Assembly: GCA_019456255.1 (NCBI GenBank)
Contig: VRUG01000007.1
Span: 1 to 64,000 of the forward strand
Reading direction: 5' to 3'
Origin: Planctomycetota bacterium
Lineage (GTDB): Bacteria; Planctomycetota; Phycisphaerae; Sedimentisphaerales; Anaerobacaceae
Length of the DNA: 64,000 nt
Part shown: piece by piece, positions 1 to 64,000 of the stretch
Layout: each line of letters starts with the position of its first letter
Numbering within the stretch: the first letter of the stretch is position 1
The notes under the pieces: generated by a model
The model's database searches: none
Seen by the model: only the letters and a program-made list of their open reading frames with translations
What the model was told of the DNA's origin: nothing
Program-made: the position numbers and the translations under genes

Positions 1-384
1 TGAAATTCACTTAGGAGTATTATGGGAGCTAACTCTTTATAGCGCAAGTATTTATATGCCGTGGCGCAAAATGTTGAGAGGACGGGGGCTCCCCATAGAT
101 TCATAAATGAATCTGGATATGGGGACAAGTAACCGATATTGAAGCCGCCTTTGGCGGAGTTGATTTAAAATAGAGTTGTTCGGCACTTTAAAAACCCCCG
201 TTTTGTTGTTTCGATGGTCATTATACCAGATATTTAGCTTTTTTTCAAGATAATACTACTTCGCTAAAGCTACGAAGTACAAGAAAGGGCAGTGGACATG
301 TGGACGAGTGGGGGTTAAAATGGGTTTATGAGTGAGGTTACGCACCGGGGATTAATGCAAAATTGAAAGTTGAAAGGAATAAAG
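1..384. other. Non-coding stretch with hairpin
   Basis: I see no credible gene here. An imperfect hairpin lies at 91-124: outer arms CCCCATA/TATGGGG, inner arms GATTCA/TGAATC, loop TAAA and a four-base bulge. It is not followed by a T-run, so it does not look like an intrinsic terminator. The string AATAGAGTT at 169-177 recurs at 1981 and 2716, in front of the next two genes but one. Confidence 0.4.
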
Positions 385-1785
385 ATGGAAAAATCGGATC
401 CAGGTAATTGGGTTGGAATTTGTACTTTGATAGTAGCCACAGCTGTTGGTGTTACCCGTAGCATTATCGCCTATTTTCAATATAAAACGACAGGTAAGCC
501 ACCCAAGTATCAGAATATCTATCAACCATTAGATAAATGGAAGCGAAATAGTTTGTGCGTTAGAATCTTTCTTCATCGCCTATCTGCTATAGCAACACTC
601 ACATTGGTGCTGGTGTTGGTGTACTCAACCAACACATACTTTGTAAACTATCTGCTATTAGGTGTCATTATCTTTGAAGCTTTTTGGTTCTTTATTCATA
701 TATCTATTAACCCAACATCAAAACACATAAGTAAAAAAGAGGGCTGGGCTTTTATAATTCCCCAGTTGATTGAAAATCGTATCGATTTAAAATATAAGGG
801 AAGTGAATATCCGCCCTTTTCAATTTTGGTAGAGTTACTTGCTCTGACATATCTTTGTATTATCAGCGGTGGCTTAGCGAGTCCCTTCTTCTCATTATTT
901 GGCATTTTCTGTGTGCTGGCTCTTTATGTCTCATATGGCACTCATTTACTACGGTCAGCAAGCTATATAATAAGCTTTTATTTCTGCTTTATGTTAATCA
1001 CCTATCTCGGTGACTATGAATTTACATTAAGAGGTGCCATCTATGAAATACCGGTCTCTTATAGGATGCAGATAGGGCCAGAAAATAAGTATCTTTTTAC
1101 AGTGATGCATTTTTGGTCCACAATAACATGCGGTCTACTATTCCTGGGAATTACATCATACTTTGGCCGAATAGGGCAAGAGCAGCTTAATGCTCCTGTG
1201 AAGCAAACAAAAGACATCTTATCTTCAAGAGGTCTCGCGATTAAACTATTGAACAATTTACCGGTATTTAGAATTGGGGATAATACTACTTTCAATCCAG
1301 AAACAACACTTGCTCTTTTACCATACTGCGCTCGGGGGCCACGCTGTAAGATACGAGTAGATAATGAAAAACGACCCCAAGATCAGCCAACTGTAGAGAG
1401 GCAATGTCATCTGTGTAAGCCTTTGTGTTCGGTTGGAACGCTGATCAATTATAAAAACATCGCAGAAATTAAAGTAATTGGATCGCACCACGGTATAGAT
1501 GAAATCGTAAAAAGTTTTCTGGCAAATCATCACCTGACGCATGTGATAGTAGTGTGCTGCACATCAAGATTTGCCAAATATCTATCGAAATTAGACGATC
1601 CGAAGTACAAGAGTCTTAATCTCACACTAATTTACACACCACTGTTAACAGGCACTGATACCTGCCTGTCTTCAACCGATATCTATCACAAGGGAAGGGA
1701 GACAACTACCCTGCCGCTCACCTCTTTTGATGCTGAAGCGATTATAAATGGTTTGGAAAAAGGAATGACCCCAAAGGCCGTTTGA
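385..1785 (+). CDS. Membrane protein: RegB-like transmembrane module fused to a DUF116-like cysteine domain
   Basis: A 466-residue integral membrane protein. The ATG at 385 is chosen because AAGGA lies seven bases upstream; an in-frame TTG at 370 is less likely. Hydrophobic segments lie near residues 7-27, 48-70, 73-95, 140-180, 185-205 and 235-262. The stretch around 'SGGLASPFFSLF' resembles the membrane sensor part of RegB-type histidine kinases ('TGGL.NPF'), but no kinase domain follows. Instead the C-terminal third has Cys315 and Cys321 ('CARGPRC'), then Cys341, Cys344 and Cys348 ('CHLCKPLC'), then 'HVIVVCCTSR'. This ordering resembles DUF116 proteins, which are predicted metal or cluster binders of unknown function. 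Both domain assignments are from remembered patterns. The two following genes also encode membrane-anchored proteins of unknown role. Confidence 0.6.
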   Translation: MEKSDPGNWVGICTLIVATAVGVTRSIIAYFQYKTTGKPPKYQNIYQPLDKWKRNSLCVRIFLHRLSAIATLTLVLVLVYSTNTYFVNYLLLGVIIFEAFWFFIHISINPTSKHISKKEGWAFIIPQLIENRIDLKYKGSEYPPFSILVELLALTYLCIISGGLASPFFSLFGIFCVLALYVSYGTHLLRSASYIISFYFCFMLITYLGDYEFTLRGAIYEIPVSYRMQIGPENKYLFTVMHFWSTITCGLLFLGITSYFGRIGQEQLNAPVKQTKDILSSRGLAIKLLNNLPVFRIGDNTTFNPETTLALLPYCARGPRCKIRVDNEKRPQDQPTVERQCHLCKPLCSVGTLINYKNIAEIKVIGSHHGIDEIVKSFLANHHLTHVIVVCCTSRFAKYLSKLDDPKYKSLNLTLIYTPLLTGTDTCLSSTDIYHKGRETTTLPLTSFDAEAIINGLEKGMTPKAV

Positions 1786-1980
1786 CAAACGCAACCAAAA
1801 TATAATGAACAAGGCAAAGTCGGTTAACTCCGCGACAAAGTCGGCGTGGAATGAGGTTTTTGAAGATCGCTATGCGACAGAGAGTAATTAGAATGGCTCT
1901 TTTGAGGCTTGGAATGAGGCCAAGTAAGCTTGACCAGAGGCTAAGTAAACGGCCTAAGATGCACATAAACCGTGATTTTT

Positions 1981-2042
1981 AATAGAGTTAAGGCAAAAAA
2001 GGCCATCAGAGGGCCACCGAGATATTAAAAAGGAAGTAAAAA
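1981..2042 (+). repeat. Leader repeat, copy 1
   Basis: AATAGAGTTA, then an A-rich GGCAAAAAA block, then AAGGAAG as ribosome binding site, directly before the gene at 2043. A similar string precedes the next gene (2716-2772). The two leaders look like duplicates. Confidence 0.45.
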
Positions 2043-2720
2043 ATGGGAAAGCTAAACCAGTCGCACTTACTTGTTATCGTTTCCGTTTTATTAGCAACAT
2101 TTGGAATTGTAGGCGGTTTTTTCAACAGACCTCATGTTGTCTACTCTACAGTTTTTTTGACACCATTATTTCTTTTCTTTGCTTTTCTTGAGCACATATC
2201 TGAATTCAAAGCAGGAAAAGGTGGCTTCGAAGCTAAGACTAGAGCTATTATTACTGACGCTGAGACTGCTGTTGATGGCATGCACGCCCAAGCTTTATTC
2301 AGCGCAAAAATCATGCTGGCTTTAGTAAGTAACAAAATGGGCTGGGCTGAACATTATTCACCATCAGAGGTCGAAGTCTTTAAAGAGCAAAACGTAAAGA
2401 TTCTTTCCGAAATGGGTATCTCAATAGCTGTGATAAAGAAAGAAGCATTATCAGAATGGCACAAGAATGTTTTATCCTTCTACAAAGGTCATTTGATGAG
2501 TTACTGGGTAGCTGCACGCCCCATTGTTCAATCAGAGTTTAAGAAACTTAAGGATATCGATAATTCCAAATTACCGAATGCCTTACGGGCTTGTTATGCG
2601 ACCATTGGCGTAACAGATCGTGAAGAATTAATCAAGGATTTTGAGTTTATGATTAAGAACCGAGAACATAGGAGGCCAGACCAATGGCTTGATATTCTGA
2701 GTTTACCATGTTTGAAATAG
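2043..2720 (+). CDS. Unrecognised two-TM membrane-anchored protein
   Basis: A 225-residue protein that I do not recognise. Two hydrophobic segments near residues 9-27 and 34-52 would anchor it, leaving a mostly helical soluble part of about 170 residues. The start has a good AAGGAAG ribosome binding site. Base composition is AT-rich compared with the surE region downstream. It shares its leader sequence with the next gene and lies 52 bases ahead of it, so the two probably form a unit. No catalytic motif is visible. An accessory or horizontally acquired origin is possible but not shown. Confidence 0.6.
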   Translation: MGKLNQSHLLVIVSVLLATFGIVGGFFNRPHVVYSTVFLTPLFLFFAFLEHISEFKAGKGGFEAKTRAIITDAETAVDGMHAQALFSAKIMLALVSNKMGWAEHYSPSEVEVFKEQNVKILSEMGISIAVIKKEALSEWHKNVLSFYKGHLMSYWVAARPIVQSEFKKLKDIDNSKLPNALRACYATIGVTDREELIKDFEFMIKNREHRRPDQWLDILSLPCLK

Positions 2721-2772
2721 AGTTAGGCAAAAAAAGGGCTAAAGAGCGGAGAAAGAAAGGAAGTTTTCAACT
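2716..2772 (+). repeat. Leader repeat, copy 2
   Basis: Begins in the stop codon of the preceding gene with AATAGAGTTA, continues with an A-rich block and ends with AAGGAAG before the ATG at 2773. Compare 1981-2042. Confidence 0.45.
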
Positions 2773-3579
2773 ATGAGTTTAGAATCCTCTTTAAACGAAA
2801 TTGTAACCGTTATCAAAGATTTATTTACCATTGTTTTTACAGGTGTTGCAACCATTATTGGGTTTCTTACATACAGAAGAGCTCGGGCAACAGTTTTACA
2901 ACCAATTAGAACTGAGGTGGTAAAAAAGCAATCAGCTATGCTTTCAGAGTTACTGGCAGTAGTCTCCCAAGAAGAGATATTTGCCTTTGATTACGTAGAT
3001 ATAGTTTCAGTGAATATACATTCGATTCTAATCAAGTATGGTTTTTATTTTTCTAAACAAGAAGAACTAGAGGAATTATTAAAATCAAAAAGGCATGCAA
3101 TGATTCCGTGTGGTGAAGACAACTTTCTAAAAGATTTTACGCTATCTCAACCTTTTGATTCTGAGCAAGATCGCGAAAAGGATGAAAAAGAAAATCTAGA
3201 GATTAAAAGGAAGGAATATGAGAAGGCAAAGAATGATGGGATAATAATTATAAATTCAATAATAATAACAAATAAACATGCATCATTTTCCGAGGAACTA
3301 GGGAATTTCGTAGCTAACCCATTTATGCCTTCAAGCATACAGGAAAACCTTAAAGACTTACTTCAAACGGTTCATGTAAACTTGACAGTGCATTTAAAAT
3401 ATACATTAGAAGAATTCATAAGAGAGTACATCAAGAGACATGTTTCAGGAGATAAACCAAACTTCTCAGTAGGTGGTGTTTGGAATGAGTTCAATCACAA
3501 GAGGTTTCATCACCGTGAGCAATTTGATGAAATTAAAAAAGCTATTCGTGAACATCTCAGAATAGATGAACGATGGTAA
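2773..3579 (+). CDS. Unrecognised single-TM protein with charged cytoplasmic domain
   Basis: A 268-residue protein of unknown function. One membrane segment lies near residues 14-34, followed by basic residues ('YRRARA'), which suggests an N-out, C-in topology. The rest is soluble and highly charged, with a Lys/Glu-rich stretch near 135-160 that may be a coiled coil. The ribosome binding site AAGGAAG lies nine bases upstream. Its plan, an N-terminal anchor plus helical domain, matches the preceding gene, but I see no clear sequence similarity. No enzyme motif was recognised. Confidence 0.6.
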   Translation: MSLESSLNEIVTVIKDLFTIVFTGVATIIGFLTYRRARATVLQPIRTEVVKKQSAMLSELLAVVSQEEIFAFDYVDIVSVNIHSILIKYGFYFSKQEELEELLKSKRHAMIPCGEDNFLKDFTLSQPFDSEQDREKDEKENLEIKRKEYEKAKNDGIIIINSIIITNKHASFSEELGNFVANPFMPSSIQENLKDLLQTVHVNLTVHLKYTLEEFIREYIKRHVSGDKPNFSVGGVWNEFNHKRFHHREQFDEIKKAIREHLRIDERW

Positions 3580-3696
3580 TCTTCAAAGTAGCAAGGAGTT
3601 CAAAGGGCACTATAACGTAAAAATCTTCCGCAACATTGCAGGGAAAAAATAACCCTCGAATAAAATCAACCCCGCCCGGAGGTGAGCAAACAATAA

Positions 3697-3718
3697 CCCC
3701 GCGATTGGCATGGCGGGG
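3697..3718. repeat. Hairpin followed by CTAACC
   Basis: Arms CCCCGC (3697-3702) and GCGGGG (3713-3718), directly followed by CTAACC. There is no T-run. A different hairpin at 4787-4807, beyond surE, is also followed by CTAACC. Confidence 0.4.
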
Positions 3719-3726
3719 CTAACCAA

Positions 3727-3755
3727 TTGACAGGTGGATTCAAAGCGGCTACAAT
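3727..3755 (+). promoter_or_regulatory. Sigma-70-type promoter for surE
   Basis: TTGACA at 3727-3732, a 17-base spacer, then TACAAT at 3750-3755. The ATG of surE begins only nine bases beyond the -10 box, so the transcript would have almost no leader. Confidence 0.65.
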
Positions 3756-3764
3756 TGGTTTACT

Positions 3765-4508
3765 ATGCATATATTATTAACAAATGACGATGGAATATTG
3801 GCTCCGGGGCTTGGCGCTATCTATAAAGAATTAGTCAGCTTAGGTGACGTGATGGTCGTGGCGCCGGCGGGTTGTCAATCGGGAGCAAGTCACAGTATAA
3901 CGTTCGCTGAGCCTTTGGTGTGCAATAAGGTTGATGTCAATGGTCAGTTCAGCGGGTTTAGTGTTGAAGGATCGCCGGCGGACTGTGTGAAATTGGCGGT
4001 TATGCAGTTGTGCGAGAAGCCTATAGAACTGGTTGTAGCTGGCATTAACAGCGGAGCCAATGCGGGTATAAATGTTTATTACTCTGGTACGGTAGCGGCA
4101 GCGATGGAGGGAGCATTTCTGAATATCCCGGCAGTGGCGATGAGTCTTTCGCGTGAAGAGGATATGGATTATGAAAGTGGTGCCCGGCATTGCATAAAAA
4201 TTCTCAAAAAAATCATGCCGGTAGCAAGCGGTCATGTGGTAAATATCAATATTCCTCATTTGTCGGGTGGCGAGCCTAAAGGTGTAAGGATTGTTCCTCA
4301 ATCGAATAAAGGGTTTGATGAATATTATATAAAGCAGAAAAACGAAGAGGGTCAGTTAGTTTTTCAATTAGCCGGTGAGCAGCATGAAACGGATAATAAG
4401 CCGACGGACACAAGTTCTCTGGCAGAGGGTTTTATTACGTTGACGGCTTTGGCCTGCGATATGACCAACCATGAAAAGACCGATGCTCTTAGGGATATAG
4501 ATTGGTAA
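3765..4508 (+). CDS. surE: 5'/3'-nucleotidase SurE
   Basis: SurE removes the phosphate from nucleoside 5'- and 3'-monophosphates and short polyphosphates, as a metal-dependent soluble enzyme. The N-terminus 'MHILLTNDDG' carries the paired Asp8/Asp9 metal ligands. 'GSPADCVK' and 'GINSGANAG' complete the family signature. Its 247 residues match the usual length. No ribosome binding site is visible, but a strong promoter at 3727-3755 puts the transcription start within a few bases of the ATG, so translation may be leaderless. It is the first clear housekeeping gene after the accessory patch at the left edge. Confidence 0.95.
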   Translation: MHILLTNDDGILAPGLGAIYKELVSLGDVMVVAPAGCQSGASHSITFAEPLVCNKVDVNGQFSGFSVEGSPADCVKLAVMQLCEKPIELVVAGINSGANAGINVYYSGTVAAAMEGAFLNIPAVAMSLSREEDMDYESGARHCIKILKKIMPVASGHVVNINIPHLSGGEPKGVRIVPQSNKGFDEYYIKQKNEEGQLVFQLAGEQHETDNKPTDTSSLAEGFITLTALACDMTNHEKTDALRDIDW

Positions 4509-4700
4509 CTCTCCTCAAACTGACCGATTTTGACAAATCAGGTGAGTCTGAGTAATTCCGAATGCAGTCATGGGGACTCCGCCGTAAGGCGTCCCTTACG
4601 AAACTTACGGAGAAACCAGAATTCCGGTAAGACGCCGGGCTCTGCGCTGCGCTTCGTGTCAGAATGGTTGAAACCGACTTCGTCGGAAGTTAGTTTATGC

Positions 4701-4762
4701 TGGATTCCGAGACGACATCGGGAACCGAACGACGCGGTTTCCTGCTTTCGCAGGAATGACAA
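4701..4762. repeat. Dispersed repeat with TGGATTCC / GGAATGAC ends
   Basis: Starts TGGATTCC (4701-4708) and ends GGAATGAC (4753-4760), with an internal CCTGC-tttc-GCAGG hairpin. A shorter copy with the same ends and a matching hairpin is at 20157-20183. Elements of this form are common interspersed palindromic repeats in bacteria. Confidence 0.6.
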
Positions 4763-4786
4763 AGTTGGGCAGAAATGGGAAAGAAA

Positions 4787-4807
4787 CCCCCAAGGTAAAC
4801 TTGGGGG
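4787..4807. repeat. Hairpin followed by CTAACC
   Basis: Perfect 8-bp arms CCCCCAAG and CTTGGGGG around a GTAAA loop, followed by CTAACC and no T-run. It parallels the hairpin at 3697-3718. Confidence 0.45.
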
Positions 4808-4865
4808 CTAACCGCTATGGCATAAATTTGTCGTTCGGTTTGAGTATTTAAGAGGGTCGTAAGAA

Positions 4866-5438
4866 GTGTTGAATATTTTCGAGTATCCGTGGGCGTTATC
4901 AGGCTTGGCTATCATCGTTTGGTTTGTCATATCGATGCTTCGCGGGACATTTCCGAATAAATATTACAGGCTTTTAAAGATTTTGCCATTGGTAATAATC
5001 GCAGCTGCTTTTGGTCTGGATTTTTTTGTTACGACCGATTTGGAAAAAATTAACGAGGTAATCAAGACGGGGCTAAAGGCGACGGAAGAAGAGAAGGTGG
5101 AAGCTCTTGAGGCACTTATATCCGATAACTATCAGGACTCATATCATAATGGGAAAATAGATTTAATTTCGTATTGCAGTGTGCTTTTATCTGAGCCTTT
5201 GGTCGCGAAAAATATAAAGACGGGCCTGGAAGTCGAAATATCGTCTCCGAATGCCACAGCGACTCTTGTGGTTTTGACAAAATTTGATGAGCAAAGCTCG
5301 ATTTACGCTTATAAACCGTATCAATTGACCAAAATAAGGCTTAACCTGGAAAAAGCTCACGATAAAAGCTGGCTTATCACCCAAGTAGAGGTGCTTGAGA
5401 TTGACAGAAAAACGGTGAATTGGAAATATATCAAATAG
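4866..5438 (+). CDS. Unrecognised two-TM protein with periplasmic-type domain
   Basis: A 190-residue protein with hydrophobic segments near residues 8-26 and 36-54, then a soluble domain of about 130 residues. I do not recognise the family. The arrangement of helices then strands ('EALEALISDNYQDSY', later 'ATLVVLTKF') resembles small NTF2-like domains, but this is a weak impression. The start is GTG at 4866 with GGGTCGTAAGAAG upstream, a poor ribosome binding site. It stands alone between surE and a regulatory gene. Confidence 0.65.
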   Translation: MLNIFEYPWALSGLAIIVWFVISMLRGTFPNKYYRLLKILPLVIIAAAFGLDFFVTTDLEKINEVIKTGLKATEEEKVEALEALISDNYQDSYHNGKIDLISYCSVLLSEPLVAKNIKTGLEVEISSPNATATLVVLTKFDEQSSIYAYKPYQLTKIRLNLEKAHDKSWLITQVEVLEIDRKTVNWKYIK

Positions 5439-5537
5439 CCTTTTAGCTCATACATACCTGCGCCAGAACGGTGTTGTCCGATAACCTCAAAAGTTTCATA
5501 TTTAGCGTCAATAATTCATTTAATTCTCCCAAAGTCA

Positions 5538-5560
5538 CGGCATTATTTTGCCGATTTTTA
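5538..5560 (+). terminator. Possible weak intrinsic terminator
   Basis: Arms CGGCA (5538-5542) and TGCCG (5549-5553) followed by ATTTTTA. The stem is only 5 bp, about 100 bases beyond the gene ending at 5438. Confidence 0.3.
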
Positions 5561-5654
5561 GAATATATCCGAAGATGAACCTCTGTAGGATTATGCAGTC
5601 GAGTTTTAACGAAAACATAAAAGCTAAGTTAGTCCAATAGTTGAGGGTATAACA

Positions 5655-7060
5655 ATGGCAAAAATCCAAGATGTTGAAAATACGGTAAAAGAAGAAAGCA
5701 AACTTTTAACAATTACAGAAGATTCCACTGCGACAGAGGCATCGCAAATAATGACTGAGAATAATATAGGCTGCCTCATCGTGTTAGACGAGGATGGTAA
5801 GTTTTCGGGTATTTTGTCAGAGCGGGACCTTCTTGGTCAGACGCTGGCAAAATCTTTGTCTGCTGATGATATTGCGGTTAAAGATATTATGACTCCTGAT
5901 GTGGTTTCCTGCACAAGAGATACCGACATTGGCCAAGCAGAAAAGCTGATGGATGAACACAGGATACGCCATCTTCCCATCATTGAGGATGGCGAAGCGG
6001 TCGGTATGATTTCGAGCAGAGACATCATCGCTTATCTAATCCGAAGCAATAAGGCGATGAAGGCAGCAGCAGAGCAACTTCAGGTTCTATCGGTGAGGCT
6101 TAAAGGGCTTGACACGAAAGACCTTTATAATACGATGCTTAATGAAGTACCGGAGAGCTTTGAAGCGGATTCTGCGATAATTTGTTTATCCGAAGGGGAT
6201 TCTTCAAAATTAAATATTTACCGTAAAGGTTGTACGGTTAGTGAAAGAGAACTTGACGGCCCGGAAGAAATAATCCAATTATCTCAGAACGGCTGGATAA
6301 TCTGTGGAGAGATATGCGAGGCCTGCCAGAAGGTCGGCGGTTATGCTCCAAGAGTTGTTATCCCGTTACACATCAGCAAACAATATTGTGATAATGAGAA
6401 TGGCCAGGTCGAGTTGAAAGGTTTTCTGTGCATGTGTCAGTTGAACCAACATGCAACCCAATCAAAGGAACTTCAGCTTCATAAGGCGTCTTTGATACAG
6501 GAAATTCTTGGTCTTCACATAACCAATGCCACGCTTTATGAAAATTACCAAAAAGCGAAAGAGGATTCACTGATAGACCCTCTCACTGATGTTAGCACGC
6601 GAGTATTACTTGATAAGATGTTGAAAATCGAACATGCCCGCGCAGTTCGTTATAAACGTAACTTCTCTATTGCGTTAATGGTTTGAATCAAATCAATGAT
6701 TCTGCCGGTCACGAAGCTGGTGATATTGTTCTAAAGGAGATTGGCAAGATTATAAGTGATAATATGCGAAACGTAGACGTAATAGGTCGCTTCGCAGAAG
6801 ACAAATTTGTTCTTTTGATGCCGGAAACTCCTATGGACGGTGCTGAAATCCTTCTTGGGCGTCTTCATGAACAAATCGGTGACATCTCTGTTGCTAAAGT
6901 GGAATCGGTTAGCGTTAGCAGCGGTCTTTCCGAATGGAGTGGTTCCGGTGACGATACGATGGAGAATATATTGGAACGCGCCCGAGCGGCTTTGCATGAA
7001 GCCAAGGAGACAGGCAACAATTGTCTTGTCACGAGTCCTACTCCCGCCAGCACGGCTTAG
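5655..7060 (+). pseudogene. CBS-pair plus degenerate GGDEF protein, frame broken at 6683
   Basis: The first frame (5655-6686, 343 residues) has two CBS domains (about residues 10-130), a GAF-like middle, then the start of a GGDEF domain ('DPLTDVSTRVLLDKML ... FSIALMV') before a stop. The second frame (6683-7060) resumes inside the same domain ('NQINDSAGHEAGD'). The five or so residues expected between, including the metal-binding Asp, are missing, so about 13 bases appear deleted. The signature itself reads AEDKF in place of GGDEF, so cyclase activity was probably already lost. The CBS half could still be made and bind adenine nucleotides. A sequencing error is possible but would not explain the missing residues. 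Confidence 0.75.
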
Positions 7061-7394
7061 TGTCGCGGTGTTAGTTTTTATGGGCCGATAATTAAATCCT
7101 CTTTTGAAGTATTCCTCTAAAAAGGCATTTTTTTAAAGAAAGTCACTGCCAAAATCAGCCGATTTATCAATGGTAGGAAGTCAATATGTTCTACTTACAG
7201 TTTAGGAATCTTTATTTATGTTGGGTAAATTGAAAAAGAAAGTATTGCTGGACGAGACAAAGTTGTTCAATGTCCAATGGTATCCAAGCAGCAGGAGTTG
7301 TGTAAGTACCAACAGCCGGAAAATCAAACCCCAACAAATGCCCCCGCTAATGGTCCGCAAAGCGGAGTGGCGACGTTAGCCCATATTGCATAAC
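7061..7394. other. Intergenic stretch between regulatory genes
   Basis: No convincing gene. A short plus-strand frame from ATG 7277 to TAA 7393 (38 residues, Gln/Pro/Asn-rich) has reasonable codon choice but no ribosome binding site. GCCGATAA at 7084-7091 matches a sigma-28 -10 box but lacks a -35 box. Confidence 0.35.
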
Positions 7395-8441
7395 TCATTG
7401 AGTGGTTGATGGCTCAAAGATTCTAATAGTATTCTTCCCCGCTTGTTTTGCCACGTACAATGCCTTATCTGAAGAGCTAGTGACGTCCTCCGGGCTGGTA
7501 TCTGCATCATACTGTCCCAGGCCTATACTAACGGACATGTCTATCTGCTCCTTGTTCCACTTTATTGGTGAGTTTGCGACGACATCGACCATACGCTGTG
7601 CGACGACGGTGGCTTCTTCTATAGAAGTGTTGGGTAAAATAACGGCAAATTCATCACCGCCATATCTTGCGGCAGTATCGATTTGACGTACGCAGCCTTT
7701 TATTATTCTGCTTATAGATTTTATAGCTTTATCGCCGGCACGATGTCCAAAGTTATCGTTTATCTGTTTCAGGTTGTCAACATCAATCAAAATCAATGCT
7801 ATCTGTCCGCCGTAACGTTTTGACCTCCACAATTCTTTTTCCAGTACCTCATAAAAAGTTCTGTGGTTTGCGAGTGCGGTCAATCCATCTGTTTTTGCCT
7901 GCCGCCTCATTTTTTCAAAGAGTTTTACATTTCCAATGGAGGTGCCGATCAACTGGCTCAATAACTCTGCTACAGACAAATCATCCTCGTCAAAATCTAC
8001 TGATTCAACTTTGTCAGCCAGATTCAGGACTCCTATTACCATATCGTCACATATCAGAGGCACGATGAGGCAAGACTTTGTCCGGTAGTTCTCGGTATTT
8101 TCCGATGCTTTGCGAATGACCGGCTCGGTGTATGTGTCAATATCTTTTATGACCATAACTTTTTTGCTTTTAATGGCTATAACCATCGGCGAGGGTGGAT
8201 TTTGATCCAAAGAGACTATTTTGTTGATTAGATATGGATGATTACACTTCTGGAGACGGAGAATTTTGTTGGTTTCATCGAGTATATATAGTGAGGCAAA
8301 TCTGGCATTGACGGTTTTTGGTACATCTGTAACGCAGACAGCGGCTATTTTCTTCATATCCAGGCAATTAATCTTATGAGCGAGTGGATTTATTAATGAA
8401 GTTAGACAGGTCGAGTAGTAGGGACATCTTTTCGGTGACAT
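7395..8441 (-). CDS. GAF-GGDEF diguanylate cyclase
   Basis: Predicted to condense two GTP into c-di-GMP. A GAF domain fills roughly the first half (cytoplasmic, no membrane segment), followed by a full GGDEF domain with an intact 'RYGGDEF' active site. 'RQID' lies five residues before GGDEF, the correct spacing for a product-inhibition I-site (RxxD), so output is likely feedback-limited. I chose the ATG at 8441 because AGAGGT lies seven bases upstream. An ATG at 8462 and a GTG at 8507 are in frame. It converges on the broken CBS-GGDEF gene and lies close to a PilZ gene and the FlhG/FliA block, which suggests motility control. Confidence 0.9.
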   Translation of the reverse strand: MSPKRCPYYSTCLTSLINPLAHKINCLDMKKIAAVCVTDVPKTVNARFASLYILDETNKILRLQKCNHPYLINKIVSLDQNPPSPMVIAIKSKKVMVIKDIDTYTEPVIRKASENTENYRTKSCLIVPLICDDMVIGVLNLADKVESVDFDEDDLSVAELLSQLIGTSIGNVKLFEKMRRQAKTDGLTALANHRTFYEVLEKELWRSKRYGGQIALILIDVDNLKQINDNFGHRAGDKAIKSISRIIKGCVRQIDTAARYGGDEFAVILPNTSIEEATVVAQRMVDVVANSPIKWNKEQIDMSVSIGLGQYDADTSPEDVTSSSDKALYVAKQAGKNTIRIFEPSTTQ

Positions 8442-8682
8442 TTTTTTACCTCTATAACTCATAACCAAATTCACACCTCTTGCTCTTTTTGCGTCATATA
8501 CTTCCACATTAAGGGTTCTGGTGCCCTATTACACCGTCACTAAATCAATCCTATCCAGCCCAACGTCCTATAAATCGGGGTATTTTATGACGCCAGCAAT
8601 TATCCCCTTTACTGAAAGTCTACGAAATCTTTCTGAAAAGAAAAAAAAATTGGAAAAAAAATTAAAAAAATTGGAAAAAGTG

Positions 8683-8726
8683 TTGACTTCCAATAAAATG
8701 TATTTTATATTTTACAAAACGTAAAA
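8683..8726 (+). promoter_or_regulatory. Promoter with inverted repeat for the MerR-type gene
   Basis: TTGACT (8683-8688), 17-base spacer, TATATT (8706-8711). Overlapping the -10 and start site is an inverted repeat TTTTAC-N5-GTAAAA (8710-8726), a candidate operator, possibly for the regulator encoded just downstream. Confidence 0.5.
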
Positions 8727-8764
8727 CACATTTGTTATTGAGTATAGTTTTAAGAAGGATTTTT

Positions 8765-9037
8765 GTGAATCAAACAGAAGTAAACACTGAGGTTTTTAAA
8801 ATTCCCGCCAAGCTGTACCGCATAGGCGAATTGGTTCGTCACACCCCCTTCTCGCGGCAAACGATTCACAACTACACGATAATGGGTCTTATTCGCGAAG
8901 CTCAATGGACCGATGGCGGTCATCGTTTATACGACGAATCAACATTCAGGATACTATTTAGAATAGTTGAACTTAAAAAAACAAAAACACTTTGTGAAAT
9001 AAAACAGATTCTCAATTCGGAATTTGCAACTAACTAA
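8765..9037 (+). CDS. MerR-family-like small DNA-binding protein
   Basis: A 90-residue protein whose middle ('YRIGELVRHTPFSRQTIHNY', then 'GLIREAQWTDGGHRLYD') fits the winged helix-turn-helix of MerR regulators. It stops soon after the DNA-binding domain, so it has no effector domain and only a short dimerisation helix. GTG at 8765 is preferred because AAGAAGGA lies five bases upstream; the upstream TTG frame has no such signal. It heads the FlgB-like, flhG and fliA run, so it may regulate flagellar genes or itself. Target unknown. Confidence 0.75.
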   Translation: MNQTEVNTEVFKIPAKLYRIGELVRHTPFSRQTIHNYTIMGLIREAQWTDGGHRLYDESTFRILFRIVELKKTKTLCEIKQILNSEFATN

Positions 9038-9192
9038 GAACGGATTTTTGATTGAATCAAATGATTGACAATATTTAGAAAGTGGTCAGGACTCAAGGAT
9101 GAGAAAAGCTAATTTGTTTTTATTAAATTGCCCCCCCTGCTTTTGTCTTTATTACGTTTTTTTAAAAAGCTATTTATCGTAGAGGTTTGTGT

Positions 9193-9609
9193 ATGAAACT
9201 GGCACCATTAGTAACTGACAATATAACTGAATTACTCGTTAAGATAATAGAATTTACTCAAACTCGTCAGAAGCTTATCACCCTGAATATAAATAACCTT
9301 CATACGACTGGCTTTGTCCCGCATGATTTGGCAGTGGATGAGTTTTCGTATGCAATGACTAACGCTGTTGACGAGCATGTTCGCAGCCATCGTCTTTTAC
9401 TTCAGGACAGCGATAACGTCAAATTTGGAGCAGTAGGTAGTTTTGAAGTCAAGCCTATAATTGACGAGGAAGCGAAAGAACTGCTTGAGAGGGATGTAAA
9501 CGAATATCTTGAGTTTCAAATCAATAAACTGTTGGAGAACTCGCTTAACCAGCGCATAGCGGCAGAATTGATGAAACAAAAGCCTGAAATAATGTCAATT
9601 TTTGAGTAA
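9193..9609 (+). CDS. FlgB-like flagellar rod protein (divergent)
   Basis: A 138-residue protein. Its first third ('RQKLITLNINNLHTTGF') resembles the ANNIANANTPGY-type motif of flagellar rod protein FlgB. The C-terminal helical end has the length and placement of the FlgB D0 helix. FlgB forms the proximal rod next to the MS ring. The match is weak: the motif is degenerate (LNINNLHTTGF), so other coiled-coil flagellar proteins remain possible. The ATG at 9193 follows AGAGG. It overlaps no gene and ends 25 bases before flhG, with fliA next, so a flagellar role is well supported by context. Confidence 0.5.
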   Translation: MKLAPLVTDNITELLVKIIEFTQTRQKLITLNINNLHTTGFVPHDLAVDEFSYAMTNAVDEHVRSHRLLLQDSDNVKFGAVGSFEVKPIIDEEAKELLERDVNEYLEFQINKLLENSLNQRIAAELMKQKPEIMSIFE

Positions 9610-9634
9610 TTATACGATAAAAATCGAGGGACCG

Positions 9635-10480
9635 ATGGAAAACAATGCAATTCACTTACAACAGATGATGGAAAGCTGCCAGCAGCCTGGTAAGGTTTTA
9701 GCTATCACGAGCGGCAAAGGTGGTGTGGGCAAAACGAATATTGCGGCCAACCTGGCGATATGCATGGCAGCATCCCGCAAAAAAGTTTTACTTATCGATG
9801 CTGATTTTTCTTTAAGTAATCTTGACGTCATCATGAACTTAAACAGCAAATACAACCTTTCGCATTTGCTTAAGGGCCGCAAAAGCATCGAGGAAATTAT
9901 TCACACTGGTCCGGAAGGATTGGAAGTCATTTGCGGTGTTTCTGGTTTTGAAGAGTTTGCCGACCTTAGCGAGTTTCAACGTCAGCGTCTTTTAAATGAG
10001 TTTTCCAAACTTCAAAATAATACCGATGCGTTGATAATCGATACAGCTGCGGGGATTTCAAAATCGGTAATAGCTTTTTGTCTATCAGCTGACCATGTAT
10101 TAGTTGTGACAACCCCTGAATCTACAGCAATGACTGACGCCTATGCGGTCATTAAGGTTCTTGCCGGCAACCGGTTTTCCGGTCGGATAAGTCTTATTGT
10201 GAATATGGCAGATAGCATCGCCGAGGGCAAGAAGACTTATCAGCAAATCACCAATGTCGTGAAGCAGTTTTTAAATATCCAGGTTTACAGTGCCGGTGTG
10301 CTATTGAAAGATGAGCGTGTTAGTTCTGCCGTCAAATTGAGGAAACCGGTAGTTTTAGCTTATCCCAAATCGCAAATTACGTCATCGTTGGTGGCTTTAG
10401 CGGCGAAACTGAGCCGCAGTTCGGCAGCGGCGCCTAATGAGGAAGGCTTTTTTAGTAAAGTTGTTGACTGGTTCTTCTAA
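9635..10480 (+). CDS. flhG: FlhG/MinD-type ATPase controlling flagellar number
   Basis: A ParA/MinD-superfamily ATPase. FlhG (FleN, YlxH) sets flagellar number and placement, usually with FlhF. The deviant Walker A 'SGKGGVGKT' is at residues 26-34, and 'LLIDADFSLSNLDV' and 'ALIIDTAAG' give the switch and Walker B regions. Length (281 residues) fits. ATG 9635 is preferred because GAGGGA lies just upstream; an earlier in-frame TTG overlaps the previous gene. Assignment to FlhG over MinD rests on the FlgB-like gene before it and fliA after it. The C-terminal 'VVDWFF' end is reminiscent of membrane-binding tails. flhF is not in this window. Confidence 0.85.
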   Translation: MENNAIHLQQMMESCQQPGKVLAITSGKGGVGKTNIAANLAICMAASRKKVLLIDADFSLSNLDVIMNLNSKYNLSHLLKGRKSIEEIIHTGPEGLEVICGVSGFEEFADLSEFQRQRLLNEFSKLQNNTDALIIDTAAGISKSVIAFCLSADHVLVVTTPESTAMTDAYAVIKVLAGNRFSGRISLIVNMADSIAEGKKTYQQITNVVKQFLNIQVYSAGVLLKDERVSSAVKLRKPVVLAYPKSQITSSLVALAAKLSRSSAAAPNEEGFFSKVVDWFF

Positions 10481-10504
10481 AGTTATTGGGTTAGTGACCG
10501 ATAA
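10478..10504 (+). promoter_or_regulatory. Sigma-28 (FliA) promoter ahead of fliA
   Basis: TAAA (10478-10481), exactly 15 bases, then ACCGATAA (10497-10504), against the consensus TAAA-N15-GCCGATAA. The extended -35 reads TAAAGTTA. It overlaps the flhG stop codon and lies about 130 bases ahead of fliA, which suggests autoregulation. Confidence 0.65.
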
Positions 10505-10634
10505 CTAATAACAATAAACGACCTTGCTATATGATATTTAGAGGTATTTTTTTGAGGCAAGAGTTGAAGATTATAAAATATAAGACAGTATCTTTGAAAT
10601 TTAGGTAAGTCATAGAATCTCATGGAGGATACCT

Positions 10635-11483
10635 ATGAAGACCAAACAGCTCGTTAAGCAAAGCAAGACCAAGGTAAGTAAGGCTAAGGCAAGTAAGGCT
10701 AAACCGATTAAGGAAGAGCCGATGAGTATCGGGGAGATATGGGAAAATTACCACAAGGTCGGCGGGGACCTGTATCGCAACCTATTGATAGAAAATTACC
10801 GGCACATAGTGAAATATACGGCAGAGCGTCTGCATAGCAAATTGCCTGACAAGGTTGAAGTTGACGACCTTATCAGTGCGGGCAATTTCGGGTTGATGGA
10901 TGCTATTGATGCCTTTGACCCTGAGCGTGGTGTTAAGTTTGAAACTTACTGTTCACCTCGTATAAGAGGGTCCATCCTTGACGAGTTGCGTAGTATGGAC
11001 TGGGTTCCTCGTCTTGTTCGTGCCCGTGCCAGTCAGCTTAGTCGTGCGACTCAGGCTCTTGAGACCCATCTTGGCAGGAAACCAACGAAAAAGGAAACTG
11101 CCAGTAAGATGAAGCTAAACAAGGCGGAGTTCGACCGGCTTCAGCGTGACGCTAATGCGACCAATCTGGTTTCGCTGAACACCAATTTTAATGATGGTGA
11201 CGGCGATAAGGATATGCGTGAAATCGATATAATCAAAGACAAAAAGAGCCAGGACCCGTTAGTCGAAGCCCAAAAACGAGATTTAAAAAACCTACTCACG
11301 AAAGGTTTGACTCGTGCTGAGAGGCTTATAGTCGTGCTTTATTACTACGAAGAGATGACGATGAAGGAAATCGGCGCCACTCTTGACCTTTCTGAATCGC
11401 GTGTTTCTCAGATGCACTCATCTATTGTTGACCGTTTGAAGGCCCAGATGAACTGTCGCCAGAAGGAATTCGCCATTAAGTAA
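10635..11483 (+). CDS. fliA: Flagellar sigma factor FliA/WhiG (sigma-28)
   Basis: An RNA polymerase sigma factor for late flagellar genes. Region 2 is clear ('DLISAGNFGLMDAIDAFDPERGVKFETYC'-type, about residues 75-105), region 3 follows ('ALETHLGRKPTKKETASKM'), and region 4 ends the protein ('YYYEEMTMKEIGATLDLSES' helix-turn-helix). An extra Lys-rich N-terminal tail of about 30 residues precedes the usual start of the family. GGAGGA sits just before the ATG. An upstream sigma-28-type promoter suggests a positive loop. No anti-sigma FlgM gene is visible in the window. Confidence 0.93.
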   Translation: MKTKQLVKQSKTKVSKAKASKAKPIKEEPMSIGEIWENYHKVGGDLYRNLLIENYRHIVKYTAERLHSKLPDKVEVDDLISAGNFGLMDAIDAFDPERGVKFETYCSPRIRGSILDELRSMDWVPRLVRARASQLSRATQALETHLGRKPTKKETASKMKLNKAEFDRLQRDANATNLVSLNTNFNDGDGDKDMREIDIIKDKKSQDPLVEAQKRDLKNLLTKGLTRAERLIVVLYYYEEMTMKEIGATLDLSESRVSQMHSSIVDRLKAQMNCRQKEFAIK

Positions 11484-11561
11484 TAGTAGGCTGTCTTTCA
11501 CATATTTAGTGCATTTCAAAGCAAGGTACCGCCCCGCCCTGCCTTAGTTCTATCTGCAGAC

Positions 11562-11590
11562 TTGATTTTCCCATTTCATATCGCTATGAT
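11562..11590 (+). promoter_or_regulatory. Sigma-70-type promoter for dapF
   Basis: TTGATT (11562-11567), 17-base spacer, TATGAT (11585-11590), about 31 bases before the ATG, leaving room for the AAGGATAGG ribosome binding site. Confidence 0.55.
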
Positions 11591-11621
11591 GGCTCGGTTG
11601 CAATAGTTAAGGATAGGTAAA

Positions 11622-12497
11622 ATGAGATTTACAAAAATGCATGGTATCGGCAATGACTATATTTATGTCAATTGCTTTGAAGAACAAGTTGCGGACCCGG
11701 CGGAGCTTGCTCGGCTGATTAGTGACCGCCACAGCGGTATCGGCGCCGATGGTCTGATCCTAATATCGCCTTCGGAATCCGGGGATGTTCAAATGCGGAT
11801 TTTTAATGCTGACGGTTCCGAGGCAGAGATGTGCGGCAATGGTGTCCGGTGCGTAGCCAAATATGCCTATGAGCATGGTCTTGCTAAAAGCCAAGGTGCC
11901 TTTACTGTTCCTGGTCAGTCGCCCTTGCCGATTTCGATGTCAATAGAGACCGGCAACGGTGTTTTAACGGTTGGGGTTGTTACTGACGGTAATGATAAAG
12001 TTCAGCAGGTGTGCGTTAATATGGGTGAGCCTATACTGGCGCCTGGAGATATTCCGGTATCTTTGTCCGGAGAAAATGTGATTGACGCAGCTGTTAGTAT
12101 TGCGGGGCAGGAATTGATTATGACTGCGGTATCGATGGGTAATCCTCATGCGGTCTTTTTCTGCGATGATGTTGAGTCTGTAGAGCTTGGGGTAATAGGG
12201 CCTGCGATTGAAGGAGACGGTCTTTTTCCAAATCGGATAAATGTTCATTTTGTTGAGATGGTGGGGCCTGGTGAGTTCAAAATGCGGACATGGGAGCGTG
12301 GCAGCGGTATTACTCTTGCCTGCGGGACGGGTGCTTGCGCGTGTTGTGTGGCGGCAGTGCTGACAAATCGCGGTCAGCGATCCTGCTTGGCACATCTGCC
12401 GGGTGGCGATCTTGAGTTGAATTGGTCCGAGCAGGACAATTGCGTTTATATGACCGGTCCTGCGGTTAGTGTCTTTGAGGGCGTTTGGCCTGAGTAA
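11622..12497 (+). CDS. dapF: Diaminopimelate epimerase
   Basis: Converts LL- to meso-diaminopimelate for lysine and peptidoglycan synthesis, as a cofactor-free cytoplasmic enzyme. Both catalytic cysteines are present: Cys71 in 'MCGNGVRC' and Cys234 in 'ACGTGACA'. The N-terminus 'FTKMHGIGNDY' and 'NPHAVFF' are family signatures. At 291 residues it is slightly longer than the common 275, mostly from loops. It is transcribed alone and converges on the PilZ gene with a 5-base gap. The gene is consistent with meso-DAP peptidoglycan. Confidence 0.96.
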   Translation: MRFTKMHGIGNDYIYVNCFEEQVADPAELARLISDRHSGIGADGLILISPSESGDVQMRIFNADGSEAEMCGNGVRCVAKYAYEHGLAKSQGAFTVPGQSPLPISMSIETGNGVLTVGVVTDGNDKVQQVCVNMGEPILAPGDIPVSLSGENVIDAAVSIAGQELIMTAVSMGNPHAVFFCDDVESVELGVIGPAIEGDGLFPNRINVHFVEMVGPGEFKMRTWERGSGITLACGTGACACCVAAVLTNRGQRSCLAHLPGGDLELNWSEQDNCVYMTGPAVSVFEGVWPE

Positions 12498-12502
12498 TCT
12501 TT

Positions 12503-12874
12503 TTATGTAGCAAGTCTGGGTGAATGGCAAAATTCCAAAGCTACACCGTGTTTGTTTGGACTCAATATCGATATCGCTTCAACTTCGACATCACATGTTC
12601 TTACTACCTTGCCTAAGACAGAGATTCTTCCTCCAAGCTCAAGTTCACCGGAAGTAGGCGGTATAGCCAATTCGATTTTTATGAGATTTCCCACATCGAA
12701 CATTACTTCGGCGGCAGTTTCGAAATACAACCCCCCCGGGCTTACATTAACGGTTCTTCCGCTGCAATTTTGTTCTGAGGTCGCCCCCATTTTACTGCAA
12801 GAGAGATTAAATTTTGCGGAAAGCCTTTTGGCTTTACGCCGTTCTGAGTTATCCATCACATCTTCCATTTTCAC
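12503..12874 (-). CDS. PilZ-domain c-di-GMP binding protein
   Basis: A 123-residue single-domain PilZ protein. The two c-di-GMP contact motifs are visible: Arg-rich 'ERRKAKR' (Arg12, Arg13, Arg17) and 'NVSPGG' (residues 43-48), the latter a D/NxSxxG form with Asn in first place. The start is a GTG at 12874; internal ATGs at 12868 and 12856 are alternatives. Given the nearby diguanylate cyclase and flagellar regulators it probably relays c-di-GMP to motility or surface structures. The partner is unknown. Confidence 0.88.
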   Translation of the reverse strand: MKMEDVMDNSERRKAKRLSAKFNLSCSKMGATSEQNCSGRTVNVSPGGLYFETAAEVMFDVGNLIKIELAIPPTSGELELGGRISVLGKVVRTCDVEVEAISILSPNKHGVALEFCHSPRLAT

Positions 12875-13072
12875 AGTTCGCTACCATCTCCATCTCACCT
12901 ATGTGCAAAACTCATACCAATGTAAGGCTGTGGCGACTAGCCCATTTTAACTTTTACAACCCCTTTATAATTAAAAAGTTAGGTATGTAAATTCAGAATT
13001 TCATGGGCAAAACAATATTGCCCTGATGGCCGTGTTGTTTAATTGCAACGCAAAAAACGTGTTTCCGATACT

Positions 13073-13088
13073 ACTAAAGTACTTTAGT
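13073..13088. promoter_or_regulatory. 16-bp perfect palindrome, candidate operator
   Basis: ACTAAAGT at 13073-13080 followed without spacer by its reverse complement ACTTTAGT at 13081-13088. It lies about 100 bases upstream of the kinase -35 box, a typical enhancer or operator position. Confidence 0.45.
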
Positions 13089-13183
13089 TGCTTATTTTAT
13101 AGTAGTTTAGGTGTTAATTAAGCTGGCCTATCTCTTTCGTTTCGATAAAGCGCAAAGGTGTTGTTTTTTTGCAACATTAGTGC

Positions 13184-13212
13184 TTGACAATACTGATAGT
13201 GAGGTTTACCAT
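13184..13212 (+). promoter_or_regulatory. Promoter giving a leaderless start for the histidine kinase
   Basis: TTGACA (13184-13189), 17-base spacer, TACCAT (13207-13212). The ATG at 13220 is seven bases beyond the -10 box, where transcription should start, and no ribosome binding site precedes it. Confidence 0.55.
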
Positions 13213-13219
13213 TTATGCT

Positions 13220-14311
13220 ATGGCAAAGGGCGAAGAGCAACGTGAAATCCTCACCTCAAACTTGAATTTAGGCAAGTCCAGCGATTTTTCACCTCTTGGG
13301 GAAACAATTTTCAATTCTATTGCGAGCGGTGTAGTCATTTTCGATTCTGCTCTGAAGATCACCAAAAGCAATGTGAAGGCCGGCGAGTTAATCTCTGTGG
13401 GCGATAGTATTGACGGCTCTCTTTCTGGATGCTGTAAGGATATGGGGGACTGGACGATGCGTTTGAAATCGGTTTTGAAAACCCAGGAAGCTGAAACTTT
13501 CAATAACGTGAATTGTGTCTCCAATGGCAAGACAGGCTGGCTGCGAATCCGGTGTAAGCCTTTTGAATCTGGTGGGATTTTGCTGCTTGAGGATATAACA
13601 AAAAACGTGAATTTAGAAAAGCAGTTGGCAGATACGGAAAGGCTCGCCACAATAGGTAAGCTGGTCTCGAAAGTAACTCACGAGCTAAACAACCCGATGG
13701 ACGGGATACTGCGTTATCTAAATTTGGCTATTCGCACCATCGAGCACGAGGAACTTGATAAACCCAAAGAGTATCTCCTTCATTGCCGAGAAGGCCTTAT
13801 GCGTATGATTCAAATAGTAAGTGAATTGCTGGAATTTTCTCGCGGGACCTATTATTCTTTGGAACAGTCTGAAATAGAGCAGCTAATTGACGATGCGATT
13901 AAGACCATGGAAGCAGGTATCAAGGCATTAAAAATTGTAATTGAGCGAAATTATTCGCCGGAGAGGCCTAAAGTTAAAGGCGGAAATCTATTCCAGGTAT
14001 TCTGTAATCTTATAAAAAATGCCATAGATTCGATGCCTGACGGCGGTCAAATTACTATTTCGACGAGCTTGCAGGAAAATAATATCGCCGTTATAGAGAT
14101 AAAAGATACCGGGACAGGATTTGCGTCAGAGAACATTGAAGCTATCTTTGAGCCATTTTTTACAACCAAGGATATGGGCAAAGGTACCGGGCTTGGGCTT
14201 GCGATTTGTAAGGACATAATTGAGAGATATCACGGGCGCATAACAGCAGAAAACGCACCCCAAGGAGGCAGTATTTTCACAGTATATTTACCAACGGCAA
14301 CTAATTTATAA
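13220..14311 (+). CDS. NtrB-type PAS sensor histidine kinase
   Basis: A soluble sensor kinase of 363 residues. A PAS domain (about 20-130) precedes a HisKA dimerisation domain with phospho-acceptor His154 in 'VTHELNNPMDGI' and an HATPase_c domain with N box ('LIKNAIDSM'), G1 ('DTGTGF') and G2 ('GKGTGLGLAI'). No membrane segment is present, so it senses a cytoplasmic signal. The gene lies 17 bases ahead of an NtrC-type regulator, its evident partner. The ATG at 13220 coincides with the predicted transcription start. Close to flagellar genes, it may act like FlrB or FleS, but that is only inference. Confidence 0.9.
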   Translation: MAKGEEQREILTSNLNLGKSSDFSPLGETIFNSIASGVVIFDSALKITKSNVKAGELISVGDSIDGSLSGCCKDMGDWTMRLKSVLKTQEAETFNNVNCVSNGKTGWLRIRCKPFESGGILLLEDITKNVNLEKQLADTERLATIGKLVSKVTHELNNPMDGILRYLNLAIRTIEHEELDKPKEYLLHCREGLMRMIQIVSELLEFSRGTYYSLEQSEIEQLIDDAIKTMEAGIKALKIVIERNYSPERPKVKGGNLFQVFCNLIKNAIDSMPDGGQITISTSLQENNIAVIEIKDTGTGFASENIEAIFEPFFTTKDMGKGTGLGLAICKDIIERYHGRITAENAPQGGSIFTVYLPTATNL

Positions 14312-14328
14312 AATTTTTAAGGACAGCT

Positions 14329-15714
14329 ATGAGAGACAACAACATCCTTGTAATAGACGATGACAAAATCATATTGGATTCCCTGACAGAGTTTTTGTCG
14401 CTTGAGGGATTTGAAAGTACTGGTGTTCAAACGTTGAAGTCTGCATTGGCAGAGTTGAAGGACAAGAATTACAGTCTTGTGATTACGGATGTGAATCTGC
14501 CTGACGGTAATGGTCTGGATTTGCTTGATACGATTCGCGAGGACTATCCTCAGACGGTAGTTATTGTGATAACGGGGTATGGCACAATCGAAAGTGCGGT
14601 TAAAGCTATCAAGCGTGGCGCGTATGATTATCTTACCAAGCCTATAATAGATGATGAATTGAGGCTGGCGGTTGAACGAGCCATTAAGCAACAATCGCTT
14701 ATGAGTGAAAATGAGAGTCTTCGTTTACAGCTTGAACAGAAATACAGGCTTGAAAATATCCTCAGTCATGATTACAAAATGGCAAAAATATTCGACCTTG
14801 TGGATGCGGTTTCCGACAGCAATACCACAATACTGATGACAGGGCCTTCTGGTACGGGCAAAAGTATGCTTGCCCGCGCTATCCATCATCGTTCGAGTCG
14901 AAGCAATAAAGCTTTTGTTGAAGTTAGTTGCGGGGCGTTGCCGGAGACGCTACTTGAAAGCGAACTTTTCGGTCACATGAGGGGTTCTTTTACCGGTGCT
15001 ATAAATAATAAAGAGGGCAAGTTTCTGGCGGCTGATGGCGGGACAATTTTTCTTGATGAAATTGCGAATGCCTCTGCAGGGCTTCAGGTGAAGCTTTTAC
15101 GGGTTCTACAGGACAGGCAATTTGAACCTGTTGGCAGCAACAAGACGATTTCGATTGATACTCGCGTGATACTTGCGTCCAATCAAAATCTTCAGGAGTT
15201 AGTGAAACAAGGTCAATTCAGAGAAGATTTATATTATCGCATAAATGTAGTGACAATAAATCTTCCTCCGTTATGTGATAGAGTTGGTGATGTGAGCTTG
15301 CTCGCGAAATATTTTATACAGATATATTGTTTGCAGCATAAGCGGGAGAAACTTGACATCACAGAAGAAGCAATTGAATACTTGGAGCGTTATTCATGGC
15401 CTGGCAATATTCGTGAATTGGAAAACGTAATCGAACGTGGGGTTTTGTTGAGTAAAGACAAGCATATCGGGATTGAGGACTTGCCGGTTACCATTACGCA
15501 GTCCCCGAGTTTAGGTCAGCCTGTTTATAGTTCTTTGAGTCTAAAAGAATCCATGGCAGAGCCTGAGAAAAGGATAATTCGTCAGGCATTGGAGACCAAC
15601 CACTGGAACAGACAGGCGACAGCCAAGGCATTACAGATAAATCGAACGACATTATTTAAAAAGATGAAGAACTATGGTCTTTACGAAGAAGCTGAACGGC
15701 TTGGTTTAACGTGA
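14329..15714 (+). CDS. NtrC-family sigma-54-dependent response regulator
   Basis: Receiver domain (1-120) with Asp54 in 'VITDVNLPDG', a central AAA+ domain with Walker A 'GPSGTGKS' and Walker B 'GGTIFLDEI', and a C-terminal Fis-type helix-turn-helix ('RQATAKALQINRTTLFKKM'). The sigma-54 contact loop reads GSFTGA where GAFTGA is usual; this conservative change is known in the family. It should hydrolyse ATP to open sigma-54 promoters when phosphorylated by the adjacent kinase. Targets may include flagellar genes or the next gene, but no sigma-54 site was found by eye. Confidence 0.93.
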   Translation: MRDNNILVIDDDKIILDSLTEFLSLEGFESTGVQTLKSALAELKDKNYSLVITDVNLPDGNGLDLLDTIREDYPQTVVIVITGYGTIESAVKAIKRGAYDYLTKPIIDDELRLAVERAIKQQSLMSENESLRLQLEQKYRLENILSHDYKMAKIFDLVDAVSDSNTTILMTGPSGTGKSMLARAIHHRSSRSNKAFVEVSCGALPETLLESELFGHMRGSFTGAINNKEGKFLAADGGTIFLDEIANASAGLQVKLLRVLQDRQFEPVGSNKTISIDTRVILASNQNLQELVKQGQFREDLYYRINVVTINLPPLCDRVGDVSLLAKYFIQIYCLQHKREKLDITEEAIEYLERYSWPGNIRELENVIERGVLLSKDKHIGIEDLPVTITQSPSLGQPVYSSLSLKESMAEPEKRIIRQALETNHWNRQATAKALQINRTTLFKKMKNYGLYEEAERLGLT

Positions 15715-15778
15715 TATTTATCCAGTAATATGAATGAAATGCCAAGATAGCAATAGTATTTTTAGGGAGATAGTACTT

Positions 15779-17152
15779 ATGAATGAGCATTTAGAAACCA
15801 AAAAAGGTTTTCCGCGGTGGTGTCGTATTCTGCTTGTGTTAATAGTTGCGGTAGTGCTGGTGATTGTCTCAGTGATGTCGGCAAATTATTTTATCGGCAA
15901 GAGGCTTAGCTTAGAAATTACTAAGGTTAGCCAGGCAGGTGAGCCTCTTATTTTTTCTGATTTAGAATCTGAGTTCAAGCCAAGTATTTCGGGTCAGGAT
16001 GCCTCTATTTACTATCAGGGGCCGTTGCTGAGTATAAGTCCGGACAACCTGGATGGCCTGCAACAATTCAATTCTATCTATCGCAGAGGTGTGGCCTCTT
16101 TACCAGACCAACAATTCCCGGAAGATTTGCACAAAAAAGCCAGACGTGTTCTGGGCGTTTTTCAGCCTGCGTTGGAAACATTTGATACTGGGGCAGGGCT
16201 TGAACTGCACCAATTTGATATAGGTATCAAACATGGGATTAAAGTTTACCGGTCTCACATACAAAACATAGAGTCCGCAGTTCTTCTTTTGTCTCTGCGT
16301 ACATTAAATTTAATTTTAAATAACGATGGTGACGCAGCGGTGAATTCTGCTATAAGCACTTTAAAGCTAACCCGTATATTTAAGACAGACCCCGCAATAC
16401 TTCCGTACATAGCCAAGATGGAATATGTTACTCTGGTATGTAATGACATATACCTATTATTGGAACATACCAAGCCGTCCGAGCAATCTCTGTTAAAACT
16501 ACAGAAGGCAGTATCCGAAGCAATTCCTGAAAATAGTTTGGAAAGAATGTTTTTCACAGAACGAGTGTACCGCCTAAAAGCGGTTAAGAATATAATTCCC
16601 AAGCAAACAGTTGCTCGGTTAATTGATGATGACCTTCCTGATTTTCCGGAACAGATACCAGTTCCACGATCTATTCTGACCCTTATGCGATTACGCAAAG
16701 ATACGACCCAATTCCTTTCAAATACCTCTGTTCTGATACCTGCCTGCCGTAAGCCCTGGCCAGCGATTCTGGATGTCGTAGAAGAGCATATGTCGCAGTC
16801 AGGTGGTAAACCTGATATATTGTTTCAACGTGCCAAGCTTTCTTCGACAATAACTGCGCGGTCCCTTGTTGCCGTTCGATGCAGCATTTTAAATATTGCT
16901 ATTGAACGTTATCGTCGTTCTCTTGGCAAATTACCTGCATCTCTGGATTCTCTATCGCCCTATTATGTCAAGAGCATCCCAATAGACCCATTTAGCGGCA
17001 AGGCACTGCTTTACGCTTTGGACTCGGAAAGTTATGTCACCTACAGCGTCGGGCCCAATCGTAAAGATGATGGCGGCGCCGTAGAATTTAGGCCTGAGCA
17101 GAAAGATTCTCTTGATATTGGTATTCGTTTGGGGAGTTCCGGTTCCAAATAG
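15779..17152 (+). CDS. Membrane-anchored protein with planctomycete-type C-terminal block
   Basis: A 457-residue protein. One membrane helix near residues 14-38 would leave the rest outside the cytoplasm. The middle is helical without a known motif. The end ('LPASLDSLSPYYVKSIPIDP', then 'YSVGPNRKDDGG') resembles a block repeatedly seen at the C-terminus of planctomycete hypothetical proteins and recalls the C-terminal part of type II secretion pseudopilins. ATG 15779 has GGGAGA upstream; an earlier in-frame start at 15734 lacks one. It follows the response regulator by 64 bases and may be co-transcribed. Function unknown. Confidence 0.7.
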   Translation: MNEHLETKKGFPRWCRILLVLIVAVVLVIVSVMSANYFIGKRLSLEITKVSQAGEPLIFSDLESEFKPSISGQDASIYYQGPLLSISPDNLDGLQQFNSIYRRGVASLPDQQFPEDLHKKARRVLGVFQPALETFDTGAGLELHQFDIGIKHGIKVYRSHIQNIESAVLLLSLRTLNLILNNDGDAAVNSAISTLKLTRIFKTDPAILPYIAKMEYVTLVCNDIYLLLEHTKPSEQSLLKLQKAVSEAIPENSLERMFFTERVYRLKAVKNIIPKQTVARLIDDDLPDFPEQIPVPRSILTLMRLRKDTTQFLSNTSVLIPACRKPWPAILDVVEEHMSQSGGKPDILFQRAKLSSTITARSLVAVRCSILNIAIERYRRSLGKLPASLDSLSPYYVKSIPIDPFSGKALLYALDSESYVTYSVGPNRKDDGGAVEFRPEQKDSLDIGIRLGSSGSK

Positions 17153-17640
17153 GGCAAGTCATTTACGTCTTTTAGGACTGTTTTCTTTTTTTACAGGAAT
17201 AACTACGCGAACACCGAGCAGTGGGAGTGTTATCGGCTCTTGAACCAACGCAAGGCCATGGCAGCTTTCGACGGCAATAGCCATAAAGTCACTATCTATA
17301 GCAATTTAATTTTTCGTGTTCGCTTTATGTCTATTGCGGCTTCGGCTGGCGGCATCAGATTTACTCACAATATTTCAATATTGCTGTGCAATCTTCTTTG
17401 CCAGCCTCATCCTCATGGCGGGCTAAATGCGAACAGAAAATATTAAAGTGCTCTAATTGTATGTTACACTTCCTATAAGTATTGTTGCCCCACGCCAAAA
17501 GTGCCCCATTGTATCCAAGGTGCGTTCTGGTCATCTCAGCAAGGGTCCATCTTTAGCCTCTTTATTTTAAGCTTAACGGGTGCGTAAATTTGGCAATTGG
17601 AGAAAGTAATATTACGTTTTAAAGAAATGAGGAATAGAAA
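17153..17640. other. Intergenic stretch with possible decayed gene on the minus strand
   Basis: On the minus strand the frame from ATG 17284 to TGA 17159 encodes 41 protein-like residues ('LALVQEPITLPLLGVRVVIP', Lys-rich end). Just upstream, other minus frames hold further protein-like pieces (17445-17300) separated by stops and frame changes. This could be a degraded gene or chance. No ribosome binding site is clear. Confidence 0.3.
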
Positions 17641-18033
17641 ATGATAAGAACCCCGTCTCGTTGTATAGCTGGAGTACTGTTATCGATACTTTTTTTTCTG
17701 TGCGGATGTGATTCTGCAAATCGCAAACACTTTACCCGTCTGGAAGCAACTAAAGGTTCCGATGATTCTCAATACTTTCTATACAGCGCGTCAACCGGTG
17801 CTCGCGGGTTGGGCTGTGCGCCCGGCAGCAAGGTCTGCAAAGTTAAACAAGTAAACCGCATGCCTCTTTGGCCTTTGGATGATGCGCAAGCCGAGCAAAA
17901 GCGAATATTATGGCTTGAACAATGGCTCGAAGCCAGTGGTTTTGAAGGCAGCGACTATGAAATCCTGTCACGTGAATTGCTTTTCGGGGGCGAATACGAC
18001 ATCCGCTATGCGGTTAAGGTGAATGTCATGTGA
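17641..18033 (+). CDS. Unrecognised small lipoprotein
   Basis: A 130-residue precursor with a lipoprotein signal: a short basic start, a hydrophobic core and lipobox 'FLCG|C' with Cys at about residue 22. The mature part has two extra cysteines in 'GCAPGSKVCKV', which might form a disulphide. GAGGAAT precedes the ATG. The family is not recognised. It converges on another lipoprotein gene 14 bases away. Confidence 0.7.
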   Translation: MIRTPSRCIAGVLLSILFFLCGCDSANRKHFTRLEATKGSDDSQYFLYSASTGARGLGCAPGSKVCKVKQVNRMPLWPLDDAQAEQKRILWLEQWLEASGFEGSDYEILSRELLFGGEYDIRYAVKVNVM

Positions 18034-18047
18034 TAGTGTTTTCGCTT

Positions 18048-18545
18048 TTAAAGCAAACTTTTGGCTTCCGGTAGTGCTTTATTATGTTCACATCTAAATG
18101 TGTTTTCGGCATACACTGGGTGGCCCATATTTTCCAGGCTATCATGATAGGTCAGTCTGACGGTGTAACCTTCGGGCAGTTTATAAGGCAGTTTCACCGA
18201 AAATTTTGATGACCTTGTTCTGGCTTTTGGTATATTGCGCGGCGAATATAATGCAGCGATACTTTCGACAATGTCCCCATCTGGTGTAAGTATTGCCATA
18301 TCAACATGTCCCCGTGTTGCCTCGCAGCAGTTGTATGGATTTCGTTTTACTTTGCCAGCGATAATTAGTTCATCTCCCATTTCGTATGCCGATGCCTTGC
18401 TGATATGTGCCTGTTGCGTGAATATGCGGTCGAATAAAACCGGGCTATTATTTTCATAGGTAAGAGTTTGAGTTTCGCATCCTGCAATCAGGATTATGGC
18501 TGCCAAACTGCAAGTCACTGCGATTTTTCTAATTTTGTGATTCAT
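18048..18545 (-). CDS. Unrecognised lipoprotein with beta-rich domain
   Basis: A 165-residue lipoprotein precursor with lipobox 'LIAG|C' near residue 23. The mature part is beta-rich ('ELIIAGKVKRN', 'SSKFSVKLPYKLPEGYTVRL') and may form an immunoglobulin-like sandwich. No enzymatic motif. A sigma-28-like sequence about 45 bases upstream (18589-18614, TAAA-N14-GACGATAA on this strand) has a non-ideal spacer. Confidence 0.68.
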   Translation of the reverse strand: MNHKIRKIAVTCSLAAIILIAGCETQTLTYENNSPVLFDRIFTQQAHISKASAYEMGDELIIAGKVKRNPYNCCEATRGHVDMAILTPDGDIVESIAALYSPRNIPKARTRSSKFSVKLPYKLPEGYTVRLTYHDSLENMGHPVYAENTFRCEHNKALPEAKSLL

Positions 18546-18743
18546 TAGCCCGCCCTCTTATCTATAAAGTATCACTGAAAAACTTTAATTATCGTCCCCG
18601 TAATGATGTGTTTATTGTATTAAAAAAGGTCTTTAGATTCAAGACAATAAGGCTTAAACCGTGGCTACAGGCATGGTAAGGGCATTATGGCCTTGAAATG
18701 TGAATTTTTATCAGTCTAAGGTGCCAAGTTTTTTTGTTTCTTT

Positions 18744-19820
18744 TTACTTTTTCTTAGCTGGTACCAAATCGGGATACATTTCCTGCATTACAAGCTTAGG
18801 TTTTCTGTCGATAGTGAATACACCCCAATGCTTTTCAGCGGCATTTTGATTGCCCGGGTCGCCCTTCCAGTCTTCATCGAAGGCAGAGAACCAGAAAGTG
18901 GTGATATTCATCTTAGTTGTCCATTCGTACAGTTCGTTATAAAAACGTTTCTGATTTTCTTCATTTGCCTTTTCGCCAAATTCCGAGCCTATAGTTGTCC
19001 ATCCTATTTCACCGATGACGATTTTGCTGTTTGGCAGTTTCTCTCTGACTTTAGTAATACCGTCGATGGTATAGCTCATGCCCTGGTCAATGTCCTTACC
19101 CTCCCAAAGCGGATAGAGATGGACCATGACAAAGTCGACTTCTTTTTCTAACATATGGCCATTACCAATCCACCATCCGTAATTGTCCGCGACGGTTACC
19201 GGCTGTTTGATTCCTGCTTTGACCTGCCTGACATAAGCTATCATGGACTCTATTGGGACCAAATGGTCGGTCCAGACGATAAGAGCCTCATTGCCTACAT
19301 TTACGGCGACAACAATATCCGGATATTGGTTTGCCAGGCGGATGGTATTTAGAATCTCTGTTTTGTTCCAGCCTGTCACCATATCGAGATAATCCTGCGG
19401 GATGGGTTCATGGAGCCACGAACAATGTTCATGGTTACTTACTTCGGCACCGAGCCATGCACCAAGCATGACTTTGACGTCGATATTGTTTTCTTTGATA
19501 ATCTTTAAGATTCTTTCGGTACTTTCGCCTGAATTATAAAGTCGAATCAAGGTGAAATTTGAATTGCGTGTTAAGATATCGAGATCTTCGAGGATTTCTT
19601 CTTTGCTTGGATAGCTTGCTCCTTTTCCGACATCGGGATGCTGACCTTGCCTATATTCTGAATAAGACATCGCATGTGTGACGCCGAGTAACAGGTCGGA
19701 GGGGTTTTGCTTGATGCCGTTGTAGCTTTTCTTTTCTACTTTTAAGCTTTCGGTGCATCCTGACAATACGATAGCAGCTAAAACAGCAACACAAACCAAT
19801 ACTTTGCAAACTCTATTCAT
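18744..19820 (-). CDS. GH17-like glycoside hydrolase, lipoprotein
   Basis: A 358-residue lipoprotein whose mature part fits the (beta/alpha)8 barrel of glycoside hydrolase family 17, enzymes of beta-1,3-glucans (hydrolysis or transglycosylation). The acid/base Glu is in 'NVGNEAL' and the nucleophile Glu in 'VIGEIGW'. The lipobox 'VLSG|C' sits near residue 22, placing it in a membrane facing the periplasm or outside. ATG 19820 is chosen because AAAGGAG lies six bases upstream and it begins the signal peptide; the longer frame runs into the tRNA. It follows tRNA-Leu by 45 bases on the same strand. Exact substrate unknown. Confidence 0.82.
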   Translation of the reverse strand: MNRVCKVLVCVAVLAAIVLSGCTESLKVEKKSYNGIKQNPSDLLLGVTHAMSYSEYRQGQHPDVGKGASYPSKEEILEDLDILTRNSNFTLIRLYNSGESTERILKIIKENNIDVKVMLGAWLGAEVSNHEHCSWLHEPIPQDYLDMVTGWNKTEILNTIRLANQYPDIVVAVNVGNEALIVWTDHLVPIESMIAYVRQVKAGIKQPVTVADNYGWWIGNGHMLEKEVDFVMVHLYPLWEGKDIDQGMSYTIDGITKVREKLPNSKIVIGEIGWTTIGSEFGEKANEENQKRFYNELYEWTTKMNITTFWFSAFDEDWKGDPGNQNAAEKHWGVFTIDRKPKLVMQEMYPDLVPAKKK

Positions 19821-19865
19821 CGAAGACTCCTTTAACCATAAGATTAATAACCAGAAAGGTGTAAA

Positions 19866-19949
19866 TGCCCGGGAGAGGAGTCGAACCTCCACCCACCTAA
19901 GTGGACTAGCCCCTCAAGCTAGCGCGTCTGCCTATTCCGCCACCCGGGC
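19866..19949 (-). tRNA. tRNA-Leu(GAG)
   Basis: An 84-base class II tRNA. The acceptor arms GCCCGGG/CCCGGGC pair fully and the discriminator is A. The anticodon stem CTAGC/GCTAG holds the loop TTGAGGG with anticodon GAG. A long variable arm and the T arm 'GGTTCGACTCC' follow. CCA is not encoded. Confidence 0.95.
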
Positions 19950-19961
19950 AAGCAAAGGGGT

Positions 19962-19990
19962 ATTTTAGGGACAAAGCATTATTTTGGCAA
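19962..19990 (-). promoter_or_regulatory. Promoter for tRNA-Leu
   Basis: On the minus strand TTGCCA (19990-19985), 17-base spacer, TAAAAT (19967-19962), ending 12 bases before the mature tRNA 5' end. It may also serve the GH17-like gene. Confidence 0.5.
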
Positions 19991-20156
19991 GTACTTTTTG
20001 TAAGGCGTAAATATTAGGTGAAAAGGGGTGTGCCGGGGTTAGGTGAGTTCGCTATTATTATATTATACTAATTGGACTAAGAAAATGCGATTTTTAATAA
20101 ATTATCAATCGCTTTGCCATGCCTGTAAAAGCCAGCCTCCGGTAAATACAAACCAT

Positions 20157-20183
20157 TGGATTCCCGCTTTCGCGGGAATGACA
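20157..20183. repeat. Dispersed repeat, short copy
   Basis: TGGATTCCCGC and GCGGGAATGACA form a near-perfect hairpin with a tttc loop. It shares its ends and hairpin with the longer copy at 4701-4762. Confidence 0.6.
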
Positions 20184-20210
20184 AGACGCAGGAATTAAAT
20201 CCAATTGCTC

Positions 20211-20891
20211 TTATCTGCCCTTTTGATTGCCCCAGAGCATGATGTGGAGGCGCGGGCCAAATGCAAATCCGGTTTTTTCGCAAAGGTCAGCGACCATGTC
20301 AGACTTTTCACGAAGCTGGTCCTTTGTTGCTGCCTGTGGCATCAGCATTACTTTTTTCAAATCTACATTTTCAATTTTTTCCAGTGTCCGTTGAATTTCT
20401 TCCAGGTTACTGTGTGAATCGACGACAAATTTCAGTTGATAGTCGTAGTTATCTATCAGCTCGCCAAGGATAGCGATGTCGAGACTGAAATCTTTATGGG
20501 CCGATGCAAGTTTCGGGTCATCGGGCAGCGAGTTGCTTAACTTCGGGCTGATACTCATCAGGTCACATTCCAAATCGGACATAAAAGCAATACCGGATGT
20601 TTCTATAGTGACATGTTTACCGTGGGTTTTTAATTTTTGTAATAGTTGCGGCAGGTCGGTATCCATCATGGGTTCGCCTCCGGTTATCACGATGTGTTTG
20701 CAGTCATGGAGTTTTATGGTCCGCAGGATATCGTCGGTGCTGTGGTCGGTTCCTGCATCTTCGTTCCATGCGTATTTTGTGTCGCACCATTTACAACGTA
20801 ACGGACACCCTGCCAGTCGAACAAATACACTTGGTACCCCTGCTAGAAATCCTTCTCCCTGTAAAGACTTGAAAATCTCATTTACTTTCAT
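20211..20891 (-). CDS. queE: 7-carboxy-7-deazaguanine synthase QueE
   Basis: A radical SAM enzyme that contracts carboxytetrahydropterin to 7-carboxy-7-deazaguanine in queuosine synthesis. The iron-sulfur ligands are Cys29, Cys33 and Cys36 in 'CPLRCKWC', with the QueE-specific 'SLQGEG' before them and 'ITGGEPM' after. Length 226 is normal. It overlaps the end of queC by four bases (ATGA), a translationally coupled pair. queD and folE are not in the window. Confidence 0.94.
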   Translation of the reverse strand: MKVNEIFKSLQGEGFLAGVPSVFVRLAGCPLRCKWCDTKYAWNEDAGTDHSTDDILRTIKLHDCKHIVITGGEPMMDTDLPQLLQKLKTHGKHVTIETSGIAFMSDLECDLMSISPKLSNSLPDDPKLASAHKDFSLDIAILGELIDNYDYQLKFVVDSHSNLEEIQRTLEKIENVDLKKVMLMPQAATKDQLREKSDMVADLCEKTGFAFGPRLHIMLWGNQKGR

Positions 20892-21589
20892 TTGACATAC
20901 TCAATCGGGTCATTTATTCCGGCTTGAGCAAACCCCCTTAATCTTAATCTGCATGAGTCACATCTACCGCAACTGCTACCCTCTTTATTCGGGTCATAAC
21001 AGCTGTGAGTTAAGGAATAATCTACGGCTAATTTAGTTCCAGCTTGAATAATTTGTGCTTTGGTCATTAGTATGATGGGGGTATGGACCTTATATTTACC
21101 CTTTTTTTCAATTGCAGCGGCGGTGGCGAGGTTTGCGGTTTTCTCGAAGGCTTCTATAAATTCTGCCCGGCAATCTGGGTAGCCGCTATAATCGGTTGAA
21201 TTTACGCCTATGAAGATGTCGAAAGCACCCAGTACCTCCGCCCAGGCGAGGGCATAACTTAAAAAAATGGTATTTCGAGCGGGTACATAGGTTGACGGGA
21301 TTTTTTCTGTCTGGTCCAAATCGGGGCTATCTTTGGGGACGTCGATACCTGAATCTGTCAGAGCAGAGCCTCCAAAGGCCGCCAAATCAATATTTACAAT
21401 TCTATGCTCTGCCGCACCGAGCGATTTAGCCACTTTTTCGGCGGATTTGGTCTCCCTGCTGTGTCTTTGGCCATAACTAAATGTCAGTGCATGGCATTGG
21501 AAGCCCAGATCGGTCGCGATTGCCAGTATAGTGGCAGAATCGAGGCCGCCACTAAGCAAAACAACGGCTTTTTTATTTTTTTCAGTCAT
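20888..21589 (-). CDS. queC: 7-cyano-7-deazaguanine synthase QueC
   Basis: Converts the QueE product to preQ0 using ATP and ammonia. The PP-loop 'LSGGLDS' lies at residues 12-18. The zinc site is formed by the cysteines in '[17 protein letters not shown]' near the C-terminus. ATG 21589 is chosen; an upstream in-frame TTG at 21607 adds six residues without family support. Divergent from queF, with only 75 bases between starts, so the pathway genes share a control region. Confidence 0.94.
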
Positions 21590-21664
21590 TTTGTCAACTC
21601 TTGTCAAAAACAGTGTTATCTATTATATTATAGTTTAGCTGATTTTTTGATGAGGTTCAACAAA

Positions 21665-22018
21665 ATGGGAAAAAAGCCTGAATTAGAGTTATTCGAGAAT
21701 CCCCGTCCCGGGAGAGATTACAGCATTACAATCCGATGCCCGGAGTTTACCAGCGTCTGTCCCAAAACCGGTCAGCCTGACTTTGGTGAGGTCATTATCG
21801 AATATTGTCCCGATAAATTGTGCATCGAGCTTAAGGGTTTAAAGCTTTATATGCAAAGTTATCGCAACGAAGGCATCTTCTATGAGGCGCTGACTAATGA
21901 TATACTTGATGACTTGTCTGGTGCGTGCAAGCCTCGGCGTATGAAGGTGACTTCGCGATTTACTCCTCGAGGCGGAATAACTACGGATGTAGTTGCTGAA
22001 TATAAAACTGAAAAATAA
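21665..22018 (+). CDS. queF: NADPH-dependent preQ0 reductase QueF
   Basis: Reduces the nitrile preQ0 to the amine preQ1. At 117 residues it is the short, unimodular QueF type. Catalytic Cys32 is in '[13 protein letters not shown]' with Asp39, and the NADPH-binding signature appears as '[13 protein letters not shown]'. The ATG at 21665 has GAGG upstream; longer in-frame extensions read through queC antisense. No preQ1 riboswitch fits in the short intergenic space. Confidence 0.95.
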
Positions 22019-22042
22019 TAAGCTTTTTTCTGAGGCGGCAAT

Positions 22043-22549
22043 ATGAGCATACAATTGCATTGTGAACATTGCGGAAAGAAGATCGAGGCTCCTGACAGCG
22101 CTGGCGGCAAATGGGGTAAGTGCCCTTCGTGTCACAACAAGGTATATGTCCCCGGCACAAGTACTGATGAAGAACTTACACTGATGCCCATTGATGAAAA
22201 CGAAGAGCAGCGTAAAAAACAGCTACTCGATGAAACTCACAAACTTGAATTTGATATATTACTTGAGCGTGAAGCACCAGAAGAAGGAGCCGCTACGAAG
22301 CAGGTCCAGCCGGCAGAAGTGAGCGGGAAGGGCCTGATGAAAGACGTTATTCTTTGCCTTCGTCAGATGGCCGACAGTCAATTGGCCGAAGCTGAGCAAA
22401 CAATGAATTTTATAACTCCTCACAAAACGCAGGCGGTAAAAATTCTCGACAGAATCGGACTAAGCGAAATTCCCGAACCCGAATTGGCTGATATCAAACC
22501 CCAGGTACTTTCCGGGCTTATACGGACGTTACGCAGTAACATTTCCTAG
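22043..22549 (+). CDS. Zinc-ribbon protein, unrecognised
   Basis: A 168-residue protein with an N-terminal zinc ribbon: 'CEHCGK' then 'CPSCHNKVYVP', a four-cysteine form common in planctomycete proteins. The rest is acidic and helical with no known domain. It follows queF by 24 bases and may be co-transcribed. Role unknown. Confidence 0.72.
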   Translation: MSIQLHCEHCGKKIEAPDSAGGKWGKCPSCHNKVYVPGTSTDEELTLMPIDENEEQRKKQLLDETHKLEFDILLEREAPEEGAATKQVQPAEVSGKGLMKDVILCLRQMADSQLAEAEQTMNFITPHKTQAVKILDRIGLSEIPEPELADIKPQVLSGLIRTLRSNIS

Positions 22550-22646
22550 GTATCCTGAAAGATGTCCTAAAAAAGCGTCTTTGGCGGCGTTTTTATAGTC
22601 CTTTTTTCGGTCGTCTAAAAACATCAAAATTGTAAACATCCCTCAT

Positions 22647-22675
22647 TTGGCGTTAACGCAACTGTTTTCTATACT
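22647..22675 (+). promoter_or_regulatory. Promoter for the GT5-like gene
   Basis: TTGGCG (22647-22652), 17-base spacer, TATACT (22670-22675), about 60 bases before the ATG. Confidence 0.45.
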
Positions 22676-22734
22676 TTGCGTAGATGCTAACAGGTAACTT
22701 TGAATTTGCATGACCCAGAAGGAGGAAAGACATC

Positions 22735-24522
22735 ATGGCCAACGAGAAAACAATCGTTCACGTAACGCATGAAGCAGTGGGCAAAATCGGCGGAATAGGT
22801 GCTGTTTTGCAGGGTTTTTTCACGAGCAGTTCTTACTGTGAGGCGGTTGACCGTTCGATTCTCATCAGTCCGCTATTCTCGACAGATGGTAATGTCTCAG
22901 ACCGGTTAGGTAAAAATGGCGAGGTGCTGTATTCGTCCATGGATGGTCTATTGAATACGGGCTATCGCGAGGCCTTTAGGAATATCGAGCATCAATACAA
23001 TGTTGGTTTTGTCTACGGCAGGCGTACATTTACCGATGAAGAGACCGGGGTAAGCAGTTCGCCTGAAGTTTTGCTTATTGATATAAGAAACATGAACCCG
23101 CATATAGTAAATCACTTCAAGAAAGAGCTTTTTGAAAAGTTCGGTATTCAAAGTCATTTGTACGAGAACCTTTGGGAGTATGAACAATACGTAAGATTGG
23201 CACCGCCAGCTATCGCTGCGCTAAAAGCTATCGGCGCGGGTACTGATTCGACAGTTATAATCTCACATGAGTTTATGGGTATGCCGACGGCGCTGGCAGG
23301 TATTGCTGACCCGACATGTGATTTCAAAAGTGTATTCTATGCTCACGAAGTAGCTACGATGCGTCGCATAGTCGAAGATGACCTTGGCCATGATACAATG
23401 TTCTATAATGTCATGAAGCAGGCGCACGAGAACAAGCAATATGTAAATGATGTTTTCGGTGACCAGAGTGACTTTTTCAAACATCCGCTGGTAGACGCGG
23501 CGAAGTATTGCGATGCGATATGCGCCGTGGGCAACTACACCGCTAAGGAACTGCGTTTCCTGTCGTCGGAATTTGAAGAAGTGGATATTGACATTGTTTA
23601 TAACGGGATACCGGCCTATCAAATCAGCTTAGCTGATAAGAAGCGTTCTAAAAAGAAAATGCAGACATATTGCAATACGCTGCTTGGCTTTAAGCCTGAT
23701 TACATTTTTACTCACGTGACAAGGCTTGTAAAAAGTAAGGGCCTGTGGCGTGACATTCGCGTACTTGAACATATGGAGAGGGAATTTCGGACCCAGAGCA
23801 AGACCGGCGTGCTGTTTTTGCTCTCTACTGAAGTTGCTCAGAGGCGTATCGAGGACATTCATTCGATGGAGTCAAGATATAACTGGCCTGTGGCTCATCG
23901 TGAAGGTACACCTGATCTTTCGGGCGGCGAGGCAGATTTTTATACAGCTATTCAGCAGTTTAATTCGCAAAGCCGAGCGATAAAAATCATTTTCGTTAAC
24001 CAGTTCGGTTTTGACCCGGCGACGTGCGGCAAAAGAATGCCCGAAGATATGGAGTTTATGGACATTCGCAAAGGCAGTGACGTGGAATTTGGTCAGAGCA
24101 TTTATGAACCGTTCGGCATCGCTCAACTTGAGCCTTTGACTTTCGGCGGTATTTGCGTAGTGACTAATGTTTGCGGGTGTGCGGGTTTTGTGATGGACAT
24201 AGCCGGCACCGAGGGTACGAAGAACGTGGTTCTGGCGGACTATACGAGACTAAATGGCCACAAACCTTCTGATCCTAACGACCTCAAGTCGATCGACATG
24301 GACATTCGAAACGTGATAGAGCATAATATCAGCGAAAAAGTAGCGATGCAGGTGTGCTCACGGCTTTGCAAGAGTGACATTGAGACCCAGAAAATGATTG
24401 AGGACGGCTATAATCTGGCGAAGAATATGAGCTGGGATGTCGTTATCAAAAAGCATTTGCTGCCGACACTTAACAGAGCGCTTAGCAGACAGCGTAAAAA
24501 GCGTATCTATATAAGTGCGTGA
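22735..24522 (+). CDS. Glycogen-synthase-like glycosyltransferase
   Basis: A 595-residue GT-B glycosyltransferase. The N-terminus 'HEAVGKIGGIGAVLQG' matches the K-x-GG nucleotide-sugar loop of starch and glycogen synthases (GT5 and relatives). The C-terminal half has 'YEPFGIAQLEPLTFGG', the E-x7-E donor site. It is longer than bacterial GlgA (about 480 residues). An insertion or divergence in the middle makes the acceptor uncertain: alpha-glucan synthesis is the first guess. GGAGGAAA precedes the ATG and a promoter lies at 22647. Not linked to other glycogen genes here. Confidence 0.78.
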   Translation: MANEKTIVHVTHEAVGKIGGIGAVLQGFFTSSSYCEAVDRSILISPLFSTDGNVSDRLGKNGEVLYSSMDGLLNTGYREAFRNIEHQYNVGFVYGRRTFTDEETGVSSSPEVLLIDIRNMNPHIVNHFKKELFEKFGIQSHLYENLWEYEQYVRLAPPAIAALKAIGAGTDSTVIISHEFMGMPTALAGIADPTCDFKSVFYAHEVATMRRIVEDDLGHDTMFYNVMKQAHENKQYVNDVFGDQSDFFKHPLVDAAKYCDAICAVGNYTAKELRFLSSEFEEVDIDIVYNGIPAYQISLADKKRSKKKMQTYCNTLLGFKPDYIFTHVTRLVKSKGLWRDIRVLEHMEREFRTQSKTGVLFLLSTEVAQRRIEDIHSMESRYNWPVAHREGTPDLSGGEADFYTAIQQFNSQSRAIKIIFVNQFGFDPATCGKRMPEDMEFMDIRKGSDVEFGQSIYEPFGIAQLEPLTFGGICVVTNVCGCAGFVMDIAGTEGTKNVVLADYTRLNGHKPSDPNDLKSIDMDIRNVIEHNISEKVAMQVCSRLCKSDIETQKMIEDGYNLAKNMSWDVVIKKHLLPTLNRALSRQRKKRIYISA

Positions 24523-24555
24523 TTAGTGGGTGATTTTGACAGCTATATTTTCACC

Positions 24556-24849
24556 CTATGGTTGCACCCCATTATTCCCTTTATCGCGATTCCCTTTATC
24601 GCGTAACCAACCCTGGAACATTTTACTAAGCAGTGAAGATGCCAATATAATTAGACCTACGATTAAAAAAGATAGCCACCTTTTCCCACCTTCACATATG
24701 GTGCCCGCAACGAAAAAAAGCCTGGTTCCGGCATACAGAAGCAATGAATACAGTAGAAAGAAACGCAGCATGCCATACAATGTCTGATATTTACTTCGCT
24801 TTATTCGAGCAAACACTGAGTTATTTTGTACTTTGTTTTTCTTATTCAT
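24556..24849 (-). CDS. Small two-TM membrane protein
   Basis: A 97-residue basic protein with two predicted helices (about residues 27-48 and 58-78). Family not recognised. Near its C-terminus the DNA contains two exact 15-base tandem copies (24574-24588 and 24589-24603), giving 'RDKGN' twice. GAGG lies ten bases before the ATG. It converges on the GT5-like gene and is flanked by coaE on the other strand. Confidence 0.5.
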   Translation of the reverse strand: MNKKNKVQNNSVFARIKRSKYQTLYGMLRFFLLYSLLLYAGTRLFFVAGTICEGGKRWLSFLIVGLIILASSLLSKMFQGWLRDKGNRDKGNNGVQP

Positions 24850-24932
24850 AGGCCAGCGTCCTCAATTTCTTTGTTTGTCCAGTATATCAAGCATTGCGCA
24901 GGTCAGCAAGTGTGGTTTTTGTTAATGCGTGG

Positions 24933-24961
24933 TTGACCATTGCGCGATTTATGGTTAGACT
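24933..24961 (+). promoter_or_regulatory. Possible promoter for coaE
   Basis: TTGACC (24933-24938), 17-base spacer, TAGACT (24956-24961). The -10 box is weak. Transcription would begin near 24968, next to a GTG at 24970. Confidence 0.35.
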
Positions 24962-24969
24962 TGTCGGCT

Positions 24970-25584
24970 GTGGAGAATCGTGCAAAAAAACCCATAATAG
25001 GCATTCTTGGCGGAATCGCGTCTGGTAAGAGTACCGTTGCAGCTGAATTTGGCAAGTTAGGCTGTAAGGTCATCGATGCTGACAAGATCGCCCATGAACT
25101 TTTCGGTGAAGATGACATAAAGCAGCGGGTGGTTGAATCTTTCGGGCCCGATATATTAGATGAGGCTGGGGAGATAGATAGAGCGAAGTTGGCTGAGATT
25201 GTTTTTAGTGACGCTGAAAAGCTGTCAAAGCTAAACGACATCGTCCACCCCCCTGTTTTAGAGCGCACAGAGCAGCTAATAGAGCAGTATAACAGCCAAG
25301 ATGAGGTTAAGGCAATCGTTGTGGATATGCCTCTTTTGGTTGAAGCTGGGTTTGAAAAGCGTTGTGACAGGCTGATTTTCGTCGATTGTGAGGAAAAAAT
25401 CAGGGGTGATAGAGCCCAAAAAATGGGGCTTTTTGATAAAAATAAGCTTAAAATGCGAGAAAATTTTCAGATTTCTCTGGACATCAAGGCTGGTATCGCC
25501 GAGAATACCATTAGTAATAGTTCCGACTGCGAGGCATTAGTCAAACAAGTCATTAAAATTTTCTCTGAAATTCTGGGCGGTTAA
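24970..25584 (+). CDS. coaE: Dephospho-CoA kinase
   Basis: Phosphorylates the ribose 3' hydroxyl of dephospho-CoA in the last step of CoA synthesis. The P-loop 'GGIASGKST' is close to the N-terminus, 'IDADKIAHEL' supplies the acceptor site Asp, and 'VVDMPLLVEAG' the lid region. The start is uncertain because no ATG is in frame: GTG 24970 gives the normal short N-terminus and fits a possible leaderless promoter; TTGs at 24961 and 24940 are alternatives. Length is about 205 residues, normal. Confidence 0.92.
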   Translation: MENRAKKPIIGILGGIASGKSTVAAEFGKLGCKVIDADKIAHELFGEDDIKQRVVESFGPDILDEAGEIDRAKLAEIVFSDAEKLSKLNDIVHPPVLERTEQLIEQYNSQDEVKAIVVDMPLLVEAGFEKRCDRLIFVDCEEKIRGDRAQKMGLFDKNKLKMRENFQISLDIKAGIAENTISNSSDCEALVKQVIKIFSEILGG

Positions 25585-25737
25585 TAATTTTGGCTTAGCT
25601 TGAAAGTGTTTCGTAAATAATATCTGTTTTAATATAGTAAATTATAAATCTGCTGTTGAGATTCAAATCCTATTAATTCCAACAATAAGGTTGTTAAATA
25701 AACCGTGAACATTTTGTAATTCAAAGAAGGAGTGATT

Positions 25738-27195
25738 ATGGCTAAAGCCGGCGACAAAAACGGAAAAGCCCCCGCCAAGAAGAAGTACACAAAGAAAAAA
25801 GAGGCAGATGCATCTGCGCCAAATGATGACAAGACAGAGGCAACAACAGCTATAGCCAACAAAAACAATGAAGGCGACAAGAAGCTGTCAGAGGAAGAAT
25901 CGACTCATCAGAAATATGAGCGAATCAAAAAAGGTGACCTCTATCTGACTGATTTGCAGAAACTAACGGTTTCTGAACTTCACGATATAGCGAAAAAGGA
26001 AAATATCAAGGAATACGTTGCTCTCAAAAAGCAGGACCTGATTTTCCGAATCCTTAAGGAACGTATCCGTCAAAACGGTCTTATGTACGGTGAAGGTGTC
26101 CTTGAGGTACTTCCTGACGGTTACGGCTTTTTGAGAAGTACTCAGTACAATTATTTATCGAGCCCGGATGACATTTATGTTTCTCCGTCTCAAATCAGGC
26201 GTTTTGGTCTTCGTACTGGTAATGTGGTATCCGGTCAAATCAGGCCTCCGAAAGAATCTGAGAAATACTTCGCCCTACTTCGCGTTGAAGCCATCAATTT
26301 TGAGGACCCTGATAAGCTCTCAGAAAAGATTGTGTTTAGTGACCTTACGCCGCTGCACCCGGAAGAAAGACTAATACTTGAAACAACACCTGAAGAAATA
26401 AATATGCGTATCATTGATATGGCGACTCCGGTTGGTAAGGGGCAGCGTGGATTGATTGTTGCGCCGCCTCGAACCGGTAAGACTGTTTTGCTTCAGAAAA
26501 TGGCAAATGCCATCAGCACCAATTATCCTGAAGTAAGATTGATAGTGCTTTTGATTGATGAGCGTCCCGAAGAAGTGACCGAGATGCAGCGTAAGACGGC
26601 AGATGATGTCGAGGTGATAAGTTCGACTTTTGATGAGCCTGCTTCGCGTCACTGTCAGGTAGCTGAAGTTGTAATTGAAAAGGCCAAGAGGCTTGTCGAA
26701 TACGGCGAAGATGTTGTTATTCTGCTCGACTCGATAACGCGTCTTGCTCGTGCTTACAATACCGAGATGCCTCACTCAGGCAAGATTCTTACCGGTGGTG
26801 TGGATGCCGGTGCAATGCAGATGCCGAAAAGGTTCTTTGGTGCGGCGAGAAATATCGAGGAAGGCGGTTCGTTAAGCATTTTCGCAACCGCGCTGGTTGA
26901 TACCGGTTCGAAGATGGATGAGGTGATCTTCGAAGAGTTCAAAGCTACCGGAAACATGGAACTGCATCTTGACCGCAAGTTAGTTGAAAGACGAACCTGG
27001 CCTGCGATTGATATCAGCAAGAGCGGCACGCGACGCGAGGAGTTGCTGCTGGACAAGAAAGAACTTGAGCTTGTCTATCGCATCCGACGTGTTCTTAGCG
27101 ATTTGAATCCTGTTGAAGCGATGGAGCTTCTCAAGAGCAGGCTTGCCAAATGCCGCACGAACGCAGAATTTTTGATGACGATGAATATTGACTAA
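25738..27195 (+). CDS. rho: Transcription termination factor Rho
   Basis: Hexameric RNA helicase that ends transcription. The N-terminus has an extra Lys/Ala/Glu-rich tail (residues 1-60) of a kind often seen in Rho of high-lysine or planctomycete lineages. Next come the N-domain ('[15 protein letters not shown]'), the RNA-binding cold-shock fold ('[12 protein letters not shown]'), Walker A 'PPRTGKT' at about 243-249 and Walker B '[15 protein letters not shown]'. AAGGAG lies five bases before ATG 25738. An intrinsic terminator follows at 27253. Confidence 0.96.
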
Positions 27196-27252
27196 GCTGT
27201 CATCGGCATTGAATTGTTTGCTTTACATTGCTGAGTTGTTTTATTAAAATCG

Positions 27253-27289
27253 AATTCCGGCATTTATCAGTATTTGCCGGAATTTTTTT
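27253..27289 (+). terminator. Intrinsic terminator after rho
   Basis: Perfect 10-bp arms AATTCCGGCA (27253-27262) and TGCCGGAATT (27275-27284) run into seven Ts. It lies 58 bases past the rho stop and just before valS. Confidence 0.85.
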
Positions 27290-27311
27290 ATGTCAAAATC
27301 AGGGATTCAAT

Positions 27312-30300
27312 ATGGCGGAAGAGATTTCAAAAATTTACGACCCTAAGACCATAGAAAAGCAGGCAGATAGTATCTGGGTCAAGGGTAATCATTTTCACGC
27401 AGAGGCCTCATCTGATAAGGGGGAGTCCAAGAAGGCTTATACCATTGTGATTCCGCCTCCTAATGTGACCGCCCCGCTTCACCTTGGTCACGCACTTAAT
27501 AATACCTTGCAGGACATAATGATTCGTTTTCACAGAATGCAGCAATTTGAAACTTTATGGATGCCGGGCACCGACCACGCAGGTATCGCTACGCAAACCG
27601 TTGTTGATAAAAGACTTCGCGCCGAGGGAAAACCAGCACTGGTAGACTACAAGAAAATGGAGGCCGAAGGGGAAAAAGGTCGTGAAGAATTTGTCGGGCG
27701 TGTTCAGGCGTGGAAGGATGAATATGAGGCCCAGATCATTGCTCAGCTCAAAGCGATGGGTTGTTCGTGTGACTGGGAGCGGATACGTTTTACAATGGAT
27801 GATGTGTGCGCGAAAGCGGTTCGGACGAATTTTTTCAGGCTCTTTAAGGATGGTTTAATTTATCGCGGCAAGCGTCTTGTGAACTGGGACCCTGCAACTC
27901 AGACAGTATTAGCCGATGACGAGGTCGAGCATGAGATGGTTCAGGGACATTTCTGGTATCTTCAATATCCTCTTGTCGAGCCGATAGAAATCGACGGTGA
28001 GCAAATCGAGCATATCACGGTGGCGACAACTCGTCCGGAAACTATGCTTGGCGATACCGCTATCGCGATGAATCCATCTGACCCGCGAGCCAAAGAACTT
28101 GTCGGTAAAAAGGTTCGCCTGCCGATAGTCGGTCGGATAATTCCAATCATCGCTGACGAGCATGTCGTTTTGCCTGACCCGGACAGTGAGGATGACAAGG
28201 CGAAATTCTCAACCGGCTTTTTGAAAGTCACGCCTGCTCATGACCCGGACGACTATGCAATCGGCGAACGCCATATTGAAGAAATCGCAGCGGTAGTTAT
28301 GCCTAAAGATTGCGTTGAAGATGCTCGTAATTATGTTTTCATCAATGTTATGGCCCCTGACGGGTCTATAAGCGACAAGTTCGGCTGGGAGGACGCAGTT
28401 GGTACGGATGCGGAGTTTTTGCTTGGAATGGACCGCTACGAGGCGAGAGAGGCTATCGTCGAGTGGTTCCGCCAGGAAAAACTGCTTGAGGACGTCCGAG
28501 AATATGCCCACGAAATAGGTCACAGCTATCGCAGTCACGTTGCAATTGAGCCTTATCTATCTGACCAATGGTATGTCGCAGTGAAAAAACCGATTGAACA
28601 TTTGGGTGAAAAATTTGGTACCGGCCTGATAGAAAGAACCGATGTTCCGGTGAATTCATTGGCGGGTCTGGCCCTTAAGCCCCTGCTTGACGGCAAGCTT
28701 CGATTCATCCCTGAGCGTTACGCAAAGACATATCAAGGGTGGCTTGAAAATCTTCGCGACTGGCCTATCAGCAGACAACTTTGGTGGGGACATCAAATTC
28801 CGATATGGGTTTGCGGCGAAGAGAATGCCAGTCTGGATGACAAACTCAAAACACTGGAACAGGAAAAGAGAATATCTACTCAAACATATCAGGAAAAACT
28901 TTACGCTTGTGTCAGCGAATCTAAGGACACCAAAGCAGTTAAGATTCTGGAAAAAGCCGGCTACGTCCGTGACGAAGATGTATTGGATACGTGGTTTAGT
29001 TCAGCGTTGTGGCCCTTTAGTACTATGGGTTGGCCCGATGAGACGGCTGAGCTTGAGAGGTTCTATCCCGGCGATGTGCTTTGTACCGCTCGTGAGATTA
29101 TAACGCTATGGGTTTCGCGTATGGTTATGATGGGTCAATACTGCGTCGGGAAGATTCCATTTAAAGATGTGTTTATCCATGCGATGATACAGGATGGTCA
29201 GGGGCGAAAGATGTCGAAGAGTCTTGGCAACGGTATCGATCCTCTGGTAGTTATCGACAGTCACGGCACAGACGCTATGCGGTTTACACTTGCGAGCATG
29301 ACTACCGACACTCAGGATGTAAGAATGCCTGTCGAAGCGATGACCCTGCCGGACGGGCGAGAAGTAAATACATCTCCCAAGTTCGATCTGGGCAGGAATT
29401 TCTGTAATAAGCTTTGGAACGCGTCGCGGTTTGCGATGATGAATCTTGAGGGCACCGACCCGAAAAAGTTCGACATCAAGAAAATGACGATTGCCGATAA
29501 ATGGATACTGTCGAGGCTTAGCGAGACCAGCTCCGATGTGACGAAGGCTTTAAACGAGTTCAAATTTTCTGAACCTTTAACGCAGGCTTACAGATTTTTC
29601 TGGAATGATTTCTGCGACTGGTATCTTGAATGGGCCAAACCGAGGATGCGGGATGAGCAGCAAAAACCAATCGCTCAGAATGTTTTAGCGTTTGTTCTTG
29701 ACCAGATATTGCGTCTGCTGCATCCGTTTGTGCCGTTCATTACTGAGGGTATTTTTCAAAACCTAAACGCTATTGCACCTGTTAGAGGGCTTAAGGGGGT
29801 AGCGGAAATAAACGGTTCCGAGGCATTGGTATCTGCTGTCTGGCCTGGAGATAACAAGTCGCTGCGAAATGAAGATATCGAAAAGCAAATCACCGTCGTT
29901 CAGACCGCTATTAGAACAATCCGTGACCTTAGAAGTAAGTACAACAAAAAGCCGGGTGAAAAATTGATTGTTTCGATAAATTCCTCGCAGGAGATTTCGA
30001 AAATTCTCGACGAAAATTCTGAGCTTGTATGTCAACTGGCAAATCTCGAAGAATTTACAGCGGCGCAAAATCTTGAGAAGCCTGAAAAATCAGCGGCAAT
30101 GGTGGTAGAGCAGATGCAGGTTTATCTCCACGACGCGATTGATATTGAAGCTGAGAAGAAAAGGCTGGAAAAACAAAAGCAGCAGATTGAGAATGCAAAA
30201 AAAGGCGTTGAAGCCAAACTTGCCAATGAAAATTTCGTCAATAAGGCAAAGGCTGAAGTTGTCGAGCAGGCCCGGAATAAATTAACAGAGCTGACAGAGC

Positions 30301-30344
30301 AATTGAAGGCTATCGAAGATAATCTTTCACAGCTGGCCAGTTAA
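27312..30344 (+). CDS. valS: Valyl-tRNA synthetase
   Basis: Charges tRNA-Val. Class I signatures are 'HLGH' at residues 57-60 and 'KMSKS' at 633-637, with the large CP1 editing domain between. The C-terminal coiled coil ('KKRLEKQKQQIENAKKGVEA') typical of ValS is present. ATG 27312 starts the conserved part; the longer frame includes the rho terminator and cannot be right. Length is 1010 residues, somewhat above the usual 880-950, with an inserted Lys/Glu-rich segment near residue 520. Confidence 0.97.
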   Translation: MAEEISKIYDPKTIEKQADSIWVKGNHFHAEASSDKGESKKAYTIVIPPPNVTAPLHLGHALNNTLQDIMIRFHRMQQFETLWMPGTDHAGIATQTVVDKRLRAEGKPALVDYKKMEAEGEKGREEFVGRVQAWKDEYEAQIIAQLKAMGCSCDWERIRFTMDDVCAKAVRTNFFRLFKDGLIYRGKRLVNWDPATQTVLADDEVEHEMVQGHFWYLQYPLVEPIEIDGEQIEHITVATTRPETMLGDTAIAMNPSDPRAKELVGKKVRLPIVGRIIPIIADEHVVLPDPDSEDDKAKFSTGFLKVTPAHDPDDYAIGERHIEEIAAVVMPKDCVEDARNYVFINVMAPDGSISDKFGWEDAVGTDAEFLLGMDRYEAREAIVEWFRQEKLLEDVREYAHEIGHSYRSHVAIEPYLSDQWYVAVKKPIEHLGEKFGTGLIERTDVPVNSLAGLALKPLLDGKLRFIPERYAKTYQGWLENLRDWPISRQLWWGHQIPIWVCGEENASLDDKLKTLEQEKRISTQTYQEKLYACVSESKDTKAVKILEKAGYVRDEDVLDTWFSSALWPFSTMGWPDETAELERFYPGDVLCTAREIITLWVSRMVMMGQYCVGKIPFKDVFIHAMIQDGQGRKMSKSLGNGIDPLVVIDSHGTDAMRFTLASMTTDTQDVRMPVEAMTLPDGREVNTSPKFDLGRNFCNKLWNASRFAMMNLEGTDPKKFDIKKMTIADKWILSRLSETSSDVTKALNEFKFSEPLTQAYRFFWNDFCDWYLEWAKPRMRDEQQKPIAQNVLAFVLDQILRLLHPFVPFITEGIFQNLNAIAPVRGLKGVAEINGSEALVSAVWPGDNKSLRNEDIEKQITVVQTAIRTIRDLRSKYNKKPGEKLIVSINSSQEISKILDENSELVCQLANLEEFTAAQNLEKPEKSAAMVVEQMQVYLHDAIDIEAEKKRLEKQKQQIENAKKGVEAKLANENFVNKAKAEVVEQARNKLTELTEQLKAIEDNLSQLAS

Positions 30345-30359
30345 AAAGGCGGTGTTAAA

Positions 30360-30755
30360 ATGGATATCGAAGCGGAATTGTCGCGCATTATTATTAACGA
30401 ATCATCCGACCAGCAGGTAATTGTCATCAAGGAAAAAAATGGCGAGAGAAGTTTTCCTGTAGTAATTGGAATAGTCGAGATATTCGCGATTGACCGCCGA
30501 TTGAAAGGTATCAAGCCTCCACGTCCGATGACTCATGATCTGCTGGCTGGGGTAATTGAAGGTCTCGGCGCGAGTATAGCGAAAATAGTTATAACTGATT
30601 TGCAGAATCATACTTTCTTTGCGAATATACATCTAAGTTTGGACGGGCAAATAATAACGATTGATTCTCGCCCCTCGGATGCAATAGCTCTGGGTGTGGC
30701 TTGCAACGCCCCTATTTTTGTTGCTGAGGAGGTTTTTGAGCGGGCTTGCCGCTGA
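30360..30755 (+). CDS. Bifunctional nuclease (DUF151) domain protein
   Basis: A 131-residue single BFN (DUF151) domain, known from bacterial and plant proteins with reported DNase/RNase activity. Typical blocks are 'FPVVIGIVEIFAI', 'RPMTHDLL' and 'DSRPSDAIALGV'. It begins 15 bases after valS, probably co-transcribed. Its last 44 bases overlap the 3' end of lspA on the other strand. Function in bacteria is poorly defined. Confidence 0.9.
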   Translation: MDIEAELSRIIINESSDQQVIVIKEKNGERSFPVVIGIVEIFAIDRRLKGIKPPRPMTHDLLAGVIEGLGASIAKIVITDLQNHTFFANIHLSLDGQIITIDSRPSDAIALGVACNAPIFVAEEVFERACR

Positions 30756-31296
30756 CAAAACTCAAAATAATCATAATCCCCATGCCGATGCAAAGCATGC
30801 TATCGGCGACATTAAAAGCGGGCCAATGGTGTTGACCATAATAGACATCAATAAAATCCCTGACCAGCCCGTTGTGATAAATCCTGTCATAAAGATTTCC
30901 GCATACCCCTGCGGTAAAGAGCGCCAAGGCAATGTAAATAATTTTATGCTCTATTCTGGTAAAGAAAAAAATTGCAAGAATAGCTATCAAGGCAATGATT
31001 GAGACTGCTACCAGAAAATGTCGTTGCCCGCTTGCAATCCCAAAAGCGGCCCCTGCATTTTCTGCACGTACTATCTGCAGTAAACCGTCAATGATTGAAA
31101 CTCTATAGAATGCCTTTTGCTCAAGCCATTGGAACACGGCCTTTTTGCTCCACAGGTCGAGGATGACACCGGCAATCACAATAGGCCAAAATATAAGCTG
31201 AATATGACGTGCAGGAATCGCGGAGAGATGCTTTTTGAAAAAACCATGGCATGGGTCCGAGTGAGTAGCTGTTTGTTGTTTTTTAGATTCAGTCAC
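30712..31296 (-). CDS. lspA: Lipoprotein signal peptidase (signal peptidase II)
   Basis: Inner-membrane aspartic protease that cleaves prolipoproteins after lipidation, fitting the many lipoproteins in this window. Four membrane segments are visible. The catalytic Asp pair lies in 'GNLYDRI' ... 'VRDFIDVY' and 'FNVADSM'. The start is probably GTG 31296, just past the upstream TPR gene; a TTG at 31332 would overlap it. A Gln/Pro/Lys-rich tail ends the protein. Overlap with the convergent DUF151 gene is 44 bases. Confidence 0.93.
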   Translation of the reverse strand: MTESKKQQTATHSDPCHGFFKKHLSAIPARHIQLIFWPIVIAGVILDLWSKKAVFQWLEQKAFYRVSIIDGLLQIVRAENAGAAFGIASGQRHFLVAVSIIALIAILAIFFFTRIEHKIIYIALALFTAGVCGNLYDRIYHNGLVRDFIDVYYGQHHWPAFNVADSMLCIGMGIMIILSFVSGKPAQKPPQQQK

Positions 31297-31312
31297 GTTT
31301 AATGATTTGTAA

Positions 31313-32290
31313 TTATTCAGTATATTTTTCAATTAGCTTATGTAGCCTTTCACGTCGAGGCTGGTCAGGTTCTATCTCCAGAGAACGTCGCCACTGATTC
31401 AGTGCTTTTGCTTTGGCAACGTCGTCCTGGTCATTAATGGCTATCAGCATATAGGCAACGCCAAGGCCTCTATAAGCCTGCCAATCTCTACTATCAATGG
31501 CAATGGCCCTGCTATAACTTTGAATAGATTCGTCAATTTCCTTAAGTTGAAGATGACAGTACCCTAGATACTGCAAAGCGGCATTATTTTCAGGCTGAGC
31601 CTGCATCACCGAGATTAGCAGTTCCTTAGCGCTGTTTGTTCTGTTGTCTCTTAAATACGCAACTGCAAGTGCAAGCATAATATCCGGATTGTTACTGTCA
31701 ATTTCCAGTGCTCTCTTGTATGCCCGAATAGCCTGTTCATGGTTCTTTTGGAATTCGAAAATATCGCCGAGGATTTTTTGAACTTCACTTGCTCCGGGAT
31801 AAATATTTTCTGCCTGCTCAATATATTGCATGGCACTGTCAATGTCTTTAATTTCATAATAACTCTTCGCTGCATTGATATGCGCCTGTAGATGGTCAGG
31901 TTTAATCTCACAGGCATTTACATAAGCATTTGCTGCCTTTTGAGGTTCTTTCATCACATAGTAGACTTCGCCCAGGCTAAAATAGTCCCTGAATGACCAT
32001 GGATTTAATCTGGTCGCCTTTTCATAGTACCTGGCACTTTTATTATAATCCTTCATGTCATAATAAATATCGCCAAGCATTGAATGTGCCAGGGAGAAGC
32101 GTTCATATAATTCCAGGGAGGTTTCTAATTTTTTGATAGCTTTTTCATTATCCTCGGCCTCTACCAGCCTGACGGCATCAACATAGAGGTCGACCGCATC
32201 CTGAGTGGGCGTACAGCCTGTAATGATTAATAGAGCTATACTTATCAGAAATATTTGGGTCTTAAGATAAGAACCCCTTAAGTTGGACAT
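31313..32290 (-). CDS. TPR-repeat lipoprotein
   Basis: A 325-residue lipoprotein made almost entirely of tetratricopeptide repeats (about eight, from residue 45 to 300), after a lipobox 'IITG|C' near residue 26. TPRs are protein-protein scaffolds; in Gram-negatives such lipoproteins often act in outer-membrane assembly or secretion (PilF-like). ATG 32290 begins a proper signal peptide and has AAAGG upstream; earlier in-frame ATGs add a charged tail. It lies directly ahead of lspA on the same strand, so the two may be one unit. Confidence 0.82.
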   Translation of the reverse strand: MSNLRGSYLKTQIFLISIALLIITGCTPTQDAVDLYVDAVRLVEAEDNEKAIKKLETSLELYERFSLAHSMLGDIYYDMKDYNKSARYYEKATRLNPWSFRDYFSLGEVYYVMKEPQKAANAYVNACEIKPDHLQAHINAAKSYYEIKDIDSAMQYIEQAENIYPGASEVQKILGDIFEFQKNHEQAIRAYKRALEIDSNNPDIMLALAVAYLRDNRTNSAKELLISVMQAQPENNAALQYLGYCHLQLKEIDESIQSYSRAIAIDSRDWQAYRGLGVAYMLIAINDQDDVAKAKALNQWRRSLEIEPDQPRRERLHKLIEKYTE

Positions 32291-32439
32291 TGCTATTAAC
32301 CTTTCTGAATCGGACATCCTTTTCACAGTACGTATATACGCTCTCAGTCAAGTTCGGTAATTATACCACAGTAACTTCTGGCGTCAACGCCTTTTAGCAA
32401 TATGTAGCGGGTGTTTTTTCAGCAGTTTTTGCTAAATGT

Positions 32440-32468
32440 TTGACATATTTAGCCCGAAATTATACGAT
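32440..32468 (+). promoter_or_regulatory. Sigma-70-type promoter for gpmI
   Basis: TTGACA (32440-32445), 17-base spacer, TACGAT (32463-32468), about 65 bases before the ATG. Confidence 0.6.
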
Positions 32469-32533
32469 GTCTGGTTAATCTGGATTTCATCGCAGATAAA
32501 AATCATTGTTCACATTTTTAAGAGGTTTTTTAT

Positions 32534-34102
32534 ATGGCAAAACAGACATCACTTGACGGCCCATTTGTGTTGATAATACGCGACGGTTGGGGCTATAACC
32601 CCGATAAGGGGGAAGATGAGTATAATTCCATCCGCAAGGCCAACACGCCTACCGATGATATGCTGATGTCTGATTATCCGAATTGCCTCATCCATACCAG
32701 CGGAGAGGACGTCGGACTTCCAGACGGGACCATGGGTAATAGTGAGGTTGGACATCAAAATATCGGTGCCGGCAGAATTGTCCCACAGGAATCTGTCAGG
32801 TTAAGTCACGCTATTAAGGACGGGTCATTTTTTAAAAATCCCGAATTTCTTAAGCTTATAGAATATGTCAAAAACAGCAATGGCAAGATACATCTGATGG
32901 GTCTTTGCAGTGACATTGGTGTGCATTCAAGATTGGACCACCTTTATGGCTTGCTCGAACTTGCGAAAAGAAATGATGTAGAGGATATTTTCCTTCACGC
33001 TTTTATGGACGGCAGAGATTCTCCGCCGGACAGCGGAGCTGGGTACATAGACCAAGTCGAGCAAAAGGCAAAAGAAATCGGAGTCGGAAAAATAGCGAGC
33101 GTCATGGGACGATTTTATGCGATGGACCGCGACAGCCGATGGGAACGTGTGCAGGTAGCCTTTGAGTGCATGAGGCTGGGTAAAGGACTCAAAGCAAAAA
33201 GTGCCCCCGAAGCGGTAAAGCAAAGTTACGCAAAAGATGTCACCGATGAATTTATCGAGCCTACCTGTATTGTAAACGAAGACGGGATGCCGCTTGCGAC
33301 TATTGACGATGGAGACGCTGTCATCTTCTTTAATTTCCGAGGTGACCGGCCTCGTGAGATATCGAGAGCGTTTGTAGAACCGGATTTTAAGGAATTCCCA
33401 AGAACTACTTTTCCTGATATTCATTTTGTCTGTATGACCGAATATGCCGCTACGATACCAGCTGTGGTTGCGTTTCCCAAGCTGGCAAAAATGAAAAATA
33501 TTTTAGCTGCCTACTGGAGCTCTCTGGGGTTGAAACAATTTCGCTGCGCAGAGACCGAGAAATATGCACATGTTACGTTCTTTTTTAACGATTACACTGA
33601 AGAACCTTTTGAAGGTGAAGAGAGGCAAATCGTTCCCTCGCCTAAGGTTAGAACATATGATTTAAAGCCTGAAATGAGTGCCTATGAGGTTACTGATATA
33701 TTCCTCGAAAAACTGGATTCCAAAGCATATGATGTAATGGTGATGAACTTAGCGAATCCTGATATGGTTGGTCATACGGGTTTTTTAGAGGCGGCGGTTA
33801 AGGCGGCCCAGGTGGTCGATGAGTGTGTGGGCAGGATTCTTGACAAGGTCAAAAGTCTGGGCGGAGCAGCCATAATCACTGCCGACCACGGTAACTTTGA
33901 AAAAATGATAGATTCAAGTCCGGACAAACCGCATACCGCTCATACTATCGGCGATGTGCCTTTGATCGTATTTGATGAAAGATATAAGGGCAGGAAGTTG
34001 AGGCAAGGCGGCAGATTGGCTGACGTCGGGCCTACACTACTGGATATGATGGGACTTGAGAAGCCAAAAGAAATGACCGGGCAAAGTCTAATTGCACATT
34101 AA
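32534..34102 (+). CDS. gpmI: Cofactor-independent phosphoglycerate mutase
   Basis: Interconverts 3- and 2-phosphoglycerate in glycolysis as a two-metal enzyme. The catalytic Ser70 is in 'TMGNSEVGH', and metal ligands appear in 'IRDGWG' and 'ITADHGN'. Length 522 fits. AGAGG precedes the ATG at suitable spacing. The last codons ('LEKPKEMTGQSLI') are repeated at 34871-34910, beyond a toxin-like module, which suggests that an insertion displaced the original 3' end. Confidence 0.96.
   Translation: MAKQTSLDGPFVLIIRDGWGYNPDKGEDEYNSIRKANTPTDDMLMSDYPNCLIHTSGEDVGLPDGTMGNSEVGHQNIGAGRIVPQESVRLSHAIKDGSFFKNPEFLKLIEYVKNSNGKIHLMGLCSDIGVHSRLDHLYGLLELAKRNDVEDIFLHAFMDGRDSPPDSGAGYIDQVEQKAKEIGVGKIASVMGRFYAMDRDSRWERVQVAFECMRLGKGLKAKSAPEAVKQSYAKDVTDEFIEPTCIVNEDGMPLATIDDGDAVIFFNFRGDRPREISRAFVEPDFKEFPRTTFPDIHFVCMTEYAATIPAVVAFPKLAKMKNILAAYWSSLGLKQFRCAETEKYAHVTFFFNDYTEEPFEGEERQIVPSPKVRTYDLKPEMSAYEVTDIFLEKLDSKAYDVMVMNLANPDMVGHTGFLEAAVKAAQVVDECVGRILDKVKSLGGAAIITADHGNFEKMIDSSPDKPHTAHTIGDVPLIVFDERYKGRKLRQGGRLADVGPTLLDMMGLEKPKEMTGQSLIAH
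34055..34094 (+). repeat. Direct repeat, left copy (gpmI 3' end)
   Basis: Forty bases beginning CTTGAGAAGCC, inside the gpmI reading frame. The right copy is at 34871-34910, with 37 of 40 bases identical and all three differences at third codon positions. Confidence 0.85.
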
Positions 34103-34105
34103 ATT

Positions 34106-34711
34106 ATGACAAGAAAAAAACAAAAACCAACTTGTTTTATTATTGCAGGTCCAAACGGTGCAGGAAAAACTACATTCGCATTACGCTATCTGCCACAAAT
34201 AGCGGATTGCCTCAACTTTGTCAATGCTGACCTTATTGCTTCTGGTCTTTCGCCTTTTGACTCGTTATCGGCTCAATATGAAGCTGGCCGCCTTTTTCTT
34301 CGTGAGATACATGCAAATATCGACAAGCGAGTTGATTTTGCTTTTGAGACAACATTGTCAGGCCGAACCCAAATTAGTCTGCTGAAAAAACTCAGACAAG
34401 ACGGCTGGCAGTCGGTTTTATTTTTCTTATGGATTCCTGATGCTGATTTCTCCAAGAATCGAATTCGTGAGCGAGTGAAACATGGCGGACATAACATACC
34501 CGATGATACAATTTACCGTCGTTTCCCTCGTGTAATGAATAATTTGATAAAGATTTATATTCCGCTTTGTGATAGAATACTTTGTTATGACAACTCCGGA
34601 CCTAAACCGGTTCTTGTCTCTGAACAGGACAAAAATGGGCAGAAGATTTTAAATAATGATATATATGAAAGAATTGTAGGGTGTGCCAATGGTTACAAAA
34701 GAAACTCATAA
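34106..34711 (+). CDS. Zeta-toxin-like P-loop kinase
   Basis: A 201-residue P-loop protein of the zeta-toxin/COG4185 type. It has Walker A 'GPNGAGKTT' near residue 15, 'NADLIASGLSP' and 'FAFETTLSG'. Zeta toxins phosphorylate UDP-N-acetylglucosamine and block wall synthesis; whether this branch does so is not known. It starts three bases after gpmI without a ribosome binding site, so it is likely translationally coupled. A small gene overlaps its end. Confidence 0.8.
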   Translation: MTRKKQKPTCFIIAGPNGAGKTTFALRYLPQIADCLNFVNADLIASGLSPFDSLSAQYEAGRLFLREIHANIDKRVDFAFETTLSGRTQISLLKKLRQDGWQSVLFFLWIPDADFSKNRIRERVKHGGHNIPDDTIYRRFPRVMNNLIKIYIPLCDRILCYDNSGPKPVLVSEQDKNGQKILNNDIYERIVGCANGYKRNS

Positions 34712-34865
34712 AATGGCGATAGAAGCCGGCAGATGTCTTAGAAAGGCCGTGCGGGAAGAATTACAGCAAAAAGCCTTGCTTGGCCAATATGTTATTATAA
34801 ACCGCAACGGTAAAGCCTGCCGCATTTCAGCCAAACAAGCACTAAAAATCGCAAAAGCAAAATGA
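34689..34865 (+). CDS. Small partner of the zeta-like gene, possible antitoxin
   Basis: A 58-residue basic protein. It overlaps the toxin-like gene by 23 bases in another frame. The block 'GQYVIINRNGKACRI' looks like a small beta hairpin and is of the kind found beside COG4185 genes. It does not resemble the epsilon antitoxin of classical zeta systems, and the order (toxin first) is reversed. The antitoxin role is inferred from position only. Confidence 0.6.
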   Translation: MVTKETHKMAIEAGRCLRKAVREELQQKALLGQYVIINRNGKACRISAKQALKIAKAK

Positions 34866-34870
34866 TTTGC

Positions 34871-34910
34871 CTTGAGAAGCCAAAAGAAATGACAGGCCAA
34901 AGTCTGATTG
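34871..34910 (+). repeat. Direct repeat, right copy (remnant gpmI 3' end)
   Basis: Encodes the same last gpmI residues in an open frame that ends 'LIEN' and a TGA, where the functional gene ends 'LIAH'. Confidence 0.85.
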
Positions 34911-34927
34911 AAAACTGATAATTGACC

Positions 34928-34957
34928 AGGAGGTTTTTTATGGGAGTGGGGAGATAA
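34928..34957 (+). promoter_or_regulatory. Five-codon minigene in front of mutL
   Basis: AGGAGG at 34928-34933, six Ts, then ATG GGA GTG GGG AGA TAA (34940-34957). The mutL ATG begins two bases later, and GGGGAG inside the minigene can serve as its ribosome binding site. This suggests coupled re-initiation. Confidence 0.45.
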
Positions 34958-34959
34958 CA

Positions 34960-36714
34960 ATGGGACAAATAGTCGTCCTTGACCAGAATATGATAAATAT
35001 GATTGCCGCAGGCGAGGTGATCGAGAGGCCTGCCAGCGTGGTCAAGGAACTAATTGAGAACAGCATTGACTCGGGCGCGACGAGAATAACCGTCTCTATC
35101 GAAGATGGGGGCAGAAAACTAATCTCTGTGACCGATGACGGCTTAGGCATGGACACCGAAGATTTGACCAATGCGTTCGAGCCCCACGCTACCAGTAAGA
35201 TCAAAACAAGCTCGGACCTGCATACGATATCGACGCTCGGATTCAGAGGAGAAGCTCTGGCAAGTATCGCCTCGATAGCCCATGTCAAAACCGTCAGCAG
35301 GCAGCAAGGTTGTGAGAACGGCAACTGCATAGAAATTGACTGCGGCGATAGAACAGATATAGGCCCCTGCAGTGCTGATTACGGCACGACGATACAGGTC
35401 AGGGACCTTTTCTATAAGCTGCCGGCGAGACGGAAATTTCTCAAAACCGCGAATACCGAATTTGGGCATATATCAGAACAGTTCACCCGCATTGCACTGG
35501 CAAACGCGAATCTGGATTTGACATTAATTCATAACGGCAGAGAGATATACCGCTTACCATCAGGGAAGTCTCTTTGCCAGCGTATAACTGAGCTGTTCTC
35601 TTCGGAAATTGCGGAAAACCTGATTGAAACTAAATCCGAAGAAAAAGGGTTGAACGTTTTTGCGATGATGGGCATGCCGGAAATCTCAAAGACAAATAAT
35701 AAGTTTCAGTATATATTTCTTAACGGCAGATTCATTCGTGACAAATTTATCGCGCACGCAATCAAAGAAGCTTACCGTGGGCATCTCGAACCGAATAGAT
35801 ACCCTGTCACTTTTTTGTTTATTGAAATGTCACCTGAAGATTTTGACGTCAATGTACACCCAACAAAAATTGAGGTGCGTTTTTATAATTCTAATTTAGT
35901 TCACTCTCAGATTTTAGGCTGCCTAAGAGAAAAGCTTTTAGGGACGGACCTCGATGTCGAGGCTAAAATTCCAATTTCACAATTCCAAAGCAAATCGCCG
36001 AGAAGTGCTGAAATTAATGACGCGATGAGTGACTTCTTCAGGAAGTATCGTCCATCCCAGAGCCAGCATAAGCTGAGTTTCCAATCCCGGTCGACACAGA
36101 CTGCGACAATCGGAGCTGCTATTGAGCCGGCGATTTATCATGAACGATTAAAGGCGATACAAATACATGACAGTTTCATAATCGTTCAAACTGATGAAGG
36201 ATTTTCGATAATTGACCAGCACGCACTTCATGAACGCATAATGTATGAGGACCTGCAGGCGAGAATTTCGGGCGGTAAGCTGGAATCGCAGAAATTACTG
36301 ATACCGGAAACATTCGAGCTAACCGACGCTGAAGCACAAATAATTAACAGCAATACCGAACTGACCGAAAAACTTGGTATTGAGTTGGCGCCTTTCGGTC
36401 CGAAGACCTATGCATGTCAGGCATTTCCAACGCTGCTGGGGAAAGTAAATCCCGTGGATTTTATCCGTGACTTGATTGGAATTATCAGCCATAGTGACAC
36501 TGATGTTGAACCGCAGGGGCTGCTTGATGAGGTCATAAATATGGCTGCATGTAAGGCCGCTATCAAGGCGGGTCAGCCTTTAAGTGAAAAAGAGATCGAA
36601 CAACTGCTCGAAGATAAAGGTAAGGCCGAAAATTCAAGCCGATGCCCGCACGGAAGACCAACTGCGATAAAGTTTTCTATAACCGAACTGGAAAAGCAAT
36701 TCAAGAGAACATAA
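34960..36714 (+). CDS. mutL: DNA mismatch repair protein MutL
   Basis: A 584-residue GHKL ATPase that couples mismatch recognition to strand removal. N-terminal motifs: 'AAGEVIERP', 'VKELIENS', 'DDGLGMD', 'GFRGEAL'. The C-terminal domain holds the endonuclease motif 'DQHALHERIMYE' from Asp419, 'ACKAAIKAG' and 'CPHGRPT', so this MutL should nick DNA itself, as in bacteria without MutH. It was probably next to gpmI before the toxin module arrived. Its stop overlaps the ATG of the next gene by one base. Confidence 0.96.
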   Translation: MGQIVVLDQNMINMIAAGEVIERPASVVKELIENSIDSGATRITVSIEDGGRKLISVTDDGLGMDTEDLTNAFEPHATSKIKTSSDLHTISTLGFRGEALASIASIAHVKTVSRQQGCENGNCIEIDCGDRTDIGPCSADYGTTIQVRDLFYKLPARRKFLKTANTEFGHISEQFTRIALANANLDLTLIHNGREIYRLPSGKSLCQRITELFSSEIAENLIETKSEEKGLNVFAMMGMPEISKTNNKFQYIFLNGRFIRDKFIAHAIKEAYRGHLEPNRYPVTFLFIEMSPEDFDVNVHPTKIEVRFYNSNLVHSQILGCLREKLLGTDLDVEAKIPISQFQSKSPRSAEINDAMSDFFRKYRPSQSQHKLSFQSRSTQTATIGAAIEPAIYHERLKAIQIHDSFIIVQTDEGFSIIDQHALHERIMYEDLQARISGGKLESQKLLIPETFELTDAEAQIINSNTELTEKLGIELAPFGPKTYACQAFPTLLGKVNPVDFIRDLIGIISHSDTDVEPQGLLDEVINMAACKAAIKAGQPLSEKEIEQLLEDKGKAENSSRCPHGRPTAIKFSITELEKQFKRT

Positions 36715-37610
36715 TGAATAAGTGGTCATGGTTATTATTAATATTAGCGTGCTGGTTTGCCGCCGGTTTTACGATGTTCGATTTCGCACCCGAGCAAGAT
36801 GCCCCTAATGCCCCGGTGCCTAATAATGTCCAAAGAATTGTTGCGACAGCTCCAAATATAACGGAGATACTTTTTGCTTTGGGATTGGAAAAGGAAATTG
36901 TCGGCGTTAGTCTTTACAGCAATTACCCTCCCAAAGCTAAAGAAAAACCGAAAATAGGGACGTTTTGGTATCCGGACATCGAAGCGATAATAGCAGCTAA
37001 GCCGGACTTGGTTGTCACCCTGGCGACAGAGCAGCAAAAGACTCTGGCTCCAAGGCTAAATCGCATCGGCTACAGAACCTTGACGCTTAAAATTAAGAAA
37101 GTAGACGACCTTTTCGTCGCGATTGATGCCATGGGCTTGGCTACTCGCAGGCAGCACCAGGCTGGCCTTTTAATGGCTGACATTAAAAATGATATTGACC
37201 ACATCTCAAATATGGTTCAAAATAAGAAAAAATTAAAAGTGCTTTATGTTGTCCAGCGAACGCCTTTGCGTGTTGCAGGCAGGGACACGTTTATTAATGA
37301 GATGATAGAAATTGCTGGCGGTGAAAATGCTATCGGCAAAACCGTGCAGCAATATCCTCCTATTGGGGGCGAACAGATTATAGTGTCAGATGTTGATGTA
37401 ATAATTGAGCCGACAATGGGGCAAAAAAATGTGGCACAACTGCGTGACAATGCTATAGAATACTGGAACAAATATACAAATATATCAGCGGTGAAGAATA
37501 AACGAATATATGTTGTCGATGATGACACTTTGTCTCAGCTTGGTCCTCGGCTTTATGAGGGAATAGAGGCTGTGGCTCGGTGTTTAAATCCTGAGCTTTT
37601 TGAGAATTAA
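36714..37610 (+). CDS. BtuF/FhuD-like ABC transporter substrate-binding protein
   Basis: A periplasmic binding protein of the cobalamin/iron-siderophore class (two-lobe fold with a rigid linker). A signal peptide covers about residues 1-22. 'RIVATAPNITEILFALGL' and 'YPDIEAIIAAKPDLVV' are typical of BtuF-like proteins. It may be a soluble form because no lipobox is clear. It overlaps the mutL stop (TAATG) and is followed by permease and ATPase genes. Ligand could be cobalamin or haem/siderophore; there is no riboswitch to decide. Confidence 0.9.
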   Translation: MNKWSWLLLILACWFAAGFTMFDFAPEQDAPNAPVPNNVQRIVATAPNITEILFALGLEKEIVGVSLYSNYPPKAKEKPKIGTFWYPDIEAIIAAKPDLVVTLATEQQKTLAPRLNRIGYRTLTLKIKKVDDLFVAIDAMGLATRRQHQAGLLMADIKNDIDHISNMVQNKKKLKVLYVVQRTPLRVAGRDTFINEMIEIAGGENAIGKTVQQYPPIGGEQIIVSDVDVIIEPTMGQKNVAQLRDNAIEYWNKYTNISAVKNKRIYVVDDDTLSQLGPRLYEGIEAVARCLNPELFEN

Positions 37611-37611
37611 G

Positions 37612-38646
37612 ATGCTGGAACTTTTAACAGTTAAAAAGTTAGTTTATCGGCTCGTGCTGGGGCTTATATTGCTGGCAGTCGTGATGCTTCTATGCTCGCT
37701 GGTAGGCAGTAAAGATATATCTTTTAAGCAGGTATTCGCGTCTTTCGACAGTTCAGGGGATATCAATTCTGATTATGAAATATTTGTGCATATTCGCTTG
37801 CCTCGTATTATTCTTGCTGCGATAGTAGGGGCGGCGTTGGCATGTTCGGGTGTAATTTTCCAGGCACTTTTGCGAAATCCTCTTGCCGACCCGTATATAC
37901 TCGGCATCTCAAGCGGTGCCGGGTTAGGGGCAATCATTGCGATTGTCAGCGGTTTTAGCTGGACACTTTGGGGACGCTCACCTATTGCGGTGTTTGCTTT
38001 TGTAGGTGCAATCGGTACGGTTTGGCTGGTGTGGTCCATAGGTCGAGTGACAGGAAAATCAAGTGTCACCGGATTGCTGCTGGCAGGCGTCGTGGTTAAC
38101 TCATTCTTTTCAGCTATGATAATGTTTTTAACCTCCGTTGCAAAAAGCGAACAGGTACAGGCAACAATTTTCTGGCTGATGGGAAATATGTCGGAAGAAA
38201 AATTTGAAATACTTTGGTTTAGCGGCGGTCTCGTTTTAGCAGGGATTGTAGCACTGTTTTACTTGTCACCGGCACTAAACGCTATCAGCTTTGGTGAAGA
38301 AGATGCAAAAAGTATGGGTATAAGCACTGCTAAAACTCAAACAATCGCCTTTGCAATCGCAGCTTCTATTACCGCTATCGCGGTTAGTCTGAGCGGGCTG
38401 ATAGGTTTTGTAGGGCTTATCATCCCGCATGCTATCCGGTTAGTGTTCGGCCCTGACCATCGCCAGTTATTGCCGCTAAGTGCTATCTTCGGTGCAGGAT
38501 TTCTTGTTGTCGCTGATACTCTGGCACGTGTTATAGTCGCTCCTGCGCAGCTGCCTGTAGGGGTTGTAACTGCTATTATAGGCGGGCCATTCTTTTTGTT
38601 TTTGCTTGTTAAATATACTCGTAAGATAGGCTGGGTGAACAAATGA
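37612..38646 (+). CDS. FecCD/BtuC-type ABC transporter permease
   Basis: A 344-residue permease with about ten membrane helices. Typical blocks are 'LRLPRIILAA'-like 'IRLPRIILAAIVGAAL', 'LLRNPLADPYILGISSGA' and 'GFVGLIIPHAIR'. It starts one base after the binding-protein stop and overlaps the ATPase gene by four bases, so the three are one operon. Confidence 0.93.
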   Translation: MLELLTVKKLVYRLVLGLILLAVVMLLCSLVGSKDISFKQVFASFDSSGDINSDYEIFVHIRLPRIILAAIVGAALACSGVIFQALLRNPLADPYILGISSGAGLGAIIAIVSGFSWTLWGRSPIAVFAFVGAIGTVWLVWSIGRVTGKSSVTGLLLAGVVVNSFFSAMIMFLTSVAKSEQVQATIFWLMGNMSEEKFEILWFSGGLVLAGIVALFYLSPALNAISFGEEDAKSMGISTAKTQTIAFAIAASITAIAVSLSGLIGFVGLIIPHAIRLVFGPDHRQLLPLSAIFGAGFLVVADTLARVIVAPAQLPVGVVTAIIGGPFFLFLLVKYTRKIGWVNK

Positions 38647-39443
38647 GCATGATTGGAGTCAATAACTTATCCTTTGCTTATACCGAAACCGAGCTTTTAA
38701 AGAAGCTTAGCTTTGAGATCGAGCAAGGCTCATTTTTGGCAATAGCAGGCCCCAATGGAGCCGGCAAAAGTACGCTGCTTAACCTGCTATCCGGAACACT
38801 GAAGCCCAAGACCGGTAAAATAACAATTAATGACAAGCCGATAGAGTCCTACAGCACTAAAACTTTAGCCCAAAAGATAGCTGTCGTAAGACAGGAATTT
38901 GTACCTATATTCGGATTTACCGTAGCCCAATCGGTTATGATGGCAAGGACAACTTATTACGGTCAACTGGGATTTGAAAGCAAAGCTGACAGAGAGATTG
39001 TCACCGAGGCACTGGAGTTAACTGACACCGCTCAATTTTCGTCAAGGCCTCTAACAAATTTAAGCGGCGGTGAAAGGCAGTGTGTATTTATCGCAAGAGC
39101 CTTCGCGCAAGATACACCCATTTTGCTTCTGGATGAACCTACTAGTTTTCTGGATTTGAAACATCAGGTCGACATATACGACCTTTTAAAAAACGCTCAA
39201 ATTGAAAAAGGCAAAACCATTATCACCGTAACACATGACATTAATCTTGCAAGTCAATATGCCGATACTGCTTTGCTCATCAGCGCCGATGGAAGTTATC
39301 ATATTGGCAAGGTTAAAGATGTCTTTTTGCCCGAACAAATCGAGAAGGTTTTCGACGTCAAAACATTTTACGGCACCGTTGGAAAGGAGAATTTTTTCCT
39401 CCCATTGGGCAAATTTGCAAAAGATAATCAGGTTATCCAATAA
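38643..39443 (+). CDS. FecE/BtuD-type ABC transporter ATPase
   Basis: A 266-residue ATP-binding subunit with Walker A 'GPNGAGKSTLL', signature 'LSGGERQ' and Walker B 'LLLDEPTSFLD', then the switch His in 'VTHDINLA'. The family is that of cobalamin and ferric-siderophore importers. It starts inside the end of the permease gene (ATGA overlap). It completes the mutL-linked import operon. Confidence 0.94.
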   Translation: MSMIGVNNLSFAYTETELLKKLSFEIEQGSFLAIAGPNGAGKSTLLNLLSGTLKPKTGKITINDKPIESYSTKTLAQKIAVVRQEFVPIFGFTVAQSVMMARTTYYGQLGFESKADREIVTEALELTDTAQFSSRPLTNLSGGERQCVFIARAFAQDTPILLLDEPTSFLDLKHQVDIYDLLKNAQIEKGKTIITVTHDINLASQYADTALLISADGSYHIGKVKDVFLPEQIEKVFDVKTFYGTVGKENFFLPLGKFAKDNQVIQ

Positions 39444-39544
39444 TTCCTTGACAAATTCCATCAATACCCGCTGCCAGCCCGTTGCCGTAACCCTTTGCAA
39501 ATAAAGCACTTACGCAATCAAGCTCGAATGGTTTACCCCGCGTC

Positions 39545-39617
39545 ACTATACTCCTATAGTTTGTAATTAAAATTTTGCATAAAACTAATTATATAACATA
39601 ATTTAATATGTTATAAT
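39545..39617 (+). promoter_or_regulatory. Palindrome-bearing promoter region for the DksA-like gene
   Basis: A 9-bp inverted repeat TATAACATA (39592-39600) / TATGTTATA (39607-39615) overlaps a TATAAT at 39612-39617. A second, 6-bp inverted repeat ACTATA/TATAGT lies at 39545-39560. The -35 box is poor, so an activator or repressor may act here. Confidence 0.45.
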
Positions 39618-39676
39618 GACGTATTCTTTAGGTTGACAAAGAGTTAGTTTAGCAACAGGAAAGGTGAGATAGACAA

Positions 39677-40138
39677 GTGGCGAAGAAAAGTAAAAAAACA
39701 ACAAAGAAAAAAACAAGCACAACTCGGAAAAAGAAAGAATCTTTGACCGTTGCTGAAATTAAACACTTCGAGCAAATGCTCCTGGTAAAACGCGAGGAGA
39801 TTGTTGGCAACGTAACTGAGATGGAGGATGAGATTCTTAAGAAATCAAGGCTTGATTCAAGCGGAGACCTGTCAAGCATGCCGATTCATATGGCCGACCT
39901 TGGTTCGGATAATTACGAGCAGGAGTTCGCTTTGGGTCTGATGGATAGCGAGAGAAAATTATTGCATGCAATCGATGACGCACTTTTGCGTATTCAGGAC
40001 AAAACTTACGGTATCTGCGAAGGTACCGGTAAATCAATCCAAAAAGCCCGGCTTGAAGCTCAGCCATGGGCAAGATATTCTGTTGAACATGCCAGAATGC
40101 TGGAAGAGGGACTGGTATACGAAACGGAAGAAGAATAA
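39677..40138 (+). CDS. DksA/TraR-like protein lacking its zinc-finger cysteines
   Basis: A 153-residue protein with a Lys-rich tail (1-22), a coiled coil and the DksA C-terminal signature 'YGICEGTGKSIQKARLEAQP'. In standard DksA the zinc is held by C-x2-C ... C-x2-C. Here only the first Cys is kept, the next reads 'GTG' and the second pair ('YSVEHA') is gone. Cysteine-poor DksA variants exist and can work without zinc. The coiled-coil tip, which would contact RNA polymerase, is not clearly of the DxxDxA form. It starts at GTG 39677. yacG follows. Confidence 0.85.
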   Translation: MAKKSKKTTKKKTSTTRKKKESLTVAEIKHFEQMLLVKREEIVGNVTEMEDEILKKSRLDSSGDLSSMPIHMADLGSDNYEQEFALGLMDSERKLLHAIDDALLRIQDKTYGICEGTGKSIQKARLEAQPWARYSVEHARMLEEGLVYETEEE

Positions 40139-40164
40139 ATTAATCTCAAATTTGTATCTTAATC

Positions 40165-40356
40165 ATGAAACACAGATGTCCGATCTGCAATAAGGTTATC
40201 ACGTCATTACCTCAGGAAAAACTTAAAAAAGGGGAATTTTTTCCATTTTGCTCTCTTCGCTGTAAGCTTGTCGATTTAGGGTCCTGGTTAGATTCAAACT
40301 ATAAAATAATTTCGACCTCTGACAGCAGCGAAAATGAGTTTGAACAAAAGGTGTAA
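40165..40356 (+). CDS. yacG: YacG-type zinc-binding protein (DNA gyrase inhibitor family)
   Basis: A 63-residue protein with the YacG pattern 'CPICNK' ... 'FCSLRCKLVDLGSWLDSNYKI'. In E. coli YacG binds one zinc through these four cysteines and inhibits gyrase. It lies 26 bases after the DksA-like gene. Confidence 0.9.
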   Translation: MKHRCPICNKVITSLPQEKLKKGEFFPFCSLRCKLVDLGSWLDSNYKIISTSDSSENEFEQKV

Positions 40357-40373
40357 AAATATCATAAAATCTA

Positions 40374-40403
40374 TTGAAATCCGGCTGTAATAAGTTATAT
40401 ATA
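40374..40403 (+). promoter_or_regulatory. Possible promoter for the membrane protein at 40463
   Basis: TTGAAA (40374-40379), 18-base spacer, TATATA (40398-40403), 60 bases before the ATG. Confidence 0.4.
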
Positions 40404-40462
40404 CCGTTGTATTCGTTCTTTCTTGAAACCACTAAAATCGCAACCTTTTGAAAGGATGCAAA

Positions 40463-41722
40463 ATGGATAGCGAAAAAGAAAGTACACAAATTCTGGACAA
40501 TTTTCTTTTCCCGAAAATATTTCAAACATTTCGCCTGGCTATCGGGCCTAGCAAATTGATAATTGCCTTTCTTGGTTTAATTATTATTGCCTTCGCAGGC
40601 AAAGTAATGGATGTCAGCAATACTGTTGTTGTGGCCAATAATGGCAATACCGAATTGCAGGTTTATTTGTCAACCCCTGACCAATTGCCGCAATTTATTA
40701 AGACAAACAAGGAAATTGGTCTGAATCAGGGCGTATATACAACGTTTTGGCAATTCGCAACAGGAAAATTTCAGGACATATTAAATTCGATGTTCGCCTT
40801 TAACTTTACCGCTATTGCTTCGCATCTTGCCGACTATTCAAAAGCAATGATATGGTTAATGAGACACCACCCCATCTATTCTATAATTTTCATAGCGATA
40901 AAACTTGTAGTGATTTCTATTGTCGGTGGTGCTATTTGCCGAAGTACGGCATTACAATTCGCACGTAACGAAAAGCCGGGTCTGGTTGAATCTTTGCGTT
41001 TTAGTACGAAGAAATTTACAAGTTTTTTTGCGGCACCTTTAGTGCCAATCGCAATAATCATTGCACTTGGCTCAGTCATATTCCTCATAGGGGTAATAGG
41101 CAACATCCCTGCAATAGGCGAATTAGTAATCGCAATATCATTTCCAATCATCTTAACTATAGGGACTTTTATTGCTGTTATCACCATAGGTGCCGTTGCC
41201 GGTTTTAATTTAATGTTTCCTGCTGTGGCCTATGACGGTTCGGACTCCTTTGACGCGATAAGCCGTTCCTTTAGTTATGTATACGCCAGACCCTGGCGAA
41301 TGGGCTTTTATACGGCATTGGCAGCTGTCTATGGCGCTATTTGCTATCTCTTTGTTCGTTTCTTTGCATTTCTGTTGACCTGGCTTAGCCATAGCTTTTT
41401 ACAACTCGGTATTTGGGTCAATAGCGATAGTGACATTAATAAACTCAATGCGATTTGGCCCGAGCCCAGTTTTATGGATTTCGGATTGTCTGGGACCGCG
41501 GCCAGCTGGTCACAATCAGTCTCTGCCTTTTTGATACACTTAAGCTTGTTGGCAATTGTTGGCCTGCTTGTTTCCTTTGTAATAAGCTTTTATTTCTCTG
41601 CCAATACGATAATCTACGCAGCTCTGCGAAAAAGAGTCGATAATACCGCTCTGGGGGACATTTATATAAATCTGGACGATATTAAAAACAACCTTGATGC
41701 GGGCGAAACCAAGCCCGAATAA
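40463..41722 (+). CDS. Multi-TM membrane protein, unrecognised
   Basis: A 419-residue integral membrane protein with about six helices (near 30-50, 130-155, 185-210, 215-245, 270-300 and 360-385). It lacks recognisable transporter motifs; 'DAISRSFSYVYARPWRMGFY' is reminiscent of the conserved loop in DUF975/DUF4013-like membrane families, but this is only an impression. AAAGGA lies six bases before ATG 40463. Function unknown. Confidence 0.72.
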   Translation: MDSEKESTQILDNFLFPKIFQTFRLAIGPSKLIIAFLGLIIIAFAGKVMDVSNTVVVANNGNTELQVYLSTPDQLPQFIKTNKEIGLNQGVYTTFWQFATGKFQDILNSMFAFNFTAIASHLADYSKAMIWLMRHHPIYSIIFIAIKLVVISIVGGAICRSTALQFARNEKPGLVESLRFSTKKFTSFFAAPLVPIAIIIALGSVIFLIGVIGNIPAIGELVIAISFPIILTIGTFIAVITIGAVAGFNLMFPAVAYDGSDSFDAISRSFSYVYARPWRMGFYTALAAVYGAICYLFVRFFAFLLTWLSHSFLQLGIWVNSDSDINKLNAIWPEPSFMDFGLSGTAASWSQSVSAFLIHLSLLAIVGLLVSFVISFYFSANTIIYAALRKRVDNTALGDIYINLDDIKNNLDAGETKPE

Positions 41723-41814
41723 TCCCAATAATAGCTTTGTATAGTAAAAATTTATCTGGGCTCATCATCCATCTATCCGGATTATATACGGCATTTATAT
41801 TAGTATACTAAGTC

Positions 41815-41843
41815 TTGACACGTTCTTAAGCTATTGATAGAAT
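41815..41843 (+). promoter_or_regulatory. Sigma-70-type promoter for the CapD-like gene
   Basis: TTGACA (41815-41820), 17-base spacer, TAGAAT (41838-41843), 35 bases before the ATG. Confidence 0.6.
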
Positions 41844-41878
41844 TAGAGTTGCGTATAATTATAGTGAGACGATTTATA

Positions 41879-43837
41879 ATGCCAGAACAAATACCGGATC
41901 AGGATACAAACGTAGCAGCAACTGATGACAGCACCGATTCTGGCGAAGTGGAGGTACGGCCAACACTGCTGTTGCGATACCGCAAACTTTTGATCATACT
42001 TGCGCACGCCTTTGTTTTTGCACTATCATTGCTGCTTTCTTTCCTGCTGGCCAAAAATATGCGTTTCACTGACGGGTGGTTTTTCGAACAATATCCTCGC
42101 ATGTTAATAGGTTTTGTTATTATCAAACTTATTGTCTTCGGTTTCTTCAAACAATATCGCGGATGGTGGCGATATGTAAGTATATCGGATCTTACCGGCA
42201 TCACAAGTTCTTCGGTTTTGAGCACATTAATAATTGTAACTTTATGGTTCGCAGTTGTGCTAAATGTTGCTCCAGTCCGCCAACACCTTCAAAGTATCGC
42301 CGATGTGGCTCAAAGTATATTTTTGCTTGATATGGCTACCACAGTCTTATTACTTGCAGGTTTGCGTATGTTAATTCGACTGTACTATGAAGAGTTCCGC
42401 AGTGTTGAAAGCGGAAGATTGAAACGATTTCTCATAGTCGGTGCAGGCAATGCCGGAGAGGCATTACTTAGAGAAATTCATCGTATGGCCGTCACGGAAT
42501 ACGAAGTTATTGGCTTTGTCGATGATGAACAAGTCAAACAGGGAACCAGCATTCATGGTTTACCGATACTTGGCCTTGTAGAACAGTTGCCACAAATTTG
42601 CGAAGAAAGGAATATTGAGGAAATAGCTATCGCCATTCCTTCTGCAACGCACCAGCAACTAAGACATGTCATTCAGGTATGCGAAGGTACGAAAATCCGA
42701 TTCCGAACAGTGCCGTCGATTACTGATATAGCTTCCGGGAAATTTCGTGTATCACAAATTCGCGATGTTGATATCAATGACCTTCTCGGCAGAGAAACCG
42801 TTCGGCTTGATTTGCCCTTAATAGAAACATTTGTCAAAGATAAAATAATTCTTGTCACCGGTGCCGGCGGTTCAATTGGTTCTGAAATGAGCAGGCAGGT
42901 TTGCAACTTTAACCCTAAGCTTCTATTGCTTGTTGAACAGGCGGAAAATCCTCTTTTTCATATTGAGCGTGAACTTAATAAAGACTTTGCAGCGGTAAAT
43001 AAAAAGGCAATTATTTGCGACATCACGGATAAAGTCCGTGTCGATGAAATTTTTAACCGATATAAGCCAAAAGTAGTTATTCACGCAGCTGCTCACAAGC
43101 ATGTCCCCTTGATGGAAACCAATCCTGGCGAAGCAGTCAAAAATAATATTGTTGGAACCAGGACCATTGCAGATGCCTCGGACAAACACAATGCTAATAG
43201 TTTCGTTATGATAAGTACGGATAAAGCGGTTAATCCTACTTCAATTATGGGCTCTTCAAAGCGTGTAGCAGAAATGTATATTCAGGGGCTAAACGAAATA
43301 AGTGAAACAGACTTTGTTACTGTGCGTTTTGGTAACGTTCTTGGTTCAAACGGCTCTGTCGTTCCTATTTTCAAAAAGCAAATAGCTAACGGCGGGCCTG
43401 TAACTGTAACTCATCCGGAAATGAAAAGATACTTCATGACTATACCTGAAGCGAGTCAACTTGTACTCCAGGCCGCCTCGATGGGTAAAGGTGGAGAAGT
43501 TTTCGTACTCGACATGGGTGAGTCTGTTAAGATTGTAGACCTTGCTACTGAGCTTATTACCCTTAGCGGTTTTAGGCCCGGAGAGGATATCGAGATTGTT
43601 TTCACAGGCCAGCGCCCCGGCGAGAAGCTCTTTGAGGAACTTTCAATCAAAGGCGAAGATATGCAGCCTACAAGACATTCCAAAATTGGAATCTGGAAAA
43701 ACATTCCAATGGATAGAGGGAAACTCCTCGCCAGCATAGAAAGGCTTGTGGAAATATCCCAAACACAGGATCATGACAAGATTGTTGAGAGAATAAAAGA
43801 GATTGTTCCTGAATATATTGGTGACAATAATAATTAG
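41879..43837 (+). CDS. CapD/PglF-type nucleotide-sugar 4,6-dehydratase
   Basis: A 652-residue membrane-bound enzyme: four N-terminal helices (about 35-165), a first nucleotide fold ('IVGAGNAGEALL' near 185), then a short-chain dehydrogenase domain with 'VTGAGGSIGSE' at about 326. The catalytic site reads 'MGSSK' (Met457, Lys461), where classic enzymes have YxxxK; this Met form is typical of the PglF/WbpM/FlaA1 group that turns UDP-GlcNAc into a 4-keto-6-deoxy sugar. Such products feed O-antigen, capsule or protein glycans, and here possibly flagellin. It ends at a strong bidirectional terminator. Confidence 0.92.
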   Translation: MPEQIPDQDTNVAATDDSTDSGEVEVRPTLLLRYRKLLIILAHAFVFALSLLLSFLLAKNMRFTDGWFFEQYPRMLIGFVIIKLIVFGFFKQYRGWWRYVSISDLTGITSSSVLSTLIIVTLWFAVVLNVAPVRQHLQSIADVAQSIFLLDMATTVLLLAGLRMLIRLYYEEFRSVESGRLKRFLIVGAGNAGEALLREIHRMAVTEYEVIGFVDDEQVKQGTSIHGLPILGLVEQLPQICEERNIEEIAIAIPSATHQQLRHVIQVCEGTKIRFRTVPSITDIASGKFRVSQIRDVDINDLLGRETVRLDLPLIETFVKDKIILVTGAGGSIGSEMSRQVCNFNPKLLLLVEQAENPLFHIERELNKDFAAVNKKAIICDITDKVRVDEIFNRYKPKVVIHAAAHKHVPLMETNPGEAVKNNIVGTRTIADASDKHNANSFVMISTDKAVNPTSIMGSSKRVAEMYIQGLNEISETDFVTVRFGNVLGSNGSVVPIFKKQIANGGPVTVTHPEMKRYFMTIPEASQLVLQAASMGKGGEVFVLDMGESVKIVDLATELITLSGFRPGEDIEIVFTGQRPGEKLFEELSIKGEDMQPTRHSKIGIWKNIPMDRGKLLASIERLVEISQTQDHDKIVERIKEIVPEYIGDNNN

Positions 43838-43855
43838 TCTCAGCAGCATTTACAT

Positions 43856-43885
43856 AAAAAAAAGCCGGACATAATATCCGGCTTT
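43856..43885. terminator. Bidirectional terminator between capD-like gene and xerC
   Basis: Arms AAAGCCGGA (43861-43869) and TCCGGCTTT (43877-43885) with a CATAATA loop, and a run of eight As on the left that is a T-run for the xerC strand. It separates convergent genes. Confidence 0.8.
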
Positions 43886-43913
43886 CAAATCGCTTAGTTA
43901 TCTGCTATTAATA

Positions 43914-44912
43914 TTAATTCTCCGAAGGTTCTGTCTCTCTTGGATGTGCGTTTTCATAAACATCTTTAAGCTTCTTCGTTGTCAAATGCGTATAAACCTG
44001 TGTTGTTGACAAAGACTGATGTCCAAGCAGTTCCTGAACACTTCTTAAATCGGCACCGTTATTGAGCATATGTGTTGCAAAGCTGTGACGCAAGGTGTGC
44101 GGGCTGATAGATGACGGAAGCCCTGCTATTTTAAGGTACTTGTCCATCTTACGGCGAACACTTCTGGTGCTAAGCCTTTGGCCATGCTTATTTACAAACA
44201 AAACTTTGGCGTCGAAATTACTGTTACTCTGTGCCCTTTTGTTTCTAAATTCCATATAATGCTGAATAACCCGCAAAGCAGAAGTGCCTATTGGAGAGAT
44301 TCTCTCCTTTTTGCCTTTGCCTCGAACGTGTATAACTTCACCCAGGAAGTCAACGTCATCCATATTTAATCCCACAAGTTCGCTAACTCTTATTCCGGTA
44401 CTGTAAAGCGTTTCTAAAATCGCCCTGTCTCTGGCACCAAGCCAGTTATCCAGAGGCGGCGTTTCCAGCAATATTTTCACCTGCTCGTATTCAAGGAACT
44501 GAGGCAGTTTCTTTTCCTGTTTTGGCGTTCTAACTACGGTAACAGGATTGGAACTAATTTGGTTTCTCTTTACGAGGAATTTATAAAAGCTTCGCAAGGT
44601 TGCAAGCTTGCGGGCTACAGTTGATTTGGAATACTGCTGCTCGTTTAGGTGTGCCAGATATGACCTGACTGTATTAACATCCACAGCGAGAAGCAACTGG
44701 TCAATCTTAGCGCTGGTTTGTGTTGCCGTAGCAGTCCCGACTCCACCTTCAGTCTGTTGCGAGGAAGCTGGCTGCCCTTCCGGATGACCACCTAACAAAA
44801 AACCACCGAACTGTCTTAAGTCAGCACCATAACACTTGGCAGTATGTTCGGAGAATCGTTTTTCAAGATTTAGATAATTTAAAAAATCCTGTACAATTGT
44901 ACTATCATCCAT
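43914..44912 (-). CDS. xerC: Tyrosine recombinase XerC/XerD
   Basis: Site-specific recombinase that resolves chromosome dimers. The catalytic residues are visible: Arg in 'STGIRVSEL', Lys in 'VRGKGKKER', His-x2-Arg in 'HTLRHSF', His in 'LGHQS' and the nucleophile Tyr307 in 'VYTHL'. At 332 residues it is about 35 longer than usual, because a Gly/Ser/Gln/Thr-rich insert sits near residues 40-65 in the N-terminal DNA-binding domain. Which of XerC or XerD it is cannot be told by eye. It follows a small unknown gene. Confidence 0.92.
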   Translation of the reverse strand: MDDSTIVQDFLNYLNLEKRFSEHTAKCYGADLRQFGGFLLGGHPEGQPASSQQTEGGVGTATATQTSAKIDQLLLAVDVNTVRSYLAHLNEQQYSKSTVARKLATLRSFYKFLVKRNQISSNPVTVVRTPKQEKKLPQFLEYEQVKILLETPPLDNWLGARDRAILETLYSTGIRVSELVGLNMDDVDFLGEVIHVRGKGKKERISPIGTSALRVIQHYMEFRNKRAQSNSNFDAKVLFVNKHGQRLSTRSVRRKMDKYLKIAGLPSSISPHTLRHSFATHMLNNGADLRSVQELLGHQSLSTTQVYTHLTTKKLKDVYENAHPRETEPSEN

Positions 44913-44961
44913 ATTTTCACCTACTTACTTTCCAACTTATCAGCTAAGTTAATTCTCTTAT

Positions 44962-45201
44962 CTAATCCGCATGAATCTGCGTATCCGTATTTTCGCTTAA
45001 AAGTTCATCCGCCTGTCCGATGAGCGATTGAGTCAATTTGAAGCTTAGTACCGCTGCATCAAACCAATCGAAATTTGTTTGCTTATCTCTTGCCTGGTCA
45101 ACAAGAGCATCGAGCAGTTCATCCTCATTGCCGCTTGCATAACGAAAAATGAACTTTTCGGCGCCTTTATTTAAAACCAGTTGTCTCTTTGTTTCTTCCA
45201 T
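44962..45201 (-). CDS. Unrecognised small acidic protein ahead of xerC
   Basis: A 79-residue acidic helical protein with no known motif ('FDWFDAAVLSFKLTQSL'). ATG 45201 is preferred over a TTG at 45237 though neither has a good ribosome binding site. It lies 49 bases ahead of xerC on the same strand. A sigma-28-like sequence about 170 bases upstream (45368-45395) could place the pair under FliA control. Confidence 0.6.
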   Translation of the reverse strand: MEETKRQLVLNKGAEKFIFRYASGNEDELLDALVDQARDKQTNFDWFDAAVLSFKLTQSLIGQADELLSENTDTQIHAD

Positions 45202-45367
45202 AAATTTAGATAAGCCATACTCAATAAAAAGTCTCAAAACAGCATTTCATTCGGTAAATCGAATGCTTATACTCTTTATCGGTCTAAAAATATTTTACTG
45301 AAGCTTAAAATAGAAATTTTCTGGTAAATTCCGTAAGAATCTCCTTTTCCAAGCCCCTACAACGCTT

Positions 45368-45395
45368 TTATCGGCCAATAAGACGTTCGTCTTTA
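45368..45395 (-). promoter_or_regulatory. Sigma-28-like promoter, minus strand
   Basis: On the minus strand TAAA (45395-45392), 16 bases, then a perfect GCCGATAA (45375-45368). The spacer is one longer than the usual 15. Confidence 0.45.
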
Positions 45396-45464
45396 CATAA
45401 TTGGGCTAAATATGTGGAATTGAGCATAAATTTATGACTTTTAGTCAGGACAGCTAAATCGCCC

Positions 45465-46430
45465 CTAATGGTCGGCTAGGAAGAAAGTGGTTCCGTCTTT
45501 CTCCGCCGAGCCAATAACCCCCTGTTTCTGCAGTTGGTCTATATAATGCAGGGCTTGGTCCTTTGCGATATTGAGCCCCGAACAAATGTCGTCCAGCGAA
45601 CAAGGTCTGCGTTCCAGCATGGAGAGGACTGCATCCAAATCAATTTCAGAGGTTTGCATCTGCTGGTCCTGCTTTGGGGCGTGCCTGGGTGGTTGGGCTG
45701 ATGAAAAATCGGCTATAATCTCACAGCTTTGGCCCAACTGCGCCGCAATAGCCTCCAGTTTTTGCTTGTCTATCCTCTTGACATCCTTTTGGCTCGTCGG
45801 TCTTACAGCTGTGTTAAGCTGAACCTTATCAGGACGGATACGCTTTATCGCTTCGGCGATTTTGGCAATTTGCTCAGTATCGGTATTTAAATCCTCGACC
45901 AAAAACACTTCAAGCCATATCTGTCCTGAAAACTGTTCCCTAAATTTGCACAATCCATCAATCAAACTTTGCGCGTTTAGATTTTTGTGGGGATGGTTGA
46001 CTTTCTCAAACGCCTGCTCATCAGCTGCATCTAAAGACGGCAGCACCACATCAGCTTTAGCACAATCCTGGCGAACTGCCGGGTCTGTTAATAATGTCCC
46101 GTTAGTCAAGACAGCAACGGGTATATCGGTAATCTTTTTTATCTGTTCGATAATCTGCCCCAACTTGCTATTCAAGGTCGGTTCACCTGAGCCGCTGATG
46201 GTGATATAGTCAGCCTTTACCGAATCTGCTAATCTTTTCTTTAGTTGGGCCAGGACCGTTTCGACTTCGACATACTCTTTGCGCTCAATGGTCAACTCGG
46301 TGGTTTCGCCGACCTGACAATATACGCAGTCAAGTGTGCAGACCTTATAAGGTACAATGTCAACCCCCAGACTAAGTCCCAATCTTCTCGAAGGCACCGG
46401 TCCAAATATGTATTTTCTTTCTTTATCCAA
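45465..46430 (-). CDS. Radical SAM protein (COG0731-like) with C-terminal helical extension
   Basis: A 321-residue radical SAM protein. The cluster ligands are in 'CTLDCVYCQ' after 'YIFGPVPSRRLG', a start seen in the COG0731 (Wyosine-base-like/YfkA-like) group. 'ITISGSGEPTLN' gives the SAM site. The last 60 residues after a Gln/Pro-rich linker look like a winged-helix domain ('LDDICSGLNIAKDQALHYID'). It starts at TTG 46430, five bases after kdsA. Reaction unknown. Confidence 0.87.
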   Translation of the reverse strand: MDKERKYIFGPVPSRRLGLSLGVDIVPYKVCTLDCVYCQVGETTELTIERKEYVEVETVLAQLKKRLADSVKADYITISGSGEPTLNSKLGQIIEQIKKITDIPVAVLTNGTLLTDPAVRQDCAKADVVLPSLDAADEQAFEKVNHPHKNLNAQSLIDGLCKFREQFSGQIWLEVFLVEDLNTDTEQIAKIAEAIKRIRPDKVQLNTAVRPTSQKDVKRIDKQKLEAIAAQLGQSCEIIADFSSAQPPRHAPKQDQQMQTSEIDLDAVLSMLERRPCSLDDICSGLNIAKDQALHYIDQLQKQGVIGSAEKDGTTFFLADH

Positions 46431-46435
46431 GTTCG

Positions 46436-47299
46436 CTATCCACGTACGATTTGGGAAATTTGTTTACAGTCATTTATTAAATCCTGTAGCCATTCTATGG
46501 GCATGATACAGGCGGCATCCGATTTAGCTTTTTCGGGTTTGGTATGGACTTCAATAAAAAGTCCATTGGCGCCGGCTGCGACGGCTGCCTTGGCCAATAC
46601 CGGAGCCATCTCAGGGTTTCCGGCACTGGATTTACCAAGTCCGCCGGGTTGTTGGGTGCTGTGTGTCGCATCAAAAACGACCGGACAACCCAGCTTCTTC
46701 ATTGTCTGTATTGCGGTCATATCATTTACAAGCCGATTATAACCAAAGAATGTACCGCGTTCGGTCAACATTATTTTATCGTTATCACAGCTACGGACTT
46801 TCTCAACCACATTTTTCATCTCGTCCGGTGAGACAAACTGCCCTTTTTTTACGTTCACCGCCCTGCCGGTGTTGGCACAGGCGCAAAGCAAATCTGTCTG
46901 CCTGCACATAAAAGCCGGCACCTGCAAACAATCTACAACTTCGGCGACAGGTTTGGCTTGCGATGGCTCATGAACATCGGTCATAACCGCTAATCCGGTT
47001 TGGCTGCGAACCTTTGCGAGAATTTCCAGGCCCTTTTCAAGTCCCGGACCTCGATAACTGGATATGCTGCTGCGATTTGCCTTGTCGAAACTTGCTTTGA
47101 AGATAATGCCTAAATCCGTTTTGTCAGCTATCTCGGCAAGTCTGCCAGCGATATCAATACAGATATCCTCGCTTTCAATAACGCAAGGCCCTGCAATCAC
47201 AAAAAGAGGCGCATCCAATCCAATTACAACAGGCCTGGACACTTCTGCTAAACCGCTCTTTGAATCTGCTTCGCCGATTTTGAAACTTTTCGTAGTCAT
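46436..47299 (-). CDS. kdsA: 3-deoxy-8-phosphooctulonate synthase
   Basis: Joins phosphoenolpyruvate and arabinose 5-phosphate to Kdo-8-phosphate for lipopolysaccharide. Signatures are 'FKASFDKANRSS' and 'GGLGKSSAGNPE'-like glycine blocks. Cys39 in 'AGPCVIES' occupies the position that is Asn in E. coli KdsA, the mark of the metal-dependent class. Presence of Kdo synthesis implies a Gram-negative envelope with lipid A-type LPS. In a tight six-gene minus-strand run. Confidence 0.95.
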   Translation of the reverse strand: MTTKSFKIGEADSKSGLAEVSRPVVIGLDAPLFVIAGPCVIESEDICIDIAGRLAEIADKTDLGIIFKASFDKANRSSISSYRGPGLEKGLEILAKVRSQTGLAVMTDVHEPSQAKPVAEVVDCLQVPAFMCRQTDLLCACANTGRAVNVKKGQFVSPDEMKNVVEKVRSCDNDKIMLTERGTFFGYNRLVNDMTAIQTMKKLGCPVVFDATHSTQQPGGLGKSSAGNPEMAPVLAKAAVAAGANGLFIEVHTKPEKAKSDAACIMPIEWLQDLINDCKQISQIVRG

Positions 47300-47328
47300 A
47301 TTATAAATCCCATCTCAAATTATTTTTC

Positions 47329-48270
47329 TTATCCAATGGCCCTGATTATTCGCGTCCTCATTCCCGCCGGCTTAGCGATTTCAGGAACCATTACATTCAC
47401 CGCCTGCGGTATTATCTTTATCTCAACCGGAAGCTCCGGACCCGGGTCCCCGTCCATCTCTGTTCTTATATTTTTATTCGGCGAAGTTATTTTTATATTT
47501 TTACCCTGCTGATAAATAACATCCCTGCATTTAGAATGTTTTTTCACAATTGTCATCAATGAATGTTTTATCAAATGAATCTGTGAAGCACATTTATAAA
47601 TACAGATGTCCAGCAGGCCATCACCGAAATCGGCATCATGTAATATCTCCAGGCCTATCGCATATCTCGAAATATTACCGACAAAAACCAGTCCTGGCCC
47701 ATCAAAGATTTCCTCATCATCAACTTCAACCCGCATCGATTCGAATTTATAATTCCAGAAAGTCCTCCAGATAGGCCAGGCATAATCAAAGTGGTCTATA
47801 TGTCCCTGGCGCTGCTCGCTGACACGCTTTACTATTTCTCCATCAAAGCCAAAACCTGTTATAGAAGTAAAACACCTATTATTTATACTACCTAAATCTA
47901 ACGGTCTGGTAAAGCCCGCATCGAACGTTCTTATTAGTGTACTTATTTTCTCATCGAAACCTAATTCATTTGCAAGCAGATTTTCTGTTCCGCACGGAAT
48001 TATCAGTAATGGCTTTTCGCTTCCTTCGAGCCCATGGGCAATTTCGCGAACAGTGCCGTCACCACCGGCAGCAACTACCATACTGCAATTATAATCCACT
48101 GCGGCATCGGTGGCGAGCCTGCATGCATCGGCCAGCGACCTTGTCAGATTGACCCTGACTTCAAAACCCCTTTTAGCCAGATATTGCTCAAACTGTCGGC
48201 TGATAACCTTACTGCCGCTCGCGCCGGATTTGGGGTTTTCGATATACGCGATGTAACCATCTTTGGGTTT
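47329..48270 (-). CDS. Diacylglycerol/lipid kinase, YegS-DagK family
   Basis: A 313-residue soluble lipid kinase. The ATP site is 'AAGGDGTVREIAHG' and 'PCGTENLLA', after 'IENPKSGASG'. Family members phosphorylate diacylglycerol, sphingosine-like lipids or phosphatidylglycerol; the substrate here is unknown. ATG 48270 is preferred since a longer frame would overlap the CYTH gene. It lies 18 bases after that gene and 30 before kdsA, which suggests envelope lipid work. Confidence 0.9.
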   Translation of the reverse strand, partial: KPKDGYIAYIENPKSGASGSKVISRQFEQYLAKRGFEVRVNLTRSLADACRLATDAAVDYNCSMVVAAGGDGTVREIAHGLEGSEKPLLIIPCGTENLLANELGFDEKISTLIRTFDAGFTRPLDLGSINNRCFTSITGFGFDGEIVKRVSEQRQGHIDHFDYAWPIWRTFWNYKFESMRVEVDDEEIFDGPGLVFVGNISRYAIGLEILHDADFGDGLLDICIYKCASQIHLIKHSLMTIVKKHSKCRDVIYQQGKNIKITSPNKNIRTEMDGDPGPELPVEIKIIPQAVNVMVPEIAKPAGMRTRIIRAIG

Positions 48271-48287
48271 CATAGATATAACCAAAC

Positions 48288-48821
48288 TTAATGTGGCTGG
48301 TGGAGTTTTTTCCACACCATATTGGAATAACTCTTAACAACATGAGGCGACCCGTCCAGCCCTAACCGTTTTTGAACCTCTTCTATTTTCTGTTGGTCAG
48401 GCCCTTCTATTTCGACGAAACTTCCTAACAGAGTCACTTCGTCGAGACAAACTTCGCAACTGTTAAGCCTCCAAATCGTTCTTTCTTTCTCAACTGTCAC
48501 AATCTTCTCGAAACCAATCGCCTGAACAATTTTTTCGGCTGAATCTGCGTCACTAACTTCGACTTCTATCTCTTCTCTCTTTTTAAATTTGTGTTCTTGT
48601 TTTTTGCCCTTATAGGTCAAAATTATTTTTTCATCTTGCTCAGTAACTTGACGGCGAAGCCTAAGGCCCCTGTCGCTTTTACGGAGAACATGTTCGGGTA
48701 AATCAAAATAACTGTCTACCTGCTTGTATTTTGTTACAAATTCAGCATCTTCGGTCGCCAGCCTTTCAGCTATTTCGCTTAACGAATCTACTTTAAGTTT
48801 TGCTTCGATTTCCATATTCAT
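48288..48821 (-). CDS. CYTH-domain triphosphate-binding protein
   Basis: A 177-residue CYTH tunnel-fold protein (class IV adenylate cyclase/thiamine triphosphatase-like). The ExExK signature is at the N-terminus ('MEIEAKLKV'), and basic-acidic strands ('LRLRRQV', 'ILTYKGKK', 'KREEIEVEV') line the tunnel. Likely acts on a triphosphate such as ThTP, ATP or inorganic tripolyphosphate. It sits 18 bases after leuS in the operon. Confidence 0.9.
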   Translation of the reverse strand: MNMEIEAKLKVDSLSEIAERLATEDAEFVTKYKQVDSYFDLPEHVLRKSDRGLRLRRQVTEQDEKIILTYKGKKQEHKFKKREEIEVEVSDADSAEKIVQAIGFEKIVTVEKERTIWRLNSCEVCLDEVTLLGSFVEIEGPDQQKIEEVQKRLGLDGSPHVVKSYSNMVWKKLHQPH

Positions 48822-48839
48822 TGGTAAACTGCCGATAGA

Positions 48840-51497
48840 TTAAACAATAATATTTACCAGCCTGGACTTAATCACAATAATCTTTTTTGGCTCCCTGCCA
48901 TCCATAGCTACTGTCACTTTCTCACTGGCAAGTGCTTTTTCTTTGATTTGCTCTTCGTCGGCGTCTGCAGCTACTACGATCCTGTCTTTTATCTTGCCAA
49001 GCACCTGTACTGCCAACTCAACCTCTTTTTCTTTTACAAGTTCTTCGTCATATTCGGGCCATGGTTCATACACAAGGGTTTCGTTATGCCCAAGCTTTTG
49101 CCACATCTCTTCTGCAATATGCGGTGCAAAAGGAGCGAGTATCTTTGTGAACTGCTCAATAGCCGATACGGGTCTGACTTTTTGTTTGCTTAGATGATTT
49201 ACGAAAATCATCATTGCGCTTATCGCGGTATTAAATCTGAAAGCTTCGATGTCACCGCCGACTTTTTTGATGGTCTGGTGCAACAGCTTCAAGGTCTCTT
49301 CGCCAATTTCTGTTTTCTGAACCGCTGAATCCAATTTGCCAGTCTCTTCGTCAATGGTCATTTTCCAGGCTTTTAGGAGGAATCGATAGACGCCCTCGAC
49401 TCCATGTATGTTCCACGGCTTTGACGCTTCTAAGGGCCCCATAAACATCTCGTAAAGCCTCATCGAATCTGCGCCATAGTCAGCGATAACATGGTCAGGA
49501 TTGACGACGTTGCCTCGTGACTTGCTCATCTTCTGACCGTCTTCGCCCAAAATCATTCCCTGATTGATGAGTTTTTTGAAAGGCTCTTTGGTGCTGACAT
49601 ATCCTAAATCATAAAGCACCTTGTGCCAGAACCTCGAATACAAAAGATGCAGCACGGCATGTTCCGCTCCGCCGATATATAAATCTACATTCATCCAGTA
49701 CTTTTCTTTTTCCGAGTCCCATGCTTTTTCGCTGTTATCCGGGTCGATATACCGCAGGTAATACCAGCAACTGCCCGCCCATTGCGGCATCGTGTTGGTT
49801 TCACGTCTGCATTTAGTACCATCTGCCAATGTCACGTCAAGCCAATCTACTGCATTCGATAGCGGCGGCTCACCTGAACCGGTAGGCTTATAGTTATCAA
49901 CCTGCGGCAATTGCAGAGGCAGGTCGTCCTCGGACAGCGCGACTATTCTGCCGTCTTCTGTATGCAGAAGCGGGAAAGGCTCGCCCCAATAGCGCTGTCT
50001 GCTGAACAACCAGTCACGGAGTTTATAATTGATCGCCTTTTCGCCTAATCCTCTTTCGCTTAGCCAGCTGGCTATTTGTTCCTTGAACTCGGCAGTCGAT
50101 AAACCACTGAATTGCTTTGAGTTAATAGCGATTCCCTTGCCAGGATAACACGCACGCCCCTGAATTATTTCATGGACTACGTTATCAAGCCACTTTTCTT
50201 TTCCCTTATTTGACATTTTTACATTAATCTGGCCTACATCTTCACTTGCAAATTTTCCCATGCGGCGGGCATAATCCCACAGTTCATTTCTATCAGGATC
50301 AACAACGGGAATAATCGGCAGGTCAAATTTTTTCGCAAACTCAAAGTCACGTTCGTCATGAGCAGGTACCGACATTATCGCACCGGTACCATAGCTTATC
50401 AAAACATAGTCACTTATCCAGATAGGGATTTTTTCCTCATTAACAGGATTTATCGCATAGGCACCTGTAAAGACGCCGCTTTTTTCCTTGGCCAGATCGG
50501 TTCTGTCCAGGTCGCTTTTACGAGCAGCTTCTTGCCGGTATGTTTCAATTTCCTGTTTTTTGTCATCGGCGGTTATCTTATCAACCAGCGAATGTTCCGG
50601 CGACATGACCATATAAGTTGCACCGAATAAAGTATCGGGTCTGGTAGTGAAAACCCAGATGTCCTCATCGAAACCGTCAACTTTGAAATTTACTTCTGCT
50701 CCTATGCTTTTGCCGACCCAGTCGATCTGCAGTTTCTTTATTGATTCGGTCCAGTCAACCTCAGCTAAATCATCAATCAGCCTTTCGGCGTATTTTGTTA
50801 TTCTCAGCATCCACTGACGCATCGGCTTTCTAACTACCGGATGGCTCCCTCTTTCGCTAAGACCGCCTATGACCTCTTCATTTGCCAGTACCGTTCCAAG
50901 CTCCGGGCACCAGTTGACAGCAACCTCGGCTTCATACGCCAATCGATTATCGTCAATATACTTTTGCTTTTCGTCTTCGCTTAGACCCTTTGGTATTGGT
51001 AATTTTTCTATCGGCTTTGCCTTTTGCTCGGTCTGGTCAAAGTAACTGTTAAACAATTTCAGGAAGATCCATTGCGTCCACTTATAATAATTTGTGTCAG
51101 TTGTGTTGACTTCCCTGTCCCAGTCGTAACTAAAGCCAAGTGCCTTGATCTGTCTTCGCATATTATCAATATTATTTTTAGTAGTTTCTGCTGGATGCGT
51201 ACCTGTCTGGACGGCATACTGCTCTGCGGGCAAACCAAAGGCGTCCCAGCCCATCGGATGCAAAACATTAAAACCTTTATTTCTTTTATAGCGTGCGACT
51301 ATATCAGTAGCGGTATATCCTTCTGGATGACCAACATGGAGTCCCTGGCCGGACGGGTATGGAAACATATCCAGCACATAATATTTAGGCTTAGCAGTAT
51401 CGCAGTCGGCAGCTTTGAATGTTTTGTTATCATTCCAGTACTGCTGCCATTTGAGCTCTATCGCGTTGAAATCATAACCGCTTTTTTTCTCACTCAT
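48840..51497 (-). CDS. leuS: Leucyl-tRNA synthetase
   Basis: Charges tRNA-Leu; the tRNA-Leu(GAG) gene is 29 kb away in this window. Class I signatures are 'HVGH' near residue 55 and 'KMSKS' at about 656-660, with the editing domain between. Length 885 is normal. It lies 20 bases after a small zinc-ribbon gene and begins the main part of the run down to the radical SAM gene. Confidence 0.97.
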
Positions 51498-51517
51498 TTA
51501 CACAAACTCCTAAGGGC

Positions 51518-51727
51518 CTACAAGCCCGCGTGGGGACATGCATTATCTGTGCATCCGTGACATTTCTTTGATTGTCCCTCTTTGACCATTGGCGCAAAAG
51601 TCGAGATCTGTTTAGCCAAATTCTTGCCGCCGCAATGCGGGCAGCTATGTTTGACTTTTTTGCCCGGCTGTTCCAGAAACTCTGATATCTTGTTGCAAGT
51701 ACTGCATTTATATTCGAATATAGGCAT
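51518..51727 (-). CDS. FmdB-type zinc-ribbon protein
   Basis: A 69-residue protein with the FmdB start 'MPIFEYKCSTC' and second pair 'CPHCGGKN', then a C-terminal 'CHGCTDNACPH' that adds four more possible ligands. FmdB-type proteins are small presumed regulators or chaperones of unknown action. AGAAGG lies just before the ATG. First gene of the leuS run. Confidence 0.87.
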   Translation of the reverse strand: MPIFEYKCSTCNKISEFLEQPGKKVKHSCPHCGGKNLAKQISTFAPMVKEGQSKKCHGCTDNACPHAGL

Positions 51728-51848
51728 CTTACCTTCTCATCTGCTAATAAAATTACCGCTGTTTTAGCCAAATATGATAAGCCGTTACCCCTTAATTGGC
51801 AAGGACTTAATTTGGCTTCAAATCGGCCGTAACATACAATATCGCATA

Positions 51849-51887
51849 ATAAAAGAGGCAGGCAATTTCATGATCTTCATGCCTGCC
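51849..51887 (-). terminator. Intrinsic terminator after the MalK/UgpC-type gene
   Basis: Arms TGCCTGCC (51880-51887) and GGCAGGCA (51857-51864) as seen on the plus strand, followed on the minus strand by a T-rich TCTTTTATT. It lies 27 bases past the stop. Confidence 0.65.
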
Positions 51888-51913
51888 TGCCCGAAATCTC
51901 AATTTTCGTTTTC

Positions 51914-53023
51914 TTACGCTAAAGTTAAATTTTTCCCGGTATCGCCCGGTTCAAATAGGTCGAACTTATCAGCGTTTATATAAACGTTCATTTTATCCTC
52001 TATCTTTACCGGAATATCAGGGTCAATACTCGCGATGAACCGGTCATTATTTTTGGTACTGAAATAAACCTCAACTCTATCGCCAAGAGGTTCAATCACC
52101 TCAACTGTAGATTCGATAATATTTTCAGTTTGTCCCTGAGGCGGGGTCATTGTTATGTTCTCAGGTCTAACGCCAAGTACAACATTTTTCCCGCTATATT
52201 CAGATAGCTTCTGTTTAACTGATTGAGAGCATTTTACTTGAAAAGCTGAATTGACAAAATACATGTCACCATTTTTCAATTCCAACTGTCCATCAAATAA
52301 ATTCATCGGAGGTGTACCCAGGAAACCAGCTACAAATCTATTTACCGGCTTATTATAAACTTCAAGCGGAGTATCGACCTGCTGAACAAGACCCTTATAC
52401 ATTACGCATATCCTGTCGCCAAGTGTCATAGCTTCTGCCTGGTCGTGGGTGACATAAATCGATGTCGTTTTCAAACGATGGTGCAGTGATTTTAATTCTG
52501 CCCGCATCGTAACTCGTAATTTTGCATCGAGGTTGCTTAACGGTTCGTCAAACAAAAACGCTGCTGGATTTCGAACAATCGCTCGACCAACCGCGACCCT
52601 TTGGCGCTGGCCCCCTGAAAGCGCTTTTGGCTTACGTTTAAGCAGTTCCCCTATCCCTAAAAGTTCTGCTGCATCTTCAACACGCTTTTTTATTTCTGCT
52701 TTCGGGAACTTACGAAGCTTCAACCCGAATGCCATATTTTGAAATACTGTCATGTGCGGGTAGAGAGCGTAGTTTTGAAATACCATGGCAATGTTACGGT
52801 CCTTTGGCAGCACATCATTTACGACGTTGTCTCCAATCGAGACTTTCCCCTCTGTAACATCTTCGAGTCCAGCTATCATGCGCAGTGTTGTGGTTTTTCC
52901 GCAGCCGCTTGGCCCTACAATAACCATAAACTCACGGTCATTTATTTCCAGGTTCACCTTATCGACAGCTATGACGTCGCCATCAAATATCTTAGTTACG
53001 TTTTCAAGCAGTACCTTCGCCAT
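51914..53023 (-). CDS. MalK/UgpC-type ABC transporter ATPase
   Basis: A 369-residue ATP-binding protein of the carbohydrate importer class (CUT1): Walker A '[12 protein letters not shown]', signature '[15 protein letters not shown]', Walker B '[11 protein letters not shown]' and a C-terminal TOBE/OB domain ('[12 protein letters not shown]'). It is encoded alone, with no permease or binding protein near, as is usual for shared multi-system ATPases such as MsmK. A terminator follows. Confidence 0.93.
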
Positions 53024-53191
53024 ACATCTAACTCCCTGAAATAATTAAAATCCAACAGATTATACCATCTTTACCGGCCATTGCAACACTTTTGTCGCAC
53101 CCTAAAGACTTGTCAATTAGAGCTTTAGGAATGCTAACCGACCTTGTCTGCATGTATTTTCAGGAGAAATAACAAAGACGTGACAATTTTA

Positions 53192-54160
53192 CTAATAAGT
53201 GATTAATTTTTCAGCTTCGACGAAAGCCTTCCAGAACTTCAAGACACTTTGCTTTTCAAACTCAGCTGTGAACCCTGCCGCCGTCGATAGTGCATTTTGG
53301 CGAATAGACTCGACGCGGTCGTCACCGGTTTGAACCTGCTCTATCAGCTCGGCAAGTTTCTTTGATAAGTCAACAACATTCATACTTTCAGCCAGTATAA
53401 AGTTTTGCTTCTCACCTGAACCAATAATAAAATCCTTGCCGCCTATCCCGTCGAAACCGACACACAAACAACCGCAAGCCATAGCTTCTAAGATAGGACG
53501 AGGGAACCCTTCGGATGTTGAAGTAGTTAAATATATTTTCGATTCCTTGAGAACCTGTGCGTACTGCGTAATATCAAGGTGTTCAATAGCGGTAAAATTC
53601 ATGTCGCCCAAAGACTTGGCTTTTGATTTCATTATCTTCTCTATCATTGGAGAAAGCATGTCTTTTCTTTTTAGATACGCAACCTGATCTTGTTTTATAT
53701 CAGAATTATATCCGAATAAATCGTGGTCAATAGATGAATTAATCACATGAATGTTCTCAATGTCCATACTCCACCCGATAAAGTCAGCCATACTCTTATT
53801 GTTGGCCATGACCCAGTTAATTCCATAATCTTTCCAGTTTTCCCCGGACGGCATCGAGTCAAAGATATATGCAAAACTAAGCGATATAGCAACTTTCTTG
53901 ACCGAGAAGGGATGAAACTTTTTCATGATATTCGGAAAACCTTCCGGGACGACAATCACATCCGAAGAACCAAACTCAGGCGAATCAGCATCATAAACTA
54001 CCGGCACGTCACTTTCAAACCAGCCAGGCTTAAAGTCTTTGGCAGAGTGCTTAATGTATGCGTCATAGCCTCCCTGTCGCAATATTTCCACATGGGTATA
54101 AAGTCTCTTTATCCCGCCTGACGGGAAACTGCAATCCGGACATAAATAAAATATTCTCAT
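53192..54160 (-). CDS. Glycosyltransferase, GT4-like
   Basis: A 322-residue GT-B glycosyltransferase. The N-terminal block 'CSFPSGGIKRLYTHVEIL' is a glycine loop, and the C-terminal donor site reads 'STSEGFPRPILEAMACG' (E-x7-E). No membrane segment. Last gene of a minus-strand run of five glycosyltransferases next to flagellin. It likely trims or extends a flagellin glycan. Confidence 0.85.
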   Translation of the reverse strand: MRIFYLCPDCSFPSGGIKRLYTHVEILRQGGYDAYIKHSAKDFKPGWFESDVPVVYDADSPEFGSSDVIVVPEGFPNIMKKFHPFSVKKVAISLSFAYIFDSMPSGENWKDYGINWVMANNKSMADFIGWSMDIENIHVINSSIDHDLFGYNSDIKQDQVAYLKRKDMLSPMIEKIMKSKAKSLGDMNFTAIEHLDITQYAQVLKESKIYLTTSTSEGFPRPILEAMACGCLCVGFDGIGGKDFIIGSGEKQNFILAESMNVVDLSKKLAELIEQVQTGDDRVESIRQNALSTAAGFTAEFEKQSVLKFWKAFVEAEKLITY

Positions 54161-54208
54161 TACTATTCTTTCAACATCACAAAATAATAAAACATAAAAT
54201 AAACCAAC

Positions 54209-55045
54209 CTATTTGCCAGCAACAGCAGGTCGGTGTTCCAAAACCTTATACAACTTAATTATTCTATCAATGTGATAATGCCTTGCCCTTGTAAATGCAA
54301 GCTCAGAGTATTTTTTATACATATCTTCGTCTTCTTTCAAAGCCAAACACGCTTCGACAATCTTGTCGAGATTCTCGGCTGGAATAAAACAACCATCCAT
54401 CTCTCGAACATAATTAGGTTCAGGGTAACCCACAGTTGGTATCTTAAACGAACCCGCATTGGTCAGTTTTAAGGGATTCTTCAACTCAGATGGTATATTA
54501 CTGACCGTTTCAATATTCCTGAATGTTATTTGTATGTCAATCTGTTTATAGAAATTGCAAATATCTTCCCTGCCAAGTGAAACATCATCAACAAACAAAT
54601 AAATGAAATTTATTCCAACAGCTTTTAATCTCTCCGTTAAATCATTGATGTTCATTGTAAAATTATATTTACTTCCGACATACCCTGCCGTCATAACAGC
54701 CTCTCTGTTTCTTACAATACCCTCAAAGTTGCAATGATGTTCCGGTATAACTACTATATCATTATCAAGCTTTTGTGAAATATATTCCTTTGCTAAATTG
54801 GTGATCGCGATAATATGAATATCCGGATACTGCTGGCCAAACTGCAAAAAACTCTCACTATCACCTATATCTAAATAGACATTTTTAATTCTTTCAGCTC
54901 TTTCAAACCATGTCTTGACAAGTATAGCTGTATCACTTAAGGACAGGTGGTCCGGATTGAATGGAACATTTAGTCGTTCGGCAACCTGCTTTCCTCTGAT
55001 GAGTGAACTTGCCCACTTTTGATTTGTTACAAAAACTAAACCCAT
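54209..55045 (-). CDS. Glycosyltransferase-like protein
   Basis: A 278-residue protein that resembles the C-terminal half of a GT-B glycosyltransferase ('VMTAGYVGSKYNFTM', 'PLKLTNAGSFKIPTVGY', 'GCFIPAENLDKIVEACLAL'). It lacks the typical E-x7-E site. It may be a short or divergent enzyme or a non-catalytic partner. It starts on the base after the stop of the first GT41 gene, so they must be translated together. Confidence 0.65.
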   Translation of the reverse strand: MGLVFVTNQKWASSLIRGKQVAERLNVPFNPDHLSLSDTAILVKTWFERAERIKNVYLDIGDSESFLQFGQQYPDIHIIAITNLAKEYISQKLDNDIVVIPEHHCNFEGIVRNREAVMTAGYVGSKYNFTMNINDLTERLKAVGINFIYLFVDDVSLGREDICNFYKQIDIQITFRNIETVSNIPSELKNPLKLTNAGSFKIPTVGYPEPNYVREMDGCFIPAENLDKIVEACLALKEDEDMYKKYSELAFTRARHYHIDRIIKLYKVLEHRPAVAGK

Positions 55046-56785
55046 TTAAACACCTAATTCAATATGTTCTTTAGAAATATCAACACCTTTCGACTGACAC
55101 CACTGATGCCACATTTTCCTGTAAGCAGCCTCAACTTTTCTGCCAAAGCCCTTCGAATAACAAAGCCCGCTGGCAGAGATTCTACCTCGCATCGTCCTTC
55201 GCAGAATAGAAAGTGCCTCAAGATTTTGCGCGAGTACAATAGCTTTCTTGACATATTCATCGCCTGTAGATGCGGCAAAAAACTCTAATCCCACACAACT
55301 GAGCATACTTAGTCCAAAGCGTGAAACATGACACTGGCCAATCAGTGAAATCGTGGGCACGCCCATCCAAAGTGCCTCACAGGTATTTGTATGGCCGTTA
55401 AACGGATAAGTATCTAAAATAATATCAACTTCACTATAAATTTCTAAATGGTCAGCAAGACTTTTCCATCCGCCTACATCAACCCTATTTTGCAAGATTC
55501 CCAGCTGTTCAAATTGATTCGCCCAATGCTGTTTTACACCTTCGTCGTCACCGCCTTTAAATCTTATTATCATGCGCGAGTTATCATTTGCTTTTAAAAT
55601 TTTTGCCCAAAGCTCAACCGTCGGCAGATGAATCTTACAGCTGTTATTAAATGATGCAAAAGTCACATGGCCCTTTTGCGATGCTGGAAGCGGTGTCAAT
55701 GACGGCGCGAAATCCAAAGGCCTGTAACAACTGAAAACACCCGGCAAACAAACCAGCTTCTCACTGTAATATTGTTGTGACTGCGGCGGATTGGTAATGC
55801 TATCGGTCATACGATAGTCAATCGCCTCCATTCCCGTCGTATCAGAGTATCCAAGATATGTCACCTGCACCGGCGCAGGTTTACAGGCCATAACACCTAA
55901 TCGGTTGTCACTTGTATGACCTGCAAGATCCACGAGGATATCTATCTGGTCCTCTTCGATTAGATTCACAACTTGCTTATCATCAATCTGGTATATGTCA
56001 CGGTAATTATCAAACTTGGATTTAAACCTCTCGGTGACAGTATCGGGATAAGCAACATTACCATACCCATAAACTTCAACGGCATCCCTGTTATGGCCAT
56101 CCAGGAGAGGCTCAAAGAAAAATGCCACTGGATGCATGCGAAAGTCCGGAGAAATATATCCAACCTTCAATTTTCGGTCAGGGTCAGGATTGTTACCATG
56201 CGATGACTTTGCCAAGCTAATAGGCGCATATTTTTGGGCCCATTTCTTATGTTCATCATAAAGCATCTTCGGGTCAAGCTGGGGCAATTGGTGCAAACGG
56301 AACAGCAAATTGGAATGCGCGTGGGCATTTTCAGGCATATGGTCTATCGCTTTTCGCAATAAATCTATTCCATTTTGTATTTGCCCCGTCTCCATTAAGA
56401 CGCGTGCAAGATTCGCCCAAAGTTCAGGCCTGTGGGATTCAGCCTCTACTGCTTTCTTTTGATATTCTAACGCATCGGTCAATCGCCCCATGTACTGATA
56501 CAAATTTCCAAGCTTATTCAAAGTTACAGCATCGGATTCTTTTTCAAGTATTGTCATGTAACATTGCACAGCTCTAATTTCTCTTCTTACTTTGACTAAA
56601 AGTTTCGCAAGTTCGTAAACCAACTCCTTATTAGAAGTATCTTTTTCAAAAATCTGGTATATCGCCCCGATAAGATAGTCATTTAGAATTTTAGATGCGT
56701 TATCTTTTCTGCCTATGCCAAGGGCAGCTTCTGCTTTTCCAAGCTGTTCTTTAACAAATAAAATGTCACTACTTATATTTTCCAT
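55046..56785 (-). CDS. TPR-GT41 O-GlcNAc-transferase-like glycosyltransferase, copy 1
   Basis: A 579-residue protein: TPR repeats in residues 1-165, then a catalytic GT41 domain like that of O-GlcNAc transferase (OGT) and SPINDLY. His218 in 'ISPDFRMHP' aligns with the active-site His498 of human OGT. 'LAGHTSDNR' and Lys in 'FNNSCKIH' match further OGT residues. Intact of the three copies here, it is likely to add a sugar (GlcNAc or a derivative) to Ser or Thr of a protein, the nearest candidate being flagellin. Soluble, cytoplasmic. Confidence 0.9.
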   Translation of the reverse strand: MENISSDILFVKEQLGKAEAALGIGRKDNASKILNDYLIGAIYQIFEKDTSNKELVYELAKLLVKVRREIRAVQCYMTILEKESDAVTLNKLGNLYQYMGRLTDALEYQKKAVEAESHRPELWANLARVLMETGQIQNGIDLLRKAIDHMPENAHAHSNLLFRLHQLPQLDPKMLYDEHKKWAQKYAPISLAKSSHGNNPDPDRKLKVGYISPDFRMHPVAFFFEPLLDGHNRDAVEVYGYGNVAYPDTVTERFKSKFDNYRDIYQIDDKQVVNLIEEDQIDILVDLAGHTSDNRLGVMACKPAPVQVTYLGYSDTTGMEAIDYRMTDSITNPPQSQQYYSEKLVCLPGVFSCYRPLDFAPSLTPLPASQKGHVTFASFNNSCKIHLPTVELWAKILKANDNSRMIIRFKGGDDEGVKQHWANQFEQLGILQNRVDVGGWKSLADHLEIYSEVDIILDTYPFNGHTNTCEALWMGVPTISLIGQCHVSRFGLSMLSCVGLEFFAASTGDEYVKKAIVLAQNLEALSILRRTMRGRISASGLCYSKGFGRKVEAAYRKMWHQWCQSKGVDISKEHIELGV

Positions 56786-56814
56786 AATCTATATTGCTGT
56801 TTTAACTCAATATA

Positions 56815-58515
56815 CTACTCTGTTTCGGTCCACCGATGCCACATCTTGCGATATGCCGCTTCTAAATTACGTGCGAAGCCTTTAGCGTAGCATAGGCCGC
56901 TATTTGCAATTCTTGCCCGCATGGAAGTGCGAATCTGCGCAAGCGATTGGATGTTCGATGCCAACGCAATAGTTTTACTTACATACTCTTCGGGATTCGA
57001 TGCAGCAAAAAATTCCAGACCCACTCGGCTAAGTATGCTAAGCCCAACTCTCGATGCGTGATATTGCCCAACCAGTGAAACTACCGGAACTCCCATCCAC
57101 AGAGCCTCACATGTGGTCGTCGTGCCATTATAAGGATATGTATCTAACGCGATATCAACATGGTCATATAACTTTAGATGCTCATCCGGGCGTCCCCAAC
57201 CGTAAATCAACACCTTTTCTTTTTCAATTCCAAGTTCTCTAAATTGCTGATGATAACGCTGACGAATTTGCTCATCGTTGCCTCCTTTGAACTTGAGCAA
57301 CAGTCGTGAATTTTGAGTTTCTTTTAGAATTTTGGCCCAAAGCCCTATAACAACCTTATTCATCTTACAGTTATTATTGAATGAGCCGAAAGTTATAAAC
57401 CCATTTTTCTCAGCTGGCAATGGTGCAACCGCAGAAGCAAAATCAGCGGGCCTGTAACACAAAAATCCATCCGGCAAACAAACCAACTTCTCGGTATAGT
57501 ACTTCTGCAATTTGGCAGGGTCGGCCAATACATCGGTCAGACGATAATCAATTGCTTCGACTCCGGTTGTATCGGGATAACCAAGCCATGTCACCTGAAT
57601 CGGGGCAGGCTTGTATGACATAACGAGAAGCCGATTGTTACCTGTATGCCCTGCCAAATCTACCAGAATATCTATCTCGTCACTTTCAATTAATTCAACA
57701 ACCTGCTTATCATCGATTCCATAAATATTATGATAGCAATTAAATTTGCCCTGCAAACGTTCAGTGACGGAATCTGGAAACTCTACATTACCATATCCAT
57801 AAGTTTCAACTACCTGCCCATCATGCCCATCAAGAAGTGATTCAAAAAAATACGCCACTGAGGTTCTGCGGAAATCAGGTGAAATATATCCAACACGAAG
57901 CCTCCTGTCAGGATTACGGTCATTTGAGTGGGAAGTTTTAGCGCGTTTTAGAGGTGCAAATGTTTGGCCCCATTTTTTATGCTCGGCAAAAAGTCTTTCC
58001 GGTTCAAAAGTCGACAATTGATGCAAATGGAAAAGTAATATCGAGTGGATTTGCGCATTTTGAGGTAGTTTTTCCGCTGCCCGCTGGAGAAAAGTCACCC
58101 CTTCCTTAACCTCCCCTGTACAAATCAGCAATCTGCCAAGATTTGCAAAAAGTTCGCCTCTATCCGGCTGGACCTCCAAAGCCTTTCTTTGATACGTAAC
58201 CGCTTCCCAGAGTCTGCCCATATATTCACAAAGGCGCCCCAGCTTATTGTATGCTGCGGCGTCAGGACCTTTGGCGAGGATTTTCTTATACCAATTTTCT
58301 GCCTGTTCTACATTTTTGGTCTGCAGTAAAAGCTCTGCAATTTCAAATACTAAATCCGTCCTGGTAGGGTCAGCTTCGAAAATCTGACTGACAGTTTTTT
58401 CGGCCTTGTCAGCCAATATTTCAGCCGCCCTTTCAAGCTGTCGGCTCTCAACAGCGAATTTGGCCTCAGCAAGGGGCTCGGGCATAACATCCATGTAACG
58501 CTTTAATTTAGTCAC
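56815..58515 (-). CDS. TPR-GT41 glycosyltransferase, copy 2, with altered active-site position
   Basis: A 566-residue paralogue of copy 1, with the same TPR then GT41 plan. Where copy 1 has 'DFRMHP' this one has 'DFRRTS', so Thr218 replaces the expected His. The 'LAGHTGNNR' His and the Lys in 'FNNNCKMN' remain. It may be catalytically weak, use another base or have a partner-like role. It starts 39 bases after the end of copy 3 and ends 29 bases before copy 1. Confidence 0.88.
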   Translation of the reverse strand: MTKLKRYMDVMPEPLAEAKFAVESRQLERAAEILADKAEKTVSQIFEADPTRTDLVFEIAELLLQTKNVEQAENWYKKILAKGPDAAAYNKLGRLCEYMGRLWEAVTYQRKALEVQPDRGELFANLGRLLICTGEVKEGVTFLQRAAEKLPQNAQIHSILLFHLHQLSTFEPERLFAEHKKWGQTFAPLKRAKTSHSNDRNPDRRLRVGYISPDFRRTSVAYFFESLLDGHDGQVVETYGYGNVEFPDSVTERLQGKFNCYHNIYGIDDKQVVELIESDEIDILVDLAGHTGNNRLLVMSYKPAPIQVTWLGYPDTTGVEAIDYRLTDVLADPAKLQKYYTEKLVCLPDGFLCYRPADFASAVAPLPAEKNGFITFGSFNNNCKMNKVVIGLWAKILKETQNSRLLLKFKGGNDEQIRQRYHQQFRELGIEKEKVLIYGWGRPDEHLKLYDHVDIALDTYPYNGTTTTCEALWMGVPVVSLVGQYHASRVGLSILSRVGLEFFAASNPEEYVSKTIALASNIQSLAQIRTSMRARIANSGLCYAKGFARNLEAAYRKMWHRWTETE

Positions 58516-58554
58516 GATTAAACCTTAACAAATCCTTATTCGTTTTTCAACTAC

Positions 58555-60331
58555 TCAACTTGACTCAAGCCATCTATACCACATTTTCCTGTAGGCTTGT
58601 TCGACTTCCAATGCCAATCTTTTTGAATCGCACAACACACTATCAGCCATGCGCTGCCGCAGCGAACTCCTCATTTCTGCAAGATATTGCTGCTCGGAGG
58701 CCAGCGAAACGGCCTTTGCCACATACTCTTTTTTGTTCACTGCCGCAAGTTCACTCAGTTCCAAACGACTAAGTATACTCAGGCCTTGTTCGGGAAAACG
58801 GAAGCTTGCCAACTAAAGAAACGACCGGTACGCCCATCCATAAAGCCTCACATGTTGTCGTAGCACCGTTTTTAGGATAGGTATCCAGAACAATATCAAT
58901 ATTATTATATTGCTCCAAATAATCTGTATAACAGACCCAGCCTGTAATCTCAATCCGGTCCCTATCAATTCCAAATTTCTCGAACTGCTCAAAATAATAC
59001 TCCTGCACCTGATTATCATTGCCGCCGGTAAATTTAAAAAAGAGGCGACTGTTTTTTACAGCATGGAGTATCTTGGCCCAAAGCTCAATCATTACAGGAT
59101 TTATCTTTATGCTGCTGCCTAAAACACCGAATGTAATATAACCATTCTTCGAAGCAGGCAAAGGACCAACAGGCCCAGCTTCATCTAAAGGCTGATAGCA
59201 ATAAAAACCATTCGGCAAAAATACAGATTCCTCTGTGCAGTAGTTTTGCGAATCAGAACTCTCAGTCAACTCATCGGTTAAACGATAATCAATTGCCGAC
59301 ATACCAGTAGTGTAAATATACCCCAGATAAGCCACCTGAATTGGAGCTGGTTTATGACCCATAACCATAAGACTATTGTCAGCTGTATGCCCCGACAAGT
59401 CCACAAGAATATCTATTCTGTCATTTTCAATCATCTCGACAATCGATTCATTATCCATGCCGCGAATATTTCGGTAATAACCAAATTTATTTTTAAGACG
59501 TTCTGTAATATGGGTGTGAACCATGACATTACCATAGCCATAAAGTTCAACAGCTTCTCTATTATGACCATCAAGAAGCGGTTCAAAAAAATGTGTTACA
59601 GGATGTGAACCAAAATTGGGTGAGATATAACCAATACGAAGTTTACGGTCATTGACTCGACTATTTTTATAAGCTTTCTTTGTCAACTGCTCTGGGATAT
59701 GTTTGCGAGACCATTGCAAATGCTCTTCAAAAAGAATTTCAGAATTAATATCCGGAAGATGGTGCAGGTAAAACAGGAGATTTGAATGAATAGCAGCATT
59801 GTCTGGGTCAGATTCGACAGCTTTCCTGAACATTGCGAGCCCTTCTTTGGCTTGGCCTGTTTCTATCAATGCTCTGGCAAGATTAACCCACAACTGTCCG
59901 TACTCAGGGCTAAGCTGGACCGCTTTTCGATAATGCTGTATCGACTCAGATACACTACCAATATGTTCGCAGGTTTGTCCAAGTTCATTGTAGATTAGAC
60001 CGTGTGGTTCCTGAGATATAATTTTTTCAAATAACTGTTTAGCCATATTTATCCGACCGACCTGGCGAAATATCATCGCAACTATCAACATGATATCTGT
60101 TCTTGAGGAATCGTTATTTAATAATTCTTCAATTTCTCCCCTGCATTGCTCATGTAATATTTGGCGTGCTTTATCCGTCTGGCCAATACTGGCTGCTTCA
60201 TTAGCTCTTATAAGAGGCTCAGGTAAGTCACCGCATAAGTTCTGAATTCGTAAATTTCCCTCTTCCATGACAAGGTTCTTAATCCTGCCTTGTGACATAA
60301 CCGGTTTTTTACAAATCTTAGGTTCGCTCAT
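58555..60331 (-). pseudogene. TPR-GT41 glycosyltransferase, copy 3, with single-base frameshift
   Basis: The first frame (60331-58769) runs through TPR repeats and most of GT41, including 'ISPNFGSHP' with its His, then leaves homology after 'VSLVGKLPFSR' and stops. The rest of the domain continues in another frame from about 58795 to 58555 ('QGLSILSRLELSE' ... 'AYRKMWYRWL'). Removing one base of the TT at 58789-58790 (plus strand) restores the reading 'FSRQGLSILS', which matches the other copies. A real frameshift, phase variation or a sequencing error could explain it. Without its C-terminus the product would lack part of the UDP-binding half. Confidence 0.85.
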
Positions 60332-60519
60332 TTTTAAGGCTTTAACTATATCTTATTAATGCGTTAACTAAAAAATTGTCTTAATACTACTAAAAAGACA
60401 GGCTCACGGGCAATATCCTTGCCCAAGTCTTACTGCACACATCCTTATCATATACCATCGGCAAATATCTATCGTTTAAAATAGATTTTTATAGGAACAA
60501 TAGCCCCGCCCAATTAAGC

Positions 60520-60554
60520 AAAAAAAATGACAGACTTATCAAAAGCCTGCCATT
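60520..60554 (-). terminator. Intrinsic terminator after fliS
   Basis: Twelve-base arms (60543-60554 and 60526-60537) pair with two G-U pairs around a five-base loop, and the minus strand then has eight Ts (60527-60520). Confidence 0.8.
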
Positions 60555-60587
60555 ACGTTGTCATGTTTGTTTAAATGTACCAGATTA

Positions 60588-60947
60588 TTAGTCTGTTATT
60601 GCTTTCCAGCTTTGATTCAACTCTTCCATCAAGGAGATTACTTCCCGAATCATCTGTGCATCACCTTTAATATTAGCCTGAGACAGATGGCGAGCCATAA
60701 ATAAGTAAAGCTTACGCAGGTTTGTCGCGACTTCATCACCAGCTTCCATATTCAGGACTGAATTGAGCTCATTAACAATATCCAGAGCTCTATTGATATA
60801 CTGGCCCTTCTCCATTAAATTGCCTGATTCTATTTCCCTGATTGCCAGTCTCAAGAACTTAATCGCACCATCATAGAGCATAACTATAATACGACCTTTG
60901 CTTTGAGTACCAACTGAGGTTTCATGGTATGCTGAGACTCCGTTCAT
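60588..60947 (-). CDS. fliS: Flagellar export chaperone FliS
   Basis: A 119-residue helical chaperone that binds the C-terminal helix of flagellin and prevents its early polymerisation before export. The family blocks 'YHETSVGTQSKGRIIVMLYD' and 'LNMEAGDEVATNLRKLYLFM' are clear. It lies 151 bases after flagellin on the same strand, with a terminator following. fliD is not seen here. Confidence 0.95.
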   Translation of the reverse strand: MNGVSAYHETSVGTQSKGRIIVMLYDGAIKFLRLAIREIESGNLMEKGQYINRALDIVNELNSVLNMEAGDEVATNLRKLYLFMARHLSQANIKGDAQMIREVISLMEELNQSWKAITD

Positions 60948-61043
60948 TATTCAACTCCCTTATATAACAGGTATTTCTACACCTGGTTATTGACTTGTTA
61001 ATTTACTTGAAAATTTAGCAGACTGACAGGAACTTTAATTTAT

Positions 61044-61107
61044 GGGGAGATGACTATTATTAGCCATCTCCCCTGAGATTCTATATCTCAGATAATAATT
61101 ATCTGAG
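61044..61107 (-). terminator. Hairpins at the flagellin 3' end
   Basis: Perfect arms GGGGAGATG (61044-61052) and CATCTCCCC (61065-61073), and a 10-bp palindrome CTCAGATAAT/ATTATCTGAG (61087-61107) across the flagellin stop codon. There is no clear T-run, so they may act in mRNA stability or partial termination before fliS. Confidence 0.45.
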
Positions 61108-61920
61108 CAGTTGCAATGCCATCTGAGGCATTGTGTTAGCTTGTGCTAACATGGAAATACCAGCTTGTGCTAACACCTGGTTACGTGTCATTTGTGCCAT
61201 CTCGGTTGCAACGTCTACGTCTGAAATACGAGACTCTGCAGATAGCAGGTTCTCTGCCTGAATGTTAAGCACGTCCGATGTACCTGAAAGTCGGTTCATC
61301 TTATAACCGAATTTCGCACGGGCGGTGTCTTTGGTGTTAATCGCGCTCTCAAGTCTGCCCAAAGCTGTCTTTGCACAGCCTGTTGCATCAATTCCCAGAC
61401 CGGTCAGATTAAGACCTGCTGAAGCGCTGGTCATGATACTACCAGAAATGTCGATCTTATCTGAGGTCAACTCACCAAAGTGGATGGATACCGTAGCGGT
61501 ATCATCAAGCATCGAAATGTCATTAAACTTGGTCGCTGTTGCAATACGGTCGACCTCTTGACGCATTTCGCTGAATTCGTTGTGCATAATTGCACGCTGC
61601 GAACTCGAATAGGAACCCGTAGCTGCTTGTTCAGCTAGCTGCTGCATACGAATGAGGATATCGTCGATCGTAGCCAACGCACCTTCCATCGTCTGTAGCA
61701 AACTAATGCCATCCTGAGCATTACGAGAACCCTGCTGCAGCACTGCGATGTCTGCACGCATTAACTCACGTACAGCCAAGCCAGCTGCGTCGTCCTTAGC
61801 ACTGTTAATACGCAGGCCGGACGAGAGCCTTTCGACTGACTTGGATAAGCTATCGTAGCTTTTACTCAAGTGTCGAGCGGCGTTTTCTGCCATAAGGTTG
61901 TTCTTTATTACTAAAGCCAT
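61099..61920 (-). CDS. fliC: Flagellin
   Basis: A short flagellin of 273 residues: N-terminal D0/D1 ('SVERLSSGLRINSAKDDAAG') and C-terminal D1/D0 ('ISDVDVATEMAQMTRNQVLAQAG'), joined by a brief Ser/Thr-rich centre (about 140-185) with no D2/D3 domains. It contains one Cys, Cys182, which is rare in flagellins. AAGGAG lies before the ATG. A sigma-28-like promoter lies about 125 bases upstream. The surrounding glycosyltransferases suggest that Ser/Thr of the centre are glycosylated. Confidence 0.96.
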   Translation of the reverse strand: MALVIKNNLMAENAARHLSKSYDSLSKSVERLSSGLRINSAKDDAAGLAVRELMRADIAVLQQGSRNAQDGISLLQTMEGALATIDDILIRMQQLAEQAATGSYSSSQRAIMHNEFSEMRQEVDRIATATKFNDISMLDDTATVSIHFGELTSDKIDISGSIMTSASAGLNLTGLGIDATGCAKTALGRLESAINTKDTARAKFGYKMNRLSGTSDVLNIQAENLLSAESRISDVDVATEMAQMTRNQVLAQAGISMLAQANTMPQMALQLLR

Positions 61921-62319
61921 GTTTTTAACTCCTTAAAAAAGTTCCTAACAATTTTCCGGCCCTGTCAAGCCTTGTTTATCGTCACAATATTTTAATATGC
62001 AAAGAACACTTCTTCGGAAAAACGCTTCCATCGCTTCCATTGCCAATTATCGACTCCTCCTAAAATGACTTAAGTGTTTTATTAAGCTGTAATAACGCAT
62101 ATATGTCCCGACCTGTAAAATCTTAACTGATGATACTGATAGTGCTGTTTCTGACACGGAGCAGTGGTAAAAAAATAAAAAAATATAGTGTATATGACAC
62201 TAAAATTATTTAAATCGGACTTATATGCTTAAGTAATACAGCCCCACACACTAAGCATTAAGAATATATAAAAAAGGTAGTTGCTCACATCAACCCAGGT
62301 TATTATACTTCAAAAATAT
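61921..62319. promoter_or_regulatory. Divergent region between flagellin and a glycosyltransferase gene
   Basis: No gene. It contains the sigma-28-like promoter at 62047-62073 and a 6-bp inverted repeat TAGTGT/ACACTA at 62186-62202 in an A/T-rich context on the glycosyltransferase side. Confidence 0.5.
62047..62073 (-). promoter_or_regulatory. Sigma-28 promoter for flagellin
   Basis: On the minus strand TTAA (62073-62070), 15 bases, then GTCGATAA (62054-62047), against TAAA-N15-GCCGATAA. One mismatch in each box. Confidence 0.55.
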
Positions 62320-63327
62320 ATGAGTGAAAAACAACAATCTAACGAGAAGGTGTTGCTTGTATTCAACTGTCACGAACCATGGGTCTATCAACTCGATTCA
62401 CTGGGATATAAACTCGATATAATCATTGGGCTAAAGGGTCGCTATCAGAAAACCTGGGACCAAAAGATGAGGCCTGTCCCGACCAATTCCAACTTGCTTA
62501 CTTTGGAAGAGGCACAAAATTCAAAAACAAATTACTACTGTATAATAACTCATAACCTGACTGATTTACTTGATGTCAAGCACCGCCATGAGCCGCGGCT
62601 TATTGTTCTGCATTCAACTCTTGAAGGAAGAATATCTGAAGAAACAGGCACGGTAGAATCTACGGAAATGAGAAATACTTTGCAGGAATATTTGACATTG
62701 CTCGGAGGCCATGCTGTTGCAGGCACTGACCTGAAAGCAAAGTCATGGCAAATCACTGACGATGTGGTAAATTGCGGTGTCGATGTAAATGATTATTTGC
62801 CATACTCAGGCCAAGATGCATCGGGGCTTAGAATTTGTAATTTTATTGAGAACAGAAAGAAAATTCTTTTGTGGGACCTCCACGAAAAAGCTTTTTCTGA
62901 TATTCCCGTAAAACTGCTGGGGCACAATCCTGCCATACCAGATTCCACTGCTGCTGAAAATTGGGACGACCTAAAAAGAACACTGCAATCTCACCGCTTC
63001 TTTATTCATACTGCTGCCCCGAATCTCGAAGACGGTTTCAACATGGCTGTCATGGAAGCTATGGCTACCGGCATGCCCATCCTGGGAAACCACCACCGCA
63101 GCTCCCCTATCGAACACGGGGTGAATGGTTTTTTAAGTGACGACCCAGATGAACTAAACAAATATGCAAAAATACTTTTAAACGATAGAGAGTTAGCTGC
63201 GAAAATGGGACAGCAAGCGCGAGTGACTGTTGCCGAACGTTTTCCAATAAGCAAATTCAAACAGGGCCTCTTAAAATCAATAGAAACTGCTCGGCAAAAA
63301 ACTAAAAGCAGAATGGTTAACCTTTGA
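62320..63327 (+). CDS. Glycosyltransferase, GT4-like
   Basis: A 335-residue GT-B-type glycosyltransferase. The C-terminal donor site reads 'EDGFNMAVMEAMATG' (E-x7-E), followed by 'HRSSPIEHGVNGFL', common in GT4 enzymes. The N-terminal half is divergent. The ATG at 62320 lacks a ribosome binding site; a TTG at 62281 has AAAGG but at short spacing. It is divergent from flagellin and next to fliK, so it probably belongs to the same glycosylation locus. Confidence 0.8.
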   Translation: MSEKQQSNEKVLLVFNCHEPWVYQLDSLGYKLDIIIGLKGRYQKTWDQKMRPVPTNSNLLTLEEAQNSKTNYYCIITHNLTDLLDVKHRHEPRLIVLHSTLEGRISEETGTVESTEMRNTLQEYLTLLGGHAVAGTDLKAKSWQITDDVVNCGVDVNDYLPYSGQDASGLRICNFIENRKKILLWDLHEKAFSDIPVKLLGHNPAIPDSTAAENWDDLKRTLQSHRFFIHTAAPNLEDGFNMAVMEAMATGMPILGNHHRSSPIEHGVNGFLSDDPDELNKYAKILLNDRELAAKMGQQARVTVAERFPISKFKQGLLKSIETARQKTKSRMVNL

Positions 63328-63376
63328 GTGTTTTCTTAAATTTATACCATCGCGTTGAACTCTGCGCAGAGTAAAT

Positions 63377-64000
63377 CTATACCAGCATATTGATGAAATC
63401 TTCACTAACCTGCCAATTAGCTTTATTAGAACCGCTGTATAATTCACCACTCCTCAACTGCTCATAAGTTCCGGACCAATCCCCATTATTGTCCCTACTT
63501 GTGCTGTCAGTTGAACCTTGGTACCCTGCCTGGCCCTGCCCTTCCTGCTCAGTTGTCATTAATGACGGCTCTTTAAACGACTGCTGGTTCGACTGTTCAT
63601 TTAAAACCACCTCAACACGCCTAATTTGAACTCCCGAGTCTGTAAGGTTTCGGATTATTTCGGGAAGGGAATGTTCAATCTCATAGCGGGTTTGTGCTTT
63701 GTCCACTTCCAGTAAGCCTGTGAGTTGTCCGTCCTGCTCCTGGAATTTAATCGATACTCTTCCGAGTTCAGGCGGGTTGAGGTGGATGGTTATCTGGTTA
63801 TCACCCTGTTTCAGGGTGCTGCTTATTGATTCCTGTACCTGCTCTTTAATCCCTGCTGACAAATCCTGGGATGCAACATTAGTATTTGCCTTTGCGGTTT
63901 GAGCAGTCGATGCTGTCTGGCTTGTAACTGATAGCGGGCTATTACCGCCTGCAATTATTTGAGCAAATTCACCCGAACTTGATTGTGAGCCATTATTCGA
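63377..64000 (-). CDS. fliK: Flagellar hook-length control protein FliK, C-terminal part (cut by window edge)
   Basis: The frame is open to the right edge, so at least 208 residues of the C-terminus are seen and the N-terminus is missing. The block 'ITIHLNPPELGRVSIKFQEQ' is the FliK C-terminal signature that switches export from hook to filament. A Ser/Gln/Gly-rich tail follows. An apparent internal TTG start at 63862 is not the true start. It belongs to the flagellar gene group. Confidence 0.88.
   Translation of the reverse strand, partial: SNNGSQSSSGEFAQIIAGGNSPLSVTSQTASTAQTAKANTNVASQDLSAGIKEQVQESISSTLKQGDNQITIHLNPPELGRVSIKFQEQDGQLTGLLEVDKAQTRYEIEHSLPEIIRNLTDSGVQIRRVEVVLNEQSNQQSFKEPSLMTTEQEGQGQAGYQGSTDSTSRDNNGDWSGTYEQLRSGELYSGSNKANWQVSEDFINMLV

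Follow-up and report, generated by a model that had tools for sequence, protein, structure and literature searches.

A probable flagellin glycosylation island with tandem TPR-GT41 genes in a planctomycete

The flagellin gene of this planctomycete lies at what is very probably a flagellin glycosylation locus. GT41 and GT4 glycosyltransferase genes are inserted there and flank the flagellin and fliS genes, which places the locus among flagellin glycosylation islands. The window analysed, 64,000 bases in all, comprises positions 1–64000 of the 129,479-base contig C324 of a draft genome (4.07 Mb, 94.5% complete), and statements about the whole genome are based on family searches of that genome.

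We consider it probable that the locus as a whole works as follows. By analogy with SPINDLY, OGT and FlmG, the GT41 enzymes would use their TPR arms to grip cytoplasmic flagellin ahead of its export, and their GT41 domains would attach the first sugar to Ser or Thr residues of the flagellin core. Copy 2 would be the conserved main enzyme, with a pocket that appears to favour a GDP-activated small (deoxy)hexose, for example fucose, over UDP-GlcNAc. Copy 3, with its altered sugar pocket, would probably use another donor or site, and copy 1, provided that its frameshift is genuine, has probably lost its function. Extension or decoration of the sugar may then fall to the GT4 genes on either side.

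Organization of the flagellin locus

The features of the locus are listed in Table 1. The order, strand and domains of three tandem TPR-GT41 genes behind flagellin and fliS agree with the original prediction, except that copy 1 is frameshifted. The glycosyltransferase predicted to lie divergent from flagellin is confirmed as a GT4-type gene, which is kept beside flagellin in relatives. Two further glycosyltransferases had been proposed downstream of the GT41 genes, and one of them is of GT4 type while the other, the orphan ORF, has no match in Pfam or NCBIfam and no relatives in the other 88 genomes of the family. The case for calling the orphan ORF a glycosyltransferase is a single weak GT4 match (32% over 120 aa, E = 7e-4); its single-sequence AlphaFold model had a pLDDT of 39.6 and was discarded.

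Table 1. Features of the flagellin locus in the window
Feature	Position	Strand	Evidence
FliK, C-terminal part, hook-length control	63377..64000	-	PF02120 Flg_hook 55.8 bits; gene extends to contig position 65335
GT4-type glycosyltransferase, divergent from flagellin	62281..63327	+	PF00534 38.3 bits
Flagellin, 273 aa, presumed acceptor	61099..61920	-	Flagellin_N PF00669 124 bits, Flagellin_C PF00700 85 bits
FliS, flagellin export chaperone	60588..60947	-	PF02561 132.5 bits
Terminator-like hairpin and T run, 3' of fliS	60526..60554	-	12 pairs, then TTTTTTGCTT
TPR-GT41 copy 1, N-terminal 520 aa up to frameshift	58769..60331	-	PF13844 125 bits, TPRs
TPR-GT41 copy 1, C-terminal piece, other frame	58555..58812	-	catalytic profile 288-360, 89 bits
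TPR-GT41 copy 2, 566 aa, intact	56815..58515	-	PF13844 174 bits
TPR-GT41 copy 3, 579 aa, intact	55046..56785	-	PF13844 170 bits
Orphan ORF, 278 aa, abuts copy 3	54209..55045	-	
GT4-type glycosyltransferase, last island gene	53192..54160	-	PF00534 49.7 bits

Between copy 1 and the last GT4 gene, neighbouring genes are only 0–50 bases apart, so this stretch is probably a single transcript. The hairpin behind fliS is weak evidence of a terminator, since nine terminator-like sites were found in the region compared to 8.8 expected. Sigma-70-type promoter sites occur in the region at chance level. A sigma-28-like promoter candidate upstream of flagellin (62073, minus strand) agrees with the consensus at 12 of 16 positions and was set aside; there are 20 such matches on both strands of the window. 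A large flagellar cluster follows beyond the window.

By profile search, the three tandem genes are the only members of PF13844 (Glyco_transf_41) in the genome, and the scores in Table 1 compare with a curated cut-off of 25 bits. The PF13844 matches span both catalytic halves in two stretches per copy, and N-terminal TPR families are above cut-off in all three copies. The AlphaFold model of copy 2 (pLDDT 87.6) contains a helical repeat arm. For copy 1 we used a catalytic-domain profile (positions 1–360) built from members of the family. The 520-aa ORF corresponds to positions 1–288 of the profile and the ORF at 58555–58812, in another frame, to positions 288–360. As assembled, copy 1 is split by one frameshift in the overlap 58769–58812, near 58787, and as read only two GT41 copies are thus intact. 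Among the conserved columns covered by copy 1, 4 of 72 deviate, which is no more than in other members and indicates that the break arose recently or comes from an error in the assembly.

If real, the frameshift should kill the enzyme, given that the spy-18 allele of SPINDLY, in which C-terminal helices are lost, is null (PMC10027727). One alternative scenario is that the frameshift is an assembly error and that all three copies are active, modifying different Ser/Thr residues or acting in turn. The good conservation of both halves of copy 1 and the differences among the copies at sugar-contact sites are in its favour. We nevertheless regard it as doubtful, because the frameshift is present in the assembly, the loss of comparable helices is null in SPINDLY, and copy 1 has Lys at the position of SPINDLY Tyr744, which no other domain among the 60 tabulated for the family shares.

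GT41 genes and flagellin in related genomes

The relationship between GT41 and flagellin was assessed in a set of 89 genomes of the family, of which 28 contain GT41 and 70 contain Flagellin_N, a profile that also catches FlgL. GT41 and a flagellin gene are found on one contig in 19 of the 28 GT41-bearing genomes (G000, G007, G016, G019, G022, G032, G034, G035, G041, G053, G058, G059, G061, G066, G072, G084, G085, G087 and G088), mostly directly behind fliS and over many genera. GT41 lies behind fliK in G015, and the GT41 loci of G036, G052, G054 and G083 stop at contig edges. Four of the 28 (G067–G070, all of one genus, g40) have GT41 elsewhere, unlinked to flagellin, which weighs against the glycosylation reading. 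No GT41 was found in any of the 19 Flagellin_N-negative genomes (p = 4.7e-4 by Fisher's exact test, kinship ignored). This synteny, together with the placing of every GT41 gene of the present genome behind flagellin and fliS, supports the proposal of a flagellin glycosylation locus, and the opposite pattern, with GT41 kept apart from flagellar genes in every relative, is not what the family displays.

The same arrangement of fliK, divergent GT4, flagellin, fliS and GT41 is seen in four further genera (G019, G032, G059, and G087 with G088). The divergent GT4 gene occupies the same place in all of these and in G001, G004, G028, G036, G038, G073 and G074, and no other neighbour of flagellin is conserved as widely across the family. 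It stands beside flagellin without GT41 in G001, G004, G028, G038, G073 and G074, so that within the island it is better conserved than the GT41 genes.

It could be argued that the true targets of the GT41 enzymes are envelope glycans or proteins other than flagellin, and that the position of their genes next to flagellin is incidental. When bacterial genomes were searched broadly, flagellin was found in the fetched flanks of 12 of 78 GT41 loci outside the family, leaving 66 without it; genus g40 has its GT41 elsewhere, and copy 1 groups with the unlinked copies of that genus. Set against this, the linkage just behind fliS is repeated over many genera, GT41 is absent from the genomes without Flagellin_N, and for a gene placed at random in a genome of 4–5 Mb we estimate the chance of lying no more than 15 kb from flagellin at well under 1%. 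An incidental neighbourhood is thus quite improbable. The 12 flagellin-flanked loci belong to Planctomycetota and several other lineages.

Most loci in the family contain one GT41 catalytic domain. There are two in G041 and G058, four in G016, six in G084, seven in G085 and at least six in G083. The longest array, in G053, holds approximately 13 domains, two overlapping loci being taken together, on a 23.8-kb contig that starts with the flagellin end and FliS. The three copies in the window are modest beside these arrays.

The phylogenetic trees are consistent with more than one history of the three copies. A quick tree placed them in separate clades; a tree that unites them scored better by 43 log units. 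In a tree of 44 rows, copy 1 groups with the flagellin-unlinked copies of genus g40 (98/90) and copy 3 groups weakly with copy 2 (80/36), while the AU test did not reject a single clade for all three (p = 0.23). The closest relatives of copy 2 are the flagellin-linked GT41 genes that other genera have in single copy, with 71% identity to G019 in the catalytic domain. The trees would fit a lineage-specific expansion (recent triplication) or older separate copies alike.

The flagellin itself had been described as unusually short, and in this respect the description does not hold: 49 of the 67 flagellins collected from the family are 255–300 aa long, which makes 273 aa normal, and several solved filaments consist of flagellins of 270–286 aa. 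Most genomes with multiple GT41 copies have flagellins of approximately 430–440 aa. Flagellins of this length also occur in some genomes lacking GT41 (G017, G018, G075 and G080), and length is therefore not tied to GT41. Ser/Thr content does not differ between flagellins of GT41-positive and GT41-negative genomes, either overall (p = 0.33) or in the loop region (p = 0.72), a result that speaks against the glycosylation reading. The loop alignment points to MTSAS (aa 163–167) as a candidate exposed Ser/Thr loop. Co-variation of the TSAS loop with GT41 is striking in the alignment, yet we do not count it as evidence because the short-flagellin carriers are mostly one clade, only three independent contrasts are left, and a few rows are misclassified by the loop pattern.

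Donor pockets and sugar supply

The original prediction described the enzymes as OGT-like. In the sense of O-GlcNAc transfer this needs revision, as SPINDLY is the nearest solved structure and the uridine-binding Arg of OGT is absent. Sequence comparisons of copy 2 gave E values of 1e-119 with Arabidopsis SPINDLY, 3e-84 with TtOGT, 1e-70 with human OGT and 1e-40 with XcOGT. SPINDLY was also the first structural match of the copy 2 AlphaFold model (TM 0.86–0.89 on query).

The donor is set by K689, A731 and Y744 in SPINDLY, which uses GDP-fucose, and by L866, R904 and C917 in OGT, which uses UDP-GlcNAc (PMC10027727, PMC9715652). At the three SPINDLY positions copy 2 has K, L and Y, copy 3 has R, I and F, and copy 1 has K, Q and K. 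Copy 2 shares two of the three SPINDLY residues, and none of the copies has the full set. The fucose-contacting T747 corresponds to T in copy 2, H in copy 3 and A in copy 1. The pocket of copy 2 (K408, Y462, T465) is hence SPINDLY-like, and that of copy 3 has diverged, with R, F and H at the K689, Y744 and T747 positions. All three copies have the essential Lys that contacts the donor phosphate (K665 in SPINDLY), as do 58 of 60 family domains. The guanine-contacting K689 is kept by copies 1 and 2, and 55 of the 60 domains have it. The Y744 position is Tyr in 41 family domains and Phe in 15. None of the OGT residues L866, R904 and C917 occurs in any of the three copies, and the uridine-contacting Arg904 occurs once in the 60 domains. 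At the position of SPINDLY His495, where replacement by Ala or Phe abolishes activity (PMC9715652), copy 2 has Thr. This Thr and the Leu at the A731 position weigh against the reading proposed for copy 2, although 9 of the 60 family domains have Asn or Gly in place of the His.

Bacterial GT41 proteins form a mixed, intermediate prokaryotic group with respect to donor patterns (PMC10027727), and copy 2, read strictly, would fall in this group. Judged by these residues, the GT41 copies are of an intermediate kind, with a SPINDLY-like pocket in copy 2 only, and the differences among their sugar pockets lean towards different donors or roles. GDP-sugars appear more likely as donors and UDP-GlcNAc less likely. 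The chances of a GDP-sugar donor may be put at slightly under even.

Modification of flagellin with UDP-GlcNAc, in the manner of animal OGT or Listeria GmaR, has to be weighed here. The enzymes belong to the same Pfam family as OGT, and copy 3 carries His at the T747 position, as does human OGT in its HTT motif. The intermediate standing of bacterial GT41 is compatible with such a donor as well (PMC10027727). Because SPINDLY scores far above OGT and the OGT residues L866, R904 and C917 are missing from all three copies, we regard UDP-GlcNAc as unlikely.

Sugar biosynthesis genes are a hallmark of flagellin islands, yet they are present in only some of the published ones. No sugar-biosynthesis or sugar-nucleotide genes were found in the stretch from fliK to the ABC transporter gene (51914–53023). 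Contig C65 carries Gmd (544 bits compared to a curated cut-off of 415) with an adjoining Fcl-like gene (282 bits, below the cut-off of 500), and the pair is a possible source of GDP-fucose. Among relatives, short-chain dehydrogenase sugar genes lie behind the GT41 arrays of G084 and G085, and a CDP-glucose dehydratase gene behind that of G016. Only the last is above its curated cut-off, and the donor is consequently not settled by these genes.

NeuB-family genes on contigs C65 and C340 raise the possibility of a FlmG-like locus, in which the sugar would be a nonulosonic acid of the pseudaminic or legionaminic type. The combination of TPR and glycosyltransferase domains and the flagellin target are indeed those of FlmG (PMC7591256). 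The NeuB genes, though, lie in clusters unlinked to the island, the pocket resembles that of SPINDLY and not a CMP-sugar enzyme of known structure, and in relatives proteins of FlmG-like layout (a long TPR array with a short GT9-like domain) are encoded by genes of their own, all of which makes a nonulosonic acid very improbable.

Comparison with known systems and implications

The Clostridium and Listeria systems offered earlier as parallels do not fit well, as the enzyme of Clostridium botulinum belongs to the Maf proteins (PMC11339370) and the layout of GmaR is reversed, with the glycosyltransferase domain N-terminal and followed by TPRs (PMC9638930). GmaR shares with the present enzymes its role as a flagellin glycosyltransferase with TPRs, and differs in its N-terminal glycosyltransferase domain of ~180 residues, its antirepressor domain and its GlcNAc donor (PMC9638930). 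Maf proteins act on the same target protein and belong to a different family from GT41. No canonical Maf gene was found in the genome, where PF01973 matches only a 2308-aa GT2/TPR protein on contig C89, off the flagellin locus.

Better precedents are the enterobacterial GT41/SPINDLY islands (PMC4875605) and, for the mode of action, FlmG (PMC7591256). De Maayer and Cowan (2016) described flagellin islands with GT41/SPINDLY (COG3914) in Enterobacteriaceae, with 11 distinct enzymes in 198 strains (PMC4875605). These islands likewise have GT41 beside flagellin, with the sugar supply often encoded elsewhere (PMC4875605). They carry 1–3 glycosyltransferases each, with one glycosyltransferase family per island, and nearly all of their GT41 proteins are fused to a methyltransferase domain (PMC4875605), whereas the planctomycete GT41 genes have no such fusion, stand in tandem (three here, up to ~13 in relatives), are mixed with GT4 and lie behind fliS. 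FlmG of Caulobacter is a cytoplasmic TPR-glycosyltransferase that binds flagellin via its TPR domain and glycosylates it (PMC7591256). We liken it to the present enzymes by layout and target; it is one enzyme serving six flagellins with pseudaminic acid as donor, and has a TPR half of 313 residues and a glycosyltransferase half of ~288 (PMC7591256).

With Arabidopsis SPINDLY the three copies share the TPRs, a GT41 catalytic domain without the insert of OGT, and the essential Lys, and copy 2 also shares the guanine-contacting Lys and the sugar-contacting Tyr and Thr. Their TPR arm is shorter, identity is ~37%, the A731 position holds Leu, Ile or Gln, and copies 1 and 3 are altered at the sugar pocket. 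SPINDLY acts on many nuclear and cytosolic proteins, in contrast to the presumed single secreted substrate of the planctomycete enzymes.

We found no paper in the open-access literature on planctomycete flagellin glycosylation enzymes. GT41 in flagellin islands has already been published for Enterobacteriaceae, and it is the array and its diverged donor pockets that set the planctomycete locus apart. We speculate that in this planctomycete family arrays of GDP-sugar-using, SPINDLY-like O-glycosyltransferases with diverged pockets build a multi-sugar filament coat particular to each species, and that flagellin is there O-fucosylated by bacterial relatives of a plant signalling enzyme, a notion we hold only tentatively.

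SPINDLY-like GT41 proteins are common in bacteria and very few have been characterised (PMC10027727). Flagellin adjoins them in many genera of this family, and position thereby suggests a substrate for bacterial relatives of SPINDLY. The locus is a clean system for asking which sugar these relatives transfer and how work is split among tandem copies, and it is suited to asking if the K689/A731/Y744 donor rule holds outside eukaryotes. If the donor proves to be GDP-fucose, a bacterial protein would join the substrates of SPINDLY-type O-fucosylation.

Flagellin loop and glycosyltransferase genes of relatives

The flagellin carries a Ser/Thr loop, MTSASA, which is longer than its counterpart in most relatives lacking GT41, a difference that is clade-specific and does not constitute independent evidence. 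This loop is a candidate acceptor site. The largest GT41 array that we encountered lies on a contig of another genome of the family (G053), which opens with the end of a flagellin gene and FliS, followed by approximately 13 tandem GT41 catalytic domains.

Some relatives carry near flagellin genes of 533–608 aa that combine a long TPR array with a short GT9-like domain, an assignment checked with Pfam for two of them and made for the others by weak TPR similarity. Their layout is close to that of Caulobacter FlmG.

Features located in the source genome (G000) and its relatives (other G numbers; C, contigs; L, sequence pieces read)
Feature	Location	Content
MTSASA loop	flagellin aa 163-168; window 61417-61434
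GT41 array	G053:C26:1-23803 (L059/L060)
TPR/GT9-like gene(s)	L049:4141-12557 (G016)
TPR/GT9-like gene(s)	L072:16162-19999 (G084)
TPR/GT9-like gene(s)	L052:10950-14656 (G022)
TPR/GT9-like gene(s)	L070:4850-6388 (G072)
FliG-like ORFs	L010:8405-9415 and 9473-10231 (C324 68405-70231)
259-aa ORF	G000:C298:6309-7088 (L046)	Flagellin_N, weak (32 bits)
2308-aa protein	G000:C89:32284-39210 (L177:5285-12211)	GT2, TPR, methyltransferase, two MptE-like (PF01973) stretches
Second glycan island	C324:83410-99995 (L011:3410-19995)
2181-aa ORF	second island	GT4, GT1_2, three GT2 stretches
933-aa ORF	second island	GT, methyltransferase, polysaccharide deacetylase
1174-aa ORF	second island	PGA_cap, weak GT11
GT2, GT4 and TPR protein genes	second island	one each

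Other genes of the source genome

The 2308-aa protein is adjoined by a 1692-aa ORF, and no flagellar genes were found near it within the piece read. The 259-aa ORF is far from the flagellar cluster. Behind a FliF-like ORF, two FliG-like ORFs with similar N-termini adjoin each other, as judged by eye rather than by profile.

A glycan island between fliD and flgL

The second glycan island, outside the window, is flanked by fliD and flgL, and may have a role in building or extending the filament glycan.
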